From Yimella lutea (GTDB lineage: Bacteria > Actinomycetota > Actinomycetes > Actinomycetales > Dermatophilaceae): DNA of 64,000 nucleotides. Both the position numbers and the translations under genes were made by a program. The stretch is from NCBI RefSeq assembly GCF_006715095.1, contig NZ_VFMO01000001.1, positions 2,852,001-2,916,000 of the forward strand, written 5' to 3'. Shown here one piece after another: positions 1 to 64,000 of the stretch; position 1 is the stretch's first letter; each line of letters begins with the position of its first letter. The notes beneath the pieces were generated by a model. That model saw nothing but the letters and a program-made list of their open reading frames with translations, searched no databases and was not told the DNA's origin.

Positions 1-180
1 TCCAGGATGGTGCACGTGCAGCACTGGCCAGGTTGGCACCGGATGAGGTTAGTGCCGGATGAGCCTGCGACGTCGTATGGCCCGGGTTGAGAGCCAAAGA
101 CGGCACCTCGTGGCGGTCGGCACGCCCACGGACCACGTCGGATAGGGTCGCCCGAGGACAAGCACCGCAAGGGGGACACG
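1..180. other. Upstream region of the BREX operon
   Basis: No gene could be supported here. The region should hold the promoter of the downstream operon, but I see no convincing -35/-10 pair. The only clear signal is a purine-rich stretch (AAGGGGGACACG) directly before the pglW ATG, which serves as its ribosome binding site. The left edge of the defence island lies outside the window. Confidence 0.4.
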
Positions 181-3100
181 ATGGCGGGTGACCGTTGGAC
201 TGAGGTCAGTCCGTCGCAGTTCACCCATGAGGCCGAGGGCCTCCAGATCGTCCGCAGACTGCTCCCCGACGAGCCACCGTTCCGGGCGTGGTCCAACTTT
301 GAGTTCCGTGATGGCCAGGGTCGCTGGCATGAGGTCGATCTGCTCGTCCTCACCCGCGACACCCTGCATCTCGTCGAGATGAAGTACTACTCCGGCGTGC
401 TGCACGGCGACGATCATCGCTGGTTGCGAGCCGGCAAACGTGCCGAGGATTCGCCGCTCAAGCTTGCTCGCCGCAAGGCGCAGTACTTCAAGAGCAAGCT
501 GGTCACCGAACTCGACAACTGGGCACGGGAGCGCGGCGCGCACGGCGTCGACCCTCGGGAGATCGTTCCGTTCGTCAAGGAGTCGGTCTTCCTCCATCAC
601 CCCAACCTCCGGTGTGAGCTCTCGGAGAGCTCGAAGCTCGGGCTCTACGGCCTTGATGGGTCGACCCACTCGCACCTGCCTGGCATCTCCGAGCTGCTGT
701 TGGCGCCACCGCGGCACAAGCCGATTGGCGCGAACCAGGAGGAGATTCTCGCCCAGCTCATCGCACGGCTCGGCCTCGTTCAACGCCGGGAGCGCGAGGC
801 TGGCTCCTGGGTCATCACCGATTCGGCTGCCGTTGATGAAGGATCCGGGTGGCAGGAGTGGTTCGCTTCGCACCGCGTCGCCCACCAGGAGCAGGCGCGC
901 ATCCGCTTCCAGACGACTCCCGCCGACGCAGCGGAAAGCGAACGTCAACGGGTCCGAATGCTTGCCGACCACGAGTTCCGCATCATGTCGCGGCTTCACC
1001 ACGACGGCTTGGTCTGCCCCCGCGACATTGTCGACTCCGACCTCGGCGTCGGTCTCGTGTACGACCACGACGACCAGTGGCGCCGCCTCGATCTGTGGAT
1101 GGCCGACCGCGAAGGCCAGCTCCCTCTGACCACCCAGCTGTCGGTCGTTCGGCAGATCGGCGAGGCGCTGCAGTACGCGCACTCCAACAAGGTTGTACAC
1201 CGGTCGCTTACACCCCGAGCTGTTTGGGTGCGCGAGCTGGCAACCGACGACGAGGTGAAGGTCAAGGTCAGCGACTGGCATGGGTCAGGCGTTGTCGACG
1301 GCGGAACCTCACTTGGGCCGGGCGTGACCTCGCTCATGGGTGCCCAGACGGGTGCCTCGAGCGCGGGCATGAGCGACGAAAGCGACGCCGAGCAGTGGGC
1401 GTCCTCGTCGTTCCGCGCTCCCGAGGGCGTTTGGAACGCCGCGGCCGATCGCGTGCGGCTGGACGTCTTCGGTCTCGGCGCCCTCGCGTTCTACATCCTT
1501 ACCGGACGTGGCGCGGCAAGCAGCGCCATCGGGCTGCGCGATCGGCTCCGGGCCCAGGACGGACTCGACGTTTCGGTCGAACTTTCCCATGTTTCAAGCG
1601 AACTGCGAAACGCGATTCTTCGGGCGACCAACCCCTCACCGACCAAGCGGCTTGGCGACGTGAGCGCCTTTCTGCAGCTCCTTGCCCAGGCGGAACGAGC
1701 CGCAGCAACACCCGATGACTCCGATGACGACCCGCTGGATGCCCTTCCAGGGGCTGTGCTCTCGGGTCGCTTCGAACTGATTCAGCGCCTCGGAAAGGGC
1801 TCGACGGCGGTAGGGCTTCTGGTACGAGACCTCCTCGCACCAGAAGGAACGCCTGAGCGGGTCCTGAAAGTCGCGCTCAACGACGATGCCGCCGCGCGCC
1901 TGGTGGACGAGGCGGAGGTGTTGCGTGGCCTACGCAGCCCTCGCCTTGTGAAGCTTGTCGATGGTCCGCTTTCAGTGGGTGAACGACGCGCGTTGTTGCT
2001 GGAAAGTGCCGGCACCGAAACACTCACCGATGCGTTGCGCGCCCGTGACCGGCTCTCCATCGACCTGCTTCAGCGATTCGGCCAAGACCTTCTCGACGCG
2101 GTCGTCACATTGGACAATGCAGGTATCGACCATCGCGACATCAAACCCTCAAACCTCGGCGTCCTCGAATCTCGTAGCGACCGCACGAAACACCTTGTCC
2201 TGTTTGACTTTTCGCTGACCCGCGCAGCAGCATCGGCCACCTCGGCCGGCACACCGCCTTACCTCGACCCGTTCCTGGGCGGGCAGCGCGATCGCTTCGA
2301 CTCCGCTGCCGAGCGTTACTCGGCGGCGGTGGTGCTCTTCGAAATGGCAACCGGCGCCACCCCTGCCTACGGGGACGGGCAGGCAGACCCGGCAACCATT
2401 CCCGACGAGGCAACGATCAGCCCCGAAATGTTCGATCCGTCCCTGGCAGGGGGACTCACAGCATTCTTCCGGGTCGCCCTCGCCCGCGATGTCAGTAAGC
2501 GCCACCACACTGCTCAGGAGATGCGTGCGGCCTGGAGCGGCGTCTTTACCGACGAGGCGACGACCGAAGCCGACGAGAATGCAGATGCCCTGGCGGAGGC
2601 AGCAGAGCTCACGACACCCCTCCCCGAAGCCGGCTTGACCCCCCGGGCTCTGTCCGCAGTCGAGCCGTATGCGCTCGTGACGGTGGCAGACCTGCTCGCG
2701 CTCGACAGCGTTGTCATCTCGCGGATGCCGGGCGTGCGCAACGCCACCCGCCTTCAGGTCAGTCGTCGGGTGAAGGCTTGGCGTAAACGCCTCGGCTCCC
2801 AGGTCAGACCGTCGCGAACCGCCAGCACACGCACGGCGGAAGACTCTGCTCAGACACTCCTAGATGCCCTGGATGGGCCTGGTGCGAAGACGCGAATACC
2901 CCTGGTGCGTCTCGTATTTGGGTTTGGTGAACCATCGGACGCGTTTGCCACACATGCTCAGCTCGCCGCGACGCTTGATGTGACGGCGGGGCGCATCAGC
3001 CAGTTGTTCGCTGAGCTTCAGCACGTTTGGGCCCAAGATGCCAAGTCGCGTGAGCTACTCGACGAGCTCGCCGAGGGCCTCACGGCTGAACTGGCCGCTC

Positions 3101-4401
3101 ACGGCGGCGTCCTGACCTACGCCGAGGCCGTGAAGGTCGTGGCGTCGATCATTGACCCTTCCGACGACCCCACCCCTGACGAGCAACTCATTGCGGGGGT
3201 GCTGCGCTGGACGCTTGAACGAGTACGTGCTCGGCGTCTGGCAGACGACGATGACCTGAGCGCCGTCGTGACTCGGCGCCGCGACGGCCGGGTGACGCTG
3301 CTGGCAACGGAGCAGGCACTGCTTGACGTTGCCGAGGGGCTGGGCCGGGAGGCCGACGCTCTGGTTTCGGCGGATTCGACCCACAACAGCGTCGTGCCGG
3401 CGGAGCGCGCGTTGAAGCGACTCGAGACGGTCTCCAAGAACGTCAATTCGGCTTCCCTGACGTCGCCAGAGCGGTTGACTCGACTGGCAGCTGCCACGAG
3501 CACCTATGCCGCCACAACCGCGGCCGGAGACCTCCACCACCGCGACCTCAGCCCGGTGACGGCCGTCCGTTTGACCTTCCAGGGGTTCGCCGCCGGGGAA
3601 ATGACCCCCGAGGAAGTACGGCGACGCGTCAATGTCCGTTTTCCCGCGCTTGCCGCCCTTCCCTCGCGGCCGGAACTCGACCGGCTGTTGCATGAGGCCG
3701 GGCTTCACCTGGTCTTCGACGATCGGCTCAACACCTACCGGACGCCCCTTCCGACGTCCGACACAACCGGTTTGGAGTCGCGTCGGGCAACCCGGGTGAC
3801 GCCCCAAACGAATCTCGCAGCTCCGATCGGCCAGGCAGATCGTCGGCTCGAACAGTCGATCAGCAGTCGATCCTTCTTGGCGGTCGGGGTGCCCGCCGGT
3901 GAATCGCTGTCGCGATTCACCAGAACGGCCGAGGACCGATACTCCGCGACTATCGTCGACCTCACCGACGTGCTGCTGGAAGCGCTCCGAGCAGAGTCGG
4001 AGCGGGCTGGACTCCCGTGGGAGACTGTGCTCGCCGCTGACGCCGCGACGCCCGACAGCAGGGAGCGCCAGGGTCTCGCCGCTTTGATGACCAGGGTGTG
4101 GCCCACGGTGGAAGGTGCCGTGCAAGAGGCGGTCGCCGCTGGCGGGGATGGGCCTGTCGTCATTGCCGAGGCAGCCCCTCTGGCTCGTTACGGGAACCTG
4201 GCGATGCTCACCCGGTGGACTGAGCTCGCAGCTCCTCGCAATCGGGCGGTGTGGCTCGTGGTTCCGCAGCTGCCGGCGAATTGGGGTGCATTGCTCGATG
4301 GTCGCCCGATCCCCCTCGACTCACCTGCCCAGTTCGTTCGCGTCGACCACGAGTGGATCGACGCAGTCATGTCGCGCGTCAGCGCCGCCTCGAAGGAGTA
4401 G
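181..4401 (+). CDS. pglW: BREX type 2 kinase PglW (NERD + two kinase-like domains)
   Basis: This 1406-residue protein is the serine/threonine kinase of type 2 BREX (phage growth limitation). Residues about 10-130 form a NERD nuclease-related domain, with the typical EVDLLVL and VEMKYYSG strands. A first kinase-like domain (about 230-500) has HRS at 340-342 in place of HRD, so it is probably a pseudokinase. A second kinase domain (about 530-790) keeps a glycine loop (LGKGSTAVG), a VLKVAL lysine and HRDIKPSN at 651-658, but has DFS (676-678) instead of DFG. The C-terminal 600 residues are helical and of no recognised family. The gene opens a seven-gene operon and ends 5 bases before pglX. The ATG follows AAGGGGG. 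In Streptomyces PglW is required for phage resistance; its substrate here is unknown. Confidence 0.9.
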   Translation: MAGDRWTEVSPSQFTHEAEGLQIVRRLLPDEPPFRAWSNFEFRDGQGRWHEVDLLVLTRDTLHLVEMKYYSGVLHGDDHRWLRAGKRAEDSPLKLARRKAQYFKSKLVTELDNWARERGAHGVDPREIVPFVKESVFLHHPNLRCELSESSKLGLYGLDGSTHSHLPGISELLLAPPRHKPIGANQEEILAQLIARLGLVQRREREAGSWVITDSAAVDEGSGWQEWFASHRVAHQEQARIRFQTTPADAAESERQRVRMLADHEFRIMSRLHHDGLVCPRDIVDSDLGVGLVYDHDDQWRRLDLWMADREGQLPLTTQLSVVRQIGEALQYAHSNKVVHRSLTPRAVWVRELATDDEVKVKVSDWHGSGVVDGGTSLGPGVTSLMGAQTGASSAGMSDESDAEQWASSSFRAPEGVWNAAADRVRLDVFGLGALAFYILTGRGAASSAIGLRDRLRAQDGLDVSVELSHVSSELRNAILRATNPSPTKRLGDVSAFLQLLAQAERAAATPDDSDDDPLDALPGAVLSGRFELIQRLGKGSTAVGLLVRDLLAPEGTPERVLKVALNDDAAARLVDEAEVLRGLRSPRLVKLVDGPLSVGERRALLLESAGTETLTDALRARDRLSIDLLQRFGQDLLDAVVTLDNAGIDHRDIKPSNLGVLESRSDRTKHLVLFDFSLTRAAASATSAGTPPYLDPFLGGQRDRFDSAAERYSAAVVLFEMATGATPAYGDGQADPATIPDEATISPEMFDPSLAGGLTAFFRVALARDVSKRHHTAQEMRAAWSGVFTDEATTEADENADALAEAAELTTPLPEAGLTPRALSAVEPYALVTVADLLALDSVVISRMPGVRNATRLQVSRRVKAWRKRLGSQVRPSRTASTRTAEDSAQTLLDALDGPGAKTRIPLVRLVFGFGEPSDAFATHAQLAATLDVTAGRISQLFAELQHVWAQDAKSRELLDELAEGLTAELAAHGGVLTYAEAVKVVASIIDPSDDPTPDEQLIAGVLRWTLERVRARRLADDDDLSAVVTRRRDGRVTLLATEQALLDVAEGLGREADALVSADSTHNSVVPAERALKRLETVSKNVNSASLTSPERLTRLAAATSTYAATTAAGDLHHRDLSPVTAVRLTFQGFAAGEMTPEEVRRRVNVRFPALAALPSRPELDRLLHEAGLHLVFDDRLNTYRTPLPTSDTTGLESRRATRVTPQTNLAAPIGQADRRLEQSISSRSFLAVGVPAGESLSRFTRTAEDRYSATIVDLTDVLLEALRAESERAGLPWETVLAADAATPDSRERQGLAALMTRVWPTVEGAVQEAVAAGGDGPVVIAEAAPLARYGNLAMLTRWTELAAPRNRAVWLVVPQLPANWGALLDGRPIPLDSPAQFVRVDHEWIDAVMSRVSAASKE

Positions 4402-4406
4402 AGCAC

Positions 4407-7400
4407 GTGCCTGTTTCGTCAGCGCTGACGTCTGAGCTGAAAAAGGTTGTCCTGTCGTTAGAAGACGACCTCCGCGCTCGTGTGGAGAGCCAGCCCGAGG
4501 TGCGCGCGAAGTGGACTCGCGAGCACCGCCAGGCCACCGAACAGGAACGAACGTCGATGTCGTGGCAGGCGTGGCGTGACGATCGCGTGACCCAGGCCGC
4601 CGTCGCGTGGGTGCTGACCACGGTGTTTATTCGGTTCTGTGAGGACAACCGCCTGCTTCAGCCGGTGTGGATCAGCGGTCCAGCCGACCGCCGACAGGAA
4701 GCGCTCGATGCCGAGCTCAGCTATTTTCGGTTGAACCCCGAACACACCAGCCGCGAGTGGCTGGAGCAAGCGATCGAGCATCTGCGGACGGTGCACGCCA
4801 CGCGTTCCTTGGTCGAGTCGCACTCACCCCTGTGGAGCGTCAGCCCGTCAGGTCCGGCCGCGCAGCGACTTGTGAACTTCTGGCGTCAGTCTTCCGAGGA
4901 CGGCGCGCTCATCTGGGATTTCACCGACGCCGAGTTGTCGACGCGCTTCCTCGGTGACCTCTATCAGGATCTTTCGGACTACGCGAAGAAGACCTACGCG
5001 CTCCTGCAGACCCCGGAGTTTGTCGAGGAGTTCATCCTCGACCAGACGATGGAACCTGCCCTGGCCGAGCGACCCTTGGATGGGTTCACTCTGATCGACC
5101 CCACCTGCGGATCGGGACACTTCCTGCTCGGAGCCTTCGCCCGCCTCAACCGCAGGTGGGCGGCACACGCTCCCGGGTTGAACGTGCGAGCGAGAGTCGC
5201 CGAAGCGCTGAAGGCAGTGCACGGCGTCGACCTCAACCCGTTCGCCGTCGCGATCGCGCGATTCCGACTCATCGTCGCCGCGCTCCAGGCGTGCGGTGAG
5301 ACCTCCCTCGAAAACGCCCCAGCCTTCGAGCTAAACCTTGCCGCGGGCGACTCGCTCCTGCACGGGGGACACCAGCGGTCGTTCGAGTTCGAGGGCTTCG
5401 ACTTTGACTCCGAAGTCGGCGGATTCGCTTATGCCAGTGAGGACTTGTCGCTACTGCGCACGATCCTGACCCCCGGACGCTACGACGTGGTCGTCGGCAA
5501 TCCGCCATACATCACCGTCAAGGACAAGAAGCTCAACGCAACTTACCGCGAACTCTACGCCTCCTGCCATCGGACCTATGCCCTCACCGTGCCTTTCATG
5601 GAGCGCTTCTTCCAACTGGCGAAGCGCGGAGATGGCGACTTTCCCGCCGGCTGGACCGGGCAGATCACCTCAAACTCGTTCATGAAGCGCGAGTTCGGGG
5701 CGCCTCTGATCGAGAAATTCCTGGCCCGGAAAGACCTTCGGCTCGTCGCGGACACGTCGGGCGCCTACATCCCCGGGCATGGCACACCGACGGTCATCAT
5801 CGTTGGTCGCAATCAGTCGCCCGAGGGCGCGTCGGTTCGGGCGGTGCTCGGCGTCCGCGGAGAGCCTGGCCAGCCGAGCGATCCGGCAAGAGGGCTCGTC
5901 TGGTCCTCCATCGTGAACCATGTCAAGGATGACGAATATGAGGGTGCCTACATCTCCGTCATAGACCTTGGCCGCACGTCTCTCGCCAAGCACCCCTGGA
6001 GCCTGGCAGGAGGGGCAGCCTCCCCGCTCCTCCATCTCATCGAGGTGGCGACGCGTCGGCTCTCGGCCGTAGTTCAGACGCCAATTGGTGGGTCAATTCG
6101 TGCAGGTGCCGACGAGGCGTACATGAGGCCGATGACTTGGAAACCGCCAATTCCTCATCTGCTTGGCCAACTCCGCCCGCTCGTCCTTGGCGACATCGTC
6201 CGTGATTGGTCGGCGGCGCCCGACGAGCAGATCTATTTTCCGTATGACTACGCCACGGGAAAACCGACGGAGGGGGGGCTTCGCACCGAACTGTGGCCCT
6301 GGCGAACAACTCTCGCAGAACGAGCGACCTTCCAAGGGAAGATGGCTGACGCCGGACTCGCATGGTGGGAATACATGCAATTCACGCGAAAGCCGTACGT
6401 TACGCCGCTATCGATCACGTTCGCGTTTGTGGCGACCCACAACCACTTCGTCCTCGACCGTGGCGGCAAGGTGTTCAACCGTTCCGCCCCAGTCATCAAG
6501 CTGCCAGAGGACGCGACGGAGGACGACCATCTCGCGCTGCTCGGGGTGCTGAACTCGTCGACCGCTTGCTTCTGGCTCAAGCAAAACAGCTACCCAAAGG
6601 GCGGAGATCCAATGGGCGGCGATGGAGCACGCGTGTCACAGCAACCATGGTCCGACCGCTACGAGTTCACCGGCTCCACCCTTCAAGACTTCCCACTTCC
6701 ATCCCGACTGCCTCTCAGCCGCGGCCGCTTGCTCGATCGACTCGCGCAGCAAAAGGCGAACGTCTTCGCCGAGGCCGTTTCGCCGTCGTCCGTGCCGATG
6801 ATTGCCGGCCTCGAGTCGGCGCACCTCACCACCGGCCACTTGTCTGGTCAGCTCATCGCGCAGCAAGAAGAACTCGACTGGGAGGTCTACGCCGACTACG
6901 GCATTACCGAGGATGCACTCACCTACCCCGGCGACGACCTCCCCGAGCTGGCCTTAGGTGAGCGCGCCTTCGAGATTGCCCTCGCCCGAGAGGTCGCGTC
7001 AGGAGGTGAGGAGACTGCCTGGTTCACCCGCCACGGTTCGACACCCATCACCGAGATCCCCTCCCACTGGCCGGCCGCGTACCGCGAACTGGTGCAGCGC
7101 CGGCTCGACCTCATCGAGTCGGATAGGTTCATCCGCTTGCTGGAGAAACCGGAACATAAGCGACGCTGGGCGAGCGATCCGTGGGAGAAGCAGGTCGAGC
7201 GTGCGTTGCGCGATTGGTTGCTCGACCGACTGGAGGACCGAAAGTACTGGTTCGACTCCCACGGACGCCCCGCCCCGACATCGATCGGACAGCTGGCCGA
7301 TCGCGTGGCCCGCGACTCCGACCTGGTGTCAGTCCTTGAGTTGTGGTCCGGTGTGAAGGACCAAAGCATCACGAAGTCGCTGACCGACCTGTTGACCAAC

Positions 7401-7961
7401 GAGGCTGTGCCCTACCTGGCGGCCTATCGCTTGAAGGACTCTGGCCTGCGCAAGCGCGAGGCGTGGGAGCACACCTGGCAGCTGCAACGGCGCGAAGATG
7501 CCGGGGAGAAGATCGACAAGATTCCCGTGCCGCCGAAGTACACCAGCGCCGACTTCCGCAAGCCGACCTGGTGGCAACACCGCGGCAAGCTGGATGTGCC
7601 GAAGGAACGGTTCATCATCTATCCGGATGCATCGCGTGACACCGACCCGACGCTCCTGCTCGGTTGGGCAGGCTGGGACCACGCGCAACAGGCTCTCGCC
7701 CTCGCGACGATCATCGATCAACGCACCAGCGAAGGCGCACCCGACGAGAAGCTGGTGCCGCTTGTTGCAGGTCTGGCTGAGCTTCAGCCGTGGGTCGCCC
7801 AGTGGCACAACGAAGTTGACCCAACGTTCGGCATCAACATGGCCGACTTCTTCGCCGAGCAACTGCGTGAACGTTCTGCCCGCCTGGGCAAGACGATCGA
7901 AGAGATCCGTGCGTGGCGGCCATCCCCGGCCACCCGCGGCCGCAAACGGAAGGGCGCCTAG
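4407..7961 (+). CDS. pglX: BREX type 2 adenine-specific DNA methyltransferase PglX
   Basis: PglX is the site-specific N6-adenine methyltransferase of BREX; host methylation marks self DNA. The SAM-binding motif I is DPTCGSGHF starting at residue 231, and the catalytic NPPY is at 365-368. The 1184-residue length fits the family. I chose GTG 4407 because GGAG lies 6 to 10 bases upstream and the pglW stop ends 5 bases before it; the frame is open further upstream inside pglW, but those starts would give a long overlap. The domain after NPPY should carry target recognition. The gene ends exactly where the DUF262 gene begins, so translation is probably coupled. Confidence 0.92.
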   Translation: MPVSSALTSELKKVVLSLEDDLRARVESQPEVRAKWTREHRQATEQERTSMSWQAWRDDRVTQAAVAWVLTTVFIRFCEDNRLLQPVWISGPADRRQEALDAELSYFRLNPEHTSREWLEQAIEHLRTVHATRSLVESHSPLWSVSPSGPAAQRLVNFWRQSSEDGALIWDFTDAELSTRFLGDLYQDLSDYAKKTYALLQTPEFVEEFILDQTMEPALAERPLDGFTLIDPTCGSGHFLLGAFARLNRRWAAHAPGLNVRARVAEALKAVHGVDLNPFAVAIARFRLIVAALQACGETSLENAPAFELNLAAGDSLLHGGHQRSFEFEGFDFDSEVGGFAYASEDLSLLRTILTPGRYDVVVGNPPYITVKDKKLNATYRELYASCHRTYALTVPFMERFFQLAKRGDGDFPAGWTGQITSNSFMKREFGAPLIEKFLARKDLRLVADTSGAYIPGHGTPTVIIVGRNQSPEGASVRAVLGVRGEPGQPSDPARGLVWSSIVNHVKDDEYEGAYISVIDLGRTSLAKHPWSLAGGAASPLLHLIEVATRRLSAVVQTPIGGSIRAGADEAYMRPMTWKPPIPHLLGQLRPLVLGDIVRDWSAAPDEQIYFPYDYATGKPTEGGLRTELWPWRTTLAERATFQGKMADAGLAWWEYMQFTRKPYVTPLSITFAFVATHNHFVLDRGGKVFNRSAPVIKLPEDATEDDHLALLGVLNSSTACFWLKQNSYPKGGDPMGGDGARVSQQPWSDRYEFTGSTLQDFPLPSRLPLSRGRLLDRLAQQKANVFAEAVSPSSVPMIAGLESAHLTTGHLSGQLIAQQEELDWEVYADYGITEDALTYPGDDLPELALGERAFEIALAREVASGGEETAWFTRHGSTPITEIPSHWPAAYRELVQRRLDLIESDRFIRLLEKPEHKRRWASDPWEKQVERALRDWLLDRLEDRKYWFDSHGRPAPTSIGQLADRVARDSDLVSVLELWSGVKDQSITKSLTDLLTNEAVPYLAAYRLKDSGLRKREAWEHTWQLQRREDAGEKIDKIPVPPKYTSADFRKPTWWQHRGKLDVPKERFIIYPDASRDTDPTLLLGWAGWDHAQQALALATIIDQRTSEGAPDEKLVPLVAGLAELQPWVAQWHNEVDPTFGINMADFFAEQLRERSARLGKTIEEIRAWRPSPATRGRKRKGA

Positions 7962-9923
7962 ATGCCAACCGCCGCAGTGCCCCTCCCAAAGATCGTCAAC
8001 GGACGAGCGTTCGTCGTGCCCGACTACCAACGGCCGTACGCCTGGACAGCACCCCAGCTTGACGACCTGTGGCAAGACCTCGACCTGATGCACGATTCGG
8101 CGAAGCACTACACCGGCACGCTTGTGCTGAAGGAGCGCGAGACCGAAGTCGTTACCGACGCCGGTGACGTGCTCACCGAATGCGAAATCGTCGACGGCCA
8201 GCAGCGACTCACAACGTGCCTAATCCTCATCGACCAGCTGCGTCGCGCTCTTGAGGGTATCGATCACCCCCTTGCCAAGGAGCGCTCCGACCTGCTGCGC
8301 CGGACCTACGGAACATTGGCCGTAGGCGGCCTTCCTTTCTCCCGATTGCGGCTCGCCGACGACCTCAACGATCACTGGATGACGGTCGTGCTCGGCAACG
8401 GCCGACAGGGCAAACTCACACTCACCGCAGGAGAACAGCGACTGAGCGCGGCGGCGGAGTACTTCCGCGAACGCATTGCCAACCTCCACGAGGGCATGAA
8501 CGTGGACGACAGCCTCATGGTGCTCCAGCGGTTACAGACTCGTGTCACGAGCGGCTTGCGCTTCCTGATCTATGAGGTGGAGCCCAGCTCACATGCCGGA
8601 GAGATCTTCGAGACGTTGAACGGTCGCGGCCGCGACCTGACCGACCTGGAACTCATCAAGAACTACCTGCTCTTCCTTGCCGATTCGGCCGCCGCAGAGG
8701 GCTTGGCCGGCCTCATCAACAAGGCATGGTCGGACATCTACGAAACCCTCGCCAGTCAGGGCGCTGGCGAAGGCACTCTGCTGCGCTCTCACTGGATCGC
8801 CACCTACGAGCCGATGGCCCGCTACTGGAAGGGCGCGGCGTCCGTGAAGGCGCGTTTCTCCCGCGACCGCTACATCCCCGGGTCCTCGAGACTTTCCAAC
8901 ACCGCGCGCGAACCCGTCGGGGATCTGGTCCGAGACGTCAGCAATTACGTCACCAGCCTCCGAGACAGCGCGCACTTCACCGCAGAGTTCCTCGATCCGC
9001 AGGCGGCCTATCAGTCCTTCGGTAGCGATCTCGGCGTCACGGCGGGCGCCAGGTCCGCCGCAGCTCGGTTGCGCCGCAGCGGAGTCACCGCCGTCTTTCG
9101 TCCGCTGCTACTCGCGGCGCGGCTCACCCACCACATGGACGGGCAGTTCCACAACGCGCTTCTCGCGGCGTGCGAGCGCTACGCCGCACGGGTATTCGTC
9201 ATTGGTCAGCGCCGGAGCAACACCGGTCAGGCACGTCTCTACCGGCTCGCGTTCGAGCTATACAACGGCGCAGATCGCGATTACATCCTTGACCAGATCG
9301 AAGCTCTCATCTGGTACCACGCCGATGACGACGTGGTTCGCTCCGGACTCTCCTCAAACCAGCAGTGGTACTGGCGAACTCAGGGGCACAAGTACTTCCT
9401 CTACGAGTATGAGCTCTCACGCGCCCGGCGTGAGTCAGATGTCAACGACTTCAAGACCTACGCCGACGGTTCGCGGGCTGGCCGCACCACCGAGCACATC
9501 CTCCCCCAGAATCCGTCGTGGACCTCGGGCGAGTGGAGCGCGTTCCTCCCCGACCAGCACCAGGAGTTGGTCCACAGCATCGCCAATCTCGTACTCACCG
9601 ACGACAACTCGTCCTACGGCCGCAAATCCTTCGCGGCAAAGAAGGGAACCGCCGGTCAGAGCAGCCCGTGCTACGCGAATTCGCGTCTGGCACAGGAGAG
9701 CGACCTCGCTCAGCTCGCCGACTGGACACCCGAGACCATGGAAGCTCGCCGCCTGACGTTGACTGAATGGGCGCTGCAGCGCTGGCCGGCCCAGAAGCCC
9801 GTCGCGCCGGCGACGGGCGCCGAGGCGGCCGACGCCGAGGATGACCCTGTTGACGAAGGCGACGACGACACGCTTCTCGGTGCCGAAGGCACCGAAGTTT
9901 CGAGAGAGGACGAGCCGGCATGA
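7962..9923 (+). CDS. DUF262/DUF1524 protein, GmrSD/BrxU-like modification-dependent restriction enzyme
   Basis: A 653-residue protein with the two-domain plan of GmrSD type IV restriction enzymes. The N-terminal DUF262 domain has PDYQRPYAW (residues 20-28) and the NTP-binding signature VDGQQRLTT (77-85). The C-terminal DUF1524 HNH-type nuclease domain has EHILPQNP (H512) followed about 30 residues later by IANLVLTDDN and a RKSFAAKK segment. The last 35 residues are strongly acidic. Related enzymes cut DNA with modified cytosine, and BrxU is a known example encoded with a BREX system. The gene sits inside the operon, starting at the base after the pglX stop and overlapping pglY by 4 bases. The target modification is not predictable from sequence. 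Confidence 0.85.
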   Translation: MPTAAVPLPKIVNGRAFVVPDYQRPYAWTAPQLDDLWQDLDLMHDSAKHYTGTLVLKERETEVVTDAGDVLTECEIVDGQQRLTTCLILIDQLRRALEGIDHPLAKERSDLLRRTYGTLAVGGLPFSRLRLADDLNDHWMTVVLGNGRQGKLTLTAGEQRLSAAAEYFRERIANLHEGMNVDDSLMVLQRLQTRVTSGLRFLIYEVEPSSHAGEIFETLNGRGRDLTDLELIKNYLLFLADSAAAEGLAGLINKAWSDIYETLASQGAGEGTLLRSHWIATYEPMARYWKGAASVKARFSRDRYIPGSSRLSNTAREPVGDLVRDVSNYVTSLRDSAHFTAEFLDPQAAYQSFGSDLGVTAGARSAAARLRRSGVTAVFRPLLLAARLTHHMDGQFHNALLAACERYAARVFVIGQRRSNTGQARLYRLAFELYNGADRDYILDQIEALIWYHADDDVVRSGLSSNQQWYWRTQGHKYFLYEYELSRARRESDVNDFKTYADGSRAGRTTEHILPQNPSWTSGEWSAFLPDQHQELVHSIANLVLTDDNSSYGRKSFAAKKGTAGQSSPCYANSRLAQESDLAQLADWTPETMEARRLTLTEWALQRWPAQKPVAPATGAEAADAEDDPVDEGDDDTLLGAEGTEVSREDEPA

Positions 9924-12900
9924 CGACTCCGCTGCGCGATGTCATCAACATCCCCAACCATGCAGGCGCCGAGGACTACGTGCTACGACTCACCGACTCC
10001 GTTGGTCATGCTTCTGCGGTTCGTACGATCGACGACTACGTGGTCACGGAGGGGCTTGTAGACGCCTTCGACAAGGCGCTCGGCCTGGTCGGCGAGTCGG
10101 TCCGGTCGGGGATCAGTCGTGGCGCCTTCCTCAGCGGTTCGTTCGGTTCGGGTAAGTCACACTTCATGGCGGTGCTGTACGCGCTGCTCGAGCGCGAGCC
10201 TGCAGCGCGAGCAAAGCCCGAGCTACAACAGGTCATTGCCAAGCACGACAGTGACCTCGAGGACCGCAAGATATTGCCTCTTGCGTTCCACTTGCTCGGC
10301 GCACAGTCGATGGAGGAAGCCCTTTTCCGGGGCTACCTACGGCAGATTGAGCAGCGGCATCCGGGCGCTCCGCTGCCAGCCGTTCATCGCTCGGACAAGC
10401 TCCTCAACGACGCCGACTCGATGCGCGCCTCTCTGGGCGACGAGCAGTTCTTCGCGAAGCTGAATCGACTGGACTCTGCAACGGAGGTGGGCGCCACCGA
10501 GAGCGATCCGTGGAGCGCCGTTCTCGGTCCTGCCGGCGGCGGGTGGGATGCGGCGTCGTATGACCGGGCACGTGCTGCTGCCTCCTCGAGCGAGGAGCGG
10601 CTCAAGCTAGTGTCGGCGTTGACCAGCACCATGTTCACCGCCTACACCGATGCGGCAGAGTTCGTCGACATCGATACCGGTCTCGCAGCCGTGTCAGCAC
10701 ATGCGAAGAGCCTTGGCTACGACGCTGTGGTCCTCTTTCTCGACGAGTTGGTGCTGTGGCTTGCCTTTGCGGTGCAGGACCGAGAGTTCTTCGCCCGTGA
10801 ATCGCAGAAGCTCACGAAGCTGGTTGAGTCGTCTACCGGCACCCGAGCAATTCCGCTCATCTCGTTCGTCGCTCGCCAGATGGATCTGCGACGTTGGTTC
10901 GCCGATGCTGGTGCAAGTGGGGCCGAGCAAGAGGCGCTCGACCGCGCGTTTAAGCACCAGGAAGGGCGATTCTCGGTTATCGAACTCGGCGACGCCAACC
11001 TGCCGTACGTCGCGAACCGCCGGCTGCTCCGTCCCAAGGATGCTGAGGGGGGGCGCGTGCTCAGCGACGCGTTCGACGCGATCGATCGGCGACCGCAGGT
11101 ATGGGACGTGCTGCTCGATGGCGTGAACACCGATGAGACCAACCGAGGGTCGGACGAGCAGGCGTTTCGCTTGACCTACCCGTTCTCCCCCGCGCTGATC
11201 TCAACCCTCCGATCGTTGGCCAGCGTCATGCAGCGCGAGCGCACGGCGCTGAAGGTGATGCAGCAGATGCTGGTCGATCGGCGGGACAGCCTCACCGTCG
11301 ATGACCTCGTGCCGGTGGGCGACTCGTTCGACTACATCGTGCGCGGGACACAACCCCTGGAAACTGAGGCCGCCTCTCTGTTCAAGTCGGCGAACCGTCT
11401 TTACGAGGAGAGCTTCCTGCCGCTGTTGGCTCGCAACCATGATCTGGATCTCGCGTCGATTCATAACGACCCGGCTGGTCAACCCGCCGGGTTCCGAGCG
11501 GACGACCGCCTGGTCAAGACGCTCTTGCTCGCTGCTGTCGCACCGAACGTGCCCGCCCTGAAGGCACTCACCGGGGGACGGCTCGCCGCCCTCAACCACG
11601 GCTCCATCGTCTCGCCCCTCCCCGGTGGAGAAGAAGCTGCCGTGTTGTCGAAGGTGCGCGCGTGGTCCCGCGACATCCCCGAGCTTCACATCGACGGCTC
11701 TGAACGCAATCCGTCGATTCGCGTCCAACTCGCCGACGTCGACTACGAATCGATCATTGACCGGGCGAAGGGCGAGGACAACGCGGGGCGCCGCCGTGAA
11801 CTGATCCGCGAGCTCATCAGCGACTCCATCGGCATCGATCGCAACAGCGTCGCCAACCTGCAGAACGCGTACGGACGAGACATCGTCTGGCGAGGCACGA
11901 AGCGGCGCGTCGAGGTCGTCTTCGGAAACGTGCGCGACAGCTCGTGGCTGTCCGATGACCACTTCCGTGCCACGCCCGGCACCTGGCGCATCGTCATCGA
12001 CCACCCGTTCGATGACCAAGGGCACACCGGAGCCGAAGACTTCGAGCGGCTCGAGCAACTGACCGCCCGCAACTTCCAGTCGCCGACGATCGTGTGGCTT
12101 CCGCGGTTCTTGTCAGACGATGTGATGCACGATCTGAGTCGTCTCGTCATCCTGAACTGGTTGCTCGACGGACCCGGTGACCGCTGGCAGAGCCACGCCG
12201 ATCACCTCAGCGAACAAAATCGCGTTCTCGCCAAGAACATCCTAGAGCTGCACCGCGATTCGCTGCAGCGAAGCATCGAAGACGCCATTCAGCAGGCGTA
12301 CGGTGCTGCAACGCTGCGTCCCAATGTCGTGATAGATGACCCTGGCCATTTCCGCACCCTCTTCTCACTCGACCGCTCCTTCAACCCCCAGGATCCATCG
12401 GGCGCAACGCTCGGGGCAGCGTTCGAAAACCTCGTCTCGCAAGCATTCGATGCGACCTACCCCGATCACCCCCGATTCGAGCCCGCAGACCAGGAAATCA
12501 AGGTCGCGCAGCTGAGGACGGTCGCCGCCCACGTCGCTCGCGCGGCCGCAGACAAGGAGAAGCGAGTCGAGCTCCAGGGCGATGCGATGGCTGTTCGGCG
12601 AATCGCCGGGCCGCTTGGGGTTGGCACCGCCGCAGAGATGCACTTCATTCTGGGAGACGACCGATTCCGTTGGGGCACAGCGCTTGAGAAGGCCCTCGGC
12701 GCACGCGAGAGCGCCGGCACGCCAGCCGACGCACCCGTCACCGTCGAAGAACTGCGTTCGTGGATCAACGAGGTCACGCCGCCAACCGGGTTGCAAGACC
12801 CGATGAGCGACCTCGTGATCATCACGTGGGCCGCGCTGCGCCAGCGAGCGTGGTATCTGCAGGGATCGCCCTTAGCGACCGCCCCAGACCCTGGTGCGCT

Positions 12901-13693
12901 GCAGCCCAAAATGGAACTGCGTATGCAGCCCCTTCCGTCGCTGAGCGAATGGACGGCCGGCACAAGCCTCGGTGCCTCAATGTTGGGCGTTGCGGCGTCG
13001 CCACACATGACCGCTCCTGCGGTCGCCGATTTCGTCAGCAAGGTAAAGGAGGAGGCGGCAGCCCTCGTAGGGCCCGCAGCCGACCTCATCAAGTCGTTGG
13101 AGTCGGCATACGACCGGCTGGGGGTCGTCACTGAGACTGGCCCGAATCGACTCGCCACCGCACAGTCGACCGCAGCCCTGGTGCAGCGACTTCGACACCT
13201 CGATGGCGTCCAGGTCGTACAAGCGCTAGCGACGTCAGAGTTGAAGGAGCGCGGCACCGCAGCCGGCAGGTCACTGAAGACCGCTGAAGGTGTTACACGC
13301 GCGCTGGACAGCTTCACCTGGTCGAGGCTCAACCCAATGCTCGATGCCCTCGGCACCGAAGGTAACGGCCGAGACGACGCTGCCTCCGCCATCACTCGGC
13401 TTCGGGACGCCTTGAGCGCAGACGAGTTTTCTAGCGGAGCCGCGGCGGCCCTCGTGGCGGCGGAGCAGGACTCGTGGGAGTGGCTGAGCCTTCATCGACC
13501 ACCGACGCCCGTCGCACCCACACCGGCGGCACCCACCCCTGAGCCGGCACCATCGGCTGCGGTCGGCGCCGCTCCGGTCACCCGAACCCGACGTGCGGGT
13601 ACCGCCGACGACGACGTCATCACGTCGCTGCGCGCCTTCCTCCAGGCCCACAATGACGTTGACGTTGATGTGAGTTGGAAGGCGAAGGAGTGA
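9920..13693 (+). CDS. pglY: BREX type 2 ATPase PglY
   Basis: PglY (1257 residues) is the large P-loop ATPase of type 2 BREX, equivalent to BrxC of type 1 systems. The Walker A motif GSFGSGKS is at residues 73-80 and the Walker B motif LFLDE at 272-276. The rest is a large mostly helical region. The last 80 residues include a proline/alanine-rich linker (repeats of the type PTPAAPTP) before a short terminal segment. The ATG overlaps the upstream stop as ATGA, and the stop overlaps the pglZ start. Length and gene position match the family. Confidence 0.9.
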   Translation: MTTPLRDVINIPNHAGAEDYVLRLTDSVGHASAVRTIDDYVVTEGLVDAFDKALGLVGESVRSGISRGAFLSGSFGSGKSHFMAVLYALLEREPAARAKPELQQVIAKHDSDLEDRKILPLAFHLLGAQSMEEALFRGYLRQIEQRHPGAPLPAVHRSDKLLNDADSMRASLGDEQFFAKLNRLDSATEVGATESDPWSAVLGPAGGGWDAASYDRARAAASSSEERLKLVSALTSTMFTAYTDAAEFVDIDTGLAAVSAHAKSLGYDAVVLFLDELVLWLAFAVQDREFFARESQKLTKLVESSTGTRAIPLISFVARQMDLRRWFADAGASGAEQEALDRAFKHQEGRFSVIELGDANLPYVANRRLLRPKDAEGGRVLSDAFDAIDRRPQVWDVLLDGVNTDETNRGSDEQAFRLTYPFSPALISTLRSLASVMQRERTALKVMQQMLVDRRDSLTVDDLVPVGDSFDYIVRGTQPLETEAASLFKSANRLYEESFLPLLARNHDLDLASIHNDPAGQPAGFRADDRLVKTLLLAAVAPNVPALKALTGGRLAALNHGSIVSPLPGGEEAAVLSKVRAWSRDIPELHIDGSERNPSIRVQLADVDYESIIDRAKGEDNAGRRRELIRELISDSIGIDRNSVANLQNAYGRDIVWRGTKRRVEVVFGNVRDSSWLSDDHFRATPGTWRIVIDHPFDDQGHTGAEDFERLEQLTARNFQSPTIVWLPRFLSDDVMHDLSRLVILNWLLDGPGDRWQSHADHLSEQNRVLAKNILELHRDSLQRSIEDAIQQAYGAATLRPNVVIDDPGHFRTLFSLDRSFNPQDPSGATLGAAFENLVSQAFDATYPDHPRFEPADQEIKVAQLRTVAAHVARAAADKEKRVELQGDAMAVRRIAGPLGVGTAAEMHFILGDDRFRWGTALEKALGARESAGTPADAPVTVEELRSWINEVTPPTGLQDPMSDLVIITWAALRQRAWYLQGSPLATAPDPGALQPKMELRMQPLPSLSEWTAGTSLGASMLGVAASPHMTAPAVADFVSKVKEEAAALVGPAADLIKSLESAYDRLGVVTETGPNRLATAQSTAALVQRLRHLDGVQVVQALATSELKERGTAAGRSLKTAEGVTRALDSFTWSRLNPMLDALGTEGNGRDDAASAITRLRDALSADEFSSGAAAALVAAEQDSWEWLSLHRPPTPVAPTPAAPTPEPAPSAAVGAAPVTRTRRAGTADDDVITSLRAFLQAHNDVDVDVSWKAKE

Positions 13694-16476
13694 CCGACAC
13701 CGCGCTGACACAGGCTGTGCCGATGACGCGCAGGTTGATCCTGGCAAAGCTTGAGGAGGCGGCCCAGAAGGGTTACCGCAGCGGGATCCTAGGAATCACC
13801 GGTGACCCAAAGTCGATTTCGCAGCGCGAGTTCAATCGCGGGGGCCAACCTGTCCGAGTCGTCGGTGCACGATCCGCCCTCGAAGCCCGCGCGCACATCG
13901 CCGGATACCGCCCGGGCGAGTGGCTTGTCATCGTCACAGACCGCACGCCCGAAGATCTCGGCGCGGGCGTTCTCTCCCATCTCATCTGGGCAAAGGTGAG
14001 ATCGGCAGACCCGTGGGAGGCGTTGCGAACCGCCTTCAAAGCCAACCGGATTGACCCTGCCTTAGCTGCACACCGAAGGGAACTCGCGATCGGCCTGCTC
14101 GACGCGACGCCCGCGGCAGGTTGGCCACCGGCACCAGCCGGCGTGCTTACTCGCACGCATGCCATGTCCGCCGTTGCCGCCGAGCGCCTCCAACTCGACC
14201 ACACCCCGTTGGATCTGCTTGCAGTGCTCACCTGGTCCGTATGGCCGAACTCGTTGACCTCCTTGGCAACCTTGCGAAGTACTTTCGGCGACTCCCTCAC
14301 CGACGAGGTCATCGAATGGATCGCCGACAGCACAGAGACTGCAGCACCCGCGATTCATGCCTTACTGACCGCTGGTGATCTCGCCGATATGGTGCCCATC
14401 GGCCTTGTCGCGCAATTGCTGACTGACACGACTCTCAACACCGAGGATCGGCACACCGCCCAATTGGGACGAGTTCGCCTGGAGCCGAAGCTGCCACCTG
14501 CTGTCTCGATGGCTGCTCTCACTGCGCTCGGCAATGCCTCTGCTGCAGTGGTCGCTGAGCTCGTCGACAAGCATCCAGCCCACGTCCGACGGGTGCTCCA
14601 ACGAGCAGATGCTCTGGTCGAGGAACTCCAAATCGGCGCCCTGGCCGCACGCTCCGACACCCTTCGTTTGGGCTATCGACAACGACTTGCCAAGCTCGGG
14701 CGTCGCTTGGCGCAATTCTGCGATGGCCAGGGTTCTCAGCCAGAAGCCACCAGCGTTGTCGAGTCGTCGTACGCACGCGTCAAGAACCATCTCGAGCACC
14801 GCACCGCCGCCGAAGCCGCCCCGATCGATGCGGCTGTGCGTCTGTGGCGCTGGATGCAACGTCCTGCTGAGCCCGCGAACGACACCCTGACTGCACGCGC
14901 CCGACGCCATATCAGTGAGGACGGCTGGGTCGATCGGGCGATCAATGACGCCGCCAAAGGGGTGGACGACCCCGAGCTCGGAAGAGACATCGGAACAGTC
15001 GTTACAGCTGCCCTTGCGCGCAGGGACGTGTCCGAACGCGCCTTTGCGGCCAGGCTTGCCGAGACCACCGGGCTTGCGGACGACGCCGCAAACAGCCTGA
15101 TCGACGACGCAGGCGTCGTCTGGCATCTCGAGGACCTTCTCCCCCAGCTTGTGCTTCCGATGGCGAAGAAGGCCCCCGTCCTGTTCCTGGTGATGGACGG
15201 CATGAGCGCGGCAGCGGCTGTAGAGATCGCCGAAGACGCAACTGAGAACCGCGGCTGGATTGAAGCGGCGCTCCCGACGGCCAAGACCAATCAACGGAGT
15301 GCAGCATTGGCGGTCCTACCGTCGGTGACCGAGGTCAGCCGAGCATCGCTCCTGTGCGGCACGTTGACCCGGGGACAGCAGCAGGTCGAGCGGGAGGGCT
15401 ATCGCAAGCTCACCGCCGAGACCGCCAAAATCAAGGCCGAGCTCTTCCATAAGAAGGGAGTCGACACGACAGCGCCGGGGGCTTTGGTCGCGGACGGTGT
15501 CGGCGCCGCCATCGACAATATGGACGGCATCCCGCTGGTCACGGTCGTGCTCAACACGATCGATGATGCGCTCGATCGTTCCGATCCCGCGGGCACAAGC
15601 TGGTCAGCCGACGCCGTGAAGCACCTCGCACCGTTGCTCGACCGAGCTCGCTCGGCGGGGCGTCTCGTTGTCATGACCGCGGACCACGGCCATGTGGTCG
15701 AACGCCGGCTCGGTACCCAACGCTCTTACCCAGGAATGACCAGTGGCCGCTCCCGTGTTCCCGACGGAACCATTGCCGTAGACGAGATCGAGGTTCATGG
15801 CCATCGGGTGCTCACCGAGGGGAATCGAGCGGTGCTGGCAATCAGCGAAGGTCTACGCTACGGACCATTGAAGGCGGGGTACCACGGCGGAGCCAGCGCA
15901 GCGGAGGTCGTTGTGCCCGTCATCGCGCTGCTTCCCGACGAGCAACTCAACCCACTCGGGCTGAATCTGCTTCCGCCGCAGGAACCGAGTTGGTGGGACG
16001 TTCCGCTTTCCGTCGAGTCCCCCGTGGGCGACTCAGCGGACCCAGCTGCTTCGTCCAAGGCGACCGCGGCGCGCAGTACGAAACGAAAGCCGGTTGCGCA
16101 GGACGGGCCAACGCTGTTCGAGACCACACCGACCTCGCCGACAACGGCCAAGGATGCGGTGCCCACTCTCGGGCAGGCGGTCGTTGCGTCGACGGTCTTC
16201 GCCGATCAACGCCGCATCGCCAGCCGCATCGCCGTGACGGACGAACAGATCGTCGCTCTGGTCGATGCTTTGGCGGGCGCGACGTCGAATCGCCTGCCGC
16301 TCTCGCAGATTGCGACCGCTCTCGGTGTGGCGCTTGTTCGGGTTCGAGGGGCCGTCAGCCAGTCGCAACAGTTGCTGAATGTCGAGGGTTACGGCGTGCT
16401 GACCATCGATGCCGACGGGCAGACCGTCGTGCTGTCAGAGTCTGTTCTGCGTGATCAGTTCGAGGTGCACCGATGA
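13690..16476 (+). CDS. pglZ: BREX type 2 phosphatase-like protein PglZ
   Basis: PglZ is the alkaline-phosphatase-fold protein found in all BREX systems. The metal-binding motifs of the fold are present: VMDGMSAA (D503) and TADHGH (D665, H666, H668). About 500 residues of helical sequence precede the PglZ core, and the C-terminal part carries a low-complexity linker. The start is uncertain. GTG 13690 overlaps the pglY stop as GTGA, the commonest join in this operon, but AAGGAG directly touches it. TTG 13675 and ATG 13723 are in the same frame. From GTG the protein is 928 residues. The stop overlaps the brxD start by 4 bases. Confidence 0.88.
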   Translation: MTDTALTQAVPMTRRLILAKLEEAAQKGYRSGILGITGDPKSISQREFNRGGQPVRVVGARSALEARAHIAGYRPGEWLVIVTDRTPEDLGAGVLSHLIWAKVRSADPWEALRTAFKANRIDPALAAHRRELAIGLLDATPAAGWPPAPAGVLTRTHAMSAVAAERLQLDHTPLDLLAVLTWSVWPNSLTSLATLRSTFGDSLTDEVIEWIADSTETAAPAIHALLTAGDLADMVPIGLVAQLLTDTTLNTEDRHTAQLGRVRLEPKLPPAVSMAALTALGNASAAVVAELVDKHPAHVRRVLQRADALVEELQIGALAARSDTLRLGYRQRLAKLGRRLAQFCDGQGSQPEATSVVESSYARVKNHLEHRTAAEAAPIDAAVRLWRWMQRPAEPANDTLTARARRHISEDGWVDRAINDAAKGVDDPELGRDIGTVVTAALARRDVSERAFAARLAETTGLADDAANSLIDDAGVVWHLEDLLPQLVLPMAKKAPVLFLVMDGMSAAAAVEIAEDATENRGWIEAALPTAKTNQRSAALAVLPSVTEVSRASLLCGTLTRGQQQVEREGYRKLTAETAKIKAELFHKKGVDTTAPGALVADGVGAAIDNMDGIPLVTVVLNTIDDALDRSDPAGTSWSADAVKHLAPLLDRARSAGRLVVMTADHGHVVERRLGTQRSYPGMTSGRSRVPDGTIAVDEIEVHGHRVLTEGNRAVLAISEGLRYGPLKAGYHGGASAAEVVVPVIALLPDEQLNPLGLNLLPPQEPSWWDVPLSVESPVGDSADPAASSKATAARSTKRKPVAQDGPTLFETTPTSPTTAKDAVPTLGQAVVASTVFADQRRIASRIAVTDEQIVALVDALAGATSNRLPLSQIATALGVALVRVRGAVSQSQQLLNVEGYGVLTIDADGQTVVLSESVLRDQFEVHR

Positions 16477-17813
16477 CAGAAGTGTCCACGCGCAGGCGGC
16501 GCGACGTCATCGATGCACTCCGACGCGGCACTGTGCCGGAAGCCGGCCTCGATTTGTTGGCCGTCGGCCTCGACCGTTTCCAAACGACGCTGGACAGCGA
16601 GCTAAGTGCTGTTGCCGAGGGCGGAGCAGTGTTCAAGGCAGTTCGCGGCGAGTACGGCGCTGGGAAGACGTTCTTCACCAGGCATCTGGCGGAGCGAGCC
16701 GTGCGACGTGGCTTCGCCGCCGCCGAAGTGCAGATCTCCGAAACTCAGACCCCGCTGCACCGCTTGGAAACGGTGTATCGACGGATCACCGAGACTCTTC
16801 GGACGTCGTCGATGCCACCGAGCGCGTTCCGCGGGGTGCTGGATTCGTGGCTCTACACACTCGAATCCGATGCGATTGCAGCCGAACCGGCGCTCGAGAC
16901 CGATGAGGCGGCGCTCGATCACGCGGTCCAGTCATTGATGGAACAGCGACTCGCTGTCGTCAGCAGTCGAACTCCTATCTTCGCCCAAGCACTGCGTGGC
17001 TACCGAGCCGCGGCGCTCGCCGGAGATTCGGCGTCGGCCGACGCATTGGCTGCATGGATGGGAGGCCAACCGCAGGTCGCCGCGTCGGCAAAGCGAGCTG
17101 CTGGCATTCGAGGCGACCTGGACCACTTCGGCGCGATGGGTTTCTTGCAAGGGCTCTTGGTAGTGCTGCGTGACGCAGGGCATCCGGGTCTATTGCTTGT
17201 GCTCGACGAGGTGGAGACGCTGCAGCGGGTGCGCGGCGATGTGCGGGACAAGGCACTCAACGCACTTCGACAGCTCATTGACGAGATCGACAGCGGTCGG
17301 TTTCCAGGGCTATACCTCGTGATGACCGGAACGACCGCCTTCTATGACGGGCAGTCCGGAGTCTCCCGACTCGCGCCCTTGGCTCAGCGTCTGGCCACGG
17401 ATTTCGGGCCGGACGCTCGATTCGATAACCCACGGGCGGTGCAACTGCGGCTTCCTGGCTTCGGCCACGACTCGCTCGTGGAACTTGGACAGAAGGTCCG
17501 CGATCTGTACGCCGGCGGATCCGATCACGAGGGCCGAATTCGAGCGGTCGTCGACGACTCCTACGTGGCCACGCTGGCGGATGCTGTCGCCGGGCGCCTG
17601 GGCGGGCGGGTGGGTGTATCCCCTCGGGTCTACCTGAAAAAGCTCATCTCCGACGTGCTCGATCGTGTCGACTTGTACGACGACTTTGACCCGCGCACGC
17701 ACTATCCGCTAACCCTGTCCGACGCTGAACTGACGCCCGAAGAACGCGCGGCGGCGAATGGCGGAACGTTGGATGACATCGAGCTTGATCTCTCCGCCGA
17801 CGATCTCGACTAG
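16473..17813 (+). CDS. brxD: BREX type 2 ATP-binding protein BrxD
   Basis: A 446-residue P-loop ATPase of the BrxD family (DUF2791-like), found in type 2 BREX loci together with BrxHI. Walker A is GEYGAGKT at residues 59-66 and Walker B is LLVLDEVE with D245/E246, followed by a sensor-like LVMTGT strand. The ATG overlaps the pglZ stop as ATGA, and the next gene starts two bases after this stop. Its role in defence is less well known than those of PglX or PglZ; family membership and gene order make the assignment strong. Confidence 0.87.
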   Translation: MTEVSTRRRRDVIDALRRGTVPEAGLDLLAVGLDRFQTTLDSELSAVAEGGAVFKAVRGEYGAGKTFFTRHLAERAVRRGFAAAEVQISETQTPLHRLETVYRRITETLRTSSMPPSAFRGVLDSWLYTLESDAIAAEPALETDEAALDHAVQSLMEQRLAVVSSRTPIFAQALRGYRAAALAGDSASADALAAWMGGQPQVAASAKRAAGIRGDLDHFGAMGFLQGLLVVLRDAGHPGLLLVLDEVETLQRVRGDVRDKALNALRQLIDEIDSGRFPGLYLVMTGTTAFYDGQSGVSRLAPLAQRLATDFGPDARFDNPRAVQLRLPGFGHDSLVELGQKVRDLYAGGSDHEGRIRAVVDDSYVATLADAVAGRLGGRVGVSPRVYLKKLISDVLDRVDLYDDFDPRTHYPLTLSDAELTPEERAAANGGTLDDIELDLSADDLD

Positions 17814-17815
17814 CC

Positions 17816-19924
17816 ATGGGATCGACCACTGACGACCGAGGGCTTGAGCTCTTACATCCGCTCCTTCAGCACCACATCGTCAACTCTCTCGGCTGGCCCG
17901 CGCTTCGGCCGCTGCAAGCAGAAGCAATCGAGCCAGTGCTGTCTGGTGCCGACTGCCTCTTGATCGCCCCCACTGCTGGAGGAAAGACCGAGGCAGCGTG
18001 TTTCCCGTTACTCAGTCGGATGGGTCAGGAGAACTGGCGCGGCATCTCCGTTCTCTACCTGTGCCCGCTCAAGGCGCTGCTCAACAACCTCGAGCCGCGA
18101 ATCTCGATGTACGCCAGTTGGTTTGGGCGAGGCGTGTCCACGCGCCATGGCGACACAACTGCGCGGGCTCGGCGTGAGCAGGTTGCCGAACGCCCGTCAA
18201 TTCTGCTGACGACACCCGAGTCGATCGAGGCGATGCTGGTGTCGACCACGGTCGACCCCACCAGGATGTTCGGCGATCTTCGGGCAGTTGTGATCGATGA
18301 GGTGCACTCGTTTGCCGGCGATGATCGAGGCTGGCACATGCTCGCCCTCCTTGAACGCCTCTCCGCTATTGCCGGTCGCCCCCTGCAGCGAATCGGTTTG
18401 TCGGCAACGGTGGGCAACCCAGAACAGCTGCTCATGTGGCTGCAGGGGTCGGCGCGGGGTCGACCCCGCGCGGTCGTCGCCCCGCCAACCGAATCCGCTG
18501 CAGCCCCGGACCTCGCGCTGGACTTCGTCGGGAGCACCGGAAACGCGGCGTCCGTCATCAGCCGTATTCATCTCGGTGAGAAGCGTTTAGTTTTCGCCGA
18601 CTCCCGACGGTCGGTTGAGTCACTGGCCACGAGGCTCAGGGACCTCGAGGTTGAGACGTTCGTGTCGCACTCCTCCTTGTCCCTCGATGAGCGGCGCCGA
18701 GCCGAGGCTGCGTTTGCCGAGGCCCGCGACTGTGTGATCGTGTCGACCTCAACGCTCGAGCTCGGAATTGACGTCGGCGACTTGGACCGAGTCATCCAAC
18801 TTGGCGCCCCGGCCACAGTGGCGTCCATCCTGCAAAGGCTCGGACGGACAGGGCGCCGACCAAGCAGCACACGGAACATGACGTTCCTCGCCACTACGGA
18901 CGACGAGTTACTGCGCGCAACCGCGCTACTCCTCCTCTTGGAGGAAGGATTCGTCGAGCCGGTCGCTGCGCCGCCGAGTCCGAGACACATCGCCGCTCAG
19001 CAACTCCTCGCACTTGCCCTGCAGAAGGGGCGCATTCACCTCTCCGAGGAGACTGCCTGGCTCACACGACTGGGACTCGCTTCCGAACAGGACATGTCGC
19101 GCATCGGTGAATGGCTCGTCAGCACCGGCCATCTCGACATTGATCAGGGTCTCGCGTTCGTCGGTCCGACGGCCGAGCAGCACTTTGGACGAAGAAGCTT
19201 CCTTGAGCTGTTGGCAGTGTTCTCCGCTCCACCCGAAGTCACCGTGCTGCATGGCACCCGCGAGATTGGCAGCATCGACCCAACCTTCCTAGTAACGAAG
19301 GTCGCTGGCCCGCGCGTCATCGCACTCGGCGGGCGATCATGGCTCGTCACCCACATCGACTGGCGACGCCGTCGGGCCATTGTGGAACCCAGCGAGCAGC
19401 GGGGCACGAGCCGATGGTCCGGCGATGCCCGGGCGTACACCTTCGAACTCTCGGATGCCATGCGCCGAGTTCTTCTTGGGGCAACCCCAAAGTCGCCCTA
19501 CCTGAGCAATCGCGCGTTGGATCGACTCGCCGCGTTACGCCAGGAACAGGCACACACAGTGTCTGCCACTTCTCGAGTCGTCGTCAGCGAGGGCGGCCGC
19601 GTTCGCTGGTGGACGTACGCGGGCGCGCGCGCGAATGCCGTTCTGGTTGCCGCGCTCAAGGAGGTCAGCGCCCTCGTTGGTGAGTCGGGATACGACAACC
19701 TCAGCATTTCAATCGCGCCCGGAGCCACATCGGCCGATCTGTCGAGCGCTCTCAACGTGTCACGGGAACGGACCCTGGACGTCCTCCTCCCCGAAGTGAG
19801 CCCCGACGCGCTAGGTCGGCTCAAGTTCAAGGAATTGCTTCCGCCGGACCTTGCAGCTGCGACGCTGGCGGAGCGCGCCGCAGACAGGAACTCCGCCGAG
19901 AAGCTGCTGGCAGGAAGCCGCTAG
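17816..19924 (+). CDS. brxHI: BREX type 2 Lhr-like superfamily 2 helicase BrxHI
   Basis: A 702-residue DEAD/DEAH-box helicase. Motif I is APTAGGKT (51-58), motif II is DEVH (161-164), motif III is LSATVGN, and motifs V/VI are seen in LELGIDVGD and QRLGRTGRR. This is the Lhr-like helicase that closes type 2 BREX operons. It begins two bases after brxD and is the last gene of the operon; no clear intrinsic terminator follows. DNA unwinding is inferred from the motifs. Confidence 0.88.
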   Translation: MGSTTDDRGLELLHPLLQHHIVNSLGWPALRPLQAEAIEPVLSGADCLLIAPTAGGKTEAACFPLLSRMGQENWRGISVLYLCPLKALLNNLEPRISMYASWFGRGVSTRHGDTTARARREQVAERPSILLTTPESIEAMLVSTTVDPTRMFGDLRAVVIDEVHSFAGDDRGWHMLALLERLSAIAGRPLQRIGLSATVGNPEQLLMWLQGSARGRPRAVVAPPTESAAAPDLALDFVGSTGNAASVISRIHLGEKRLVFADSRRSVESLATRLRDLEVETFVSHSSLSLDERRRAEAAFAEARDCVIVSTSTLELGIDVGDLDRVIQLGAPATVASILQRLGRTGRRPSSTRNMTFLATTDDELLRATALLLLLEEGFVEPVAAPPSPRHIAAQQLLALALQKGRIHLSEETAWLTRLGLASEQDMSRIGEWLVSTGHLDIDQGLAFVGPTAEQHFGRRSFLELLAVFSAPPEVTVLHGTREIGSIDPTFLVTKVAGPRVIALGGRSWLVTHIDWRRRRAIVEPSEQRGTSRWSGDARAYTFELSDAMRRVLLGATPKSPYLSNRALDRLAALRQEQAHTVSATSRVVVSEGGRVRWWTYAGARANAVLVAALKEVSALVGESGYDNLSISIAPGATSADLSSALNVSRERTLDVLLPEVSPDALGRLKFKELLPPDLAAATLAERAADRNSAEKLLAGSR

Positions 19925-20286
19925 ACCGCTGGCGACGCGGACACACCCTCAGGCATCGGCGCATCGAACCTTCCACATGATCGCCATCGACCGCTCGCCT
20001 TCGTGCCGCACGTACGCCGCCAACTCTGGATTGTGAAGTGCCCCCACCCCATGCCACTTACACAAGGTTCCTGACGGACCCGACCATGGTGTTCGCCGCC
20101 CTCGCGGTCGTCACTACCTCCAGAACGAGAGCCCGGCTCAGCATCAAACGAATCCTCCGCGCTCTAGGGCCGCTGTAGCACGTCACTGTCACGATCGGTG
20201 CCCACCAGCGCCACGCTCGAGGCCCAACTCACCGTCACCGCGCAAGCGATCTTCGACTCGCTTAGCAGTCCCGATCACGACGCAGG
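19925..20286. other. Gene-poor gap after the BREX operon
   Basis: No recognised gene. The gap contains a 46-codon open frame at 20198-20338 (+, GTG start) whose product resembles nothing I know and which runs into the transposon remnant, so I do not call it. The sequence looks like decayed island edge. Confidence 0.35.
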
Positions 20287-20500
20287 GACTGCTGCACGGA
20301 TAGGTGACACGGTGGTCACGTGGCTGGTGTGGTCATGATGGTCTCGTATTCGATGGGGTCAATCGGCCGAGGGCATTTTGCCGCCGGCGTCGGTGGTAGG
20401 TGCGCTCGATCCAGGTGATGATCGCGATCCGTAGCTCCTGGCGGGTACGCCAGCGCTTCCGGTTCAGAACGTTCTTCTGGAGTAGGGCAAAGAACGACTG
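20287..20500 (-). pseudogene. C-terminal fragment of an IS3-type transposase, frameshifted
   Basis: Read on the minus strand from about 20497, the translation gives SFFALLQKNVLNRKRW, then AIITWIERTYHRRRRQ and LGRLTP. This is the conserved end of the IS3-type (rve integrase) transposase. The last residues, PIEYETIM, continue in another frame, so there is a frameshift near 20350. Everything upstream of SFFALLQ is missing. The segment to about 20287 may be the old right end of the element. Nothing functional is expected from it. Confidence 0.7.
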
Positions 20501-20540
20501 TGAGACTCCCAGCATGCTGCGCGGCAAGGTGGTGCTGGCT

Positions 20541-20790
20541 GGTGTGACCCACAGAATGACCGACCCCGGCATTGGCGTGCTGATGGCCGCCCGGATCCTG
20601 GTGTCGTGGTCCCACCCTGGCCGCTGCCGTGACGAAGCCGCTTTCGCCAGGCTCGGTGGCGTCGCGCCACTGGAAGCGACCTCGGGACAAACCCAGACCC
20701 GCCACCGGCTCTCACGCGGCGGCGATCGCCATCTGAATCGGGCACTGCACACGGTGATCCTCGCGCGGGCGAAGCACCACCAGCCGGATC
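20541..20790 (+). pseudogene. C-terminal fragment of an IS110-family transposase
   Basis: The + strand encodes DPGIGVLMAARIL, AAFARLGGVAPL, then RHRLSRGGDR and LNRALHTVILAR. This is the C-terminal (transposase_20) domain of IS110/IS116 transposases. The N-terminal DEDD domain is absent, and the sequence abuts the IS3-type fragment on the opposite strand. It is clearly different from the intact IS110 copy at 49459-50652. It probably represents a second insertion that later lost its 5' part. Confidence 0.75.
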
Positions 20791-21021
20791 TCACCGCGAC
20801 GCAAGACCGATGCCTTCACTCGCGGTCACGTCCCACAGATCTGCTTCCCCCAAGCCTTCCCACTCCACGAAGGCTTGCTCGTGAGCGTCCTCGAGGTTGG
20901 CGTCTGTAAGCAGGCGACTTGCACGCTGGATCGCCGCAAAGCGCGATTCGACGCCCGCAGCACGGGCGAACTTGTCGAGCGCGGCGACATCCGCGTCAGA
21001 CGGACTCGCACGCAACTTCAT
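20791..21021 (-). CDS. Ribbon-helix-helix antitoxin (MazE-like), no partner toxin
   Basis: A 76-residue protein with the form of actinobacterial MazE-type ribbon-helix-helix antitoxins: a short N-terminal strand (MKLRASPSD), helices around AALDKFARAAG and AAIQRASRLL, and an acidic toxin-binding tail containing EWEGLGEADLWD. I chose the ATG at 21021 because it places the strand at the N-terminus; upstream codons in the same frame look non-coding. In such pairs the mazF toxin gene normally follows directly. Here that position is taken by the transposase fragments, so the toxin has probably been lost. The last residues may derive from the junction. Confidence 0.65.
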   Translation of the reverse strand: MKLRASPSDADVAALDKFARAAGVESRFAAIQRASRLLTDANLEDAHEQAFVEWEGLGEADLWDVTASEGIGLASR

Positions 21022-21153
21022 ACTGCAATGCTGCTCAGGTGGTACCCGCCTGCGACCAACGCTGTGGAGAAGGCAACCGTCCACCGAAGGTTGAATTCGA
21101 CGCCGAAGCGCAGCTGGTTCACGAGGCCGGTCAGCCCCTCATTCGCGACGAAG

Positions 21154-22527
21154 TCAGCACTCGATGACGTTGACCGCAAGACCGCCGCGGGCGGTCTCCT
21201 TGTACTTGATCGACATGTCGCGCCCGGTGTCGCGCATCGTCTTGATCGCCTTGTCGAGGCTCACGTGGTGAGCGCCAGTTCCGTTGAGCGACAAACGAGC
21301 TGCGTTGATGGCCTTCACGGAGGCGATCGCGTTTCGCTCGATGCACGGGATCTGGACGAGACCGCCGACCGGGTCGCAGGTCAGGCCCAGGTTGTGTTCG
21401 ATGCCGATCTCGGCGGCGTTCTCGACCTGCTCGGGTGTGCCGCCCAGCACTTCACACAATGCGCCGGACGCCATCGCGCACGCCGAACCAACCTCGCCCT
21501 GGCAGCCGACCTCCGCACCCGAGATCGATGCGTTCTCCTTGAACAGGATGCCGATCGCCGCAGCAGTGAGCAGGAAGCGAACGACGCCGTCGTCGTCCGC
21601 GCCGCCGACGAAGTCGCGGTAGTAGTGCAGCACCGCGGGAATGATGCCGGCGGCGCCGTTGGTCGGGGCGGTCACGACGCGTCCGCCGGATGCGTTCTCC
21701 TCGTTGACCGACAGCGCGTAGAGGTTGACCCAGTCCATGACGTGCAGCGGGTCCATCCGCGCACCGTCGGCGGTGAGGTCGCGGTACAGGCCGGGTGCAC
21801 GACGCGGCACCTTCAGACCTCCGGGCAGCACGCCCTCGCGGCCGTACCCGTTCATGACGCACTGCTGCATCACCGCCCAGATGCGCAGCAGTCCGTCACG
21901 AATCTCCTGCTCCGAACGCCAGACCTGCTCGTTGCGCATCATCACTTCGCTGATCGACAGGCTCTCCCGCTCGCAAATCTCGAGCAGTTGCTCGCCGGTG
22001 GTGAAGTACAGCGGCAGCGCGGTGTCGTCCTGCACGACGCGATCAGCGCCGGTGGCGTGTTCGTCGACGATGAAGCCGCCGCCGACCGAGTAGTAGACCC
22101 GGCTGGAAATGACCTCGCCGTCACCGTCGAACGCGTCGAACTGCATGCCGTTCGGGTGCGTCGGCAGCGACTTGCGACGGTGCAGGACGAGGTCCTTGTC
22201 CGCGTCGAACGCGACCACGTGGGTGCCGCCGAGGCGGACCAGCCGGCGCACCTTCATGTTCTGGACGCGTGCATCGGCTGTGTCGACGTCGACGGTCTCG
22301 GGGTCCTCCCCCTCCAGACCGAGCAGCACGGCCTTGCCGGAACCGTGGCCGTGTCCGGTGGCACCGAGCGAACCGAACAACTGGGCGTGCACCCGGACGA
22401 CATCGTCCAACCGGCCGTCCTGCTCCAGTGCGTCGACGAACATCTTCGCCGCGCGCATGGGACCGACCGTGTGAGAGGACGACGGTCCGATGCCGATGGA
22501 ATACAGGTCGAAAGCGCTGAGCGCCAT
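21154..22527 (-). CDS. sdaA: L-serine ammonia-lyase (iron-sulfur type, single chain)
   Basis: Converts L-serine to pyruvate and ammonia in the cytoplasm. The 457-residue protein joins the beta (N-terminal, starting at [20 protein letters not shown]) and alpha domains of the 4Fe-4S dehydratases. Cluster-type cysteines lie in [15 protein letters not shown] and in GLTCDPVGG...QIPCIERN. The start at 22527 has GAGGAG about 10 bases upstream. The gene is transcribed away from the divergent reductase gene at 22649. Confidence 0.93.
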
Positions 22528-22648
22528 GGGTGTCGGCTCCTCGAGGTGACGGGATTGTCCGCAGACCTGATGGTTGATGAGGCCTGCGTCACGCCATCCT
22601 AGGCGCCGGTTCGACAACCGGGCCGGGCGCACACCTTACGGTTGGGCC

Positions 22649-23893
22649 ATGGATTCCCGTACCCGCGAGTTCGACATCGTCCTGTTCGGCGCCACCGGTT
22701 TCGTCGGTGAGCTCACCGCCGCCCACCTGGCCAAGCACGCCCCGGAAGGCACCCGCATCGGCCTCGCCGGCCGCAGCGAGACCAAGCTCGCCGACAGTCG
22801 CGGCGACCTGCCCGCAGCAGCGCGCGAGTGGCCGTTGCTCACCGCCGACTCCTCCGACCCGGCATCGCTGAAGGCGATGGTGGAGCGGACGAAGGTCGTC
22901 ATCACGACCGTGGGACCGTACGCCTCCTACGGCCTGCCGCTGGTCGAGGCCTGCGCCGATGCCGGCACCGACTACGTGGACCTGACCGGCGAGGTGCTCT
23001 TCCACCGCGACGCGATCGACGCCTTAGACGAGCGCGCCAATGCCTCCGGAGCGCGCATCGTCCCCTCCTGCGGATATGACTCGGTGCCCTCCGACATCGG
23101 TGTGTTCGTACTGGCGAACGCCGTGCGTGAAGCCGGCGACGGCGAACTCGGTGACACCACCACGTACGCGTCGATGAAGGGTGGCGTCAGCGGTGGCACC
23201 GTTGCCTCGATGATGGGTCAGGTCGACGCGATCAAGGGTGACAAGGAACGCCGCAAGGTGGTCACCGACAAGTTCGGCCTCTCCCCCGACCGCTCGGCCG
23301 AGCCGTCCGGCGAGTGGAAGGACTCCGCGGCAGTGCGCGAGGACGCCGAGATCGGCGCGTGGACCGCCCCCTTCGTCATGGCCACCTACAACACCCGCAT
23401 CGTGCGCCGCAGCAACGCCCTGGCCGGCTACCCGTACGGCCGGTCGTTCCGTTACCGCGAGGTCATGAAGACCGGCAAGGGCGTCGGTGGAAGGCTCACA
23501 GGGTATGGCGTCGCAGCCGGCCTCGGCGGTGCAGTCGCGGCGATGAACGTCGGCATGCTGAGGCCTGTGGTCAAGAAGGTTGTGCCGGCGCCCGGCACCG
23601 GACCGAGCGAGAAGGCCCGCAACGAGGGCTTCTTCAAGATGGATATCCGCACCACGACGACCACCGGTAAGAAGTGGCACTCGATCGTCGCCGCGCAGGG
23701 TGACCCCGGGTACGCGGCGACGTGCGTGATGCTCGGCGAGGCCGGCCTCGCCTTGGCACTGCAGCGCGACGAACTCCCACTCCCGGATGGGCGCCAGGGT
23801 GGATTGCTCACTCCCGCAACGGCATTGGGCATGCCCTACATCGAGCGGCTGCGCGCGCAGGGGTTCACCATCGAGGCCGAGCCGATGGTGTGA
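22649..23893 (+). CDS. Saccharopine dehydrogenase-like / trans-acting enoyl reductase family protein
   Basis: A 414-residue protein with an N-terminal Rossmann motif (IVLFGATGFVGE), then TTVGPYASYG and DYVDLTGE, typical of the saccharopine-dehydrogenase-like family that includes mycobacterial trans-acting enoyl reductases. Members act on lipid intermediates or are uncharacterised, so the substrate cannot be given. I use ATG 22649, because upstream codons in this frame lie in the divergent promoter region. It is divergent from the serine ammonia-lyase gene. A tiny 23-codon frame (23890-23961) overlaps its stop and is not called. Confidence 0.8.
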   Translation: MDSRTREFDIVLFGATGFVGELTAAHLAKHAPEGTRIGLAGRSETKLADSRGDLPAAAREWPLLTADSSDPASLKAMVERTKVVITTVGPYASYGLPLVEACADAGTDYVDLTGEVLFHRDAIDALDERANASGARIVPSCGYDSVPSDIGVFVLANAVREAGDGELGDTTTYASMKGGVSGGTVASMMGQVDAIKGDKERRKVVTDKFGLSPDRSAEPSGEWKDSAAVREDAEIGAWTAPFVMATYNTRIVRRSNALAGYPYGRSFRYREVMKTGKGVGGRLTGYGVAAGLGGAVAAMNVGMLRPVVKKVVPAPGTGPSEKARNEGFFKMDIRTTTTTGKKWHSIVAAQGDPGYAATCVMLGEAGLALALQRDELPLPDGRQGGLLTPATALGMPYIERLRAQGFTIEAEPMV

Positions 23894-24054
23894 ACGAGGC
23901 ACTCACCCGACTGGTCAACCTACTGCGAACGCAAGAGGCCGAGCGACTGCGCGGACGCTAGCTCGTGGTGTTCGCGCCGGTGCTTGCATCCGCGACCCCG
24001 CGGGTCGAGCACTACCGCACCCTCGGGTGACCGAACAGCTGATCGTCACCTTCG

Positions 24055-25299
24055 GTGACGGCACCGGCCTCCTCCCCCAGCGGCGACGACCTCACCGTCG
24101 TCCGCGCGACCTACGAAGCGCCTGTGCAGTCGGTGATGGATGAGTTGGCAGGGTGGCGACACGTGCTCAACAACCCGCCCGCTCACGTGCTCGCTGCGGT
24201 CGACAGCTTCGACCCGGAGGGCACCGCGCTGGTGCTCAACGCGGCTCCGACGGCGAGTGACGCGAAGGTCTTCGGACGCGACGTCATCGGCGGCAGATCG
24301 CTGGCCGACGAGTCGCTCGAGGACAAGACGTTGTGCGGCGCCATCTTCGAGGCTGCCGGTCTCCGGACACCTCCCGAGGAGGTGGTCCCCGCGGACTCGA
24401 AATCGCTGCGCGGCAGCGTTCTTCGTCTGGACCGCGGCGCCGGCGTGGTGATTTCGGCGGACGCGTCGCAGGGCATGAACGGCGGCGCCGCCAAAGTGTG
24501 GTGGGTGCGTCCTGGGACCGACCCGTCAACCGTCTTCCGCGAGGTGGCCGCAGCCGGCGAGCGCGCGCGGGTGATGCCTTTCCTGGAGGGTCAGCCCTGC
24601 AGCATTCACGGCATCGTCACCGACCGGGGCGTGCTCGTGCTGCGGCCGGTGGAGCTGTGCATGTTGCGCCCAGCGGGCGGGCACCGATTCGTGCAAGCCG
24701 GCATTTCCACGTGGTGGGATCCGACCTCGACGCAGCGCGACGAGATGCGCACCGCTGCACGACGCGTCGGTGAGGCGCTTGCCGGAGAACACCGCTACCG
24801 CGGCGCGTTCGGCATCGACGGCATCCTCACGGCCGACGGTTTCCGTCCGCATGAGCTCAACCCCCGCTTCTCCGGCGGCATCAACACCATCAACAAGGGC
24901 ACGGCCGACGTGCCACTCAACCTCCTCGACCAGACCGTCCGCTCCGGCGCGAACCTCGACGTCGAGCTAGACGCCGTCGAGACCGAGCTGCTCGACGCAG
25001 CCGACGCGAACCGCGCCGGCTCCGCCTATCTGGCGACGGACGCGGTGACGCCACAGGCGACGACCGCGATGTTCGTGTGCGGCACCCCCGATGATCTACG
25101 CCCCTGCGACGACGACGCCACCGCTGTCGGCACCGTCGAGCTCGGACCCGCAGCGATGGGCGCGTTGGTGCGGTTCACTCCCATCGACTTCGCGCACGGC
25201 GAGCGGATGACACCGTGGGCCGCAGCCGCACTCGACCTCGCAGATCGGTTGTGGCACACCGGATTCGGCCCGATGGAGCAACCGCGCGAGGTTCGCTGA
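24055..25299 (+). CDS. ATP-grasp domain protein
   Basis: A 414-residue ATP-grasp family protein. The C-terminal half has the ATP/Mg-binding stretch RPHELNPRFSGGINTIN (an E-x-N-x-R signature), and the middle part has paired strands (GVVISADASQGMNG, ARVMPFLEGQPCSIHGIV) that fit an ATP-binding fold. ATP-grasp enzymes join a carboxylate to an amine, thiol or similar; the substrate here is unknown. The start is doubtful. GTG 24055 lacks a Shine-Dalgarno sequence, while a GTG at 24027 in another frame gives a plausible N-terminal strand (QLIVTFGDGTG), so a sequencing or natural frameshift near 24070 is possible. Confidence 0.65.
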   Translation: MTAPASSPSGDDLTVVRATYEAPVQSVMDELAGWRHVLNNPPAHVLAAVDSFDPEGTALVLNAAPTASDAKVFGRDVIGGRSLADESLEDKTLCGAIFEAAGLRTPPEEVVPADSKSLRGSVLRLDRGAGVVISADASQGMNGGAAKVWWVRPGTDPSTVFREVAAAGERARVMPFLEGQPCSIHGIVTDRGVLVLRPVELCMLRPAGGHRFVQAGISTWWDPTSTQRDEMRTAARRVGEALAGEHRYRGAFGIDGILTADGFRPHELNPRFSGGINTINKGTADVPLNLLDQTVRSGANLDVELDAVETELLDAADANRAGSAYLATDAVTPQATTAMFVCGTPDDLRPCDDDATAVGTVELGPAAMGALVRFTPIDFAHGERMTPWAAAALDLADRLWHTGFGPMEQPREVR

Positions 25300-25462
25300 C
25301 TCACAATTGCGTTGCCGTTCGGCGCCCGCACCGCGCAGTGCACGGGCCCGCAGTGCACGGGTGATCTTCGCCGACCCCGAGGGCAACGAGAGGATCGCTC
25401 CGACCCGACCGTCCGGGCGGTGACCTGCGTCTTCACCCGAGGTACGGCTCGCTCCGCGACCA

Positions 25463-25498
25463 TAACCCTGCGAAGTGCCTTAACCCTGCGAAGTGCCT
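25463..25498. repeat. 18-bp perfect tandem duplication at the 3' end of the acyl-CoA synthetase gene
   Basis: Two adjacent exact copies of TAACCCTGCGAAGTGCCT (25463-25480 and 25481-25498). The TAA stop of the synthetase gene falls at the copy boundary (25480-25482), so the duplication affects only its last residues and the 3' untranslated region. A second, 13-bp direct repeat (CGCAGTGCACGGG) lies nearby at 25334 and 25349. Confidence 0.9.
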
Positions 25499-27396
25499 TG
25501 TCGCCCGAGGCTTTTCGCGAGGGCGTCGAGCACGGAAGGGTCCTCGATGGTCGAGGGCACCTGCGCGTCCTGGCCGTCGGCCATCTGGCGCATCGTCTTG
25601 CGAAGGATCTTGCCCGACCGGGTCTTGGGCAGTGCGGCGACGACGTCGACCTGCTGCAGGGTGGCGATGGCGCCGACCTCCTCGCGCACCCGCTGTCCGA
25701 GCTCGGTGCGCAACTGTGCGAGCCCGGCATCGTCGAGGTTGGCCCACTTGTCGCCGGCCTTCAACACGACCAGCGCCCGCGGCACCTGACCCTTCAACGG
25801 ATCGGCAACACCGATCACCGCACACTCCGCGACCGCGGGGTGGCCGGCCAGCGCCGCTTCGATGCCGCCGGTGGAGAGCCGGTGCCCGGCCACGTTGAGC
25901 ACGTCGTCGGTACGGCCGAGCACGAACAGGTAGCCGTCGTCGTCGATGTAGCCGCCGTCGCCGGTGAGGTAGTAGCCCGGGTAGGCCGACAGGTACGACG
26001 ACTCGTACCGGGCGTCGTCTTGCCAGAGTGTCGGGAGTGTGCCGGGCGGGAGCGGCAGCTTGATGCAGACCGCGCCCTCGGTGCCCGGCGGCACCTGTTC
26101 ACCCATCGAGTCGAGGATCTGCACGTCGTAGCCGGGGGTCGGCACCGCCGCTGATCCCGGCTTGATCGGCAACTGCTCGAGCCCCATCTGGTTGGACGCG
26201 ATCGGCCAGCCGGTCTCGGTCTGCCACCAGTTGTCGACCACAGGCACCCTGAGCTTGTCGGTGGCCCACTGCCAGGTGTCGGGGTCGAGACGTTCGCCGG
26301 CCATGAAGAGGGTGCGGAACGACGACAGGTCGTGGCCTGCCATCAACGCCGCATCCGGGTCTTCCTTCTTGATCGCCCGGAAGGCGGTCGGCGCGGTGAA
26401 CAACGCCTTCACGCTGTATTCGGCGATGACCCGCCAGAAGGTCGAAGCGTCTGGTGTACCAACGGGTTTGCCCTCGAACACGATCGTCGTGCAGCCGGCG
26501 ATGAGGGGTCCGTAGACGATGTAGGAGTGACCGACGACCCAACCCACGTCGGACGCGGTGAACCATACGTCACCCGGTTCCATGCCGTAGACGTTCGTCA
26601 TCGACCACTGCAGCGCAACCTGGTATCCACCGTGATCGCGCACGATGCCCTTCGGCTTGCCGGTCGTGCCGGAGGTGTACAGCACGTAGAGGGGGTCGGT
26701 TGCCGCGACCGTCTCACAGCCCGCCGGCTCGACGGCGCCCGGTTTCATCGCCGTCGCCCAATCGATGTCGCGCTCCCCCGTCTCGGCCTGGAGTTGCGGA
26801 CGCTGCACCAGCAGTACGCGATCGGGCTTGTGCTCGGCGCGCTCGATCGCCTCATCGACCATCGGCTTGTACGGGATGACGCGGGTCCGCTCCACGCCGC
26901 ACGACGCGGTGACGACGACCTTGGGCCGCGCGTCGTCGATGCGGGCGGCGAGCTCGGCCGGCGCAAAACCGCCGAACACGACCGAGTGCACCGCACCGAT
27001 CCGGGCGCAGGCCAGCATCGTGATCACCGCTTCGGGAATCATCGGCAGGTACACGACCACACGATCGCCCTTGCCCACACCGAGCGCCTTCAGCACCCCG
27101 GCCGCCCGCCCGACCAGATCGAGCAGCTCGGCGTAGCTGTAGCTGCACCGGCCCTCGGTGACCGGGCTGTCGTAGATCAACGCCGTCTGGTCGGCCCGGC
27201 CCTCGATCACGTGGCGATCGAGCGCGTTGTAACAGATGTTGGTCTGCGCGCCGGGGTACCACCGGTAGAACGGAGGGTTCGTGTCGTCGAGCGCCTGGGT
27301 CGGCTTCTTGAACCAGTGCACTGCCGATGCCGCGTCCAGCCAGAAGCCCTCGGGGTCGGCCATGCTGCGCTGATACTCGTCGCTGTAAGCACCCAT
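25480..27396 (-). CDS. Propionyl-CoA/acetyl-CoA synthetase (PrpE-like)
   Basis: A 638-residue ANL-superfamily acyl-CoA synthetase that makes acyl-CoA from a short fatty acid, ATP and CoA. The P-loop is YTSGTTGKPKGIVRDHGGY; the IVRDHGGY variant is typical of PrpE. The acyl-binding region has DNWWQTETGWP, the A7/A8 regions are YYLTGDGG and GRTDDVLNVAGHRLS, and the acetylatable A10 lysine is in PKTRSGKILRK. N-terminal YSDEYQRSMADPEGFW also fits the acetyl/propionyl group. Acetate cannot be excluded as substrate. It lies 3' to 3' with the ATP-grasp gene. Confidence 0.85.
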   Translation of the reverse strand: MGAYSDEYQRSMADPEGFWLDAASAVHWFKKPTQALDDTNPPFYRWYPGAQTNICYNALDRHVIEGRADQTALIYDSPVTEGRCSYSYAELLDLVGRAAGVLKALGVGKGDRVVVYLPMIPEAVITMLACARIGAVHSVVFGGFAPAELAARIDDARPKVVVTASCGVERTRVIPYKPMVDEAIERAEHKPDRVLLVQRPQLQAETGERDIDWATAMKPGAVEPAGCETVAATDPLYVLYTSGTTGKPKGIVRDHGGYQVALQWSMTNVYGMEPGDVWFTASDVGWVVGHSYIVYGPLIAGCTTIVFEGKPVGTPDASTFWRVIAEYSVKALFTAPTAFRAIKKEDPDAALMAGHDLSSFRTLFMAGERLDPDTWQWATDKLRVPVVDNWWQTETGWPIASNQMGLEQLPIKPGSAAVPTPGYDVQILDSMGEQVPPGTEGAVCIKLPLPPGTLPTLWQDDARYESSYLSAYPGYYLTGDGGYIDDDGYLFVLGRTDDVLNVAGHRLSTGGIEAALAGHPAVAECAVIGVADPLKGQVPRALVVLKAGDKWANLDDAGLAQLRTELGQRVREEVGAIATLQQVDVVAALPKTRSGKILRKTMRQMADGQDAQVPSTIEDPSVLDALAKSLGRQGTSQG

Positions 27397-27473
27397 GGCG
27401 CGAGTGTGTCATCGGCCACACTCCGGCCGCTGCGACTCGCGCCGGACGGCCTGAATCGGTCGCTCAGCGGCGG

Positions 27474-28298
27474 TCACCACCATCGGTGGAAGTGGTGCAC
27501 CGGCCCGTGACCGGCGCCGATCTCGAGCGAGTCGGCCGCGCGCAGCGCGTCGGTCAGCCAGCCCTTTGCGTCGGTCACAGTGGTGTGCCAGTCGGGCCGC
27601 TGCGGACGCAGGGCGACCAGTGCGGACGACAAGCTGCAGCCCGTGCCGTGCGTGTTGGACGTGGGGATGCGCGGGGCTGCGAACCGTTCGAAGCCGTGTG
27701 CGTCGACCCACAGGTCGACCGCGTCGCCGTCGAGGTGGCCCCCCTTGATGAGCACCGCGGGCGCACCGAGGTCGAGCAGGCTCCTGGCTTGATCGCGCAT
27801 CCCCCGCTCGTCGGTCGCAACAGGGGTGGCGGTCAATGCGGCGGCCTCCGACAGGTTCGGTGTCACGACGCTGACAACGGACAGCAGGTCACGTAGGGCA
27901 GACGTCACCGACGCGTCACCGAAGCGGTCTCCGGAGGTTGCGACCAGCACCGGATCGAGCACGATCGGCACCCCGCGATCACGCATGTGCAGGAGCGTCG
28001 GGCGGATCACCTCAGCGACCCCCGCTGAGCCCAGAACACCGATCTTCACACCGTCGACACGCACGTCACTCGTCACTGAATCAAGCTGTGCCGCAACGAA
28101 TTCCGAATCGATTGGTAACACCTTCTGCACACCGATCGTGTTCTGCGCAGTCAGTGCCGTGAGAACGCTCATGCCGTACGCACCGAGTGCGCCGAAGGTC
28201 TTCAGATCTGCCTGAATTCCCGCACCTCCACTCGGGTCACTGCCGGCGATCGAGACGACGGCTGGCGGACGGACCATGTGCGACACCGTAAGTGACAT
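27474..28298 (-). CDS. thiD: Hydroxymethylpyrimidine/phosphomethylpyrimidine kinase
   Basis: Phosphorylates HMP and then HMP-phosphate to HMP-diphosphate, the pyrimidine half of thiamine. Ribokinase fold: VSIAGSDPSGGAGIQADLK at the N-terminus, DPVLVATSG in the middle and the anion-hole NTHGTGCSLSSA near the C-terminus. About 274 residues, normal for the family. The start may be ATG 28298 or 28277; neither has a strong ribosome binding site. It is divergent from the TPP-riboswitch-controlled thiC operon, with about 120 bases between the two start regions. Confidence 0.92.
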   Translation of the reverse strand: MSLTVSHMVRPPAVVSIAGSDPSGGAGIQADLKTFGALGAYGMSVLTALTAQNTIGVQKVLPIDSEFVAAQLDSVTSDVRVDGVKIGVLGSAGVAEVIRPTLLHMRDRGVPIVLDPVLVATSGDRFGDASVTSALRDLLSVVSVVTPNLSEAAALTATPVATDERGMRDQARSLLDLGAPAVLIKGGHLDGDAVDLWVDAHGFERFAAPRIPTSNTHGTGCSLSSALVALRPQRPDWHTTVTDAKGWLTDALRAADSLEIGAGHGPVHHFHRWW

Positions 28299-28314
28299 GG
28301 GTTACGGTGGCGAC

Positions 28315-31423
<3,109 letters not shown>

Positions 31424-31437
<14 letters not shown>

Positions 31438-32218
31438 TGTTGCATCGATCCTGGACGCAATGAGAGTGAAGGCCCCGTTGGTCCACTGCCTCACCTGAGC
31501 CGTATCCGCGCCGTTCGTCGCCGATGGTTTGCTCGCCGCCGGTGCCCGTCCACTGATGACCGCCACGATCGGCGAGGCACCCACCCTCGTCCGGGGCGCG
31601 GACGCGCTGTTGGTGAACCTCGCTGCTCTGGGCGAGGAGACCGCGGCAGCGATCCTGCCGACGGTCGCAGCTGCCCGTGACGGCGGCCGTCCATGGGTAC
31701 TCGACCCTGCGGTCGTCGGACCGACTCCGGTGCGAACTCCCCTGGCGCGCAACCTTGTTCGCCACCATCCGGGAGCGATCCGAGGCAACGCGTCCGAAAT
31801 CCGCGCGTTGGCCGGGGCGGACGGTGGCGCTCGTGGCGCCGACACCACGTGCTCCTCCCGGGCCGTCATCGACGATGCGGCCCGATTGGCACACGACGCA
31901 AGGTGTGTCGTGGTCGTGTCCGGCGAGTTGGACGTCATCACCGACGGGCACCGGGTCATCGGATCGACCGGCGGCGACGCACGCCTCACCCAGGTGACCG
32001 GAACCGGTTGCCTGCTGAGCGCGCTGGTCACGGCGTTCATCACGGTGGCAACCCCCCTCGATGCGGCCCTCACCGCTGTCGCCCTGATGAGCTCCGCCGC
32101 CGAGGACGCCGCCCGCAAGAGCGCCGGCCCCGGCAGCTTCAAGGTGGAGCTGCTGGACGCTCTCGACCGGATCGGACCAGCTCATCTGGAGGTGAGCACC
32201 CGATGGTGCAGCGGCTGA
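31424..32218 (+). pseudogene. thiM: Hydroxyethylthiazole kinase with in-frame TGA at codon 25
   Basis: ThiM phosphorylates hydroxyethylthiazole in the salvage pathway. The ATG at 31424 has AAGGAG 8 bases upstream and starts MHTPDVASILDAM...PLVHCLT. TGA (31496-31498) then stands where the family has the Asn of HCITN. The same frame continues without any shift for 240 more codons: AVSAPFVADGLLAAG, later DPAVVGPT, NASEIRAL and the catalytic region VTGTGCLLSAL. Only the single stop is wrong, which suggests a recent nonsense mutation, a sequencing error or, less likely, readthrough. A TTG restart at 31529 would drop the substrate-binding N-terminus. thiE overlaps its end by 16 bases. Confidence 0.85.
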
Positions 32219-32877
32219 GCACGTCCCTGGATCTGCGGTGCTACCTGGTGACGTCGGGCACCTCGCGTCGCACGGTCGAGATTGCTGCGGACGCCGCAGC
32301 AGCAGGAGCAGGCGTCGTGCAGGTGCGGGCAAAACAGGCCACGACCAGGCAACTGCTCGACCTCACCATCGCGGTGGCCGACGCCGTGCACGCAGTTGCG
32401 CCGGCGACGAGGGTTCTCGTGGACGACCGCACGGATGTGGCGCACGCCGCCCGCCTGCACGGCGCGCCGGTGCACGGGGTGCACCTCGGTACGGACGATC
32501 TACCCGCCGAAGCGGCCCGGGCCATGCTCGGCGACGAGGCCGTCATCGGACTGACGACCGGCACCGTCGAACTCGCCCGGTGGGCGCAGCAGCAGCAGGA
32601 GTGGATCGACTACATCGGTGCCGGACCCTTCCGGCGGACCCCGACCAAGGACTCCGGCCGTGACCCGCTGGGCGTCGAGGGCTATCCGCCGATCGTGGCG
32701 GCGACCTCGCTGCCGGTCGTTGCGATCGGTGACATCACACCGGCCGATGTGCCGGCCCTCATGGGCGCTGGAGTTGCCGGCGTGGCGCTGGTGCGCTCGA
32801 TCATGGACGCGGACGACCCGGCCGCCGTGGTGCGCGACGTGCTCAGCGGCTGCCCCACTCCCAGGCCGGTGTACTGA
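32203..32877 (+). CDS. thiE: Thiamine-phosphate synthase
   Basis: Couples HMP-diphosphate with thiazole phosphate to give thiamine phosphate. TIM-barrel signatures are present: GVVQVRAKQ, VLVDDRTDVA, GVHLGTDDLP, DYIGAGPFRRTPTK and VVAIGDITP. 224 residues. ATG 32203 has GGAGG 8-12 bases upstream, within the thiM 3' end. Its final 35 bases overlap the 3' end of the convergent ATPase gene. Confidence 0.93.
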   Translation: MVQRLSTSLDLRCYLVTSGTSRRTVEIAADAAAAGAGVVQVRAKQATTRQLLDLTIAVADAVHAVAPATRVLVDDRTDVAHAARLHGAPVHGVHLGTDDLPAEAARAMLGDEAVIGLTTGTVELARWAQQQQEWIDYIGAGPFRRTPTKDSGRDPLGVEGYPPIVAATSLPVVAIGDITPADVPALMGAGVAGVALVRSIMDADDPAAVVRDVLSGCPTPRPVY

Positions 32878-34018
32878 GCAGGCCGAACCCGCGCACCAAC
32901 GTTTCACCGAAGTCCTTGTAGAGCTCGATGAGCAGGCGTTCCTCGACCGGTTCGTCCGGCTCGAACGGCGTCGGATCGAGTTCCTTGAGGAGCAGGTCGC
33001 TGTGGGTGACGACGATGACCTGAGTGTGCCGGCTCGTGGCTCGGATCAACCGTCCCAGGGCTGGGATCAGCGAGGGATGCAGAGAGGTTTCGGGCTCGTT
33101 GAGCACCATGAGCGAAGGCCGATCGACGCTCGTGAGCGCGGCCGCCCAGAGCAGAAATCGCAAAGTGCCGTCGGACAGTTCGCCGGCCCGCATCGGACGC
33201 AGCATCCCGGGTTGCTGCAGCACCAACCGGAAGAGTCCGTCGTTGACCTCGACGTCGATGGTGCTGTCGTCGAAGGCGTCGGCGACGGCTCGAGGCAGGT
33301 CCTCGAATCCCGCCTCGAGCGTCGTTGCCACGGTTGCCGCGAGGTCGTGGCCGTCGCCGGCCAGCACCCGGGTGCGCGTGCCGACCTGCGGTGCTCGGGC
33401 CGGGGCGTCGGCGTCCGAGCGGAAGCCGTCGTAGAAGCGCCAGGTGCGCAGTTGGGCGCGCAGCGCGGCGAGCTCGAAATGCCGACGTGGATCGGCGAAC
33501 TCGGTCAGCATCGAGCGGTAGGTCGGCAGTTGACCGACCTCGGCCCACACCCGTCCGTCGCGCTGCTCGACCGTGTGCCAGCGGCGCCGGACGACCGTCG
33601 TCGCCGGACGCATGACCGGCCCGGAGAACACGGCCTCACGCTTGATCTCCGGGTCGCGATCGAAGAATGATCCTGACTGTTGCGGAATGCCGAGATCGAC
33701 GAGGTAACCGTAATCGTCTGTGGCGCAACCGAGTTGCAGACTGACTCGCTTGCCGTTGCGCATCAGACCCTCGACCGGTGCACCCCGGCGCGCGGCGGTG
33801 AGGGTGGCCGGGCCGGCCCACAGCGCCGACTGCAGACCCCCTTCCCGGGCAAGTGAGCCCACCACATCACCCGTGCCGCAGTCGGCCAGCAGACGCAGGG
33901 CGCGATACAGCGAACTCTTACCGGAGCCGTTACCGCCGGTCACGACGGTCAGCCGCGACAGCGGTAGGGCGATGTCACGCAGCGAGCGATAGCCGGCGAC
34001 CGCGACGGTGGAGATCAT
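32843..34018 (-). CDS. AAA-family ATPase (RecF/OLD-like, ABC-type ATPase fold)
   Basis: A 391-residue P-loop protein with Walker A GGNGSGKSS near residue 30, an ABC-like signature LSDGTLRFL and Walker B LMVLNEPETSLHP, followed by an H-loop (VVTHSDLLL). This is the single-chain AAA15/AAA21 ATPase type often described as DUF2813 or OLD-like, but no TOPRIM nuclease domain follows. Function unknown; such proteins are found both as housekeeping and as defence ATPases. There is no neighbouring partner gene. It converges on thiE with a 35-base overlap of coding ends. Confidence 0.7.
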   Translation of the reverse strand: MISTVAVAGYRSLRDIALPLSRLTVVTGGNGSGKSSLYRALRLLADCGTGDVVGSLAREGGLQSALWAGPATLTAARRGAPVEGLMRNGKRVSLQLGCATDDYGYLVDLGIPQQSGSFFDRDPEIKREAVFSGPVMRPATTVVRRRWHTVEQRDGRVWAEVGQLPTYRSMLTEFADPRRHFELAALRAQLRTWRFYDGFRSDADAPARAPQVGTRTRVLAGDGHDLAATVATTLEAGFEDLPRAVADAFDDSTIDVEVNDGLFRLVLQQPGMLRPMRAGELSDGTLRFLLWAAALTSVDRPSLMVLNEPETSLHPSLIPALGRLIRATSRHTQVIVVTHSDLLLKELDPTPFEPDEPVEERLLIELYKDFGETLVRGFGLLSTPAWEWGSR

Positions 34019-34131
34019 GTCGGCAGGCTATTGGCCGATACCGACATTCTGGCTCAGCCCCTGGGGCAGCCGCCCCAGAATCCCGGCGTGCCGTGCGCGG
34101 AACAACCTCCGAGCGGGCTCGATCACGCAGG

Positions 34132-35250
34132 ATGGACGACGTGAACCCGCACGAAGTCGAAACGCTCCCCGCGCTCGACAGGCTGCTCGAGCAACCTGTC
34201 GGACACTTCCACCACGCCCGCTTGCAAGGTCTCGACCTGACCACGCGCGAGTCAGATCTGCTGCGCCGCAACGACTTCGAAGGCGTCGTCGTACTCGGTG
34301 GGGTGATCGGTCCGAAACTGGAAGAGCATCTGCGCAGGCACGGCGCTGTCATCTTCCACGACGATCCGTCGCTGCCCGTCTCGTCCTTCCGGCCTGCGCT
34401 GTACGACTACACCGAGTTGTACGAGGGCCTGCTTGCCCGCGGTTACGAGAACACACCGGATGCTCGCGCCTACCACTGGAGCCGCGACGCCCGCTCCGCT
34501 CACGACGCGTACGCCACGCTGCAACGCGCCATGCACGACGACGGCATCACCGACGCGTTGCAGGAGTGGGTGCACGGACGTCACGTGGTCGGCGTGATGG
34601 GTGGGCACGCGCTGCGCCGTGGGACTCCTGAGTTCGAGGATGCCGCGCGACTCGGGGCCCGGCTCGCGGACGCCGGGGTCACGGTGGTGACCGGCGGCGG
34701 ACCCGGAGCCATGGAGGCCGCGAATCTCGGTGCGCTGCTCGGTGATTCGAAAGAACTGCAACAAGCGCTGATCGACCTCGCCGACGAACCGGACTTCGCA
34801 CAAAGTATCGACGGGTGGGCGTCGACAGCGTGGAAGGTGCGCGAGCGTCACGTGCCGACCGACACCCACCGCTCGCTCGGCGTCCCGACGTGGTTCTACG
34901 GGCACGAGCCGCCGAACCTGTTCGGCTCGGCGATCGCGAAGTACTTCAGCAACGCGTTGCGCGAGGACATCCTCCTTGCGATCTGCAACGCCGGCATCGT
35001 CGTGCTCGCGGGAGCAGCGGGCACCGTTCAGGAGATCTTCCAGGTGACGACGCGGCTCTACTACGGCACCGAGCCCGGCCCGCCCCTCGTCCTGGTCGGC
35101 CGCGAGCAGTGGACCCGGACCATCCCGGTCTGGCCCGCCCTGCAGGCACTGGGCGCGAAGTCGCCCCTGGGCGACTCACTCCACCTCGTCGACACCATCG
35201 ACGAAGCGCAGGCGATCCTGCTGGATCAGGCCAGGAGTCCCCGGACGTAG
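34132..35250 (+). CDS. LOG-family nucleotide-binding protein
   Basis: A 372-residue Rossmann-fold protein of the LOG (lysine decarboxylase-like) family, which includes cytokinin-activating phosphoribohydrolases and nucleotide 5'-monophosphate nucleosidases. The nucleotide-binding turn VVTGGGPGAMEAAN is clear. The usual PGGxGTxxE motif appears as AGAAGTVQEIF, so the first glycine-rich part is altered while GT and E are kept. Size and N-terminal extension resemble the larger members. Start ATG 34132 (GCAGG upstream) or GTG 34141. It overlaps the convergent DinB-like gene by 25 bases. Confidence 0.75.
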   Translation: MDDVNPHEVETLPALDRLLEQPVGHFHHARLQGLDLTTRESDLLRRNDFEGVVVLGGVIGPKLEEHLRRHGAVIFHDDPSLPVSSFRPALYDYTELYEGLLARGYENTPDARAYHWSRDARSAHDAYATLQRAMHDDGITDALQEWVHGRHVVGVMGGHALRRGTPEFEDAARLGARLADAGVTVVTGGGPGAMEAANLGALLGDSKELQQALIDLADEPDFAQSIDGWASTAWKVRERHVPTDTHRSLGVPTWFYGHEPPNLFGSAIAKYFSNALREDILLAICNAGIVVLAGAAGTVQEIFQVTTRLYYGTEPGPPLVLVGREQWTRTIPVWPALQALGAKSPLGDSLHLVDTIDEAQAILLDQARSPRT

Positions 35251-35729
35251 GCGGCCTGGCCCGCGTGCTGAGCAGCATCGTCGACGATGCTGACCAGGCG
35301 GGACGCACGGGTCACCGGCGGGTCCCAGTCTTCGTCGACGACGTCGTCCCAGCTCGACTCGTCCAGGTCACGCAGGTAAGCGCACGTCGTCTCGACGGCC
35401 GCATCCAGGTAGCCGGTCAGCAGTGCCGGGTCGTCGACCCGCACCTTCGCGGCGTCGGCCGCAGTGTGCCCGTACCCCATCGACTCGTCCGGCAGATCGA
35501 GACCGAACCGCTGCGCCCAACCGTCGCGGGTCCACACCTGTTCGGCGCCGGCGAGGTCGGCGATCTGAACATCCTGCTGACGGGCCAGGTGCCAGACCAG
35601 CCAGGTGATCGAGTTCGCTTCGTCCGTGGGACGACGGTTGAGCGACGCGGCGTCGAGTTCATCCACGAGACCGTGCGCGACCTCCTGGCTGCGTCCGATG
35701 CCGTCGATGAGCAGATCCTGGGGCAACAT
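35226..35729 (-). CDS. DinB-like / mycothiol-transferase-type protein (DUF664)
   Basis: A 167-residue four-helix DinB-fold protein. Putative metal ligands are the histidine in ITWLVWHLARQQD and the one near the end in VDDAAQHAGQAAYVRGLL. Actinobacterial members of this fold include mycothiol-dependent transferases and maleylpyruvate isomerases; the substrate here is unknown. I start at MLPQDLL (35729), since the upstream codons in the frame are only a translated tandem repeat. Confidence 0.75.
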   Translation of the reverse strand: MLPQDLLIDGIGRSQEVAHGLVDELDAASLNRRPTDEANSITWLVWHLARQQDVQIADLAGAEQVWTRDGWAQRFGLDLPDESMGYGHTAADAAKVRVDDPALLTGYLDAAVETTCAYLRDLDESSWDDVVDEDWDPPVTRASRLVSIVDDAAQHAGQAAYVRGLLA

Positions 35730-35750
35730 GACGCCCACGCTAGCGGCATC

Positions 35751-35803
35751 CGTGCCCGTCCGTGCCCGTCCGTGCCCGTCCGTGCCCGTCCGTGCCCGTC
35801 CGT
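35751..35803. repeat. Tandem repeat, five copies of a 10-bp unit
   Basis: CGTGCCCGTC is repeated five times without error (35751-35800), followed by the first three bases of a sixth copy. It fills the short space between the DinB-like gene start (35729) and the rlmN stop (35809), so it sits in the 5' region of the former. Confidence 0.97.
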
Positions 35804-35808
35804 ACGGC

Positions 35809-36975
35809 TCAGGCGGTCGAGGCCGCCAGCTGTCCGCAGGCTCCGTCGATGTCGGAGCCGCGGGTGTCGCGCACCGTGGTCGGGATACCGTGCGCACGCA
35901 GTCGCTCGACGAACTGCTGCTCGACCCCCTTGCGGGATGCCGTCCACTTCGAACCGGGCGTGGGGTTGAGCGGGATGGGGTTGACGTGCACCCAACCCTT
36001 GCCGCGGGCGTTCAGCTTTTCTCCCAGCAGGTCGGCCCGCCAGGCGTGATCATTGATGTCCTTGATCAGCGCGTACTCGATCGAGACCCGCCGACCGGTG
36101 GTCTGGTAGTAGCGGTACGCGGCGTCGAGCGCCTCGTCCACCGACCAGCGCGTGTTGATCGGGACGAGTTCGTTGCGCAGTTCGTCGTCAGGGGCATGCA
36201 GACTCAGCGCCAGGGTGACCGGGATGCCTTCGGCCGCCAGTTTGTCGATGGCGGGCACCAGGCCGACCGTCGACATCGTCAGGCCGCGCGCACTCATGCC
36301 GAGACCGGACGGCGGCGCCTCGGTGAGGCGGCGGATCGCGTTCACCGCCTGCCGGTAGTTGGCCAGCGCCTCCCCCATACCCATGAAGACGACGTTGGAA
36401 ACGCGCAACGGGGCTTCGCGGTCCTCGCTGTTGCCGCCGGCAAGCTGTCCGCTGCGCAGGTAGCGCGCACCGGCGACGACCTGCTCCACGATCTCGGCGG
36501 TGGTGAGGTTGCGGGTGAGCCCCTCCTGGCCGGTGGCGCAGAACGGGCAGTTCATGCCACAGCCGGCCTGGCTGGAGATGCACATCGTGACGCGACCCGG
36601 GTAACGCATGATGACCGACTCGACGAGTGCTCCGTCGAAGAGCCGGAAGACCTGCTTGATCGTGCGGCCGTTGTCCGCTTCGAGCGAACGCACCGGCGTG
36701 AGCAGCTGCGGGAGCATCGCCGACACGAGCTCGTCGCGCCCGCCCTTGGGCAGGTCGGTCATCTGCTCCGGGTCGGTGACCAGGTGCTCGAAGTAGTGCG
36801 TCGAGAGCTGCTTGGCACGAAAACCCTTGTGCCCCAATGCTTCGACCGCTTGTTTGCGGCCGGCCTCGTCGAGATCGGCCAGGTGCACCGGCGGCTTGCC
36901 GCGCCGGGGCGCGGTAAAGGTGAGTTGCCCCGGTACCGGCTTGCGGGTCGAGGGGGTGGGCAGATCAGTTGACAT
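35809..36975 (-). CDS. rlmN: Dual-specificity 23S rRNA/tRNA adenine-C2 methyltransferase RlmN
   Basis: Radical-SAM methyltransferase that makes m2A2503 in 23S rRNA and m2A37 in tRNAs. The 388-residue protein has the CxxxCxxC cluster motif at C139, C143 and C146 ([12 protein letters not shown]), plus [13 protein letters not shown] and the [10 protein letters not shown] strand. ATG 36975 lies four bases after the cdsA stop codon, so it is probably cotranscribed with cdsA. Confidence 0.94.
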
Positions 36976-36978
36976 GTT

Positions 36979-37902
36979 TCAGTTCACCGCTACGAAGGGA
37001 GTGAGGATGGCCCAGGTGACGGGTGCTGCGATCACCAGGGAGTCGAGACGGTCCATCAGACCGCCGTGACCGGGGATGAGATTGCTCATGTCCTTGATGC
37101 CGAGGTCTCGCTTGATCATCGACTCGCACAGGTCGCCTATGGTGGCGGCGACCACCAGGCAACAACCCATCAGCGCGCCGATCCACCAACGTCCATCGAG
37201 CAGGAAGTGGACGGCGAGCGAACCGGCCAGGACGCAGGACGCGAACGATCCTGCGAACCCTTCCCAGGACTTCTTGGGAGACACCGTCGGTGCCATCGGG
37301 TGCTTGCCGAACACCACCCCGACCGCGTACCCACCGATGTCGGAGCAGACAGTGGTCAGGATGAACACGACAATGCGTTGCGGTCCGTCGGCCGGGTGGA
37401 CGAGCAGGATCGCGAACGAGATGAGAGTCGGTACGTACAAGGTGGTGAAGATGCCGCCCGCGACATCGGCGGCGCTGTCACGCACCCGCCCGATCGAGCG
37501 CCAGACCAGAATCCCGACGAAGGTCAGCGCCACTGCGGCTGCGAGAGCCTGCGGACCGAACGCGTACGCGACCGGCGGGATGATCGCCGCGCCGGCAAGC
37601 GTCGGGACCGCTGGCGGGTGGATGTTGCCGTGCGCCATTGCGCGCAGCAGTTCCCTGGTGCCGACGACCGCCGCGGCGGTCGCCAGAACGACGAAGGCTT
37701 CCTTTCGAACGAACAACGACACCAGGACGAGCGCCGCCAGGCCGAGCCCCACACCGATCGCGGCGTAGAGATTGCGTCCGGCCTTCGGGGTCGGGTTGTG
37801 AGCCACCGTGGCGCCCCGGCCGGCACGCGCCGAGCGACGGGTGACCGACGTCGCCGCAGCCTGGTCGGGCTGCGGCAGACGCTGCGGTGCGGTGTCGTTC
37901 AT
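36979..37902 (-). CDS. cdsA: Phosphatidate cytidylyltransferase
   Basis: Integral membrane enzyme making CDP-diacylglycerol from phosphatidate and CTP. About eight hydrophobic segments. The family signature near the C-terminus is clear: KKSWEGFAGS, then GDLCESMIKRDLGIKD and NLIPGHGGLMDRLDS. 307 residues. Located between frr and rlmN in the usual actinobacterial order. Confidence 0.94.
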   Translation of the reverse strand: MNDTAPQRLPQPDQAAATSVTRRSARAGRGATVAHNPTPKAGRNLYAAIGVGLGLAALVLVSLFVRKEAFVVLATAAAVVGTRELLRAMAHGNIHPPAVPTLAGAAIIPPVAYAFGPQALAAAVALTFVGILVWRSIGRVRDSAADVAGGIFTTLYVPTLISFAILLVHPADGPQRIVVFILTTVCSDIGGYAVGVVFGKHPMAPTVSPKKSWEGFAGSFASCVLAGSLAVHFLLDGRWWIGALMGCCLVVAATIGDLCESMIKRDLGIKDMSNLIPGHGGLMDRLDSLVIAAPVTWAILTPFVAVN

Positions 37903-37921
37903 GAGCGGACGCGGAGGTCGA

Positions 37922-38488
37922 TCAGACCTCCAGCAGTTCGGCTTCCTTGCGCTTCAGCAGATCGTCGATGACGTCGACGTGCTTCTTGGTCAGTGCTTCG
38001 AGGTCCTTCTCGCCGCGGCTGCCCTCGTCCTCACCGATGTCGCCGTCCTTGACCAGACGATCCATCTCTTCCTTGGCCTTGCGGCGGACGCTGCGCACCG
38101 AGACGCGGGCGTGCTCGGCCTTGTCGCGCGCGATCTTGATGTAATCGCGGCGGCGTTCCTCGGTCAGCTGCGGCAGGACGATGCGGATGACGTTTCCGTC
38201 ATTGCTGGGGTTGACGCCGAGGTCGGACTCGCGCAGCGCCTTCTCGATCGCGGCCATCGAGCCCTTGTCGAAGGGCTGGACGAGGATGGTGCGTGCCTCG
38301 GGTGTCTGGAACGACGCCAGCTGCTGCAGCGGGGTCGGCGCACCGTAGTAGTCGACGGTGAGCTTGTTGAACATCGCGGCGTTCGCCCGGCCGGTGCGGA
38401 TGGCGGAAAAGTCCTCCTTGGCCACCTCGACGGCCTTGTCCATCTTCTCCTCGGCCTCGAACAGGCTCTCTTCGATACTGCCGTCCAT
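37922..38488 (-). CDS. frr: Ribosome recycling factor
   Basis: Splits post-termination ribosomes together with EF-G. 188 residues with standard RRF features: [21 protein letters not shown] at the N-terminus, [23 protein letters not shown], and the long C-terminal helix with [12 protein letters not shown] 38488 has AAGGAG 8 bases upstream. It follows pyrH and precedes cdsA. Confidence 0.96.
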
Positions 38489-38545
38489 CGCGCGCGTGCT
38501 CCTTCGTACGGAAAGTCGTTCTGACAATGCTCAGATGTGGTCCGG

Positions 38546-39277
38546 TCAGGCCGGAACCACCAACGTCCCGATCCTCTCACCTTGCAGGGCTCGGGTGATG
38601 TTGCCCTCGCCCTCCATCCCGAAGACGACCATCGGCAACTTGTTCTCGGCACCGAGCGCGAACGCGGTCTGGTCGATGACCCGCAACTCGCGCTCCATCG
38701 CCTCCTGGTAGGTGACCTCGTCGATGAGGGTGGCGCTCGGGTCCTTCTTCGGGTCGGCGGTCATGACGCCCTCGACGCCGTTCTTGGCGATCAGGACGGC
38801 GTCGCAGCGGCTCTCCAGGGCGCGCTGGACCGCGACCGTGTCGGTCGAGAAGAACGGCATGCCCATTCCGGCGCCGAAGATGACCAAGCGGCCCTTCTCC
38901 ATGTGGCGGATCGCGCGACGCGGGATGTACGACTCGGCGACCTGACCCATGGTGATGGCGGTCTGGACGCGAGTCTCGATGCCTTCCTTCTCCAGGAAGT
39001 CCTGCAGGGCAAGGCAATTCATCACGATGCCGAGCATGCCCATGTAGTCGGCACGTACCCGGTCCATGCCGCGCTGCTGCAGTTCGGCGCCACGGAAGAA
39101 GTTGCCTCCTCCGATGACGACGGCGATCTGGACGCCGGCGCGGTTGGCCTGCGCCATCTGAGCGGCAATGCCCTTGACGACGTCCGGGTCGAGGCCGATG
39201 CTCCCGCCTCCGAATACTTCACCGGAGAGCTTCAACAGCACTCGGTTGTAGGTCCGGCTGATGGCGGGTTCGGTCAT
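38546..39277 (-). CDS. pyrH: UMP kinase
   Basis: Amino-acid-kinase-fold enzyme that converts UMP to UDP. 243 residues: [39 protein letters not shown], and the ATP-site segment [23 protein letters not shown] 39277 is preceded by GGAGG. First gene of the pyrH-frr-cdsA-rlmN run. Confidence 0.96.
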
Positions 39278-39534
39278 GCGTGCCTCCGAGTTCGTGACTG
39301 GGCGTCGGTGAGTTCCCCCGGAGGAGATCCTGCGACCGTCCCTGACGATGCGGTCGACAAATACTTCCACATTCGCAACGCTGCTCCGTCCACGGTTGCC
39401 TTCCGCGCGGACGGCTGGCACTCTGTACCAGCCGTCCCTTAGTCACAAGAGCCACTTTGGTCAACGACTGTCACGGCGTGTCGCACGATTCACATCCAGG
39501 ATCCCGTCCCCCGAAGCCACCGGAGCCCCCGCCG

Positions 39535-40563
39535 ATGACTGTCCTCTTCCGTCGCCGCGCCAGCTTGTCAACATTCCTGGCCGCCGCCCTCCTGCTCCCC
39601 TTCGCCGCATCCGCAGCTGCCACGGACGACAAGGTCGGCGCCTACTCGCCGACGACCGGCCTGCGGAGCCCCGGAATCTCCAAGGCCGCCTGCAGCACCT
39701 ACCCGTCGGGTCGTGACATCAACGTGACTCGCAAGATGTACGAGATCGGGCAGAACCGGAAGATCTCCGCGAAGGTGATGCTCGCGATGTTCGAGGCGGG
39801 CTGGGTCGAGTCCTGGCTCAACAACCTCAACTGCGGTGACCGCGATTCCATCGGCATCTTCCAGATGCGTCCGAGCATGGGGTGGGGCACCTACGAGCAA
39901 CTGCGCGACGTGACGTACCAGGTGAACAAGTTCATCAATGTCGCACTCCCCCTCGAGAGCCGGTACTCCACCGCGGGTCAACTGGCGCAAGCCGTCGAAC
40001 GTTCCGGGTACCCCTACCGGTACGACCAGGCGCAGGCCACCGCGCAGAAGTACATCAACGAGGCAGCACGCCCGTACGGCACCATCCTGACGTTGTGGAC
40101 CAAGCTCGGTGGGGTCAATGGATCCCTCGGCGGTCCCCTGGCCGCAGAGACCGATTACGCATCCGGTGTGCGGTACGTGCCGTTCTCCAACGGGATCGCC
40201 GTGAAGTACAGCCGCGGCACGTTCGCCGTCTGGGGTGACAACTACCGCTACTGGGCTGCCGGGGGCGGCTTGGCAACCTACGGCCTGCCCACAATGTTGC
40301 CGAAGCGGGCCGCGGTGTCCCCCACCGGAACCAATGGCTTGACTCAGGGCTTCCAGCGAGGATGGATCTACTGGTCGTCCAAGACCAGGTCCCACGCCGT
40401 GATGCCGGCGATGCAGTCGACGTTCGTGAAGTACGGGGCCGAGGCCGCCGTCGGGTTCCCCGTCGGTGCGACAGTGACGAACTCCACGGGCACAACCCAG
40501 ACCTTCGAGAAGGCCATCCTGAAGATCAGCCCGACCCGCGTCACCACCAAGGTCGCCCGCTGA
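39535..40563 (+). CDS. Secreted lysozyme-like protein with LGFP repeats
   Basis: A 342-residue exported protein. Residues 1-28 form a signal peptide (RRR, hydrophobic core, AASAA cleavage region). Residues about 60-180 resemble a lysozyme/lytic-transglycosylase-like domain: MFEAGWVESWLNNLNCGDRD followed by IGIFQMRPSMGWGT, with E92 as the likely catalytic acid. Residues about 190-320 hold LGFP-type repeats (GGPLAAET, YGLPTML, VGFPVGAT), which bind the cell wall in corynebacterial proteins. Cell-wall turnover is inferred. It is divergent from pyrH and converges on the aminotransferase gene. Confidence 0.75.
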   Translation: MTVLFRRRASLSTFLAAALLLPFAASAAATDDKVGAYSPTTGLRSPGISKAACSTYPSGRDINVTRKMYEIGQNRKISAKVMLAMFEAGWVESWLNNLNCGDRDSIGIFQMRPSMGWGTYEQLRDVTYQVNKFINVALPLESRYSTAGQLAQAVERSGYPYRYDQAQATAQKYINEAARPYGTILTLWTKLGGVNGSLGGPLAAETDYASGVRYVPFSNGIAVKYSRGTFAVWGDNYRYWAAGGGLATYGLPTMLPKRAAVSPTGTNGLTQGFQRGWIYWSSKTRSHAVMPAMQSTFVKYGAEAAVGFPVGATVTNSTGTTQTFEKAILKISPTRVTTKVAR

Positions 40564-40607
40564 CCTCGGCCACGGTTCCGCACGAACAGCGGTGGCGGGT
40601 CCGACCG

Positions 40608-40637
40608 CGGACGGCGTCAGTAGCCGCTGACCGTCCG
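40608..40637. terminator. Candidate bidirectional hairpin between convergent genes
   Basis: CGGACG pairs with CGTCCG and, after a 2-base bulge, GTCAG pairs with CTGAC around a 6-base loop. It lies at the 3' end of the aminotransferase gene and 45 bases after the LGFP gene. There is no T-run, so this is a weak call. Confidence 0.35.
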
Positions 40638-41777
40638 TAACGCCGCGATCAGAGCTGCCGCGCACCGGTCGTAATCGAGCTCGTCCACGTGCAACCCGCC
40701 GCCGAGGCGGATGTAGCCGCGGCCGGCGAAGTACACCGGCGGGCACTCCACACCCGAATCGCTCATCGCTCGGTACACCGCGGCGGCGTCCTCGGCGTCG
40801 CCGATCAAGCCGTCCGGCAACGGCACCAGCCGCATCGTGGGTGCGGTCCGTGCCGGCCACCCGTGGTCGTAGGCGGGCATGTCACCCGGGAATGCCATCG
40901 CAAGTTGCCGATGAACGATCTCCGAACCTGTTCGGAGCAGATCGGTGGACCGTGCGGCGATCTCGAACCCGCCGTGTTCCCGCCAGAACGCCAACCCGTC
41001 GAGGATCGCGAGCATCGGCGTGAAGTCGACCGTGCCCGGGAAGTCGTGCGACGCGGGAAATCCGCGTGCGCTGGTCCATGAGGTGACCGCGGAACGGATG
41101 GCGTCGCGATACTCGGGGGCCACCCACAGCGCACCGGTACCCCGCGGCGTGTAGCACCACTTATGCAGGTTCGTCGCCCAGAACGCTGCTCCCAGGCCGG
41201 CCACGTCGACGTCGAGCGTGCCCGACGCGTGGGCGGCATCGACGTACACCGGAACGGGCGCGACGGCGTCCACCACGGCCTTCACCGGGAGCATCAGGGC
41301 CGTGGGTGAGGTGATCTGGTCGATGACCACCAGCTTGGTGCGTTCGGTGACCTGAGCCCGGAAGGCCTCGACGATCTCGTCGTCCGTCGCATCGATGGCG
41401 AAGCCGGCGATCCGCTCGTGGGCGCCGCGCACCGCAGCAGCGGTCGCCACCGTCGGGTACCCGTGGTCGGAGACGACGACCTCGTCCCCTTCCCCCAGGC
41501 CGATCGCATCGAGGATCACCCCGACGCCCTCGGACACGTTGCGCACCAGCGCGGTCGAGCCGTCACCGACACCGAGAAAACGTTCCACCTCTGCGCGCAC
41601 CCGCGCGAGTTCGTCGTGGCACTCCTGCCGGAAGAACCGCACCGGGTTCGCCTCGACCCGGTCGCTCCATCGTCGCTGCGCTTCCCGCACCGAGCGGGGA
41701 ACCATCCCGAACGCCCCCGAATTCATGTGCAGCACAGTCGGATCGGCGTCGAACATGTCCATCACGTCATCGCGCAT
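40617..41777 (-). CDS. Class V PLP-dependent aminotransferase (isopenicillin-N epimerase-like)
   Basis: A 386-residue fold-type I PLP enzyme. The PLP-binding lysine is in WATNLHKWCYTPRGTGALWV, the cofactor aspartate is in VYVDAAHASG, and LVRNVSEGVGVIL matches the phosphate-binding region. The family contains cysteine desulfurase-like and epimerase-like enzymes; substrate unknown. Start uncertain among ATG 41777, 41786 and 41801. I use 41777 because 41801 touches the tsf terminator hairpin. Confidence 0.75.
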   Translation of the reverse strand: MRDDVMDMFDADPTVLHMNSGAFGMVPRSVREAQRRWSDRVEANPVRFFRQECHDELARVRAEVERFLGVGDGSTALVRNVSEGVGVILDAIGLGEGDEVVVSDHGYPTVATAAAVRGAHERIAGFAIDATDDEIVEAFRAQVTERTKLVVIDQITSPTALMLPVKAVVDAVAPVPVYVDAAHASGTLDVDVAGLGAAFWATNLHKWCYTPRGTGALWVAPEYRDAIRSAVTSWTSARGFPASHDFPGTVDFTPMLAILDGLAFWREHGGFEIAARSTDLLRTGSEIVHRQLAMAFPGDMPAYDHGWPARTAPTMRLVPLPDGLIGDAEDAAAVYRAMSDSGVECPPVYFAGRGYIRLGGGLHVDELDYDRCAAALIAALRTVSGY

Positions 41778-41803
41778 GCGGATCATTCTGCTGCATTGCA
41801 TGA

Positions 41804-41843
41804 CGAAGGGGCCGGACACCACATGCGGTGCCCGGCCCCTTCG
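41804..41843 (-). terminator. Strong hairpin after tsf
   Basis: A perfect 12-bp stem (CGAAGGGGCCGG and CCGGCCCCTTCG) with a 16-base loop that itself contains CACC/GGTG. It begins 17 bases after the tsf stop and is followed by no T-run, which is common in high-GC actinobacteria. It most likely ends the rpsB-tsf transcript. Confidence 0.75.
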
Positions 41844-41859
41844 GGGTGAAGCTGTGCGA

Positions 41860-42687
41860 TCAGACGCCGACCTTGAAGCGAGCGAAACCGGTGATCTGCA
41901 GACCGGCCTCCTCCGCGACCTTTCCGACGGTCTTCTTCGCGTCCTTGGCGAACGCCTGCTCCAGCAGGACGTTCTCTTTGAAGAAGCCGTTGACGCGACC
42001 CTCGATGATCTTCGGCAGCGCGGCTTCCGGCTTGCCCTCTTCGCGGGCGGTCGCCTCGGCGACACGACGCTCGTTGGCGACGGTGTCGGCGTCGACGTCC
42101 TCACGGGACAGGACGGTCGGGCTGAACGCTGCGATGTGCATCGCGATGTCGCGAGCGGTCTGTGCGTCGTCACCCTTGACCGCCAGGACGACACCGATCT
42201 GCGCGGGCAGGTCGGGGCTCGTCTTGTGCAGGTAGGAGACGACGGTGTCGCCCTCCACGCTCGCGACGCGCTTGATCTCGATCTTCTCGCCGATGGTGGC
42301 GTTCGCCTCGTCGAGGATCGACTGCACGGTCTGACCGTCCAGTTCGCTGCTGAGCAGCTCCTCGGCGTTCTTGGCGTTGACGGCGACAGCCTGCTTCAGC
42401 ACGCGGTCGGCGAGGGCACCGAACTTCTCGCCCTTGGCGACGAAGTCGGTCTCGCACAGCACCTCGACGAGGTTGCCGACCGATCCTTCGGCGGAGGCGG
42501 CGACGAGGCCGTTCTCCGTCGTGCGGCCCTCACGCTTGGTGACACCCTTCAGGCCCTTGACCCGAAGGATCTCGGTGGCCTTGGCCTGGTCGCCGTCGGC
42601 CTCGTCGAGTGCCTTCTTGACGTCGAGCATGCCGGCGCCGGTCGACTCACGCAGCGCCTTGATGTCGGCCGCGGTGTAGTTCGCCAT
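41860..42687 (-). CDS. tsf: Translation elongation factor Ts
   Basis: Nucleotide exchange factor for EF-Tu. 275 residues, with the N-terminal UBA-like helix bundle (MANYTAADIKALRESTGAGMLDVKKAL), the TDFVAKGE segment and a C-terminal LLEQAFAKD motif. ATG 42687 has GAAGGAG upstream. Cotranscribed with rpsB 45 bases upstream. Confidence 0.97.
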   Translation of the reverse strand: MANYTAADIKALRESTGAGMLDVKKALDEADGDQAKATEILRVKGLKGVTKREGRTTENGLVAASAEGSVGNLVEVLCETDFVAKGEKFGALADRVLKQAVAVNAKNAEELLSSELDGQTVQSILDEANATIGEKIEIKRVASVEGDTVVSYLHKTSPDLPAQIGVVLAVKGDDAQTARDIAMHIAAFSPTVLSREDVDADTVANERRVAEATAREEGKPEAALPKIIEGRVNGFFKENVLLEQAFAKDAKKTVGKVAEEAGLQITGFARFKVGV

Positions 42688-42732
42688 GTGTTTGTTCGCT
42701 CCTTCGCGAATTGAAGTTGAACGAGGGTTGTG

Positions 42733-43620
42733 TCAGGCCTGGGCGTCGGTGGACGCGGGTGCCTCGACCTCGACCGCACCGGCAGCGTCGGCCGGAGCGG
42801 CAGCTGCCTCGGTGGCCTCCGCGAGCGCCTTGGCCTCGTCCTTGTCCGTGGTGTCGTCGGAGGCGAGCAGCTCGCGCTCCCACTCGGCCATCGGCTCGGA
42901 CGCAGCGCCCTCGGTCGCGCCGCTCTGGCCCGAACGGGAAATGAGTCCCTCGGCGACGGCGTCGGCGACCACGCGGGTCAGCAGGGTGACCGCGCGGATG
43001 GCGTCGTCGTTACCCGGGATCTTGTAGTCGACCTCGTCCGGGTCGCAGTTGGTGTCGAGGATCGCGATGACCGGGATGTTCAGCTTGCGCGCCTCGGTGA
43101 CCGCGAGGTGCTCCTTCTTGGTGTCGACGACCCAGACGGCCGAGGGCACCTTGTTCATGTCGCGGATACCGCCGAGGGTGCGCTCCAGCTTGTCCTTCTC
43201 GCGCTTGAGGACCAGGAGTTCCTTCTTGGTGCGTCCCGAACCGGCGACGTCGTCGAAGTCGATCTCCTCGAGCTCCTTGAGGCGAGCAAGGCGCTTGTGC
43301 ACGGTGTTGAAGTTGGTGAGCATTCCACCGAGCCAGCGGTAGTTCACGTACGGCATGCCGACGCGGGTCGCCTGCTCGGCGATCGACTCCTGCGCCTGCT
43401 TCTTGGTGCCGACGAACAGGATCGTGCCACCGTGGGCGACGGTCTGCTTGATGAACTCGAACGCGTCGTTCAGGTAGGTGAGCGACTGCTGCAGATCGAT
43501 GATGTAGATGCCATTGCGCTCGGTCATGATGAAGCGCTTCATCTTCGGGTTCCAGCGGCGGGTCTGGTGTCCGAAGTGGACGCCGCTCTCGAGGAGCTGG
43601 CGCATGGTGACGACGGCCAT
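42733..43620 (-). CDS. rpsB: 30S ribosomal protein S2
   Basis: 295 residues: [27 protein letters not shown] at the N-terminus, [23 protein letters not shown] and [15 protein letters not shown], all S2 signatures. The C-terminal 60 residues are an acidic/alanine-rich extension of the kind common in actinobacteria. ATG 43620 is preceded by AAAGGA. The 226-base gap upstream should contain the promoter shared in the divergent direction with the aminotransferase gene. Confidence 0.97.
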
Positions 43621-43846
43621 GCCGAAGTCCTTTCGTAGAGGTTTCCAGTTGTCCTTCACCACGGACGGGTGCCTGCGGTGAACCTGGTGCTCGGACGCCT
43701 CCCCACCCGCCGCCGAAGCGACGGGACCGAACGGATGCGCCCGGCCGGAGCCGGATCGAGCACGCGAATTCGACCCGACAGTTCGGGCCGTACTGCCAGT
43801 GTAGGGGCACCGCCCACGAACCGCCGAATCGCGCGGCCCCCGTAAG

Positions 43847-45016
43847 GTGCCGAAGGTGAGCAACCCACTCGTGCACCGCATGCAGGACTTCGGCGAGACC
43901 ATCTTCGCCGAGATGACCCAACGGGCCCTGGCGGCCGACGCCGTGAACCTCGGGCAGGGGTTTCCGGACGCCGACGGGCCGAGCGCCGTGCTCGAAGCCG
44001 CCGTCGACGCCATCCGTGCGGGCCGCAATCAGTACCCACCCTCGACCGGATTTCCCGACCTACGTGAGGCAGTCAGCGAACATCAACGGCGCTTCCGCGG
44101 GGTCGAGGTCGACCCGGTGACCCAGGTGATGGCGACGGCCGGCGCCACTGAGGCGATCGCGACCACCATCCTGGCCCTGTGCGAGCAGGGAGACGAGGTC
44201 GTCACCTTCGAGCCGTACTACGACTCGTACGCGGCGTCGATCGCACTCGCCGGGGCGGTTCGGCGCACCAGCGTCCTGCGGTTCCCCGACTTCACGGTCG
44301 ACGAGACCTCGCTGCGCGCCGCGTTCAGCGAACGCACCCGGCTGGTGCTGCTCAACACCCCGCACAATCCGACCGGCAAGGTGTTCAGCCGGACCGAGAT
44401 GGACCTCATCGCCGCACTCGCCCGTGAACACGACGCAGTGGTCGTGACCGACGAGGTGTACGAGCACTTGGTCTACGACGCAGAGCACATCGCGATGGCG
44501 TCGCTGCCGGGGATGGCCGACCGCACGCTGACGATTTCCTCGGCCGGCAAGACGTTCGCGACGACCGGGTGGAAGATCGGTTGGATCACCGGCCCTGCCG
44601 AACTGATCACGGCGGTGCGGACCGTCAAGCAATTCGTGACTTTCTCCGGCGGCGCACCCTTCCAGCCCGCGATCGCCACCGGCCTGCGACTGCCCGACAC
44701 CTTCTTCGCCGAGTTGCGCGATGTCATGCGCGCCCGACGCGATCTGCTGGTCGACGGGTTGCGCGAGATCGGCCTGCCCGTCGCTGTTCCGTCCGGCGGC
44801 TACTTCGTCGTGGCCGACTGCTCGGCATGGGGGCCGGACGGCCTGACTGTGTGCCGGGAACTCCCGGCCAAGGCCGGCGTCGCCGCTGTTCCGGTGTCCG
44901 CTTTCCACGATGATCCTGCGGCAGGCGCCACCTTGGTGCGGTTCGCGTTCTGCAAGCAGCCCGCCGTCATCACCGAGGGCATCGACCGTCTGCGTCGTAC
45001 GTTCTCCACAGCCTGA
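43847..45016 (+). CDS. Class I/II PLP-dependent aminotransferase (DapC-like)
   Basis: A 389-residue fold-type I aminotransferase. [24 protein letters not shown], the PLP lysine in [16 protein letters not shown] and the C-terminal arginine in LVRFAFCKQ are all present. The N-terminal motif [12 protein letters not shown] is shared with actinobacterial enzymes annotated as N-succinyldiaminopimelate aminotransferase (DapC) or methionine/kynurenine-type aminotransferases. Exact substrate unproven. GTG 43847 or GTG 43856 may be the start; the latter has AAGG closer upstream. Confidence 0.8.
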
Positions 45017-45091
45017 CGGTTGCCCTCCCGTTCGTCCACACGCATTGTCGCAGCGGTGGACGACGACGTGGTGCGGGCCCACGGTGCAGGG

Positions 45092-45601
45092 ATGAAGACT
45101 CTCCTGGCGATGGTCTGGCTGACCTCGACGTTCGGACTGACCGCCCCCGCCTCGTCCCCGCAGGTCGTGGTTCCGGCGACGCCGGTCGGTGATTACCGAT
45201 GGCCGCTGTCCCCCGAACCGTCCGTGGTCCGCCGGTTCGAAGCGCCGCCGCAGCGTTGGGCAGCCGGACATCGCGGAGTCGACCTGCTCGCCGCCCCATC
45301 GGTCGGTGTGCTCGCCGCCGGAGACGGTTTGATCAGTCACTCCGCAGTGATCGCGGGCCGCGGAACGGTGAGCATCACCCACCCCGACGGACGGCGAACC
45401 ACATACGAGCCGCTGGAAGCCCGGATCGCTGCCGGGACGCGGGTTTCTGCGGGCGACCTAGTCGGAACACTGTCATCGGACGGGAGTCACTGCGCACCGC
45501 GCGCCTGCCTGCACTGGGGATTGCTCGTCGGCAAGCGCGAGTACCGCGATCCGCTGACGCTGTTGCGTCCGTCGCGCGTCAGGCTGCTGCCGGTGCCCTG
45601 A
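45092..45601 (+). CDS. M23-family peptidase (LytM domain), exported
   Basis: A 169-residue exported protein with a signal peptide (residues 1-22, KTLLAMVWLTSTFGLTAPASS) and a single LytM domain. Zinc-site motifs are HRGVD (HxxxD) and LHWGLLVG, which corresponds to the HxH motif although one His is replaced by Leu-His-Trp context. SHCAPRACLHWG is typical of actinobacterial homologues beside rpsB. Cell-wall cleavage or regulation of amidases is inferred. Confidence 0.8.
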   Translation: MKTLLAMVWLTSTFGLTAPASSPQVVVPATPVGDYRWPLSPEPSVVRRFEAPPQRWAAGHRGVDLLAAPSVGVLAAGDGLISHSAVIAGRGTVSITHPDGRRTTYEPLEARIAAGTRVSAGDLVGTLSSDGSHCAPRACLHWGLLVGKREYRDPLTLLRPSRVRLLPVP

Positions 45602-45745
45602 CTACTTCGCGGCGGGTTTCTCGGGCCAGGCGTTCGGGGTGCATCCGCCGAGGCCGAGGGTCTGCTGGCTCAGACCGGCACGGGAACCGTCGGACGCGGC
45701 TTCGTGCCGGACGCAGTGCTCGTGGCGGGGCTCGTGGCGGGTCAC
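45602..45745 (-). CDS. Possible 47-residue small protein downstream of xerC
   Basis: A GTG-started frame on the minus strand, downstream of xerC, encodes a peptide ending in LGLGGCTPNAWPEKPAAK; the frame stays open up to the xerC stop. It contains five His/Cys residues in the first half. I recognise no family and its coding status is uncertain. Apart from this frame the gap 45602-45774 holds nothing clear. Confidence 0.2.
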   Translation of the reverse strand: MTRHEPRHEHCVRHEAASDGSRAGLSQQTLGLGGCTPNAWPEKPAAK

Positions 45746-45774
45746 GCGGACGGCTCGGGGGTGCGGGAGGATGG

Positions 45775-46689
45775 TCAGGCACGGGGGTGAGCCTGGGTGA
45801 AGGAGCGACGCAGCCGCTCGACCGAAACGTGGGTGTAGACCTGGGTGGTCGCCAGGCTGGAGTGCCCGAGCATCTCCTGCACCATGCGTAGATCCGCTCC
45901 CCCTTCGAGCATGTGGGTGGCGGCGCTGTGCCGAAGGCCGTGCGGACTCAGGTCGGGGGCGTCGGGGACGTGCCGCAGCGCCGCCTCCAACGAGCGCCGG
46001 ATCGTGCGTGGGTCGATGCGGGAGCCCCGACGACCGAGGAAGAGCGCAGGGCCCGATCCGGCGACGGCCAACTTCGGCCGACCTTCACCCAGCCAGTGTT
46101 CGATCGCGATGCCGGCCGGGCGGCCGTACGGAACCGTCCGCTCTTTCTTCCCCTTGCCGAGGACCCGGACGACCTGGCGGTCACGATCCAGATCGTCGAT
46201 GTCGAGCCCGACCAGCTCACCGATGCGCAGGCCGCTGGAGTAGAGCAGTTCGAGGGCCGCGCGGTCGCGCAGGTGCACGGGGTCGGAGTCGTCGGCTGCC
46301 ATCTCGGCGATCCGCATCAAGTCGCCCGCCTCCGACTGCCGCAGAACGCCCGGGATAGTCTTCGACTTCTTCGGCGAGGCCAGCCGCAGCGCAGGATCCT
46401 GTTCCAACTCACCGCGCCGTACGGCCCAGCGGAAGAAAGCGCGGACGCTGGTCGCTCTGCGGGCGATCGTCGACTTCGCCGCGCCGTCCTGCGACATCTG
46501 CGCCAGCCAGGACCGCAGGTCCGCCAACCGCACATCGTCCCAACGCTGGATACCTCGCTCGCCGAAGAACTGTGCCAACGCACTCAGGTCCCCGGCATAC
46601 GCCCGGACGGTGTGCTCCGACCGATTGCGTTCGACTTCGAGATGCCGCAGGAAGTCTGCGACAAGGACGTCGTCGAGCGGGCAGGCCAT
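45775..46689 (-). CDS. xerC: Tyrosine recombinase XerC
   Basis: Chromosome-dimer resolution recombinase acting at dif with XerD. 304 residues: SAM-like N-terminal domain (HLEVERNRSEHTVRAYAGDL), then the catalytic residues Arg in SGLRIGEL, Lys in GKGKKER, HGLRH, LGHSSL and Tyr in TQVYTHV. Position next to dprA is the usual one in actinobacteria, so this is a housekeeping recombinase, not the integrase of the element at 47987-57310. Confidence 0.92.
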   Translation of the reverse strand: MACPLDDVLVADFLRHLEVERNRSEHTVRAYAGDLSALAQFFGERGIQRWDDVRLADLRSWLAQMSQDGAAKSTIARRATSVRAFFRWAVRRGELEQDPALRLASPKKSKTIPGVLRQSEAGDLMRIAEMAADDSDPVHLRDRAALELLYSSGLRIGELVGLDIDDLDRDRQVVRVLGKGKKERTVPYGRPAGIAIEHWLGEGRPKLAVAGSGPALFLGRRGSRIDPRTIRRSLEAALRHVPDAPDLSPHGLRHSAATHMLEGGADLRMVQEMLGHSSLATTQVYTHVSVERLRRSFTQAHPRA

Positions 46690-46745
46690 GGCGCAAACGC
46701 TAGTCTCCCGATCGTGCGCCGGCCGCCTGAAACGCCGGGTCCCGT

Positions 46746-47894
46746 CTACCCGCCTGGCTCACCTCGTACCAGGCGCCAACCTCCGTTCCGTTGTTCGGCC
46801 AGACCGAGTGCGTTCAGTTCACCCAGTCCGGCCAGCACTTCAGCCACCGCCAGACCTGCCCGCGCCACGAGTTGGTCGACATTCACCGTTCTGGTTGCCG
46901 GGAAAGCGTCCCTGGTACGAGCCGCCACTTCCGAGACGAGATCGAGCAGAGTGTCGGGTTCGCGCCGATCGGGTGCAGCGCAGGCCTCGAAAGGACCGAG
47001 CAGTTCGATCACCTCGCTCGCATCACACACCAGGTGCGCTCCCTGGCGGATCAGTTCGTGGGAGCCGGCGCTGGTCGCGGAGGTCACCGGTCCGGGCATC
47101 GCACCCACCGGGCGCCCGAGATCATTCGCGTAGCTCGCGGTGTTGAGCGATCCGGACCGCAGACCCGCTTCGACCACCACCGTGCCGCCGGTGAGGGCCG
47201 CGATCAACCGGTTGCGAGCAAGAAACCGGTACTTCATCGGTGTCTGTCCCGGCGGATACTCCGATACGAGGACGCCGTCGTCCCGGATGCGGTCCAGTAG
47301 GTCGCGGTGCGCCGCTGGGTAAGCACGGTCGAGCCCACAGGCGAGCGCGGCGACTGTCGCCGATCCCGAGCCGAGTGCTCCCTCGTGCGCTGCGGCGTCG
47401 ATCCCGAATGCCGCACCCGAGACCACTGTGACGCCGTTGCTGCTCAGTTCGGCGGCCAGGGTCCGCGCGAGCGTGCTTCCGTACGGCGTGGCCGCCCGGG
47501 ACCCCACGATCGCGACCGAACGGGCGACCAACTGATCGAGCCGTCCGTGCCCGCGCGCCCACAGACACCAGGGAGGCACGGCCAGATCGTCCAGGCCGGT
47601 CGGCCATTCGTCGTCGCCGGGGAAGATCGGTCGCATTCGCAGGCACCTTGCGGCGTCCAACAACCGATCGAGTTCGAGTTGTTCGATGCGTGCACGGCAC
47701 CGTTCGAACGGTCCGCCGAGACCGTTCTGCACGGTCGTCCACGCGTCCTGGGCCGACAGGCCCACCAGCTTCGGGGTGACGACGCGATCGAGTGGTTCGA
47801 CGGCGATGTTGAGCCGCAGCCTTGCCTCGCGTTCGGCAGTCAGGTGCCGCATTTCGGCGTCGAGCGACTGCCGGTGACCGGACTCGGTACTCAT
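46746..47894 (-). CDS. dprA: DNA-processing protein DprA
   Basis: Loads RecA onto incoming single-stranded DNA in natural transformation. 382 residues with the DprA Rossmann domain: AIVGSRAATPYG, VVSGAAFGIDAAAHEGAL, ALACGLDRAYP, SEYPPGQTP, FLARNRLIAALTGGTVVVEAGLRSGSLNTA. A winged-helix-like C-terminus follows. ATG 47894 overlaps the old comM stop as ATGA, so it was coupled to comM before the element inserted; it is now fed by whatever reads through the element end. Confidence 0.93.
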   Translation of the reverse strand: MSTESGHRQSLDAEMRHLTAEREARLRLNIAVEPLDRVVTPKLVGLSAQDAWTTVQNGLGGPFERCRARIEQLELDRLLDAARCLRMRPIFPGDDEWPTGLDDLAVPPWCLWARGHGRLDQLVARSVAIVGSRAATPYGSTLARTLAAELSSNGVTVVSGAAFGIDAAAHEGALGSGSATVAALACGLDRAYPAAHRDLLDRIRDDGVLVSEYPPGQTPMKYRFLARNRLIAALTGGTVVVEAGLRSGSLNTASYANDLGRPVGAMPGPVTSATSAGSHELIRQGAHLVCDASEVIELLGPFEACAAPDRREPDTLLDLVSEVAARTRDAFPATRTVNVDQLVARAGLAVAEVLAGLGELNALGLAEQRNGGWRLVRGEPGG

Positions 47895-47989
47895 GCCGCC
47901 TCCTGTGCCGACCGCAGACCCAATGCCTGCATGAGATGTGGCGCCTGCGGGCGATCAGCGCCGGCGAGGTCGGCGAGTGTCCAGGCCAG
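47891..47989 (-). pseudogene. comM: 3' end of comM cut off by the integrated element
   Basis: From the CTG at 47987-47989 the frame reads LAWTLADLAGADRPQAPHLM and ends SAQEAA-stop. This is the C-terminus of ComM (Mg-chelatase-like helicase), 31 residues after the shared leucine codon, separated by 9.3 kb from the rest of the gene (57308-58738). Upstream sequence in this frame (to 48106) belongs to the element. Confidence 0.93.
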
Positions 47990-48015
47990 CCCGAAGCATG
48001 AGCAAAGGCGTATGT
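47965..48015. other. Attachment site at the dprA-proximal end (attR)
   Basis: Minus-strand reading: element sequence CATGCTTCGGG, then the CTG core at 47987-47989, then comM sequence GCCTGGACACTCGCC. The right half completes the ComM frame; the left half is element (attP) sequence. Confidence 0.8.
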
Positions 48016-48084
48016 GGGTTGGGAAACCCCCGCGACGGCGGCAACCGTCCGGGGGCATGACGCAGAACAGTAGGAGGTTCTGAC

Positions 48085-48273
48085 GTGGGATCGATCGTAC
48101 AGACATGGGTGCAGGTGTGCACCCTTCTGCAGGGCACCGCGTTACTCGCCGTCCTCGGCGCTCTCATCGTTGCGGTGCTGCGCCTGCACTACTTGCTTCA
48201 CCGGACTGAGCAGCCGTCACTTTCAACGACACCTGCGCCCGAGGTTGAGCACCCGGCTCGGTGGTCGGCGTGA
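48085..48273 (+). CDS. Small single-pass membrane protein of unknown function
   Basis: A 62-residue protein starting at GTG with AGGAGG 7-12 bases upstream, a very strong ribosome binding site. Residues about 8-34 (VQVCTLLQGTALLAVLGALIVAV) form one membrane helix, followed by a polar tail. First of three + strand genes at the attR end of the element; its stop overlaps the next start as GTGA. No family recognised. Confidence 0.6.
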   Translation: MGSIVQTWVQVCTLLQGTALLAVLGALIVAVLRLHYLLHRTEQPSLSTTPAPEVEHPARWSA

Positions 48274-48524
48274 CCTGGCAGGAAAAGCGCAACGGCTGGA
48301 TCGGCGTCGATGGGCAGACCATCCGCAGCGCCGACACCTTCACCGAGGTTCACATCGAGTGGGACGTACCCGAGCGCTCCGACGCCGTAGCGGTCCAACT
48401 CGCTTGGTATGAGGGCGAGCTCGCCCTGCACGTCCGAACCGATGAATGGGCCGTGCTCACCAAGCGCACAGCACTCGACGTTGCTGCCTCCATCATCCGG
48501 CTCGCCAGTCAGATGCCCGACTGA
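48270..48524 (+). CDS. Unknown small protein of the integrated element
   Basis: An 84-residue acidic protein translated from GTG 48270, overlapping the upstream membrane-protein gene by 4 bases. It appears mostly beta-stranded in the first 60 residues (VHIEWDVPE, VAVQLAWYEGELALHV) with a C-terminal helix (LDVAASIIRLASQM). I recognise no domain. The tight coupling suggests that it acts with its neighbours. Confidence 0.55.
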   Translation: MTWQEKRNGWIGVDGQTIRSADTFTEVHIEWDVPERSDAVAVQLAWYEGELALHVRTDEWAVLTKRTALDVAASIIRLASQMPD

Positions 48525-48552
48525 ACACCAACCCAACCGAAAGGAACTGACC

Positions 48553-48885
48553 ATGCCCGCACGACGGATCACGCCGATTGAGCTCCGGATCACCGAAGGG
48601 TCGAACGAACTCTACTTCTCCGAGAACTCCGACTTGAGCGACCTCATGGCGACCACTCGCCCGACGTGGCCGCGACTGCCGATCAACGCCGAAGGTGGCT
48701 TCGTCCTCATCGCGCTCGACTGTGACGGCGACTTCGATCAGGTCGTTGTCGCACCGCCCGCCGGGTCGGATCACTCGCACACCGTCGAAATGATGCTCAG
48801 CGCCCGCGACGCAGCGCATGAGGTATATCGCGCTCTCGACTACATCGGGTCCGGCAAAGAGGTGCCCTCGCTCTACAACAACTGA
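48553..48885 (+). CDS. Unknown 110-residue protein of the integrated element
   Basis: Starts at ATG 48553 with AAGGAACTGACC just upstream. The sequence is acidic with a central hydrophobic strand (GGFVLIALDCDGDFDQVVV) and a C-terminal helical part (MLSARDAAHEVYRALDYIG). No family recognised. Third gene of the + strand cassette; a short hairpin follows 100 bases later. Confidence 0.55.
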   Translation: MPARRITPIELRITEGSNELYFSENSDLSDLMATTRPTWPRLPINAEGGFVLIALDCDGDFDQVVVAPPAGSDHSHTVEMMLSARDAAHEVYRALDYIGSGKEVPSLYNN

Positions 48886-49214
48886 GAACGATTCTCGCGG
48901 CGTCGGACAGCGCCCTAGCCGCGTCACCAAAACAGTTGTCGCGCCCGGTGATTGACCTCTAGACCCTTGAACCGGCAAGGGTTGCCCCCGGCTCGCAGTG
49001 CACGGCCAACCGGGGGTTAGCGACAGCCTACGCGCCTTCGGCGGGTGGGCTAGTCGGCGTGGGCTGGAATCAACGCGAGGTCGGTTCTTTGGGAGGGATT
49101 CCCATCATTGCGCCCACCGTCAGGTGGTCCGCGCCTGCGAACTCGCCCCCACCCCACTCCCCCCCACCCCCGGCCCGCGCTGACGCTCCCGGCACAGTCA
49201 GCTCGTATCCCCCC
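48886..49214. other. Non-coding stretch between the unknown cassette and the IS110 element
   Basis: No gene seen. It holds a GC-rich hairpin (CCCCCGG at 48985-48991 pairing with CCGGGGG at 49010-49016) that could end the + strand cassette, and a C-rich tract around 49145-49175. The base composition is unlike coding sequence. Confidence 0.4.
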
Positions 49215-49458
49215 GGTGACCCCCGTTACCGTCTTGGTGAGCCTTGAAGCAAGGCTCCTGGTCGCCGGCCCCGGCATGACTGACTGCCCCTGTCGTTTGC
49301 ATGATCCGGGGGGTGTTGTCACCGGGTGCTGGTGGCGCTGGTGGACCGCTGATAGGGACCGGGCCGCCCGAACGCCTGGGTAGGTCTCTTCGTAACGTGG
49401 ATGTCGGCTTCCTGCGCCTGATCTGGTGACCAGCCGCTCGGACGCACGAGGAGGGACC
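49215..49458 (+). ncRNA. Candidate bridge RNA / left non-coding end of the IS110 element
   Basis: IS110-type elements express a structured guide RNA from the non-coding end upstream of the transposase. Here about 240 bases without coding potential lie between the probable element end and the transposase ATG, with several short inverted repeats (for example GAGCCTTG and CAAGGCTC at 49239-49256). Assigned from element architecture; the guide loops have not been worked out. Confidence 0.45.
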
Positions 49459-50652
49459 ATGTCTCGACCTGACTACGCGGTGTACATCGGGCTCGATGTC
49501 GGCAAACAGACGCACCACGCCTGCGCGCTGAACGTCGATGGCACACGGCTGCACGACAAACCGTTGCCCCAAGACGAGTCGTCGCTGCGTGGCCTGCTGA
49601 CCAAACTCGGCACGCACGGTCGCCTGCTGGTGGTGGTCGATCAACCCGCAACGATCGGCGCGCTGCCGGTCGCGGTTGCTCGTGCCATGGGCGTGGACGT
49701 CGCCTACCTTCCCGGGCTGGCGATGCGCCGTATCGCCGACCTGCACCCCGGCAACGCCAAGACCGACGCAAGGGACGCGTACGTCATCGCCGAAGCCGCC
49801 CGGTCGATGCCGCACGCCCTGCGACGGGTCGACGTCGGCGACGACACCCTGGCCGACCTGGAAGTCATCGTCGGCTTCGATGACGACCTGGCCGGACAGG
49901 TCACCGCACAAGCAAACCGGATCAGAGGCCTTCTGACACAAGTGAACCCAGCCCTCGAACGTGTCCTCGGCCCACGCATCCAACACCCAGCAGTCCTCGA
50001 ACTCCTGACCCGCTTCGGTGGCCCGACCGGCCTGCGCGCGGCCGGCCGGCGACGGTTGCTCGCCGTCGCCAAACCCCGCGCGCCCCGCTCCTACCAACGC
50101 CTCGTCGACGACATCCAGACAGCGCTCACCGAGCAGACCGTCACCGTCCCTGGCACCCGCGCCGCCGAGCTCGTCCTGCCCAAACTCGCGACCGGACTGG
50201 CTCGCCTGCTGCACGACCGCGCCGATCTGGGAACCCAACTGGAGGACATGCTCGATGCCCACCCTCTTGCCGCGGTCCTGACCTCGATGCCCGGCATCGG
50301 CGTCAGGACCGGCGCACGGATCCTGCTCGAAGTCGGCGACGGCTCGAGCTTCCCCACCTCCGGCCACCTCGCCGCGTACGCCGGCCTCGCACCCGTCACC
50401 CGCCGATCCGGCACCTCGATCCGCGGTGAGCACCCCGCCCGAGGCGGCAACAAGCACCTCAAACGAGCGATGTTCCTCGCCGCGTTCGCCGCACTGCACG
50501 ACCCGACCTCGCGGGCCTACTACGACCGCAAACGCGGCCAAGGCAAGAAGCACAACGCCGCCCTCATCTGCCTCGCCCGACGACGCTGCGACGTGATGTA
50601 CGCGATGCTTCGCGACGGAACCCTCTACCAACAGAAAACCCCCGCCGCTTGA
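49459..50652 (+). CDS. IS110-family transposase
   Basis: A 397-residue recombinase with the RuvC-like DEDD domain (YIGLDVGKQTHHA, VVVDQPATIG, NAKTDARDAYVIAE) and the C-terminal transposase_20 domain (SMPGIGVRTGARILLEVGD, LAAYAGLAPVTRRSG, GNKHLKRAMFLAAFAAL) that carries the catalytic serine region. Full length and no frameshift, so probably active. ATG 49459 follows GAGGAGGG. Guided by the upstream bridge RNA if the family rule holds. Confidence 0.93.
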   Translation: MSRPDYAVYIGLDVGKQTHHACALNVDGTRLHDKPLPQDESSLRGLLTKLGTHGRLLVVVDQPATIGALPVAVARAMGVDVAYLPGLAMRRIADLHPGNAKTDARDAYVIAEAARSMPHALRRVDVGDDTLADLEVIVGFDDDLAGQVTAQANRIRGLLTQVNPALERVLGPRIQHPAVLELLTRFGGPTGLRAAGRRRLLAVAKPRAPRSYQRLVDDIQTALTEQTVTVPGTRAAELVLPKLATGLARLLHDRADLGTQLEDMLDAHPLAAVLTSMPGIGVRTGARILLEVGDGSSFPTSGHLAAYAGLAPVTRRSGTSIRGEHPARGGNKHLKRAMFLAAFAALHDPTSRAYYDRKRGQGKKHNAALICLARRRCDVMYAMLRDGTLYQQKTPAA

Positions 50653-50739
50653 CGAAGACCATAGGGACACCCCCCCACCCCCACGAGGCGTCACTCATTG
50701 GTGACCCAGGGGGACGCCTCCGCCCCACCCCCCTCGCCG

Positions 50740-50854
50740 GCCCGCTCCGCACAGGGCCACAGGAGAGAGCAGCGCCGATATTCCACAGCGGGCCGCTCGG
50801 CTGCGGTGGGGGGGGTGCCTCGGGGGGATACGCGAAGCCCTGTGCGGAGCGGGC
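50740..50854. repeat. 17-bp perfect inverted repeat with 81-bp spacer
   Basis: GCCCGCTCCGCACAGGG at 50740-50756 is exactly reverse-complemented at 50838-50854. The spacer contains a further imperfect hairpin (CCACAGC ... GCTGCGGTGG) and runs of G. It lies in the 300-base non-coding gap between the transposase gene and the small zinc-binding gene. It may be a transcription terminator of the capsid operon, a packaging or recombination signal, or a remnant of another element. Confidence 0.85.
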
Positions 50855-50953
50855 TAGGGAGGCCGGATAGGGGCACCCCCGCCACCCTCATGCCGTGAGG
50901 TGACGGGGGTGCGTGACGGTTCGAGCGGGAACCCCTCGCGCTCGACCGTCGAT

Positions 50954-51142
50954 CTAGTGACCGGTGACGAACGCCATCGCCGCCCAGCAGTCTGGACAGT
51001 TGATGACGGTGCGTCGCCCGGTCAGGACGGTTCCGGTTGCCACGACGGGCCGGCCGCAGATCGTGCGCTCAGCCTGCGGTGACTCCATGTGACAGCGACG
51101 GCGCTGCGTCCGGTCGAGCAGCGCCGTCGCGCTCAGGATCAT
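50954..51142 (-). CDS. Small cysteine-rich (zinc-binding?) protein
   Basis: A 62-residue protein whose ATG overlaps the capsid gene stop as ATGA. It has Cys17-His18, Cys29 and a CPDC pair (C49, C52), in an arrangement seen in small actinophage zinc-binding proteins. Last gene of the minus-strand capsid block. Function unknown. Confidence 0.55.
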   Translation of the reverse strand: MILSATALLDRTQRRRCHMESPQAERTICGRPVVATGTVLTGRRTVINCPDCWAAMAFVTGH

Positions 51143-51984
51143 GCCGGCGCCGTGACCGTGAACTTGGCGATCCGGTTGGGAAGCACCACGTTCGCACCGA
51201 AGCGCCAGGTGCAGCGCAGCGCGATCGAGTCCGAGGCGAAGTAGACGTGCTCGGACTGTGCGACCTGCACCTGACCGACCGCGGACACGACCGCGCTCTT
51301 GTCGATCACCAGGCCAGCGCCCGAGGTCATGGCCGACGACACCAGCACCGGCACGTCGAGCAGCATCCGAGCACTGTCGTTCATCCCGGCACCGAGCAGG
51401 TTCTGCGCCGAGCCGGTCGCGGCCTTGAACTTCCGCAGGGACGCCCACGCATCCGGCGCAACGATGATGTGCGAGGGGGTGCCGCCATTGCCCTCGATCG
51501 TGGCGAAGGCATCGATCAGCTTGTCCAGGCTCGAGGCGACGGCTCCACCGTTGACGATGCCGGCCACGTTGAGCAGACCGGGCGGCGGTGTGACAGCGGG
51601 CGCGGTCGGCTTCGCCTGCGCGATGAACGCAGCATCTGCCGCCTTGGTGACGGCGCGGCGCACCGACTCCGACAGTTGGGTGCTCACGCCCGGCTGCATC
51701 CACTGCTCGCGCGACAGGCGCACGAGCTGGGACACCTTGCCGGTGTAGACCAGGACTTCGGACAGGGACGGGTCGGCCTCGGGGATTACGTCGCCCTCGG
51801 CGGTGAACGTCGCGGCGGCGTCGTCCACGTACGCGACACGCACCGCAGGCGCGTCACCTTCGACGCTTCCGGCCACGGTCGACGCCTGCAGGATCAGGGA
51901 CTCTCCGACCGCCTCGGCAGGTGCGAAGGTGAACACGTCCGGACGCCAGCCCGGTGCGCTGGTAACGGTTGTTTCAGTAGCCAT
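51139..51984 (-). CDS. Phage major capsid-like protein (HK97 fold)
   Basis: A 281-residue protein resembling HK97-type major capsid proteins of actinophages: an N-terminal strand region (VRVAYVDDAAATFTAEGDVI), the spine-helix-like segment LSRESVRRAVTKAADAAFIAQ-type helix after a VSQLVRLSREQW strand, and a P-domain ending in an ALRCTWRFGANV strand. It is shorter than most family members and has no separate delta domain or prohead protease beside it. A scaffold-like gene precedes it, as in phage head modules. ATG 51984 has GAAAGG upstream. It would form small capsids for a satellite, if functional. Confidence 0.72.
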   Translation of the reverse strand: MATETTVTSAPGWRPDVFTFAPAEAVGESLILQASTVAGSVEGDAPAVRVAYVDDAAATFTAEGDVIPEADPSLSEVLVYTGKVSQLVRLSREQWMQPGVSTQLSESVRRAVTKAADAAFIAQAKPTAPAVTPPPGLLNVAGIVNGGAVASSLDKLIDAFATIEGNGGTPSHIIVAPDAWASLRKFKAATGSAQNLLGAGMNDSARMLLDVPVLVSSAMTSGAGLVIDKSAVVSAVGQVQVAQSEHVYFASDSIALRCTWRFGANVVLPNRIAKFTVTAPA

Positions 51985-52163
51985 GTTGGTGGCCTTTCAA
52001 GGGAATGCGGGCACACGGGCACCGCGAAACGAATGATGTGTTTCGAGCGGTTTCGGCCCCTGGCCGGTCACCGTTGCCCCGCTGGGGCTACGTGTCCTCG
52101 GGACAGGCCACCGGCCCGGCATCCTCAGACACTGCAAGGATACCAGGCCGGTGAGAATGGTTA

Positions 52164-52670
52164 TCAGAACTGGGGAGCGAACGCCCCGCTGAATCCGGTA
52201 TCGCCGCGCATCTCGGGGTTGCGGCCTTCCTTCGGCACGATGTTGCCCGGACGCGGGCGCGACAGTCCGAGCCGGTCGGATGCGTCCCGGCATGCCTGCG
52301 TGATCTTCTCGGCGTCGGCGTTGCCGTCCTCGTCGAGCACGTCGGCCAGGCTCACCCCAGCCGCCCACAGCCCTTCGGGTTTGCTCAGGTGCACACCCGC
52401 CAGCCGCTCGACCTCGGCGCGCTGCAGACGCTCGACCGTGGCCCGCAGGGTGTCTCGCTCGCCCTCGGCCGCCCGCAGCTTGCGCCGGTACCGGGCAGCC
52501 TCGCGGTCGTCCTCGGTGCGCTCGTCGCCCTCAGTGCCTTCGCCCTCAGGCTCTGTGTGTGTAAGCGGCCCATTGCCGGGAGCGGGCTTGGTGGTGGTGC
52601 TCGCGGCCCCCTCCCCCTGGGTGTCGTCGCTGGTCTCGTCGGTCGGGTCGAGCTTGGTCTGCTCAGTCAC
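52164..52670 (-). CDS. Putative capsid scaffolding protein
   Basis: A 168-residue acidic protein: a disordered, Glu/Thr-rich N-terminal 60 residues, then a coiled-coil stretch (AARYRRKLRAAEGERDTLRA, continuing to about residue 95), and a C-terminal tail (RGDTGFSGAF). Acidic coiled-coil proteins directly upstream of a capsid gene are usually scaffolds. GTG 52670 follows AAGGAG. Assignment rests on composition and position. Confidence 0.55.
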   Translation of the reverse strand: MTEQTKLDPTDETSDDTQGEGAASTTTKPAPGNGPLTHTEPEGEGTEGDERTEDDREAARYRRKLRAAEGERDTLRATVERLQRAEVERLAGVHLSKPEGLWAAGVSLADVLDEDGNADAEKITQACRDASDRLGLSRPRPGNIVPKEGRNPEMRGDTGFSGAFAPQF

Positions 52671-52902
52671 GGTTGATCTCCTTCGGTGGGTTGATGATGG
52701 TCAGCTTCGGCACGTCCGCCGGCGTCAGCCCGACAGTGGCCAGTTCGGCCAACGTCACGCCGACGCCGGCGCGATAGCCCCAGTCGCAATCACTGGGGGC
52801 GAATCCGGCAGGGATGCCGTCGACGTCCTCGATCAGTTCCGGCGGCGGCTGGTAGTACGTCCCAACCTGCGCGTTTTGTCGCAAGTAGTCCTCACGGTTC
52901 AC
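52663..52902 (-). CDS. Unknown small protein upstream of the scaffold gene
   Basis: A 79-residue protein starting at GTG 52902 with AAGGAG 7 bases upstream; an ATG at 52986 in the same frame lacks this. The stop overlaps the scaffold start by 8 bases. Sequence is acidic with many aromatic/proline residues early (GTYYQPPPELIED) and a putative helix (TLAELATVGLTPADV). Possibly a head or gene-5-like small structural protein; not recognised. Confidence 0.5.
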   Translation of the reverse strand: MNREDYLRQNAQVGTYYQPPPELIEDVDGIPAGFAPSDCDWGYRAGVGVTLAELATVGLTPADVPKLTIINPPKEINRD

Positions 52903-53098
52903 GGTGTCTCCTTCGTTCGGTTGGTCAGTCCGGCCGCGCGTCAACGCATCCGGAACGCGGGTCAAAGCCAGGTGATCGGCGTTCATCGAGTCACCGCCGT
53001 TCCTGCGTTTGTGCAGGTCAGCGGCCTGGGTGTAGGTGGGTGAAGGGTTCCCGCTAACTCTCCTTGTATTTCCCCGCGGGAAAGTTTGTGGGAAACCT

Positions 53099-54493
53099 TC
53101 ACCACCCTTCACCCCCACCCGTTTCAAGCGGCGCGATGCTGTCTCGCGTCATGCCCTTTTTGGTCCGTCGAGCCTCGTATCCGAGCCGGTCAAGCTCCTT
53201 GCCAAGAGCCTTCTCCGTGAGCGGCTCAGCACCGTCCGAGACAGCCCACCGCTGCCATGCGGCGTAAAGCTCTCGGGTGGTTGCAGCGACCTGTGCGCCG
53301 ACTGTGCAGGCGTCGGTGATGAACCGGGCAACGTCGTCGCTCTCGGCCTTGTAGGCGTCCGTCGCGCGCATCACCGACGACGGTTCGGCCATGCCGTGAT
53401 CGAGGTAGTCGAGGTAGCCGGCCACCGCCCACAGCAGCACCTCATCGGCGGCAAGTTCGAGGCGTTCACCCAACCGCAGGTCGCGTGCCTCGGGCGGCAC
53501 CGTCACATCGAACGGGATCACCCGGACTCGTCGCCAGGTCGCCGGGTCGTTGCCCTTCACCGACGGCAGGTGGTTGGTGACGTAGATCAGTTGGTGGCTC
53601 GGTGCCCATGTCACCGGCTTCTGATACAGCGGTCGGGCCGTGATCGGGTCACCGCCGGTCAGTCGCTTCATCACCGCCTCGTCGAGCTTGCGCCCTTCTT
53701 CGGTCTCCGAGCCGATCACTAACCGGACGCCCAGCAGTTCCATCAACTCGGGGTTGGCGCTGCCTCGGCCGCGGTCGTGCGCCATTAGCAGCGCCGGGTC
53801 GATCACCGCGACGTAATCGCCCAGCGCGTAACCGAGCGCGTTCATTGCCGTGCTCTTACCGTTCGCGCCCGTGCCGATCAGGATCGGCAACAGGTGCTCA
53901 CGTACGCGGCCGTAGAGCGCCTGACCGATCACCCGGCGCAGGTACTCCCGTTCGCTCTCATCGGGCAGCACCGAGGCCAGGAACGTGCTCCACGTCGACC
54001 CCGCTGCTGTCTCGTCGTACGCGGCACGGGTGACCTTGGTCAGCCGGTCCCGCGCGTCGTGCTCGCGCAGTTGTCCGGTGCGCAGGTCGAGCGTGCCGTT
54101 CGCGCAGTTGAGTAGGTGCGGATCCGCGTCGAGGTCGTCGATCGTCGCGGCGAACTCCTCGAGCGCGGATGCCAGTCCGAGCACGCCCAGCACGCCGGCG
54201 TCGGTCTCGCACTTAGTGACATCAGCCCGCAGGGTCGGATCATGCAGGGAATCGGCCAGGGCATCGCGCAGCACGCTCAGCACCGCACGCTTGGCCGCCC
54301 CGCGTTCGTCCTCGCTCCACCGCTTGCCGTCGTAGACCATCCACCCGATCCCACGCACGAACAGCAGCCGGTCACGGTGGGACCGCGCCAGCCGGTAGGC
54401 CATTCGCAGTTGCCCGCGGTGACGCTCACCATCAGGTGAGACCGGCCGGCCGTCCTCGTCGAACTGGTCGACGTCGACACTGTGCAAACTCAT
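53099..54493 (-). CDS. Phage/plasmid primase-helicase (P4-type, superfamily 3 helicase)
   Basis: A 464-residue protein with the D5/P4-type helicase C-terminal module. Walker A GTGANGKST begins at residue 207 and Walker B-like LVIGSETEEGRKL follows, with LIYVTNHLPSV as the sensor strand and a winged-helix region near the C-terminus. The primase part is short or absent; the N-terminus has a D5-type domain (LFVRGIGWMVYDGKRW). It would support replication of the excised element. ATG 54493 overlaps the upstream stop as ATGA. Confidence 0.82.
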   Translation of the reverse strand: MSLHSVDVDQFDEDGRPVSPDGERHRGQLRMAYRLARSHRDRLLFVRGIGWMVYDGKRWSEDERGAAKRAVLSVLRDALADSLHDPTLRADVTKCETDAGVLGVLGLASALEEFAATIDDLDADPHLLNCANGTLDLRTGQLREHDARDRLTKVTRAAYDETAAGSTWSTFLASVLPDESEREYLRRVIGQALYGRVREHLLPILIGTGANGKSTAMNALGYALGDYVAVIDPALLMAHDRGRGSANPELMELLGVRLVIGSETEEGRKLDEAVMKRLTGGDPITARPLYQKPVTWAPSHQLIYVTNHLPSVKGNDPATWRRVRVIPFDVTVPPEARDLRLGERLELAADEVLLWAVAGYLDYLDHGMAEPSSVMRATDAYKAESDDVARFITDACTVGAQVAATTRELYAAWQRWAVSDGAEPLTEKALGKELDRLGYEARRTKKGMTRDSIAPLETGGGEGW

Positions 54494-54702
54494 CGCGGAT
54501 CACCTTCGATCAGACGGACGTCGTAACCCTCGTGCTGCAACATGGACAGCAGGTCCGACAACCGCTCTCGTCGGACCGCACGGGCCCGCACGATGCGATC
54601 GTTCGTGGACGGCACGCCGTACCGCTTGAACACCTCGGAGACGTGCCCACGGACGAACACGTATCGGGTACTCGACCCGTCGAAAACGCTTGCGTGCTTC
54701 AC
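54490..54702 (-). CDS. Small protein preceding the primase gene
   Basis: A 70-residue basic protein from GTG 54702, overlapping genes on both sides by 4 bases. It contains a helix-turn-helix-like stretch (VSEVFKRYGVPSTNDRIVRA). It may be a small DNA-binding protein. No close family recognised. Confidence 0.5.
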   Translation of the reverse strand: MKHASVFDGSSTRYVFVRGHVSEVFKRYGVPSTNDRIVRARAVRRERLSDLLSMLQHEGYDVRLIEGDPR

Positions 54703-55016
54703 GCTGCACCACCCCGCAGGGAGTCATGCACGGCGCGGCGCTGCGTCTCGCGAGCGTGTTCCAGCCGCTCGGCAACCTCGGCCCACGGATCACGCACCGG
54801 GTCGATACCGAGCCGGTCGAACACCGGGTGCCGGTCACCGCCAGCGGCGGACCGAACTACCTCAACGGCGCGTTGCCAGTCCTCGGCATCCATGCGGCCA
54901 GCAGCAGCCAGGCCAGCTCTCAGGCCGTTGTCGTACGCCGCCTCGGATGTGGCGATGAGGAACCTGAGACTGAACGCCGGCTGGTCGAGGTCGCCAATCA
55001 TCGTCGGCTCACTCAT
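54699..55016 (-). CDS. Unknown 105-residue protein of the element
   Basis: Starts at ATG 55016, overlapping the end of the upstream gene, and overlaps the next gene as GTGA. Highly helical and acidic; repeated Ala-Glu-Arg stretches (EDWQRAVEVVRSAAGG, WAEVAERLEHARETQRRAV). Similar small helical proteins are common in actinobacterial satellites. Function unknown. Confidence 0.5.
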   Translation of the reverse strand: MSEPTMIGDLDQPAFSLRFLIATSEAAYDNGLRAGLAAAGRMDAEDWQRAVEVVRSAAGGDRHPVFDRLGIDPVRDPWAEVAERLEHARETQRRAVHDSLRGGAA

Positions 55017-55221
55017 CGGAACCACCACCAGCGAGCACCAGGGCAGCCAGGCGGCGGGCACAGACCGGCCCGAGCAGGCGGTGCACCGATTTGTCAGCGT
55101 GCAGCACGTGGCGGCAGACGCGGCAGCGGGCGATTGCGGTAGAATCAATCTCAGCGCCGCCAAACGCTTTTGCCGCTCCCGGGTCACCCTGGGGGCGGCT
55201 TCTTTGTGGGAGAAGGGTCAC
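55009..55221 (-). CDS. DUF6011-like small zinc-binding protein
   Basis: A 70-residue protein with CRVCRHVLHADKSVHRLLGP followed by VCARR, the C-x2-C ... GPxCARR pattern of DUF6011 proteins found in actinophages. Probably binds zinc through the three cysteines. It overlaps the neighbouring genes at both ends. Confidence 0.6.
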   Translation of the reverse strand: MTLLPQRSRPQGDPGAAKAFGGAEIDSTAIARCRVCRHVLHADKSVHRLLGPVCARRLAALVLAGGGSDE

Positions 55222-55421
55222 GCTGCACCACCCCGCAACAGCACCACCAGGCGATCGCGCTGCTCAGGCGTCAGCGGCGGGGCCTGGGCGACAACCTTGG
55301 CGATGTGCTCGGCCAGCTTCTCGGCACGAAGATTGCGGCGCGCAGCCGCTAGGTCGGGGTCGTCAGCGGGTCGCGATCGAGACAGGGAAGCGACTCGCGC
55401 TCTCTCTGTAGTCCAAGACAT
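55218..55421 (-). CDS. Small helical protein of the element
   Basis: A 67-residue basic protein with LRAEKLAEHIAKVVAQAPPL and TPEQRDRLVVLLRGGAA, a tail seen in small proteins of actinobacterial prophage-like elements. ATG 55421; the stop overlaps the DUF6011 gene start as ATGA. A role as recombination directionality factor is possible, since the equivalent phiRv1 region has one, but not shown here. Confidence 0.5.
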   Translation of the reverse strand: MSWTTERARVASLSRSRPADDPDLAAARRNLRAEKLAEHIAKVVAQAPPLTPEQRDRLVVLLRGGAA

Positions 55422-55504
55422 TGAAGCCTCTCAGGGGACGAAAAATCGTCCTCCGCTGAGAGGCTGAATGATGACGTAAACCGCGCCAACTCGGACTTGC
55501 TACT

Positions 55505-55888
55505 TCATAGCCTAGCAACTAGATCGGAAAGCACAAGACGCGACACGCCTGCGTCTAGTACGGCATTCACAACAGCCTGCAGTCTGGGATCCGGCCAGCG
55601 ACGCGTCAGTGTCAGGCCGCATAACGGACACTCCAGGCGCAACCGGGTGCGATCGTCGGCACCCGGTGCTCGCGCCTCCGGTGACACGGTGCCGTCGAAC
55701 GCGGCAAACATCCAAGGGAACTCCTTGCCTGCAGCATCGACGGCCTGTTTCACCATCACGCCCATCGGTTGAAACGGCCAGATAATGACCTCACGACTGC
55801 CAGACTCGCGCCCAAGGACACCGACATAGGCGACCTTGGTGGGATGCGAGACCGCCCGGCACTCGATACCTACGCACTCATCATTCAT
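55505..55888 (-). CDS. Unknown 127-residue protein with zinc-ribbon-like motif
   Basis: Starts at ATG 55888, overlapping the integrase stop by 8 bases, so it is coupled to the integrase. It contains CPLCGLTLTRRW, half of a zinc ribbon, and a C-terminal helical segment. No family recognised. Confidence 0.5.
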   Translation of the reverse strand: MNDECVGIECRAVSHPTKVAYVGVLGRESGSREVIIWPFQPMGVMVKQAVDAAGKEFPWMFAAFDGTVSPEARAPGADDRTRLRLECPLCGLTLTRRWPDPRLQAVVNAVLDAGVSRLVLSDLVARL

Positions 55889-57284
55889 GCGCGCCGCCCT
55901 TCCACTCAATGCGGACCGTGCCCGGCCGGAACGTTCGCACGCCGCGGCCGGGTGGGTCGATGCGAACCGTCATCAGCAGATCGATAACGGCTCGCTGCTG
56001 ACCGACGGCTAGTCCATCCCATGCCGCCTCGACGTCCTTGGCGTCGACCAGCGGCCCGAGCACCGGCACCCGGCCAGCGTCGACCAGCCGGCCCTCGACC
56101 TGGGCAAGGTTCTGCCGTAGACGCTCTGTGACAGCACGTAGTTGTGCGGGCGTCAGGCTGCCGTCGGCGAACTCCACGGCGACCGACTCCAAGCGGGAAC
56201 GGATCGCGTTCGCCTCGGCACGCAGCGCGGCCTTGTCTGGGGCTGCTGTCGGCTCCTGCAGTAGGTCGCGGGCGTCAGGGCGCTGCAGGCGTGCCACGAC
56301 GACGGAACGCACGTATTTGTCGACCGGGTCGGCCATGCGCGCGAAATGACCTGTCGACCCCGCGCAGCGGTAACTACGGATGCCACGACGGGCGCCACCG
56401 CCAGCGTGCACCGTCCAGCCGCAGACGCCGCACAGAGCAAGGCCGGTCAGTAGGTAGTTGCTCGCCCGCACGATGCCATGCCGCCTGCCGTCGATCTTGT
56501 CGACCGCTGCTCGCCACGTTTCTTCGGGCACCAGCGCCGGCCAGACAGCGGCGGCCACAACCTCGCCATGATGGGCACGCAGACCGGCGTTGCGAGGGTT
56601 GAGCAGCACGCGGCGCACGGTGTCGTGCGACCACTCCGGGGGCTCGCCCTTGCGTCGACCCCACCGCTCCTGGGTCGTGGCAACGTCCTCGCCGTTCAAC
56701 CATTTGGCCAGCGCACCGAGAGGCACGCCGGCGAGGAACCGGGCATACATGCCGCGCACGATCGCGGCCTCCGACTCGCGCACGGTCATGCCGTCGGAAT
56801 CGTATCCGAACGGTCGGCGCCCACCGCCCCATCGGCCCGCCTGGGCTTGCTGCTGCACAGCGCGTTTCTGCCGGTCGGACTTCAACTCGACCTCAAGCCG
56901 AGCGGCCGATGACAGCGTGTCGGCGACGAAACGGCCCGCGGCGGTCGAAAAGTCAAGATCGGCGCCGTTGACCAGTGAGAGCATGACATTGTGCTTCTGG
57001 CACGCCTCCCACAGCCGCAGCTCGTCGCGCCGGTTGCGCTGCAGTCGGTCTAGCGCCCATGCCACGACGACACCAACGGCGCCGGACTCGATATCGGACA
57101 GCAGCGCCTCGAAGCCTGGGCGCCGACGGCCGGTCTTCGCGGATAGGTCGTTGTCCTCGTGCAGGGCGTGCAACTCCCACCCGCGCGACGCAACGCGCTG
57201 TGAGCAGTCCTCGCGCTGCCGGTCGACGCCGGCTCGCTCCCCTGCTCGATCTTGTGAGATTCGGACGTAGACGCTTGCCTTCAC
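55881..57284 (-). CDS. Large serine integrase
   Basis: A 467-residue serine recombinase that would integrate and excise the element. The resolvase domain has YVRISQD with catalytic Ser10, ESGAVGVVVAWALDRLQR and a helix with LEVELKSDRQKRA. The recombinase domain includes GRRPFGYDSDGMTVRESEAA and NPRNAGLRAHHGEVV. A zinc ribbon follows (ALCGVCGWTVHAGGG ... SYRCAGS), then a coiled coil. GTG 57284 lies only 24 bases from the core of the att site, the usual arrangement. Confidence 0.93.
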   Translation of the reverse strand: MKASVYVRISQDRAGERAGVDRQREDCSQRVASRGWELHALHEDNDLSAKTGRRRPGFEALLSDIESGAVGVVVAWALDRLQRNRRDELRLWEACQKHNVMLSLVNGADLDFSTAAGRFVADTLSSAARLEVELKSDRQKRAVQQQAQAGRWGGGRRPFGYDSDGMTVRESEAAIVRGMYARFLAGVPLGALAKWLNGEDVATTQERWGRRKGEPPEWSHDTVRRVLLNPRNAGLRAHHGEVVAAAVWPALVPEETWRAAVDKIDGRRHGIVRASNYLLTGLALCGVCGWTVHAGGGARRGIRSYRCAGSTGHFARMADPVDKYVRSVVVARLQRPDARDLLQEPTAAPDKAALRAEANAIRSRLESVAVEFADGSLTPAQLRAVTERLRQNLAQVEGRLVDAGRVPVLGPLVDAKDVEAAWDGLAVGQQRAVIDLLMTVRIDPPGRGVRTFRPGTVRIEWKGGAHE

Positions 57285-57335
57285 GTCTGCTATCTTACAC
57301 TGCACGTCAGGCGCAGGCAGCGGTCGTAACCGCGC
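57285..57335. other. Attachment site at the integrase-proximal end (attL)
   Basis: Minus-strand reading: comM sequence CGACCGCTGCCTGCGC, the CTG core at 57310-57308, then element sequence ACGTGCAGTGTAAGATAG. Removing the element and joining this left half to the right half at 47987 gives CTGCGCCTGGCCTGGACACT, which is in-frame comM. Confidence 0.8.
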
Positions 57336-58738
57336 AGCGTGAGGATCCCGCGGTCGAGCTGATGGTCGAGCGGCCGCGTGACCTCCGCGGGCAGTCGCCA
57401 GCGCCCGGACCGCAGGACGGCCCCGCTGACCGAAGAGTTCGTCGTCTGACCTTCGCTCGCCCAGCGTTCGCGCTGTCGCCGTCGCGCGACCTCCACCCGT
57501 TCGGCGATCACCGCGGAGGGTTCCTGGGGCGGCGCGTTCTGCACCTTCGTCACTGCCTGGACCTGCAACTGCACGTCGACGCGATCCATCAACGGGCCGG
57601 ACAGCTTGTTGCGGTAGGTACGCAGAATCGTTGCGGTGCAACGACATCCACGGGTGAGGCCAAGGCCGCACGGGCACGGATTGGAAGCGAGGATCAGTTG
57701 GAAGCGCGCCGGGTACTTGAAGTAGCCCGCCGAACGCGCCACCTCGACCATGCCTGACTCCAGCGGTTGGCGCAGCGCGTCGAGCACCTCCCTGGAGAAC
57801 TCCGGGCACTCGTCCAGGAACAGCACTCCACCGTGCGCGCGACTGATCGCGCCGGGCCGCACTTTCTGCGTGCCTCCGCCGACCATCGCCGCCATGCTCG
57901 CGCCGTGGTGGGGCGCCACGAACGGGGCGCGGCGCACCAACTCGCCGTCCTTCAACGCGCCGAGCACTGAATGGATGGCCGTCACCTGCAGCGCGGTCTC
58001 CTCCGGCAGTGGCGGCAGGATGCCGACCAGCCGCTCGGCGAGCATCGTCTTGCCGGCTCCGGGAGGCCCGACCATCGCAAGGTTGTGTCCGCCGGCGGCG
58101 GCGACCTCGATCGCGAACCTGGCCTCTGGCTGACCGATGACGTCGGCCATGTCGTGGGCTGCGCGATCACCCCGCTTACGAGGGGCCGGCACGTCCGGCA
58201 ACGGCGGGAGCGGCCGCCTCTTGTACACACACTGGTAGCGCTCGACGATCTGGGCCAGGGATGACGCCGGTACGACCTGGATCCCGCTCACCAGACTGGC
58301 CTCGCGCGCATTGCCCACCGGCACCACGACGGTCGAGACGCCGTGATCACGTGCTGCAAGCACCGCCGGCAGCACGCCCGCGACCGGACGAAGCATCCCG
58401 TCGAGTCCGAGCTCACCGAGATGCACAATGTCGCGAATCACGCTGGGATCCAGTGCTTTTCGTGTCGCCAACACGGCCAACGCGATCGCGAGGTCGTAGC
58501 CGGATCCTTGTTTGGTCAGCGCCGCCGGCGAGAGATTCACGGTGATCTTGTCGCGCGGGAGCAGGAGCGCGCTGTTGGCCGCAGCAGCTTTGATCCGGTC
58601 GGGAGCCTGCCGGCATGCGCTGTCGGGCAGACCGATGATCCCGAATGCCGGCTGCCCGGGGCTGGTGAAGGCCTCGACCTCCACGACCGTGCCGTCGATA
58701 CCGTTGACGGCAACACACAGCGTCCGTCCCAGAGTCAT
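57290..58738 (-). pseudogene. comM: comM (Mg-chelatase-like helicase), truncated at the att site
   Basis: ComM is a hexameric helicase that promotes branch migration in natural transformation. The fragment keeps residues 1-477 and then adds five element-coded residues (TCSVR) and a stop. The N-terminal domain (VEVEAFTSPGQPAFGIIGLPD, NLSPAALTKQGSGYDLAIAL), Walker A MVGPPGAGKTML, Walker B GVLFLDE and NPCPCG are intact; the last 31 residues sit at 47891-47989. ATG 58738 overlaps the yraN stop as ATGA. Function is probably lost or reduced. Confidence 0.93.
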
Positions 58739-59112
58739 GCGATGTCCCGCAGGTGCTCGAGGTCGACGACGCTGCCGTCGACCAACACGATGCCGATCAG
58801 ATCGACTCGCACCTGTCGGGCGAACAGACGTTGCTGTGACAGGTACATCCGCACGAGGCGGTGCAGCCGATCGATCTTCGCCTGCTTGACGGCTTCGACG
58901 GGCCGTCCGAAGTAGGCGGTCGTCCGGGTCTTCACCTCGACGGCGACCACGCATGCCTCGGCCTGGTCGTACGCGATCAGATCGAGCTCACCGGCAGGGC
59001 ACCGCCAATTGCGTTCGACCACGATCCAGTCGAGTGATCGCACGTAGTCGGCGGCGATCTCCTCGCCTTCTTCCCCCAGCGACCGACGGTGCCGGGTCAT
59101 TTCTTCGCTCAT
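58735..59112 (-). CDS. yraN: YraN family protein (UPF0102), endonuclease-like fold
   Basis: A 125-residue restriction-endonuclease-fold protein: GEEGEEIAADYV, ERNWRCPAGELDLIAYD and the EVKTRTTAYFG core, with the D and EVK residues of the fold. Function unknown; always near comM and dprA. It overlaps comM by 4 bases. Confidence 0.88.
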   Translation of the reverse strand: MSEEMTRHRRSLGEEGEEIAADYVRSLDWIVVERNWRCPAGELDLIAYDQAEACVVAVEVKTRTTAYFGRPVEAVKQAKIDRLHRLVRMYLSQQRLFARQVRVDLIGIVLVDGSVVDLEHLRDIA

Positions 59113-59211
59113 CAGCTCACCTCCGACGGTGAGCCTGCAACGACGCCCGAGAACGGGCGACCGCTCAGTGGCGGGCTGTGGACAACCCGGTACTCAGATC
59201 GAGGCTGTGGA

Positions 59212-59517
59212 TCACTCCGGCATCTGCAGGTCGCGGGGCGGAAGTTCCTCGACGTTGACGTCCTTGAACGTCAGCACCCGCACGTTCTTCACGAAACGCG
59301 CCTGTCGGTACACGTCCCACACCCACGCGTCGTTCATCCGGACGTCGAAGAAGACCTCGGCGCCTTCGCCGCGCACCAGCACGTCGACCTCGTTGCACAG
59401 GTAGAACCGACGCTCGGTCTCCACGACGTGCGTGAACAGACCGACGACGTCGCGGTACTCCCGATAGAGCTGGAGTTCCTGCTCGGTTTCGTACTTCTCA
59501 AGATCCTCAGCGCTCAC
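59212..59517 (-). CDS. DUF2469 protein
   Basis: A 101-residue acidic protein starting [20 protein letters not shown], typical of the DUF2469 family that sits beside rnhB in actinobacteria. GTG 59517 has AAGGAGGG directly upstream; it overlaps the rnhB stop by 4 bases. Function unknown. Confidence 0.85.
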
Positions 59518-60260
59518 GCGCCCTCCTTCACGCTGGTGCGCTCCACTGTAAGCGTGCTGTCGCTGCCGGCGTCGCATCCGTCGAGCACCTGATCGGCTTG
59601 AGTGAATCGGCGCCAGGAGCGACGGTGCAACTCACACGGCCCGTGCTCATCGAGTGCGGCCAGGTGGTCGGGCGCGGAGTAACCCTTGTTACCGGCCCAG
59701 TTGTAATGCGGGTGCTGGTCGTGCAGGGCGACGAGGATCGAGTCGCGTTCCACCTTGGCCAGCACGCTTGCAGCTGCAACGGACGAACACTTCATGTCGG
59801 CCTTGATCATCGTCCGTACCGGGGGCGCGGGCGGCTGATCACTGACCAGAGCCAGCAGTCCTTCCTGGTGTGGGTCGGTCAACCAGTCGTGGTTGCCGTC
59901 CAGAATCACCAGGTCGGGCACGATCGTCAGTTGCGCGAGCGCGCGGCGTCCGGCCAACCGTAGTCCGGCGATGATGCCGATCTGGTCGATCTCGGCCGCA
60001 CTGGCGTGGCCGACGGCGTGTTCGAGTGCCCAACGCCGCACTCGCGGAACCATCGCCTCACGGGCGCGCGGGCTGAGCAGCTTGCTGTCCTTCACGCCGG
60101 CGGGTGCGGTGCGAGTGCGCTCGTCGATGACGACGACTCCCACCGACACCGGTCCGGCCAGCGCTCCGCGTCCGACCTCGTCCATTCCGGCGAGCACCCG
60201 GTAGCCCTCGCGTTGCAGCGCCCGCTCCGCTCGCAGGCTCGGCTTGCGGCCGACCGTCAC
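59514..60260 (-). CDS. rnhB: Ribonuclease HII
   Basis: Removes RNA from RNA/DNA hybrids and misincorporated ribonucleotides. 248 residues with the metal-site residues in [15 protein letters not shown] (DE), ILDGNHDW and [24 protein letters not shown] 60260 overlaps the lepB stop as GTGA. Confidence 0.93.
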
Positions 60261-61051
60261 TTGTTCGGCACCTTCTCGAACGTCGCGGGGTGGGCATCGA
60301 CACTCTGCATCCGTGTCAGCGGCCAGGCGACGGCCACGACCTGTCCGGTGATGTCGGACTCGGGCACCGACCCCTTGCTCCCGGTGCCGTCATCATGACC
60401 ACGGGAGTCGTAGGAGGAGTCCCGGTTATCGCCCATGACCCAGATCCGGTCCTTCGGGACGGTGACCGAGAAGTCGGTCTGGCAGGGCTTGACTCCAGGC
60501 TTGAGATACGGCTCGTTCAGCGTGACGCCGTTGACCTTCATCTTCTGGCCGGAACACGCCACCTCGTCGCCGGGCAGGCCGATGAGCCGCTTGACGAGGT
60601 GCTGAGCGCCACCCGGAAGGATGCCGACGAAGGTCAGGCCGTCCTTGACGACCCGCTTCACGGCGTTGCTGCTCTCGGGCGGCGGGGGTCCCCAGGTGGC
60701 CGGCTGGGAGAACACGACGACGTCGCCGCGATGCAGGTCGGAGTGTTGCGGGGTGAACTTCGAGACCACGATGCGGTCACCGATGTCGAGGGTGTTCTCC
60801 ATCGACTGCGACGGGATGTAGAACGGCTGCGCCACGAAAGTCTTCACCAGGAACGACAGAGTCAGCGCGATGACCGCGACCACAATCGCTTCCTTCAGGA
60901 CGCTGGCCTTACCGCGCTTGTGCTGGGCATCCTGCTTTTCGGGAACTTCGCCGGGCGCGTAGGAATCATCGACCTTGGCGTCGTCCGGGGTGCTACGCGA
61001 GGTGTCGTGCGGGTCGTTCGCCTTCGCGGAGTCCGCGGAGTCGTTCGTCAT
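60257..61051 (-). CDS. lepB: Signal peptidase I (third of three)
   Basis: Cleaves signal peptides of exported proteins at the outer face of the membrane. 264 residues: a 50-residue charged cytoplasmic N-terminus, one membrane helix ([20 protein letters not shown]), catalytic Ser83 in SQSMENT and Lys154 in [12 protein letters not shown], and the [14 protein letters not shown] box. It follows the second copy with a 4-base overlap. Confidence 0.92.
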
Positions 61052-62070
61052 GAATTCGGCACCTTGTCGAAGGTCGAGGAGAAATTGCTGAGCCCACCCA
61101 TTCTGTCCAGTGGCCAGACGATTGCAACTGCCCGCCCCGTGATCGAGTCGATCGGGATCGAACCCTGCAGGCCGCCGGATTCCTCATCGTGCGCACGGCT
61201 GTCGCTGGAACCGCTGCGATGGTCGCCCATCACCCAGGCTCGACCCTGTGGGACGACGATGTCGAACGGCTCGTCGCAGGCTTCGTCTCCCGAGTAGAGG
61301 TAGGGCTCGGAGACCGGCTGCCCGTTGATCTTCATGCGTTCACCCGGCACGCAACTCACCGAATCACCGGGAAGTCCGATCAGCCGCTTGATCAGGTGGT
61401 CGTCGCCCTCCGGGTAGAGCCCGACGAACTGCAGCGGCTTCACGATCGCGTTGGCGATGGCACTGCGCTCGACGTTCGGCGACTCGAGCCAGTTCTCGTC
61501 GTCGGAGAAGACAACGACGTCGCCGCGCTTGAGATCGAACGGTCCGGGGGTCAATTTGCTGACGACCACCCGATCGCCGCGGACGAGGGTGTTCTCCATC
61601 GAACCCGACGGGATCCAGAACGGCTGCACCAGAAAGGTTTTCACGAGCACCGACAGGACGAGGGCAATGGCGACGACGATGCCGAGTTCACGCAGGAGGG
61701 ACCGTGGACGACTCGACTTCTTCTCGCGCCCGAAGCGGCTCTTGCGGGGTGCCGCGGGGCCCGGAAGCCGTCCGACCTGGTTCGGTTCACCTCGCTTGGT
61801 GAGCTCCGCCAGTTGTTCGCGGGAGATGGACTCGGTCGCCGATACGTCCGGGTCCTGGGGACGCGGGAGCCGCCCGACCTGCTCGCGTTGCCCGTGTCGG
61901 CGCAGTTCGTCGAGCTCGTCGGCCGAGATGGCATCTGTCTGTTGGACCGATGAGTCCTGGGTGTTCGCCTTGAGGCGATTCAGGTCGGCACGAGAAAGAG
62001 CACCGGTGACAGCGTCGTTCGTCTTGGATTTCGACTCCTTGCGCGGCAGGCGGAACTGACGGTCATTCAT
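61048..62070 (-). CDS. lepB: Signal peptidase I with long repeated N-terminal region (second of three)
   Basis: 340 residues, about 75 more than its downstream neighbour. The catalytic part is standard: Ser157 in SGSMENT, Lys228 in [12 protein letters not shown], and MGDHRSGSSDSRAH (His for Asn in the usual MGDNR). The cytoplasmic N-terminus (1-125) holds a 24-residue repeat at 48-71 and 82-105 (I-S-x-[DE]-x-L-x-E-L...QVGRLPxP) and a weaker third unit near 25. I start at MNDRQFRLPR (62070), which overlaps the upstream lepB stop by 8 bases. The repeat may bind a partner; unknown. Confidence 0.9.
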   Translation of the reverse strand: MNDRQFRLPRKESKSKTNDAVTGALSRADLNRLKANTQDSSVQQTDAISADELDELRRHGQREQVGRLPRPQDPDVSATESISREQLAELTKRGEPNQVGRLPGPAAPRKSRFGREKKSSRPRSLLRELGIVVAIALVLSVLVKTFLVQPFWIPSGSMENTLVRGDRVVVSKLTPGPFDLKRGDVVVFSDDENWLESPNVERSAIANAIVKPLQFVGLYPEGDDHLIKRLIGLPGDSVSCVPGERMKINGQPVSEPYLYSGDEACDEPFDIVVPQGRAWVMGDHRSGSSDSRAHDEESGGLQGSIPIDSITGRAVAIVWPLDRMGGLSNFSSTFDKVPNS

Positions 62071-62713
62071 CGTCCACACTCCCCCATCCGCTCTTCGGCC
62101 AGTATCTCCACACGACCTCTCCGATGACATCGGCGGCCCGTACGCTCCCTCCACCTGGGTCTCCCAGATGATTACGCGAGTCGTCCGACGCCGGTCGATT
62201 GTCACCCATCACGAAGTACCGCCCCGGGGGGACCCGGATGCGCAAGGGTGTCGTGCTCGCCAGCACCCCGGGTGCGAGGTACGGCTCCTGGACAACGACG
62301 TCATCGATGCGAAGCGTTCCCGCCTCGTCGACGGTCAGTCGTTCGCCCGGCAGACCGATGACCCTCTTCACGTACACGCGCTCGTTCGGCCGGATTCCGA
62401 GGAAGTCGCCGATCCGCTGCAGCGTTCCTCGATCGGGGTGCTGATCGTAGAAGGCCTCGTCGGCGACGAACACCACCAGATCGCCGCGCTCGAGTTCTCC
62501 GTTCTTGGTGACGACGATGCGGTCTCCGGGTGACAGCGTGGGTGACATCGACCGCGACGGCACGGTGTACGTCTCGAACACCAACGGACGAAGCAACACC
62601 AACACCGCAAGTGCGGCCAACACTGCGATCCACGCTCGCCGACGCCCGGAACGCCGAGGGGAAGCAGAAGGCGGCGACGCGTCCGAAGACACATCGCCGC
62701 CCTCGAGGGTCAC
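62063..62713 (-). CDS. lepB: Signal peptidase I (first of three)
   Basis: 216 residues, the shortest of the three. Membrane helix at about 27-45 (RAWIAVLAALAVLVLLRPLV), catalytic Ser55 in SRSMSPT, Lys116 in YVKRVIGLPGE, and MGDNRPASDDSRNH. The start is GTG 62713, 9 bases after the rplS stop codon; GTG 62692 with GAGGG upstream is an alternative. Tandem sip genes beside rplS are also known from Streptomyces. Confidence 0.88.
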   Translation of the reverse strand: MTLEGGDVSSDASPPSASPRRSGRRRAWIAVLAALAVLVLLRPLVFETYTVPSRSMSPTLSPGDRIVVTKNGELERGDLVVFVADEAFYDQHPDRGTLQRIGDFLGIRPNERVYVKRVIGLPGERLTVDEAGTLRIDDVVVQEPYLAPGVLASTTPLRIRVPPGRYFVMGDNRPASDDSRNHLGDPGGGSVRAADVIGEVVWRYWPKSGWGSVDDE

Positions 62714-62721
62714 GACTGGAC

Positions 62722-63084
62722 TCAGGCCTTGCTGGCCGGGGTCTCGCGACGCTCCTTGATCTTGGCTGCCTTGCCGCGCAGTTCGCGCAGGTAGTACAGC
62801 TTCGCGCGACGCACGTCACCGCGGGTTACGACCTCGATCTTGTCGATGACCGGGGTGTGCAGCGGGAAGGTGCGCTCGACGCCGACGCCGAAGCTCATCT
62901 TGCGGACGGTGAAGGTCTCGCCCACACCGGCGCCGTGGCGGCGGATGACGACACCCTGGAAGACCTGGACGCGGGAGCGGTTACCCTCGACGACCTTGAC
63001 GTGCACCTTGACGGTGTCACCGGCGCGGAACGCGGGGATGTCGGACTTCAGGCTCTTGGCGTCGAGCTCGTCGAACTTCTGCAT
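62722..63084 (-). CDS. rplS: 50S ribosomal protein L19
   Basis: 120 residues: [57 protein letters not shown] and [16 protein letters not shown], all L19 signatures. ATG 63084 has AAGGAAG upstream. Located between trmD and the lepB genes, as usual. Confidence 0.97.
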
Positions 63085-63357
63085 GACTGCTGCTTCCTTG
63101 TGGCGCCACAGGTCGCCACGATTTCGTGGTTCGGAACGTGTCCCTTTCGGCCTCATGACCACCGGAACCTGCCGATGGACCACTCCCCCTGGGGCGGGGG
63201 CCAGGACACAAGGATCAAGTTTGCCAGAGACTCGGCCCACCGGTGAAATCGTGCCGCTCCTTGACATGCAGCTCACCTCTGGTGATCCAGGTTGCTTCTG
63301 GCACCGCCGGCGGCACCAGTTGCGATCCGGAAGTCCGGACGCGGGCCGGGTCGCCAG

Positions 63358-64000
63358 TTACGCGTCCGGGTGAGACAGCCGGTAGGCGGCGTACATGTCC
63401 GGGCGCCGAGCCGAGGTGCGCTCGAGTCGCTGCTGGTGGCGCCAAGCGGCGATCCGTCCGTGATCTCCCGACAGCAGGATCTCCGGGACAACCAGGCCGT
63501 TCCAGTCGGCCGGCTTGGTGTAGACGGGGTACTCCAGCAGGCCGTCCTCGTGCGATTCCTCCACGAGCGACTCGGCATTGCCGATGACGCCGGGCAGCAG
63601 TCGCGCGATCGCCTCGACCATCGCGAGCACCGCCACTTCGCCGCCGTTCAGAACGTAGTCGCCGAGCGACAACACTCGGACGTCGTAGTCGCGAGCTGCG
63701 TACTCGTAGACGCGTTCGTCGATGCCCTCGTAGCGACCGCAGGCGAAGACCAGTCGCTCCTTGCCCGCCAACTCGCGGGCGATCTGCTGGGTGAAGCGTT
63801 CGCCGCCAGGACCGGGGACGATCAGCGTCGGACGCGAATCATCGTCTGCAGCAAGCGAATCGAGGGCCTCACTCCACGGCTGGGGCTTCATCACCATGCC
63901 GGCGCCGCCGCCGTAGGGAGTGTCATCGACAGTGCGGTGCCGATCGTGCGTCCACGTCCGCAGGTCGTGCACGCGCAGGTCGAGGAGACCGTCACGGCGA
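63358..64000 (-). CDS. trmD: tRNA (guanine-N1)-methyltransferase, 5' end outside the window
   Basis: Methylates G37 of tRNAs. The visible part includes the SPOUT knot motifs [17 protein letters not shown] and [31 protein letters not shown], and the C-terminal dimerisation part [23 protein letters not shown]. The N-terminus continues past base 64000. The 273-base gap to rplS holds no gene. Confidence 0.95.

Follow-up and report, generated by a model that had tools for sequence, protein, structure and literature searches.

Insertion of an element at comM

The comM gene of Yimella lutea is interrupted near its 3' end by 9.3 kb of DNA, which raises the questions of what this element is, how it came to lie there and why comM was the gene that it broke. 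The answer that we hold to be probable is that a capsid-bearing, satellite-like element was inserted at comM codon 477 by a serine integrase of a family that has been kept on transformation genes. Coordinates refer to the window, i.e., the whole stretch of 64,000 nucleotides that was analysed.

The break falls at codon 477 of 508, and the core-to-core distance is 9,321 bp. On the minus strand, the 5' part of comM runs from 58738 to 57311 and is followed by CTG at 57310–57308 and then by element DNA; at the far end, CTG at 47989–47987 is followed by comM as far as its stop at 47891. The bases on either side of the two CTGs differ between the junctions (C and G before, A and G after), and the shared run is therefore exactly 3 bp. 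The boundaries given in the preliminary description (47987–57310, with a shared CTG) were thus borne out by the junction bases on both sides.

The 5' part (codons 1–476 plus CTG; 57290–58738, minus strand) matched TIGR00368 (YifB/ComM) at 430.6 bits, and its open reading frame reads on into the element to give a product that ends at 482 aa. The 3' part (codons 477–508 plus stop; 47891–47989, minus strand), delimited from the rejoined reading frame, adjoins host dprA (46746–47894, minus strand; TIGR00732, 232.9 bits) with a 4-base overlap at the comM stop. Fusion of the halves at the shared CTG gave 508 codons and a stop with the family motif present, in agreement with the length of about 508 codons first proposed. 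The fused product was compared over residues 1–508 with intact ComM of two congeners, where a mismatch had been expected to speak against the joined sequence, and both matched end to end (75.2% for G001 and 74.6% for G002). Insertion into comM is borne out by these intact genes and by insertions at the same codon elsewhere. The interrupted ComM lacks only its last 32 of 508 residues and, judged from sequence, has likely lost its function with them.

Integrase, attachment core and crossover

The integrase gene (55881–57284, minus strand; GTG start, 467 aa; phrog_95 integrase) encodes an N-terminal Resolvase domain (PF00239, 98.3 bits) followed by a Recombinase domain (PF07508, 51.9 bits), both above cut-off, and a possible zinc ribbon (PF13408) that at 18.9 bits was under the cut-off of 25.3; C285, C288 and C307 were invariant among 11 relatives. 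These domain matches and the 3-bp shared run uphold the earlier view of a serine integrase that uses a very short core. The closeness of attP to the integrase start was likewise confirmed, the distance being 23 bases from the CTG to the GTG at 57284 and not 24 as first stated.

Insertions at the R|x|AW codon of comM, a site inside a conserved motif, were noted in 23 elements from several genera, including the Yimella lutea element, with each insertion seen on at least one side. With intact ComM in the congeners and 22 further insertions at the same codon, the attB and attP reconstructed in the preliminary description stand. Both ends could be read in 15 of the comM elements; in all of these attL and attR were identical at codon bases 1–2, and in 12 an attP dyad was centred on the predicted crossover; the dyad of the Yimella lutea element was weak, with its best centre away from the predicted crossover. 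The crossover probably falls on the CT with which the CTG codon begins, predicted at 57310–57309 within the attL core (57308–57310, minus strand); the attR core (47987–47989, minus strand) was obtained by junction reading. Core dinucleotides among the 15 elements were CT in six, GT in seven, TT in one and TG in one. All 15 cores were asymmetric, which ruled out a palindromic core as the source of the two orientations.

Targets of the integrase family

Loci of 43 integrase relatives were fetched, and comM, tadA, a flp-like gene or tadC was present at the insertion in 30 of these (tadA, tadC or a flp-like gene in 18); 11 loci were without a recognised target and two had sub-cut-off targets only. 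Only one side was read for the tadA and flp-like targets; at L036 the flp-like ORF aligns over residues 9–64 of 67 and may be abutted and not broken. The same family also interrupts comEC and dprA, with both ends of each read, and a sister element in the Yimella lutea genome breaks tadC, which is intact in the congeners. Target changes on the integrase tree numbered at least 11 among 48 assigned integrases. Among 30 PF07508 loci that were fetched, four had a transformation or Tad gene; three of these were family members and the fourth (L191) a distant relative.

On a modest balance of the evidence, these integrases, which various mobile elements of Actinomycetes carry, satellites among them, appear to form a clade that specialises in natural transformation, that has been retargeted repeatedly and in which the polarity of attP at the comM site has flipped several times (polarity changes of the attP core being counted on the 23 comM rows alone). 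The targets included in such a clade are comM (two sites), tadA (several positions), tadC, the flp-like pilin, comEC and dprA.

A doubtful though possible alternative is that the integrases prefer strongly conserved coding motifs, with the link to transformation incidental. The motifs named for it are the ComM C-terminus, the TadA ATPase core and FLQRNRLIA of DprA. The location of the comM site in a conserved motif would fit this alternative, as would the break of dprA inside FLQ|RNRLIA, but many other conserved genes are not known to be targets, and target switches stay within one pathway. Moreover, the L003 clade of other serine integrases, with loci drawn from an order-wide set of 396 genomes, had these targets at none of 30 loci, wherever its attachment sites may lie (30/43 versus 0/30, Fisher P 1.4e-10).

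Genes of the element

The genes from the integrase through the capsid region are all on the minus strand. The integrase stop is overlapped by a small gene (55505–55888) without a Pfam or PHROG match, which is followed by a 67-aa gene (55218–55421) that resembles an ORF found close to many related integrases, a 70-aa, zinc-finger-like DUF6011 gene (55009–55221; PF19474, 27.8 bits, cut-off 26.6) and genes of 107 aa (54699–55022) and 70 aa (54490–54702) that are 60% and 93% like their respective sister-element counterparts. A D5-type primase/helicase of 464 aa is encoded at 53099–54493 (PF08706, 112.6 bits; phrog_1156). Upstream of the capsid gene lie a 79-aa gene (52663–52902) and, after it, the gene for a 168-aa acidic protein (52164–52670), neither with a Pfam or PHROG match; the latter protein is called scaffold-like by position and composition only and shares 34% over 95 aa with a protein of Cryobacterium element L134. 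The gene for the HK97-type major capsid protein (51139–51984, 281 aa; PF05065, 64.9 bits; phrog_10) is overlapped at its stop by a 62-aa gene (50954–51142) without a Pfam match.

On the plus strand, an IS110-family transposase gene (49426–50652; PF01548 and PF02371) is inserted in the element and may be a sign of its decay. A plus-strand cassette near attR comprises P1 (48553–48885, 110 aa), P2 (48261–48524, 87 aa) and the hydrophobic P3 (48085–48273, 62 aa), which are 95% (96% for DNA), 98% and 92% like their counterparts in the sister element. A defence role for P1–P3 and three other small genes was dropped, as PADLOC gave no match. A packaging or terminator role was considered for the repeated motif TTCGCAGGCGCGGACCACCTG, and neither was adopted.

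Satellite or defective prophage

The integrase and major capsid genes occur together in one small element, as expected of a capsid-bearing candidate satellite, or PICI as PMC10654092 uses the term. Of the element proteins scanned against Pfam and PHROG (P2 and P3 being screened via their sister-element copies), none matched a terminase, portal, tail or lysis family, and from its sequence the element is likely a satellite. An AlpA/Stl-type regulator is a feature of classical PICIs; no regulator domain was found among the element proteins scanned, and the element was not classed with these. The gene content fits the preliminary description of the element as satellite-like. No helper phage was found in three genomes of the genus, in which the phrog_2 profile, presumably that of TerL, gave weak matches only. 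Scans of viral contigs yielded no relatives of P1 and, for the capsid, one distant contig that was set aside with long phage-like ORFs of its own; the integrase, as a single-sequence query, had no relatives in viral and genome contigs.

It is unlikely that the element is instead a defective prophage, left over from a full phage after the loss of packaging and tail genes. Such an origin would be consistent with the IS inside the element, with tape-measure-sized ORFs (1,120 and 1,415 aa, judged by length) in two of the comM elements, each about 17 kb long, and with a PHROG-supported tape measure in one of 13 kb. Against it, 12 of the 15 two-ended comM elements, the Yimella lutea one included, measure 8.3–10.5 kb, and a capsid gene occurs without a tape-measure-sized ORF in three others that lie in comM, namely G395 and G286 (codon 477-equivalent site) and G010 (codon 84), with two proteins of each scanned. 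At E 1e-5 a search of 50,697 phage records gave no relative of the capsid, but a large protein set contained many.

Proposed explanation

For a satellite-like element, the following course is proposed. A large serine integrase would have recombined attP with attB in comM codon 477, with strand exchange at the central dinucleotide CT. The primase that the element encodes would serve its replication, and the terminase, portal and tail of a helper its packaging; excision would require a directionality factor. Broken DNA uptake or recombination may shield the element from removal by transformation, and the integrase family would be kept on these targets because of that protection. Hosts with such insertions would have lost transformation; in Micrococcus luteus, as reported in PMC4322843, deletion of tad genes abolished or strongly reduced it. 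That Tad pili are targeted as receptors to block other phages, with comM an unrelated site, is very unlikely. It would fit the 18 of 43 loci that have a tadA, tadC or flp-like insertion target, but the same family hits comM, dprA and comEC, none of which is a pilus gene.

If the proposed explanation is true, a single lineage of recombinases has switched target time after time inside one cellular pathway. Were the clade specialised as described, selection would act on the pathway hit and not on one DNA sequence. The idea that mobile elements disarm transformation would become testable in Actinobacteria, and the view of transformation as an intragenomic conflict would reach this group, beyond Proteobacteria and Firmicutes. 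Transformability, past or present, would also be suggested for many species of Actinobacteria, and the predicted attP/attB pairs at one conserved codon would constitute a panel of candidate integration tools.

Comparison with known systems

Insertions in comM are already known from Proteobacteria, and no report of the present pattern of comM, Tad and competence-gene insertions in Actinobacteria was found among the open-licence PMC papers listed, judged by title and opening of the abstract; the passages of PMC12884075 that were consulted make no mention of competence. Croucher et al. (2016, PMC4774983) described comM insertions in Aggregatibacter, Acinetobacter, Mannheimia, Francisella and Pseudomonas syringae, which resemble those reported here in their orthologous, imperfectly conserved comM position and in the inhibition of transformation proposed for them. 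Those elements carry integrases like CF65_00446, set apart here by description, whereas the present ones, in Actinobacteria, carry a large serine integrase with relatives also in tadA, tadC, flp-like genes, comEC and dprA. The integrase of Listeria phage A118, for which the central 2 bp alone set orientation, is also a large serine integrase that breaks a competence gene (PMC3556126), but its target comK is a regulator gene, its carrier a full phage and its host a member of the Firmicutes.

The phiRv1-type elements and candidate PICIs that Abad et al. (2023, PMC10654092) described from Mycobacterium are similarly small, with integrase and capsid genes and sometimes Int-S, helicase and scaffold genes; likened here by description, they differ in that three of the four examples shown lie at tRNA genes and the fourth, with Int-S, at a different place. 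The pathway whose genes the present integrase family breaks was described by Angelov et al. (2015, PMC4322843) for Micrococcus luteus, in which transformation depends on Tad/Flp pili; mobile elements are not the subject of that study.

comM junctions and element boundaries

The preliminary description placed a satellite-like element within comM (window 47987..57310, minus strand). The host genome is a single contig of 3.53 Mb, of which the window covers G000:C1:2852001-2916000. In window coordinates, the 5' part of comM was read on the minus strand from an ATG at 58738 to a CTG at 57310-57308, after which the sequence is foreign, and the 3' part, on the same strand, extends from a CTG at 47989-47987 to its end at 47891, sharing four bases with dprA. 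Joined at the CTG, the halves gave 508 codons; the interrupted reading frame, if translated, comprises 482 residues. The genomes of two congeners each contained a single ComM match, and residues 1-508 of the joined protein aligned with these intact proteins at 75.2% and 74.6% identity. Because of this end-to-end agreement, the proposed boundaries are considered sound; a mismatch between the joined comM and an intact relative, looked for as a refutation, was seen in neither congener. Elsewhere in the window, a TPP riboswitch was noted at 28311-28420 (+).

Recurrence of insertion at codon 477

When 11 aligned integrases were used as the query, 20 named loci were recovered. In 19 of them the insertion was in comM at the codon-477 position, as judged from tblastn matches or from the motif at the ComM C terminus; their genera included Humibacillus, Pedococcus, Arthrobacter, Pseudarthrobacter, Sinomonas, Microbacterium, Leucobacter, Cryobacterium, Blastococcus, Occultella and Kineosporia. 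Together with the window element and those of genomes G300, G595 and G726, this gave 23 elements at codon 477, with one junction or both observed for each. At the remaining locus (L131, Cryobacterium glucosi), comEC rather than comM was interrupted; the 3' part contains PF03772 and the 5' part, which follows a ComEA-like gene, stops at matching residues (the 5' part and ComEA were named by reading). Another insertion site in comM lies near codon 84 and was occupied in G010, G366, G544 and Sinomonas sp. ASV486; in the last of these (L123) comM was broken at both sites by two elements with different integrases. In the codon-84 element of G544 (L098), a 669-aa ORF and several more differ from what a phage satellite carries, and the element is perhaps an actinomycete conjugative one. 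In the comM element of G395, a capsid gene is accompanied by a gene (L050:15349-17031) whose product joins an N6/N4 DNA methylase to a restriction-like domain.

Predicted crossover core and polarity

In all 15 elements with both ends read, these being anchored through the comM reading frame on the codon between Arg and Ala-Trp, attL and attR were identical at the first two bases of that codon. When 32 centres were tried per attP, the best dyad fell exactly on this dinucleotide in 12 of the 15 (tied with a neighbouring centre in G300), the exceptions being the window element, L128 and G726. The core was CT in six elements, GT in seven, and TT and TG in one each, and was never palindromic. For the A118 integrase, orientation is reported to be set by the central 2 bp alone (PMC3556126). 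Of the 23 elements, 12 have the integrase at the end facing the 5' part of comM and 11 at the end facing the 3' part, and at least six polarity changes were needed for the 23 comM rows of a 41-row IQ-TREE phylogeny, some branches of which were weak. Two sister pairs with 100/99 support (L128/L115 and L125/L126) differed in polarity. Since the core keeps the polarity of comM, some lineages must have undergone a reversal of the attP core with respect to the integrase gene; that this went through a palindromic core is a guess.

Targets of the wider integrase family

Flanks at the integrase end of 43 loci of relatives of the comM element's integrase (L007, L011-L039 and L064-L076, the window's own locus being left out) were compared at E 0.01 with seven reference proteins, namely TadA, TadB, part of TadC, a pilin-like ORF at the flp position, ComM, DprA and part of ComEC. 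Four more relatives lay outside this sample (second copies in G213 and G025, and one each in G267 and G328). Such a gene was found at 30 of the 43 loci: a tadA-type ATPase gene at 14, comM at 12 (nine at codon 477 and three near codon 84), a flp-like ORF at three and tadC at one. At L011 and L014, dprA was matched in the flank and comM was assigned from separate evidence. Most target alignments stop at the insertion point; those of tadA end at residues 128 to 302, and its break points are therefore spread. The flp-like ORF, so named because it follows tadC, had no Pfam match; at L036 it was nearly complete and may be abutted instead of broken. Matches below the cut-off were noted to DUF4244 (L024) and RcpC/CpaB (L026), and 11 further loci (L020, L022, L025, L028-L031, L035, L039, L067 and L068) had no recognised target. 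L022 and L031 adjoin FtsK/SpoIIIE-type genes and L025 a hydrolase/hemerythrin gene. In G300, comM and dprA were each split by a serine-integrase element (L051, L088, L089), the latter within FLQ|RNRLIA.

As a control, another serine-integrase clade (query L003) was sampled in an order-wide draw of 396 genomes, 30 loci being taken from a longer match list; none had such a gene, the control being imperfect in that attachment-site positions of this clade are not established. Among 30 PF07508 loci, four had such a gene, three belonging to the integrase family itself and one (L191, tadA) to a distant relative. The difference between 30/43 and 0/30 gave a Fisher P of 1.4e-10, and removal of one of each near-identical pair (28/41) gave 4e-10, values that overstate independence because the loci share ancestry. 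On a quick tree of 62 rows, the tadA label needed nine changes (seven forced by supported branches) and the comM-477 label four (three forced); at least 11 target changes were required for seven labels among the 48 assigned rows alone.

Related elements in Yimella

A second element on the same chromosome, at 1,291,118 (L061, G000:C1:1282000-1301900), encodes an integrase 38% identical to that of the comM element. The two have 823 bp in common at 96%, comprising the small genes P1-P3 adjoining attR, and share two further stretches, one of 403 bp (90%) and one of 113 bp (86%); their replication genes differ. This element splits tadC, the 5' part of which ends ...RRELAMM before foreign sequence and the 3' part of which restarts VPVVFLVLPVTILFAVWPGLSALKLTM; tadC is uninterrupted in both congeners. 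A third element, in congener G001 (L112, G001:C1:1713500-1733400), has related parts and a tyrosine-recombinase-like gene and adjoins an ffh-like gene; it also contains a long ORF resembling a primase and another resembling a terminase small subunit (all named by reading). The tadC element carries a K+-channel-like gene. The motif TTCGCAGGCGCGGACCACCTG occurs in all three elements (window 49112-49143; L061 18053-18076 and 18165-18194; G001:C1:1723527), in two of them at the end of a K+-channel gene.

Relation to transformation

The targets of the integrase family cover the transformation machinery. In Micrococcus luteus, deletion of any ORF of two tad clusters except tadB is reported to abolish transformation, polar effects not being excluded by the authors; loss of tadB reduced it over 100-fold or abolished it, depending on marker orientation (PMC4322843). 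Loss of comEC is also reported to abolish it. In diderms, a key part in the recombination of heterologous DNA entering the cell is ascribed to ComM (PMC11472951). Croucher et al. argued, within a framework of cell-element conflict, that elements inserting in comK, comYC, comFA and comM inhibit transformation (PMC4774983). We infer that transformation is reduced by these insertions and that they are favoured by selection for this reason. Against this, ComM is shortened by its last 32 residues only and 11 of the 43 loci lack a recognised target; a preference of the integrases for conserved motifs is a possible alternative. In the open-licence literature searched, no account was found of a serine-integrase family in Actinobacteria whose insertions concentrate on transformation genes. 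By itself, the comM element would be a further example of a known element type.

Element content and comparison with known elements

The comM element measures 9,321 bp from core to core. From the comM 5' side, in the direction of comM, its first gene encodes a large serine integrase with Resolvase and Recombinase domains. Five small genes separate this from a D5-type primase/helicase gene, which is followed by a gene for 79 aa, one for an acidic scaffold-like protein of 168 aa, the HK97-type capsid gene and a gene for 62 aa. An IS110 transposase and P1-P3, all on the other strand, come last. The element proteins scanned gave no match to terminase, portal, tail or lysis families. None of 50,697 phage records matched the capsid at E 1e-5; at E 1e-3 the capsid had 837 matches, itself included, among 7,992 candidates scored in a large protein set, and the 120 of these that were listed included relatives in Rhodococcus, Gordonia and Janibacter. 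A search of the host genome with phrog_2, which we take to be the TerL profile, gave weak matches only. A satellite is the best reading of the element, its presumed dependence on a helper forming part of that reading. The joint presence of an integrase and a capsid in one small element, as seen here, is what Abad et al. used to identify candidate PICIs in Mycobacterium, and they grouped phiRv1 and phiRv2 with these candidates (PMC10654092).
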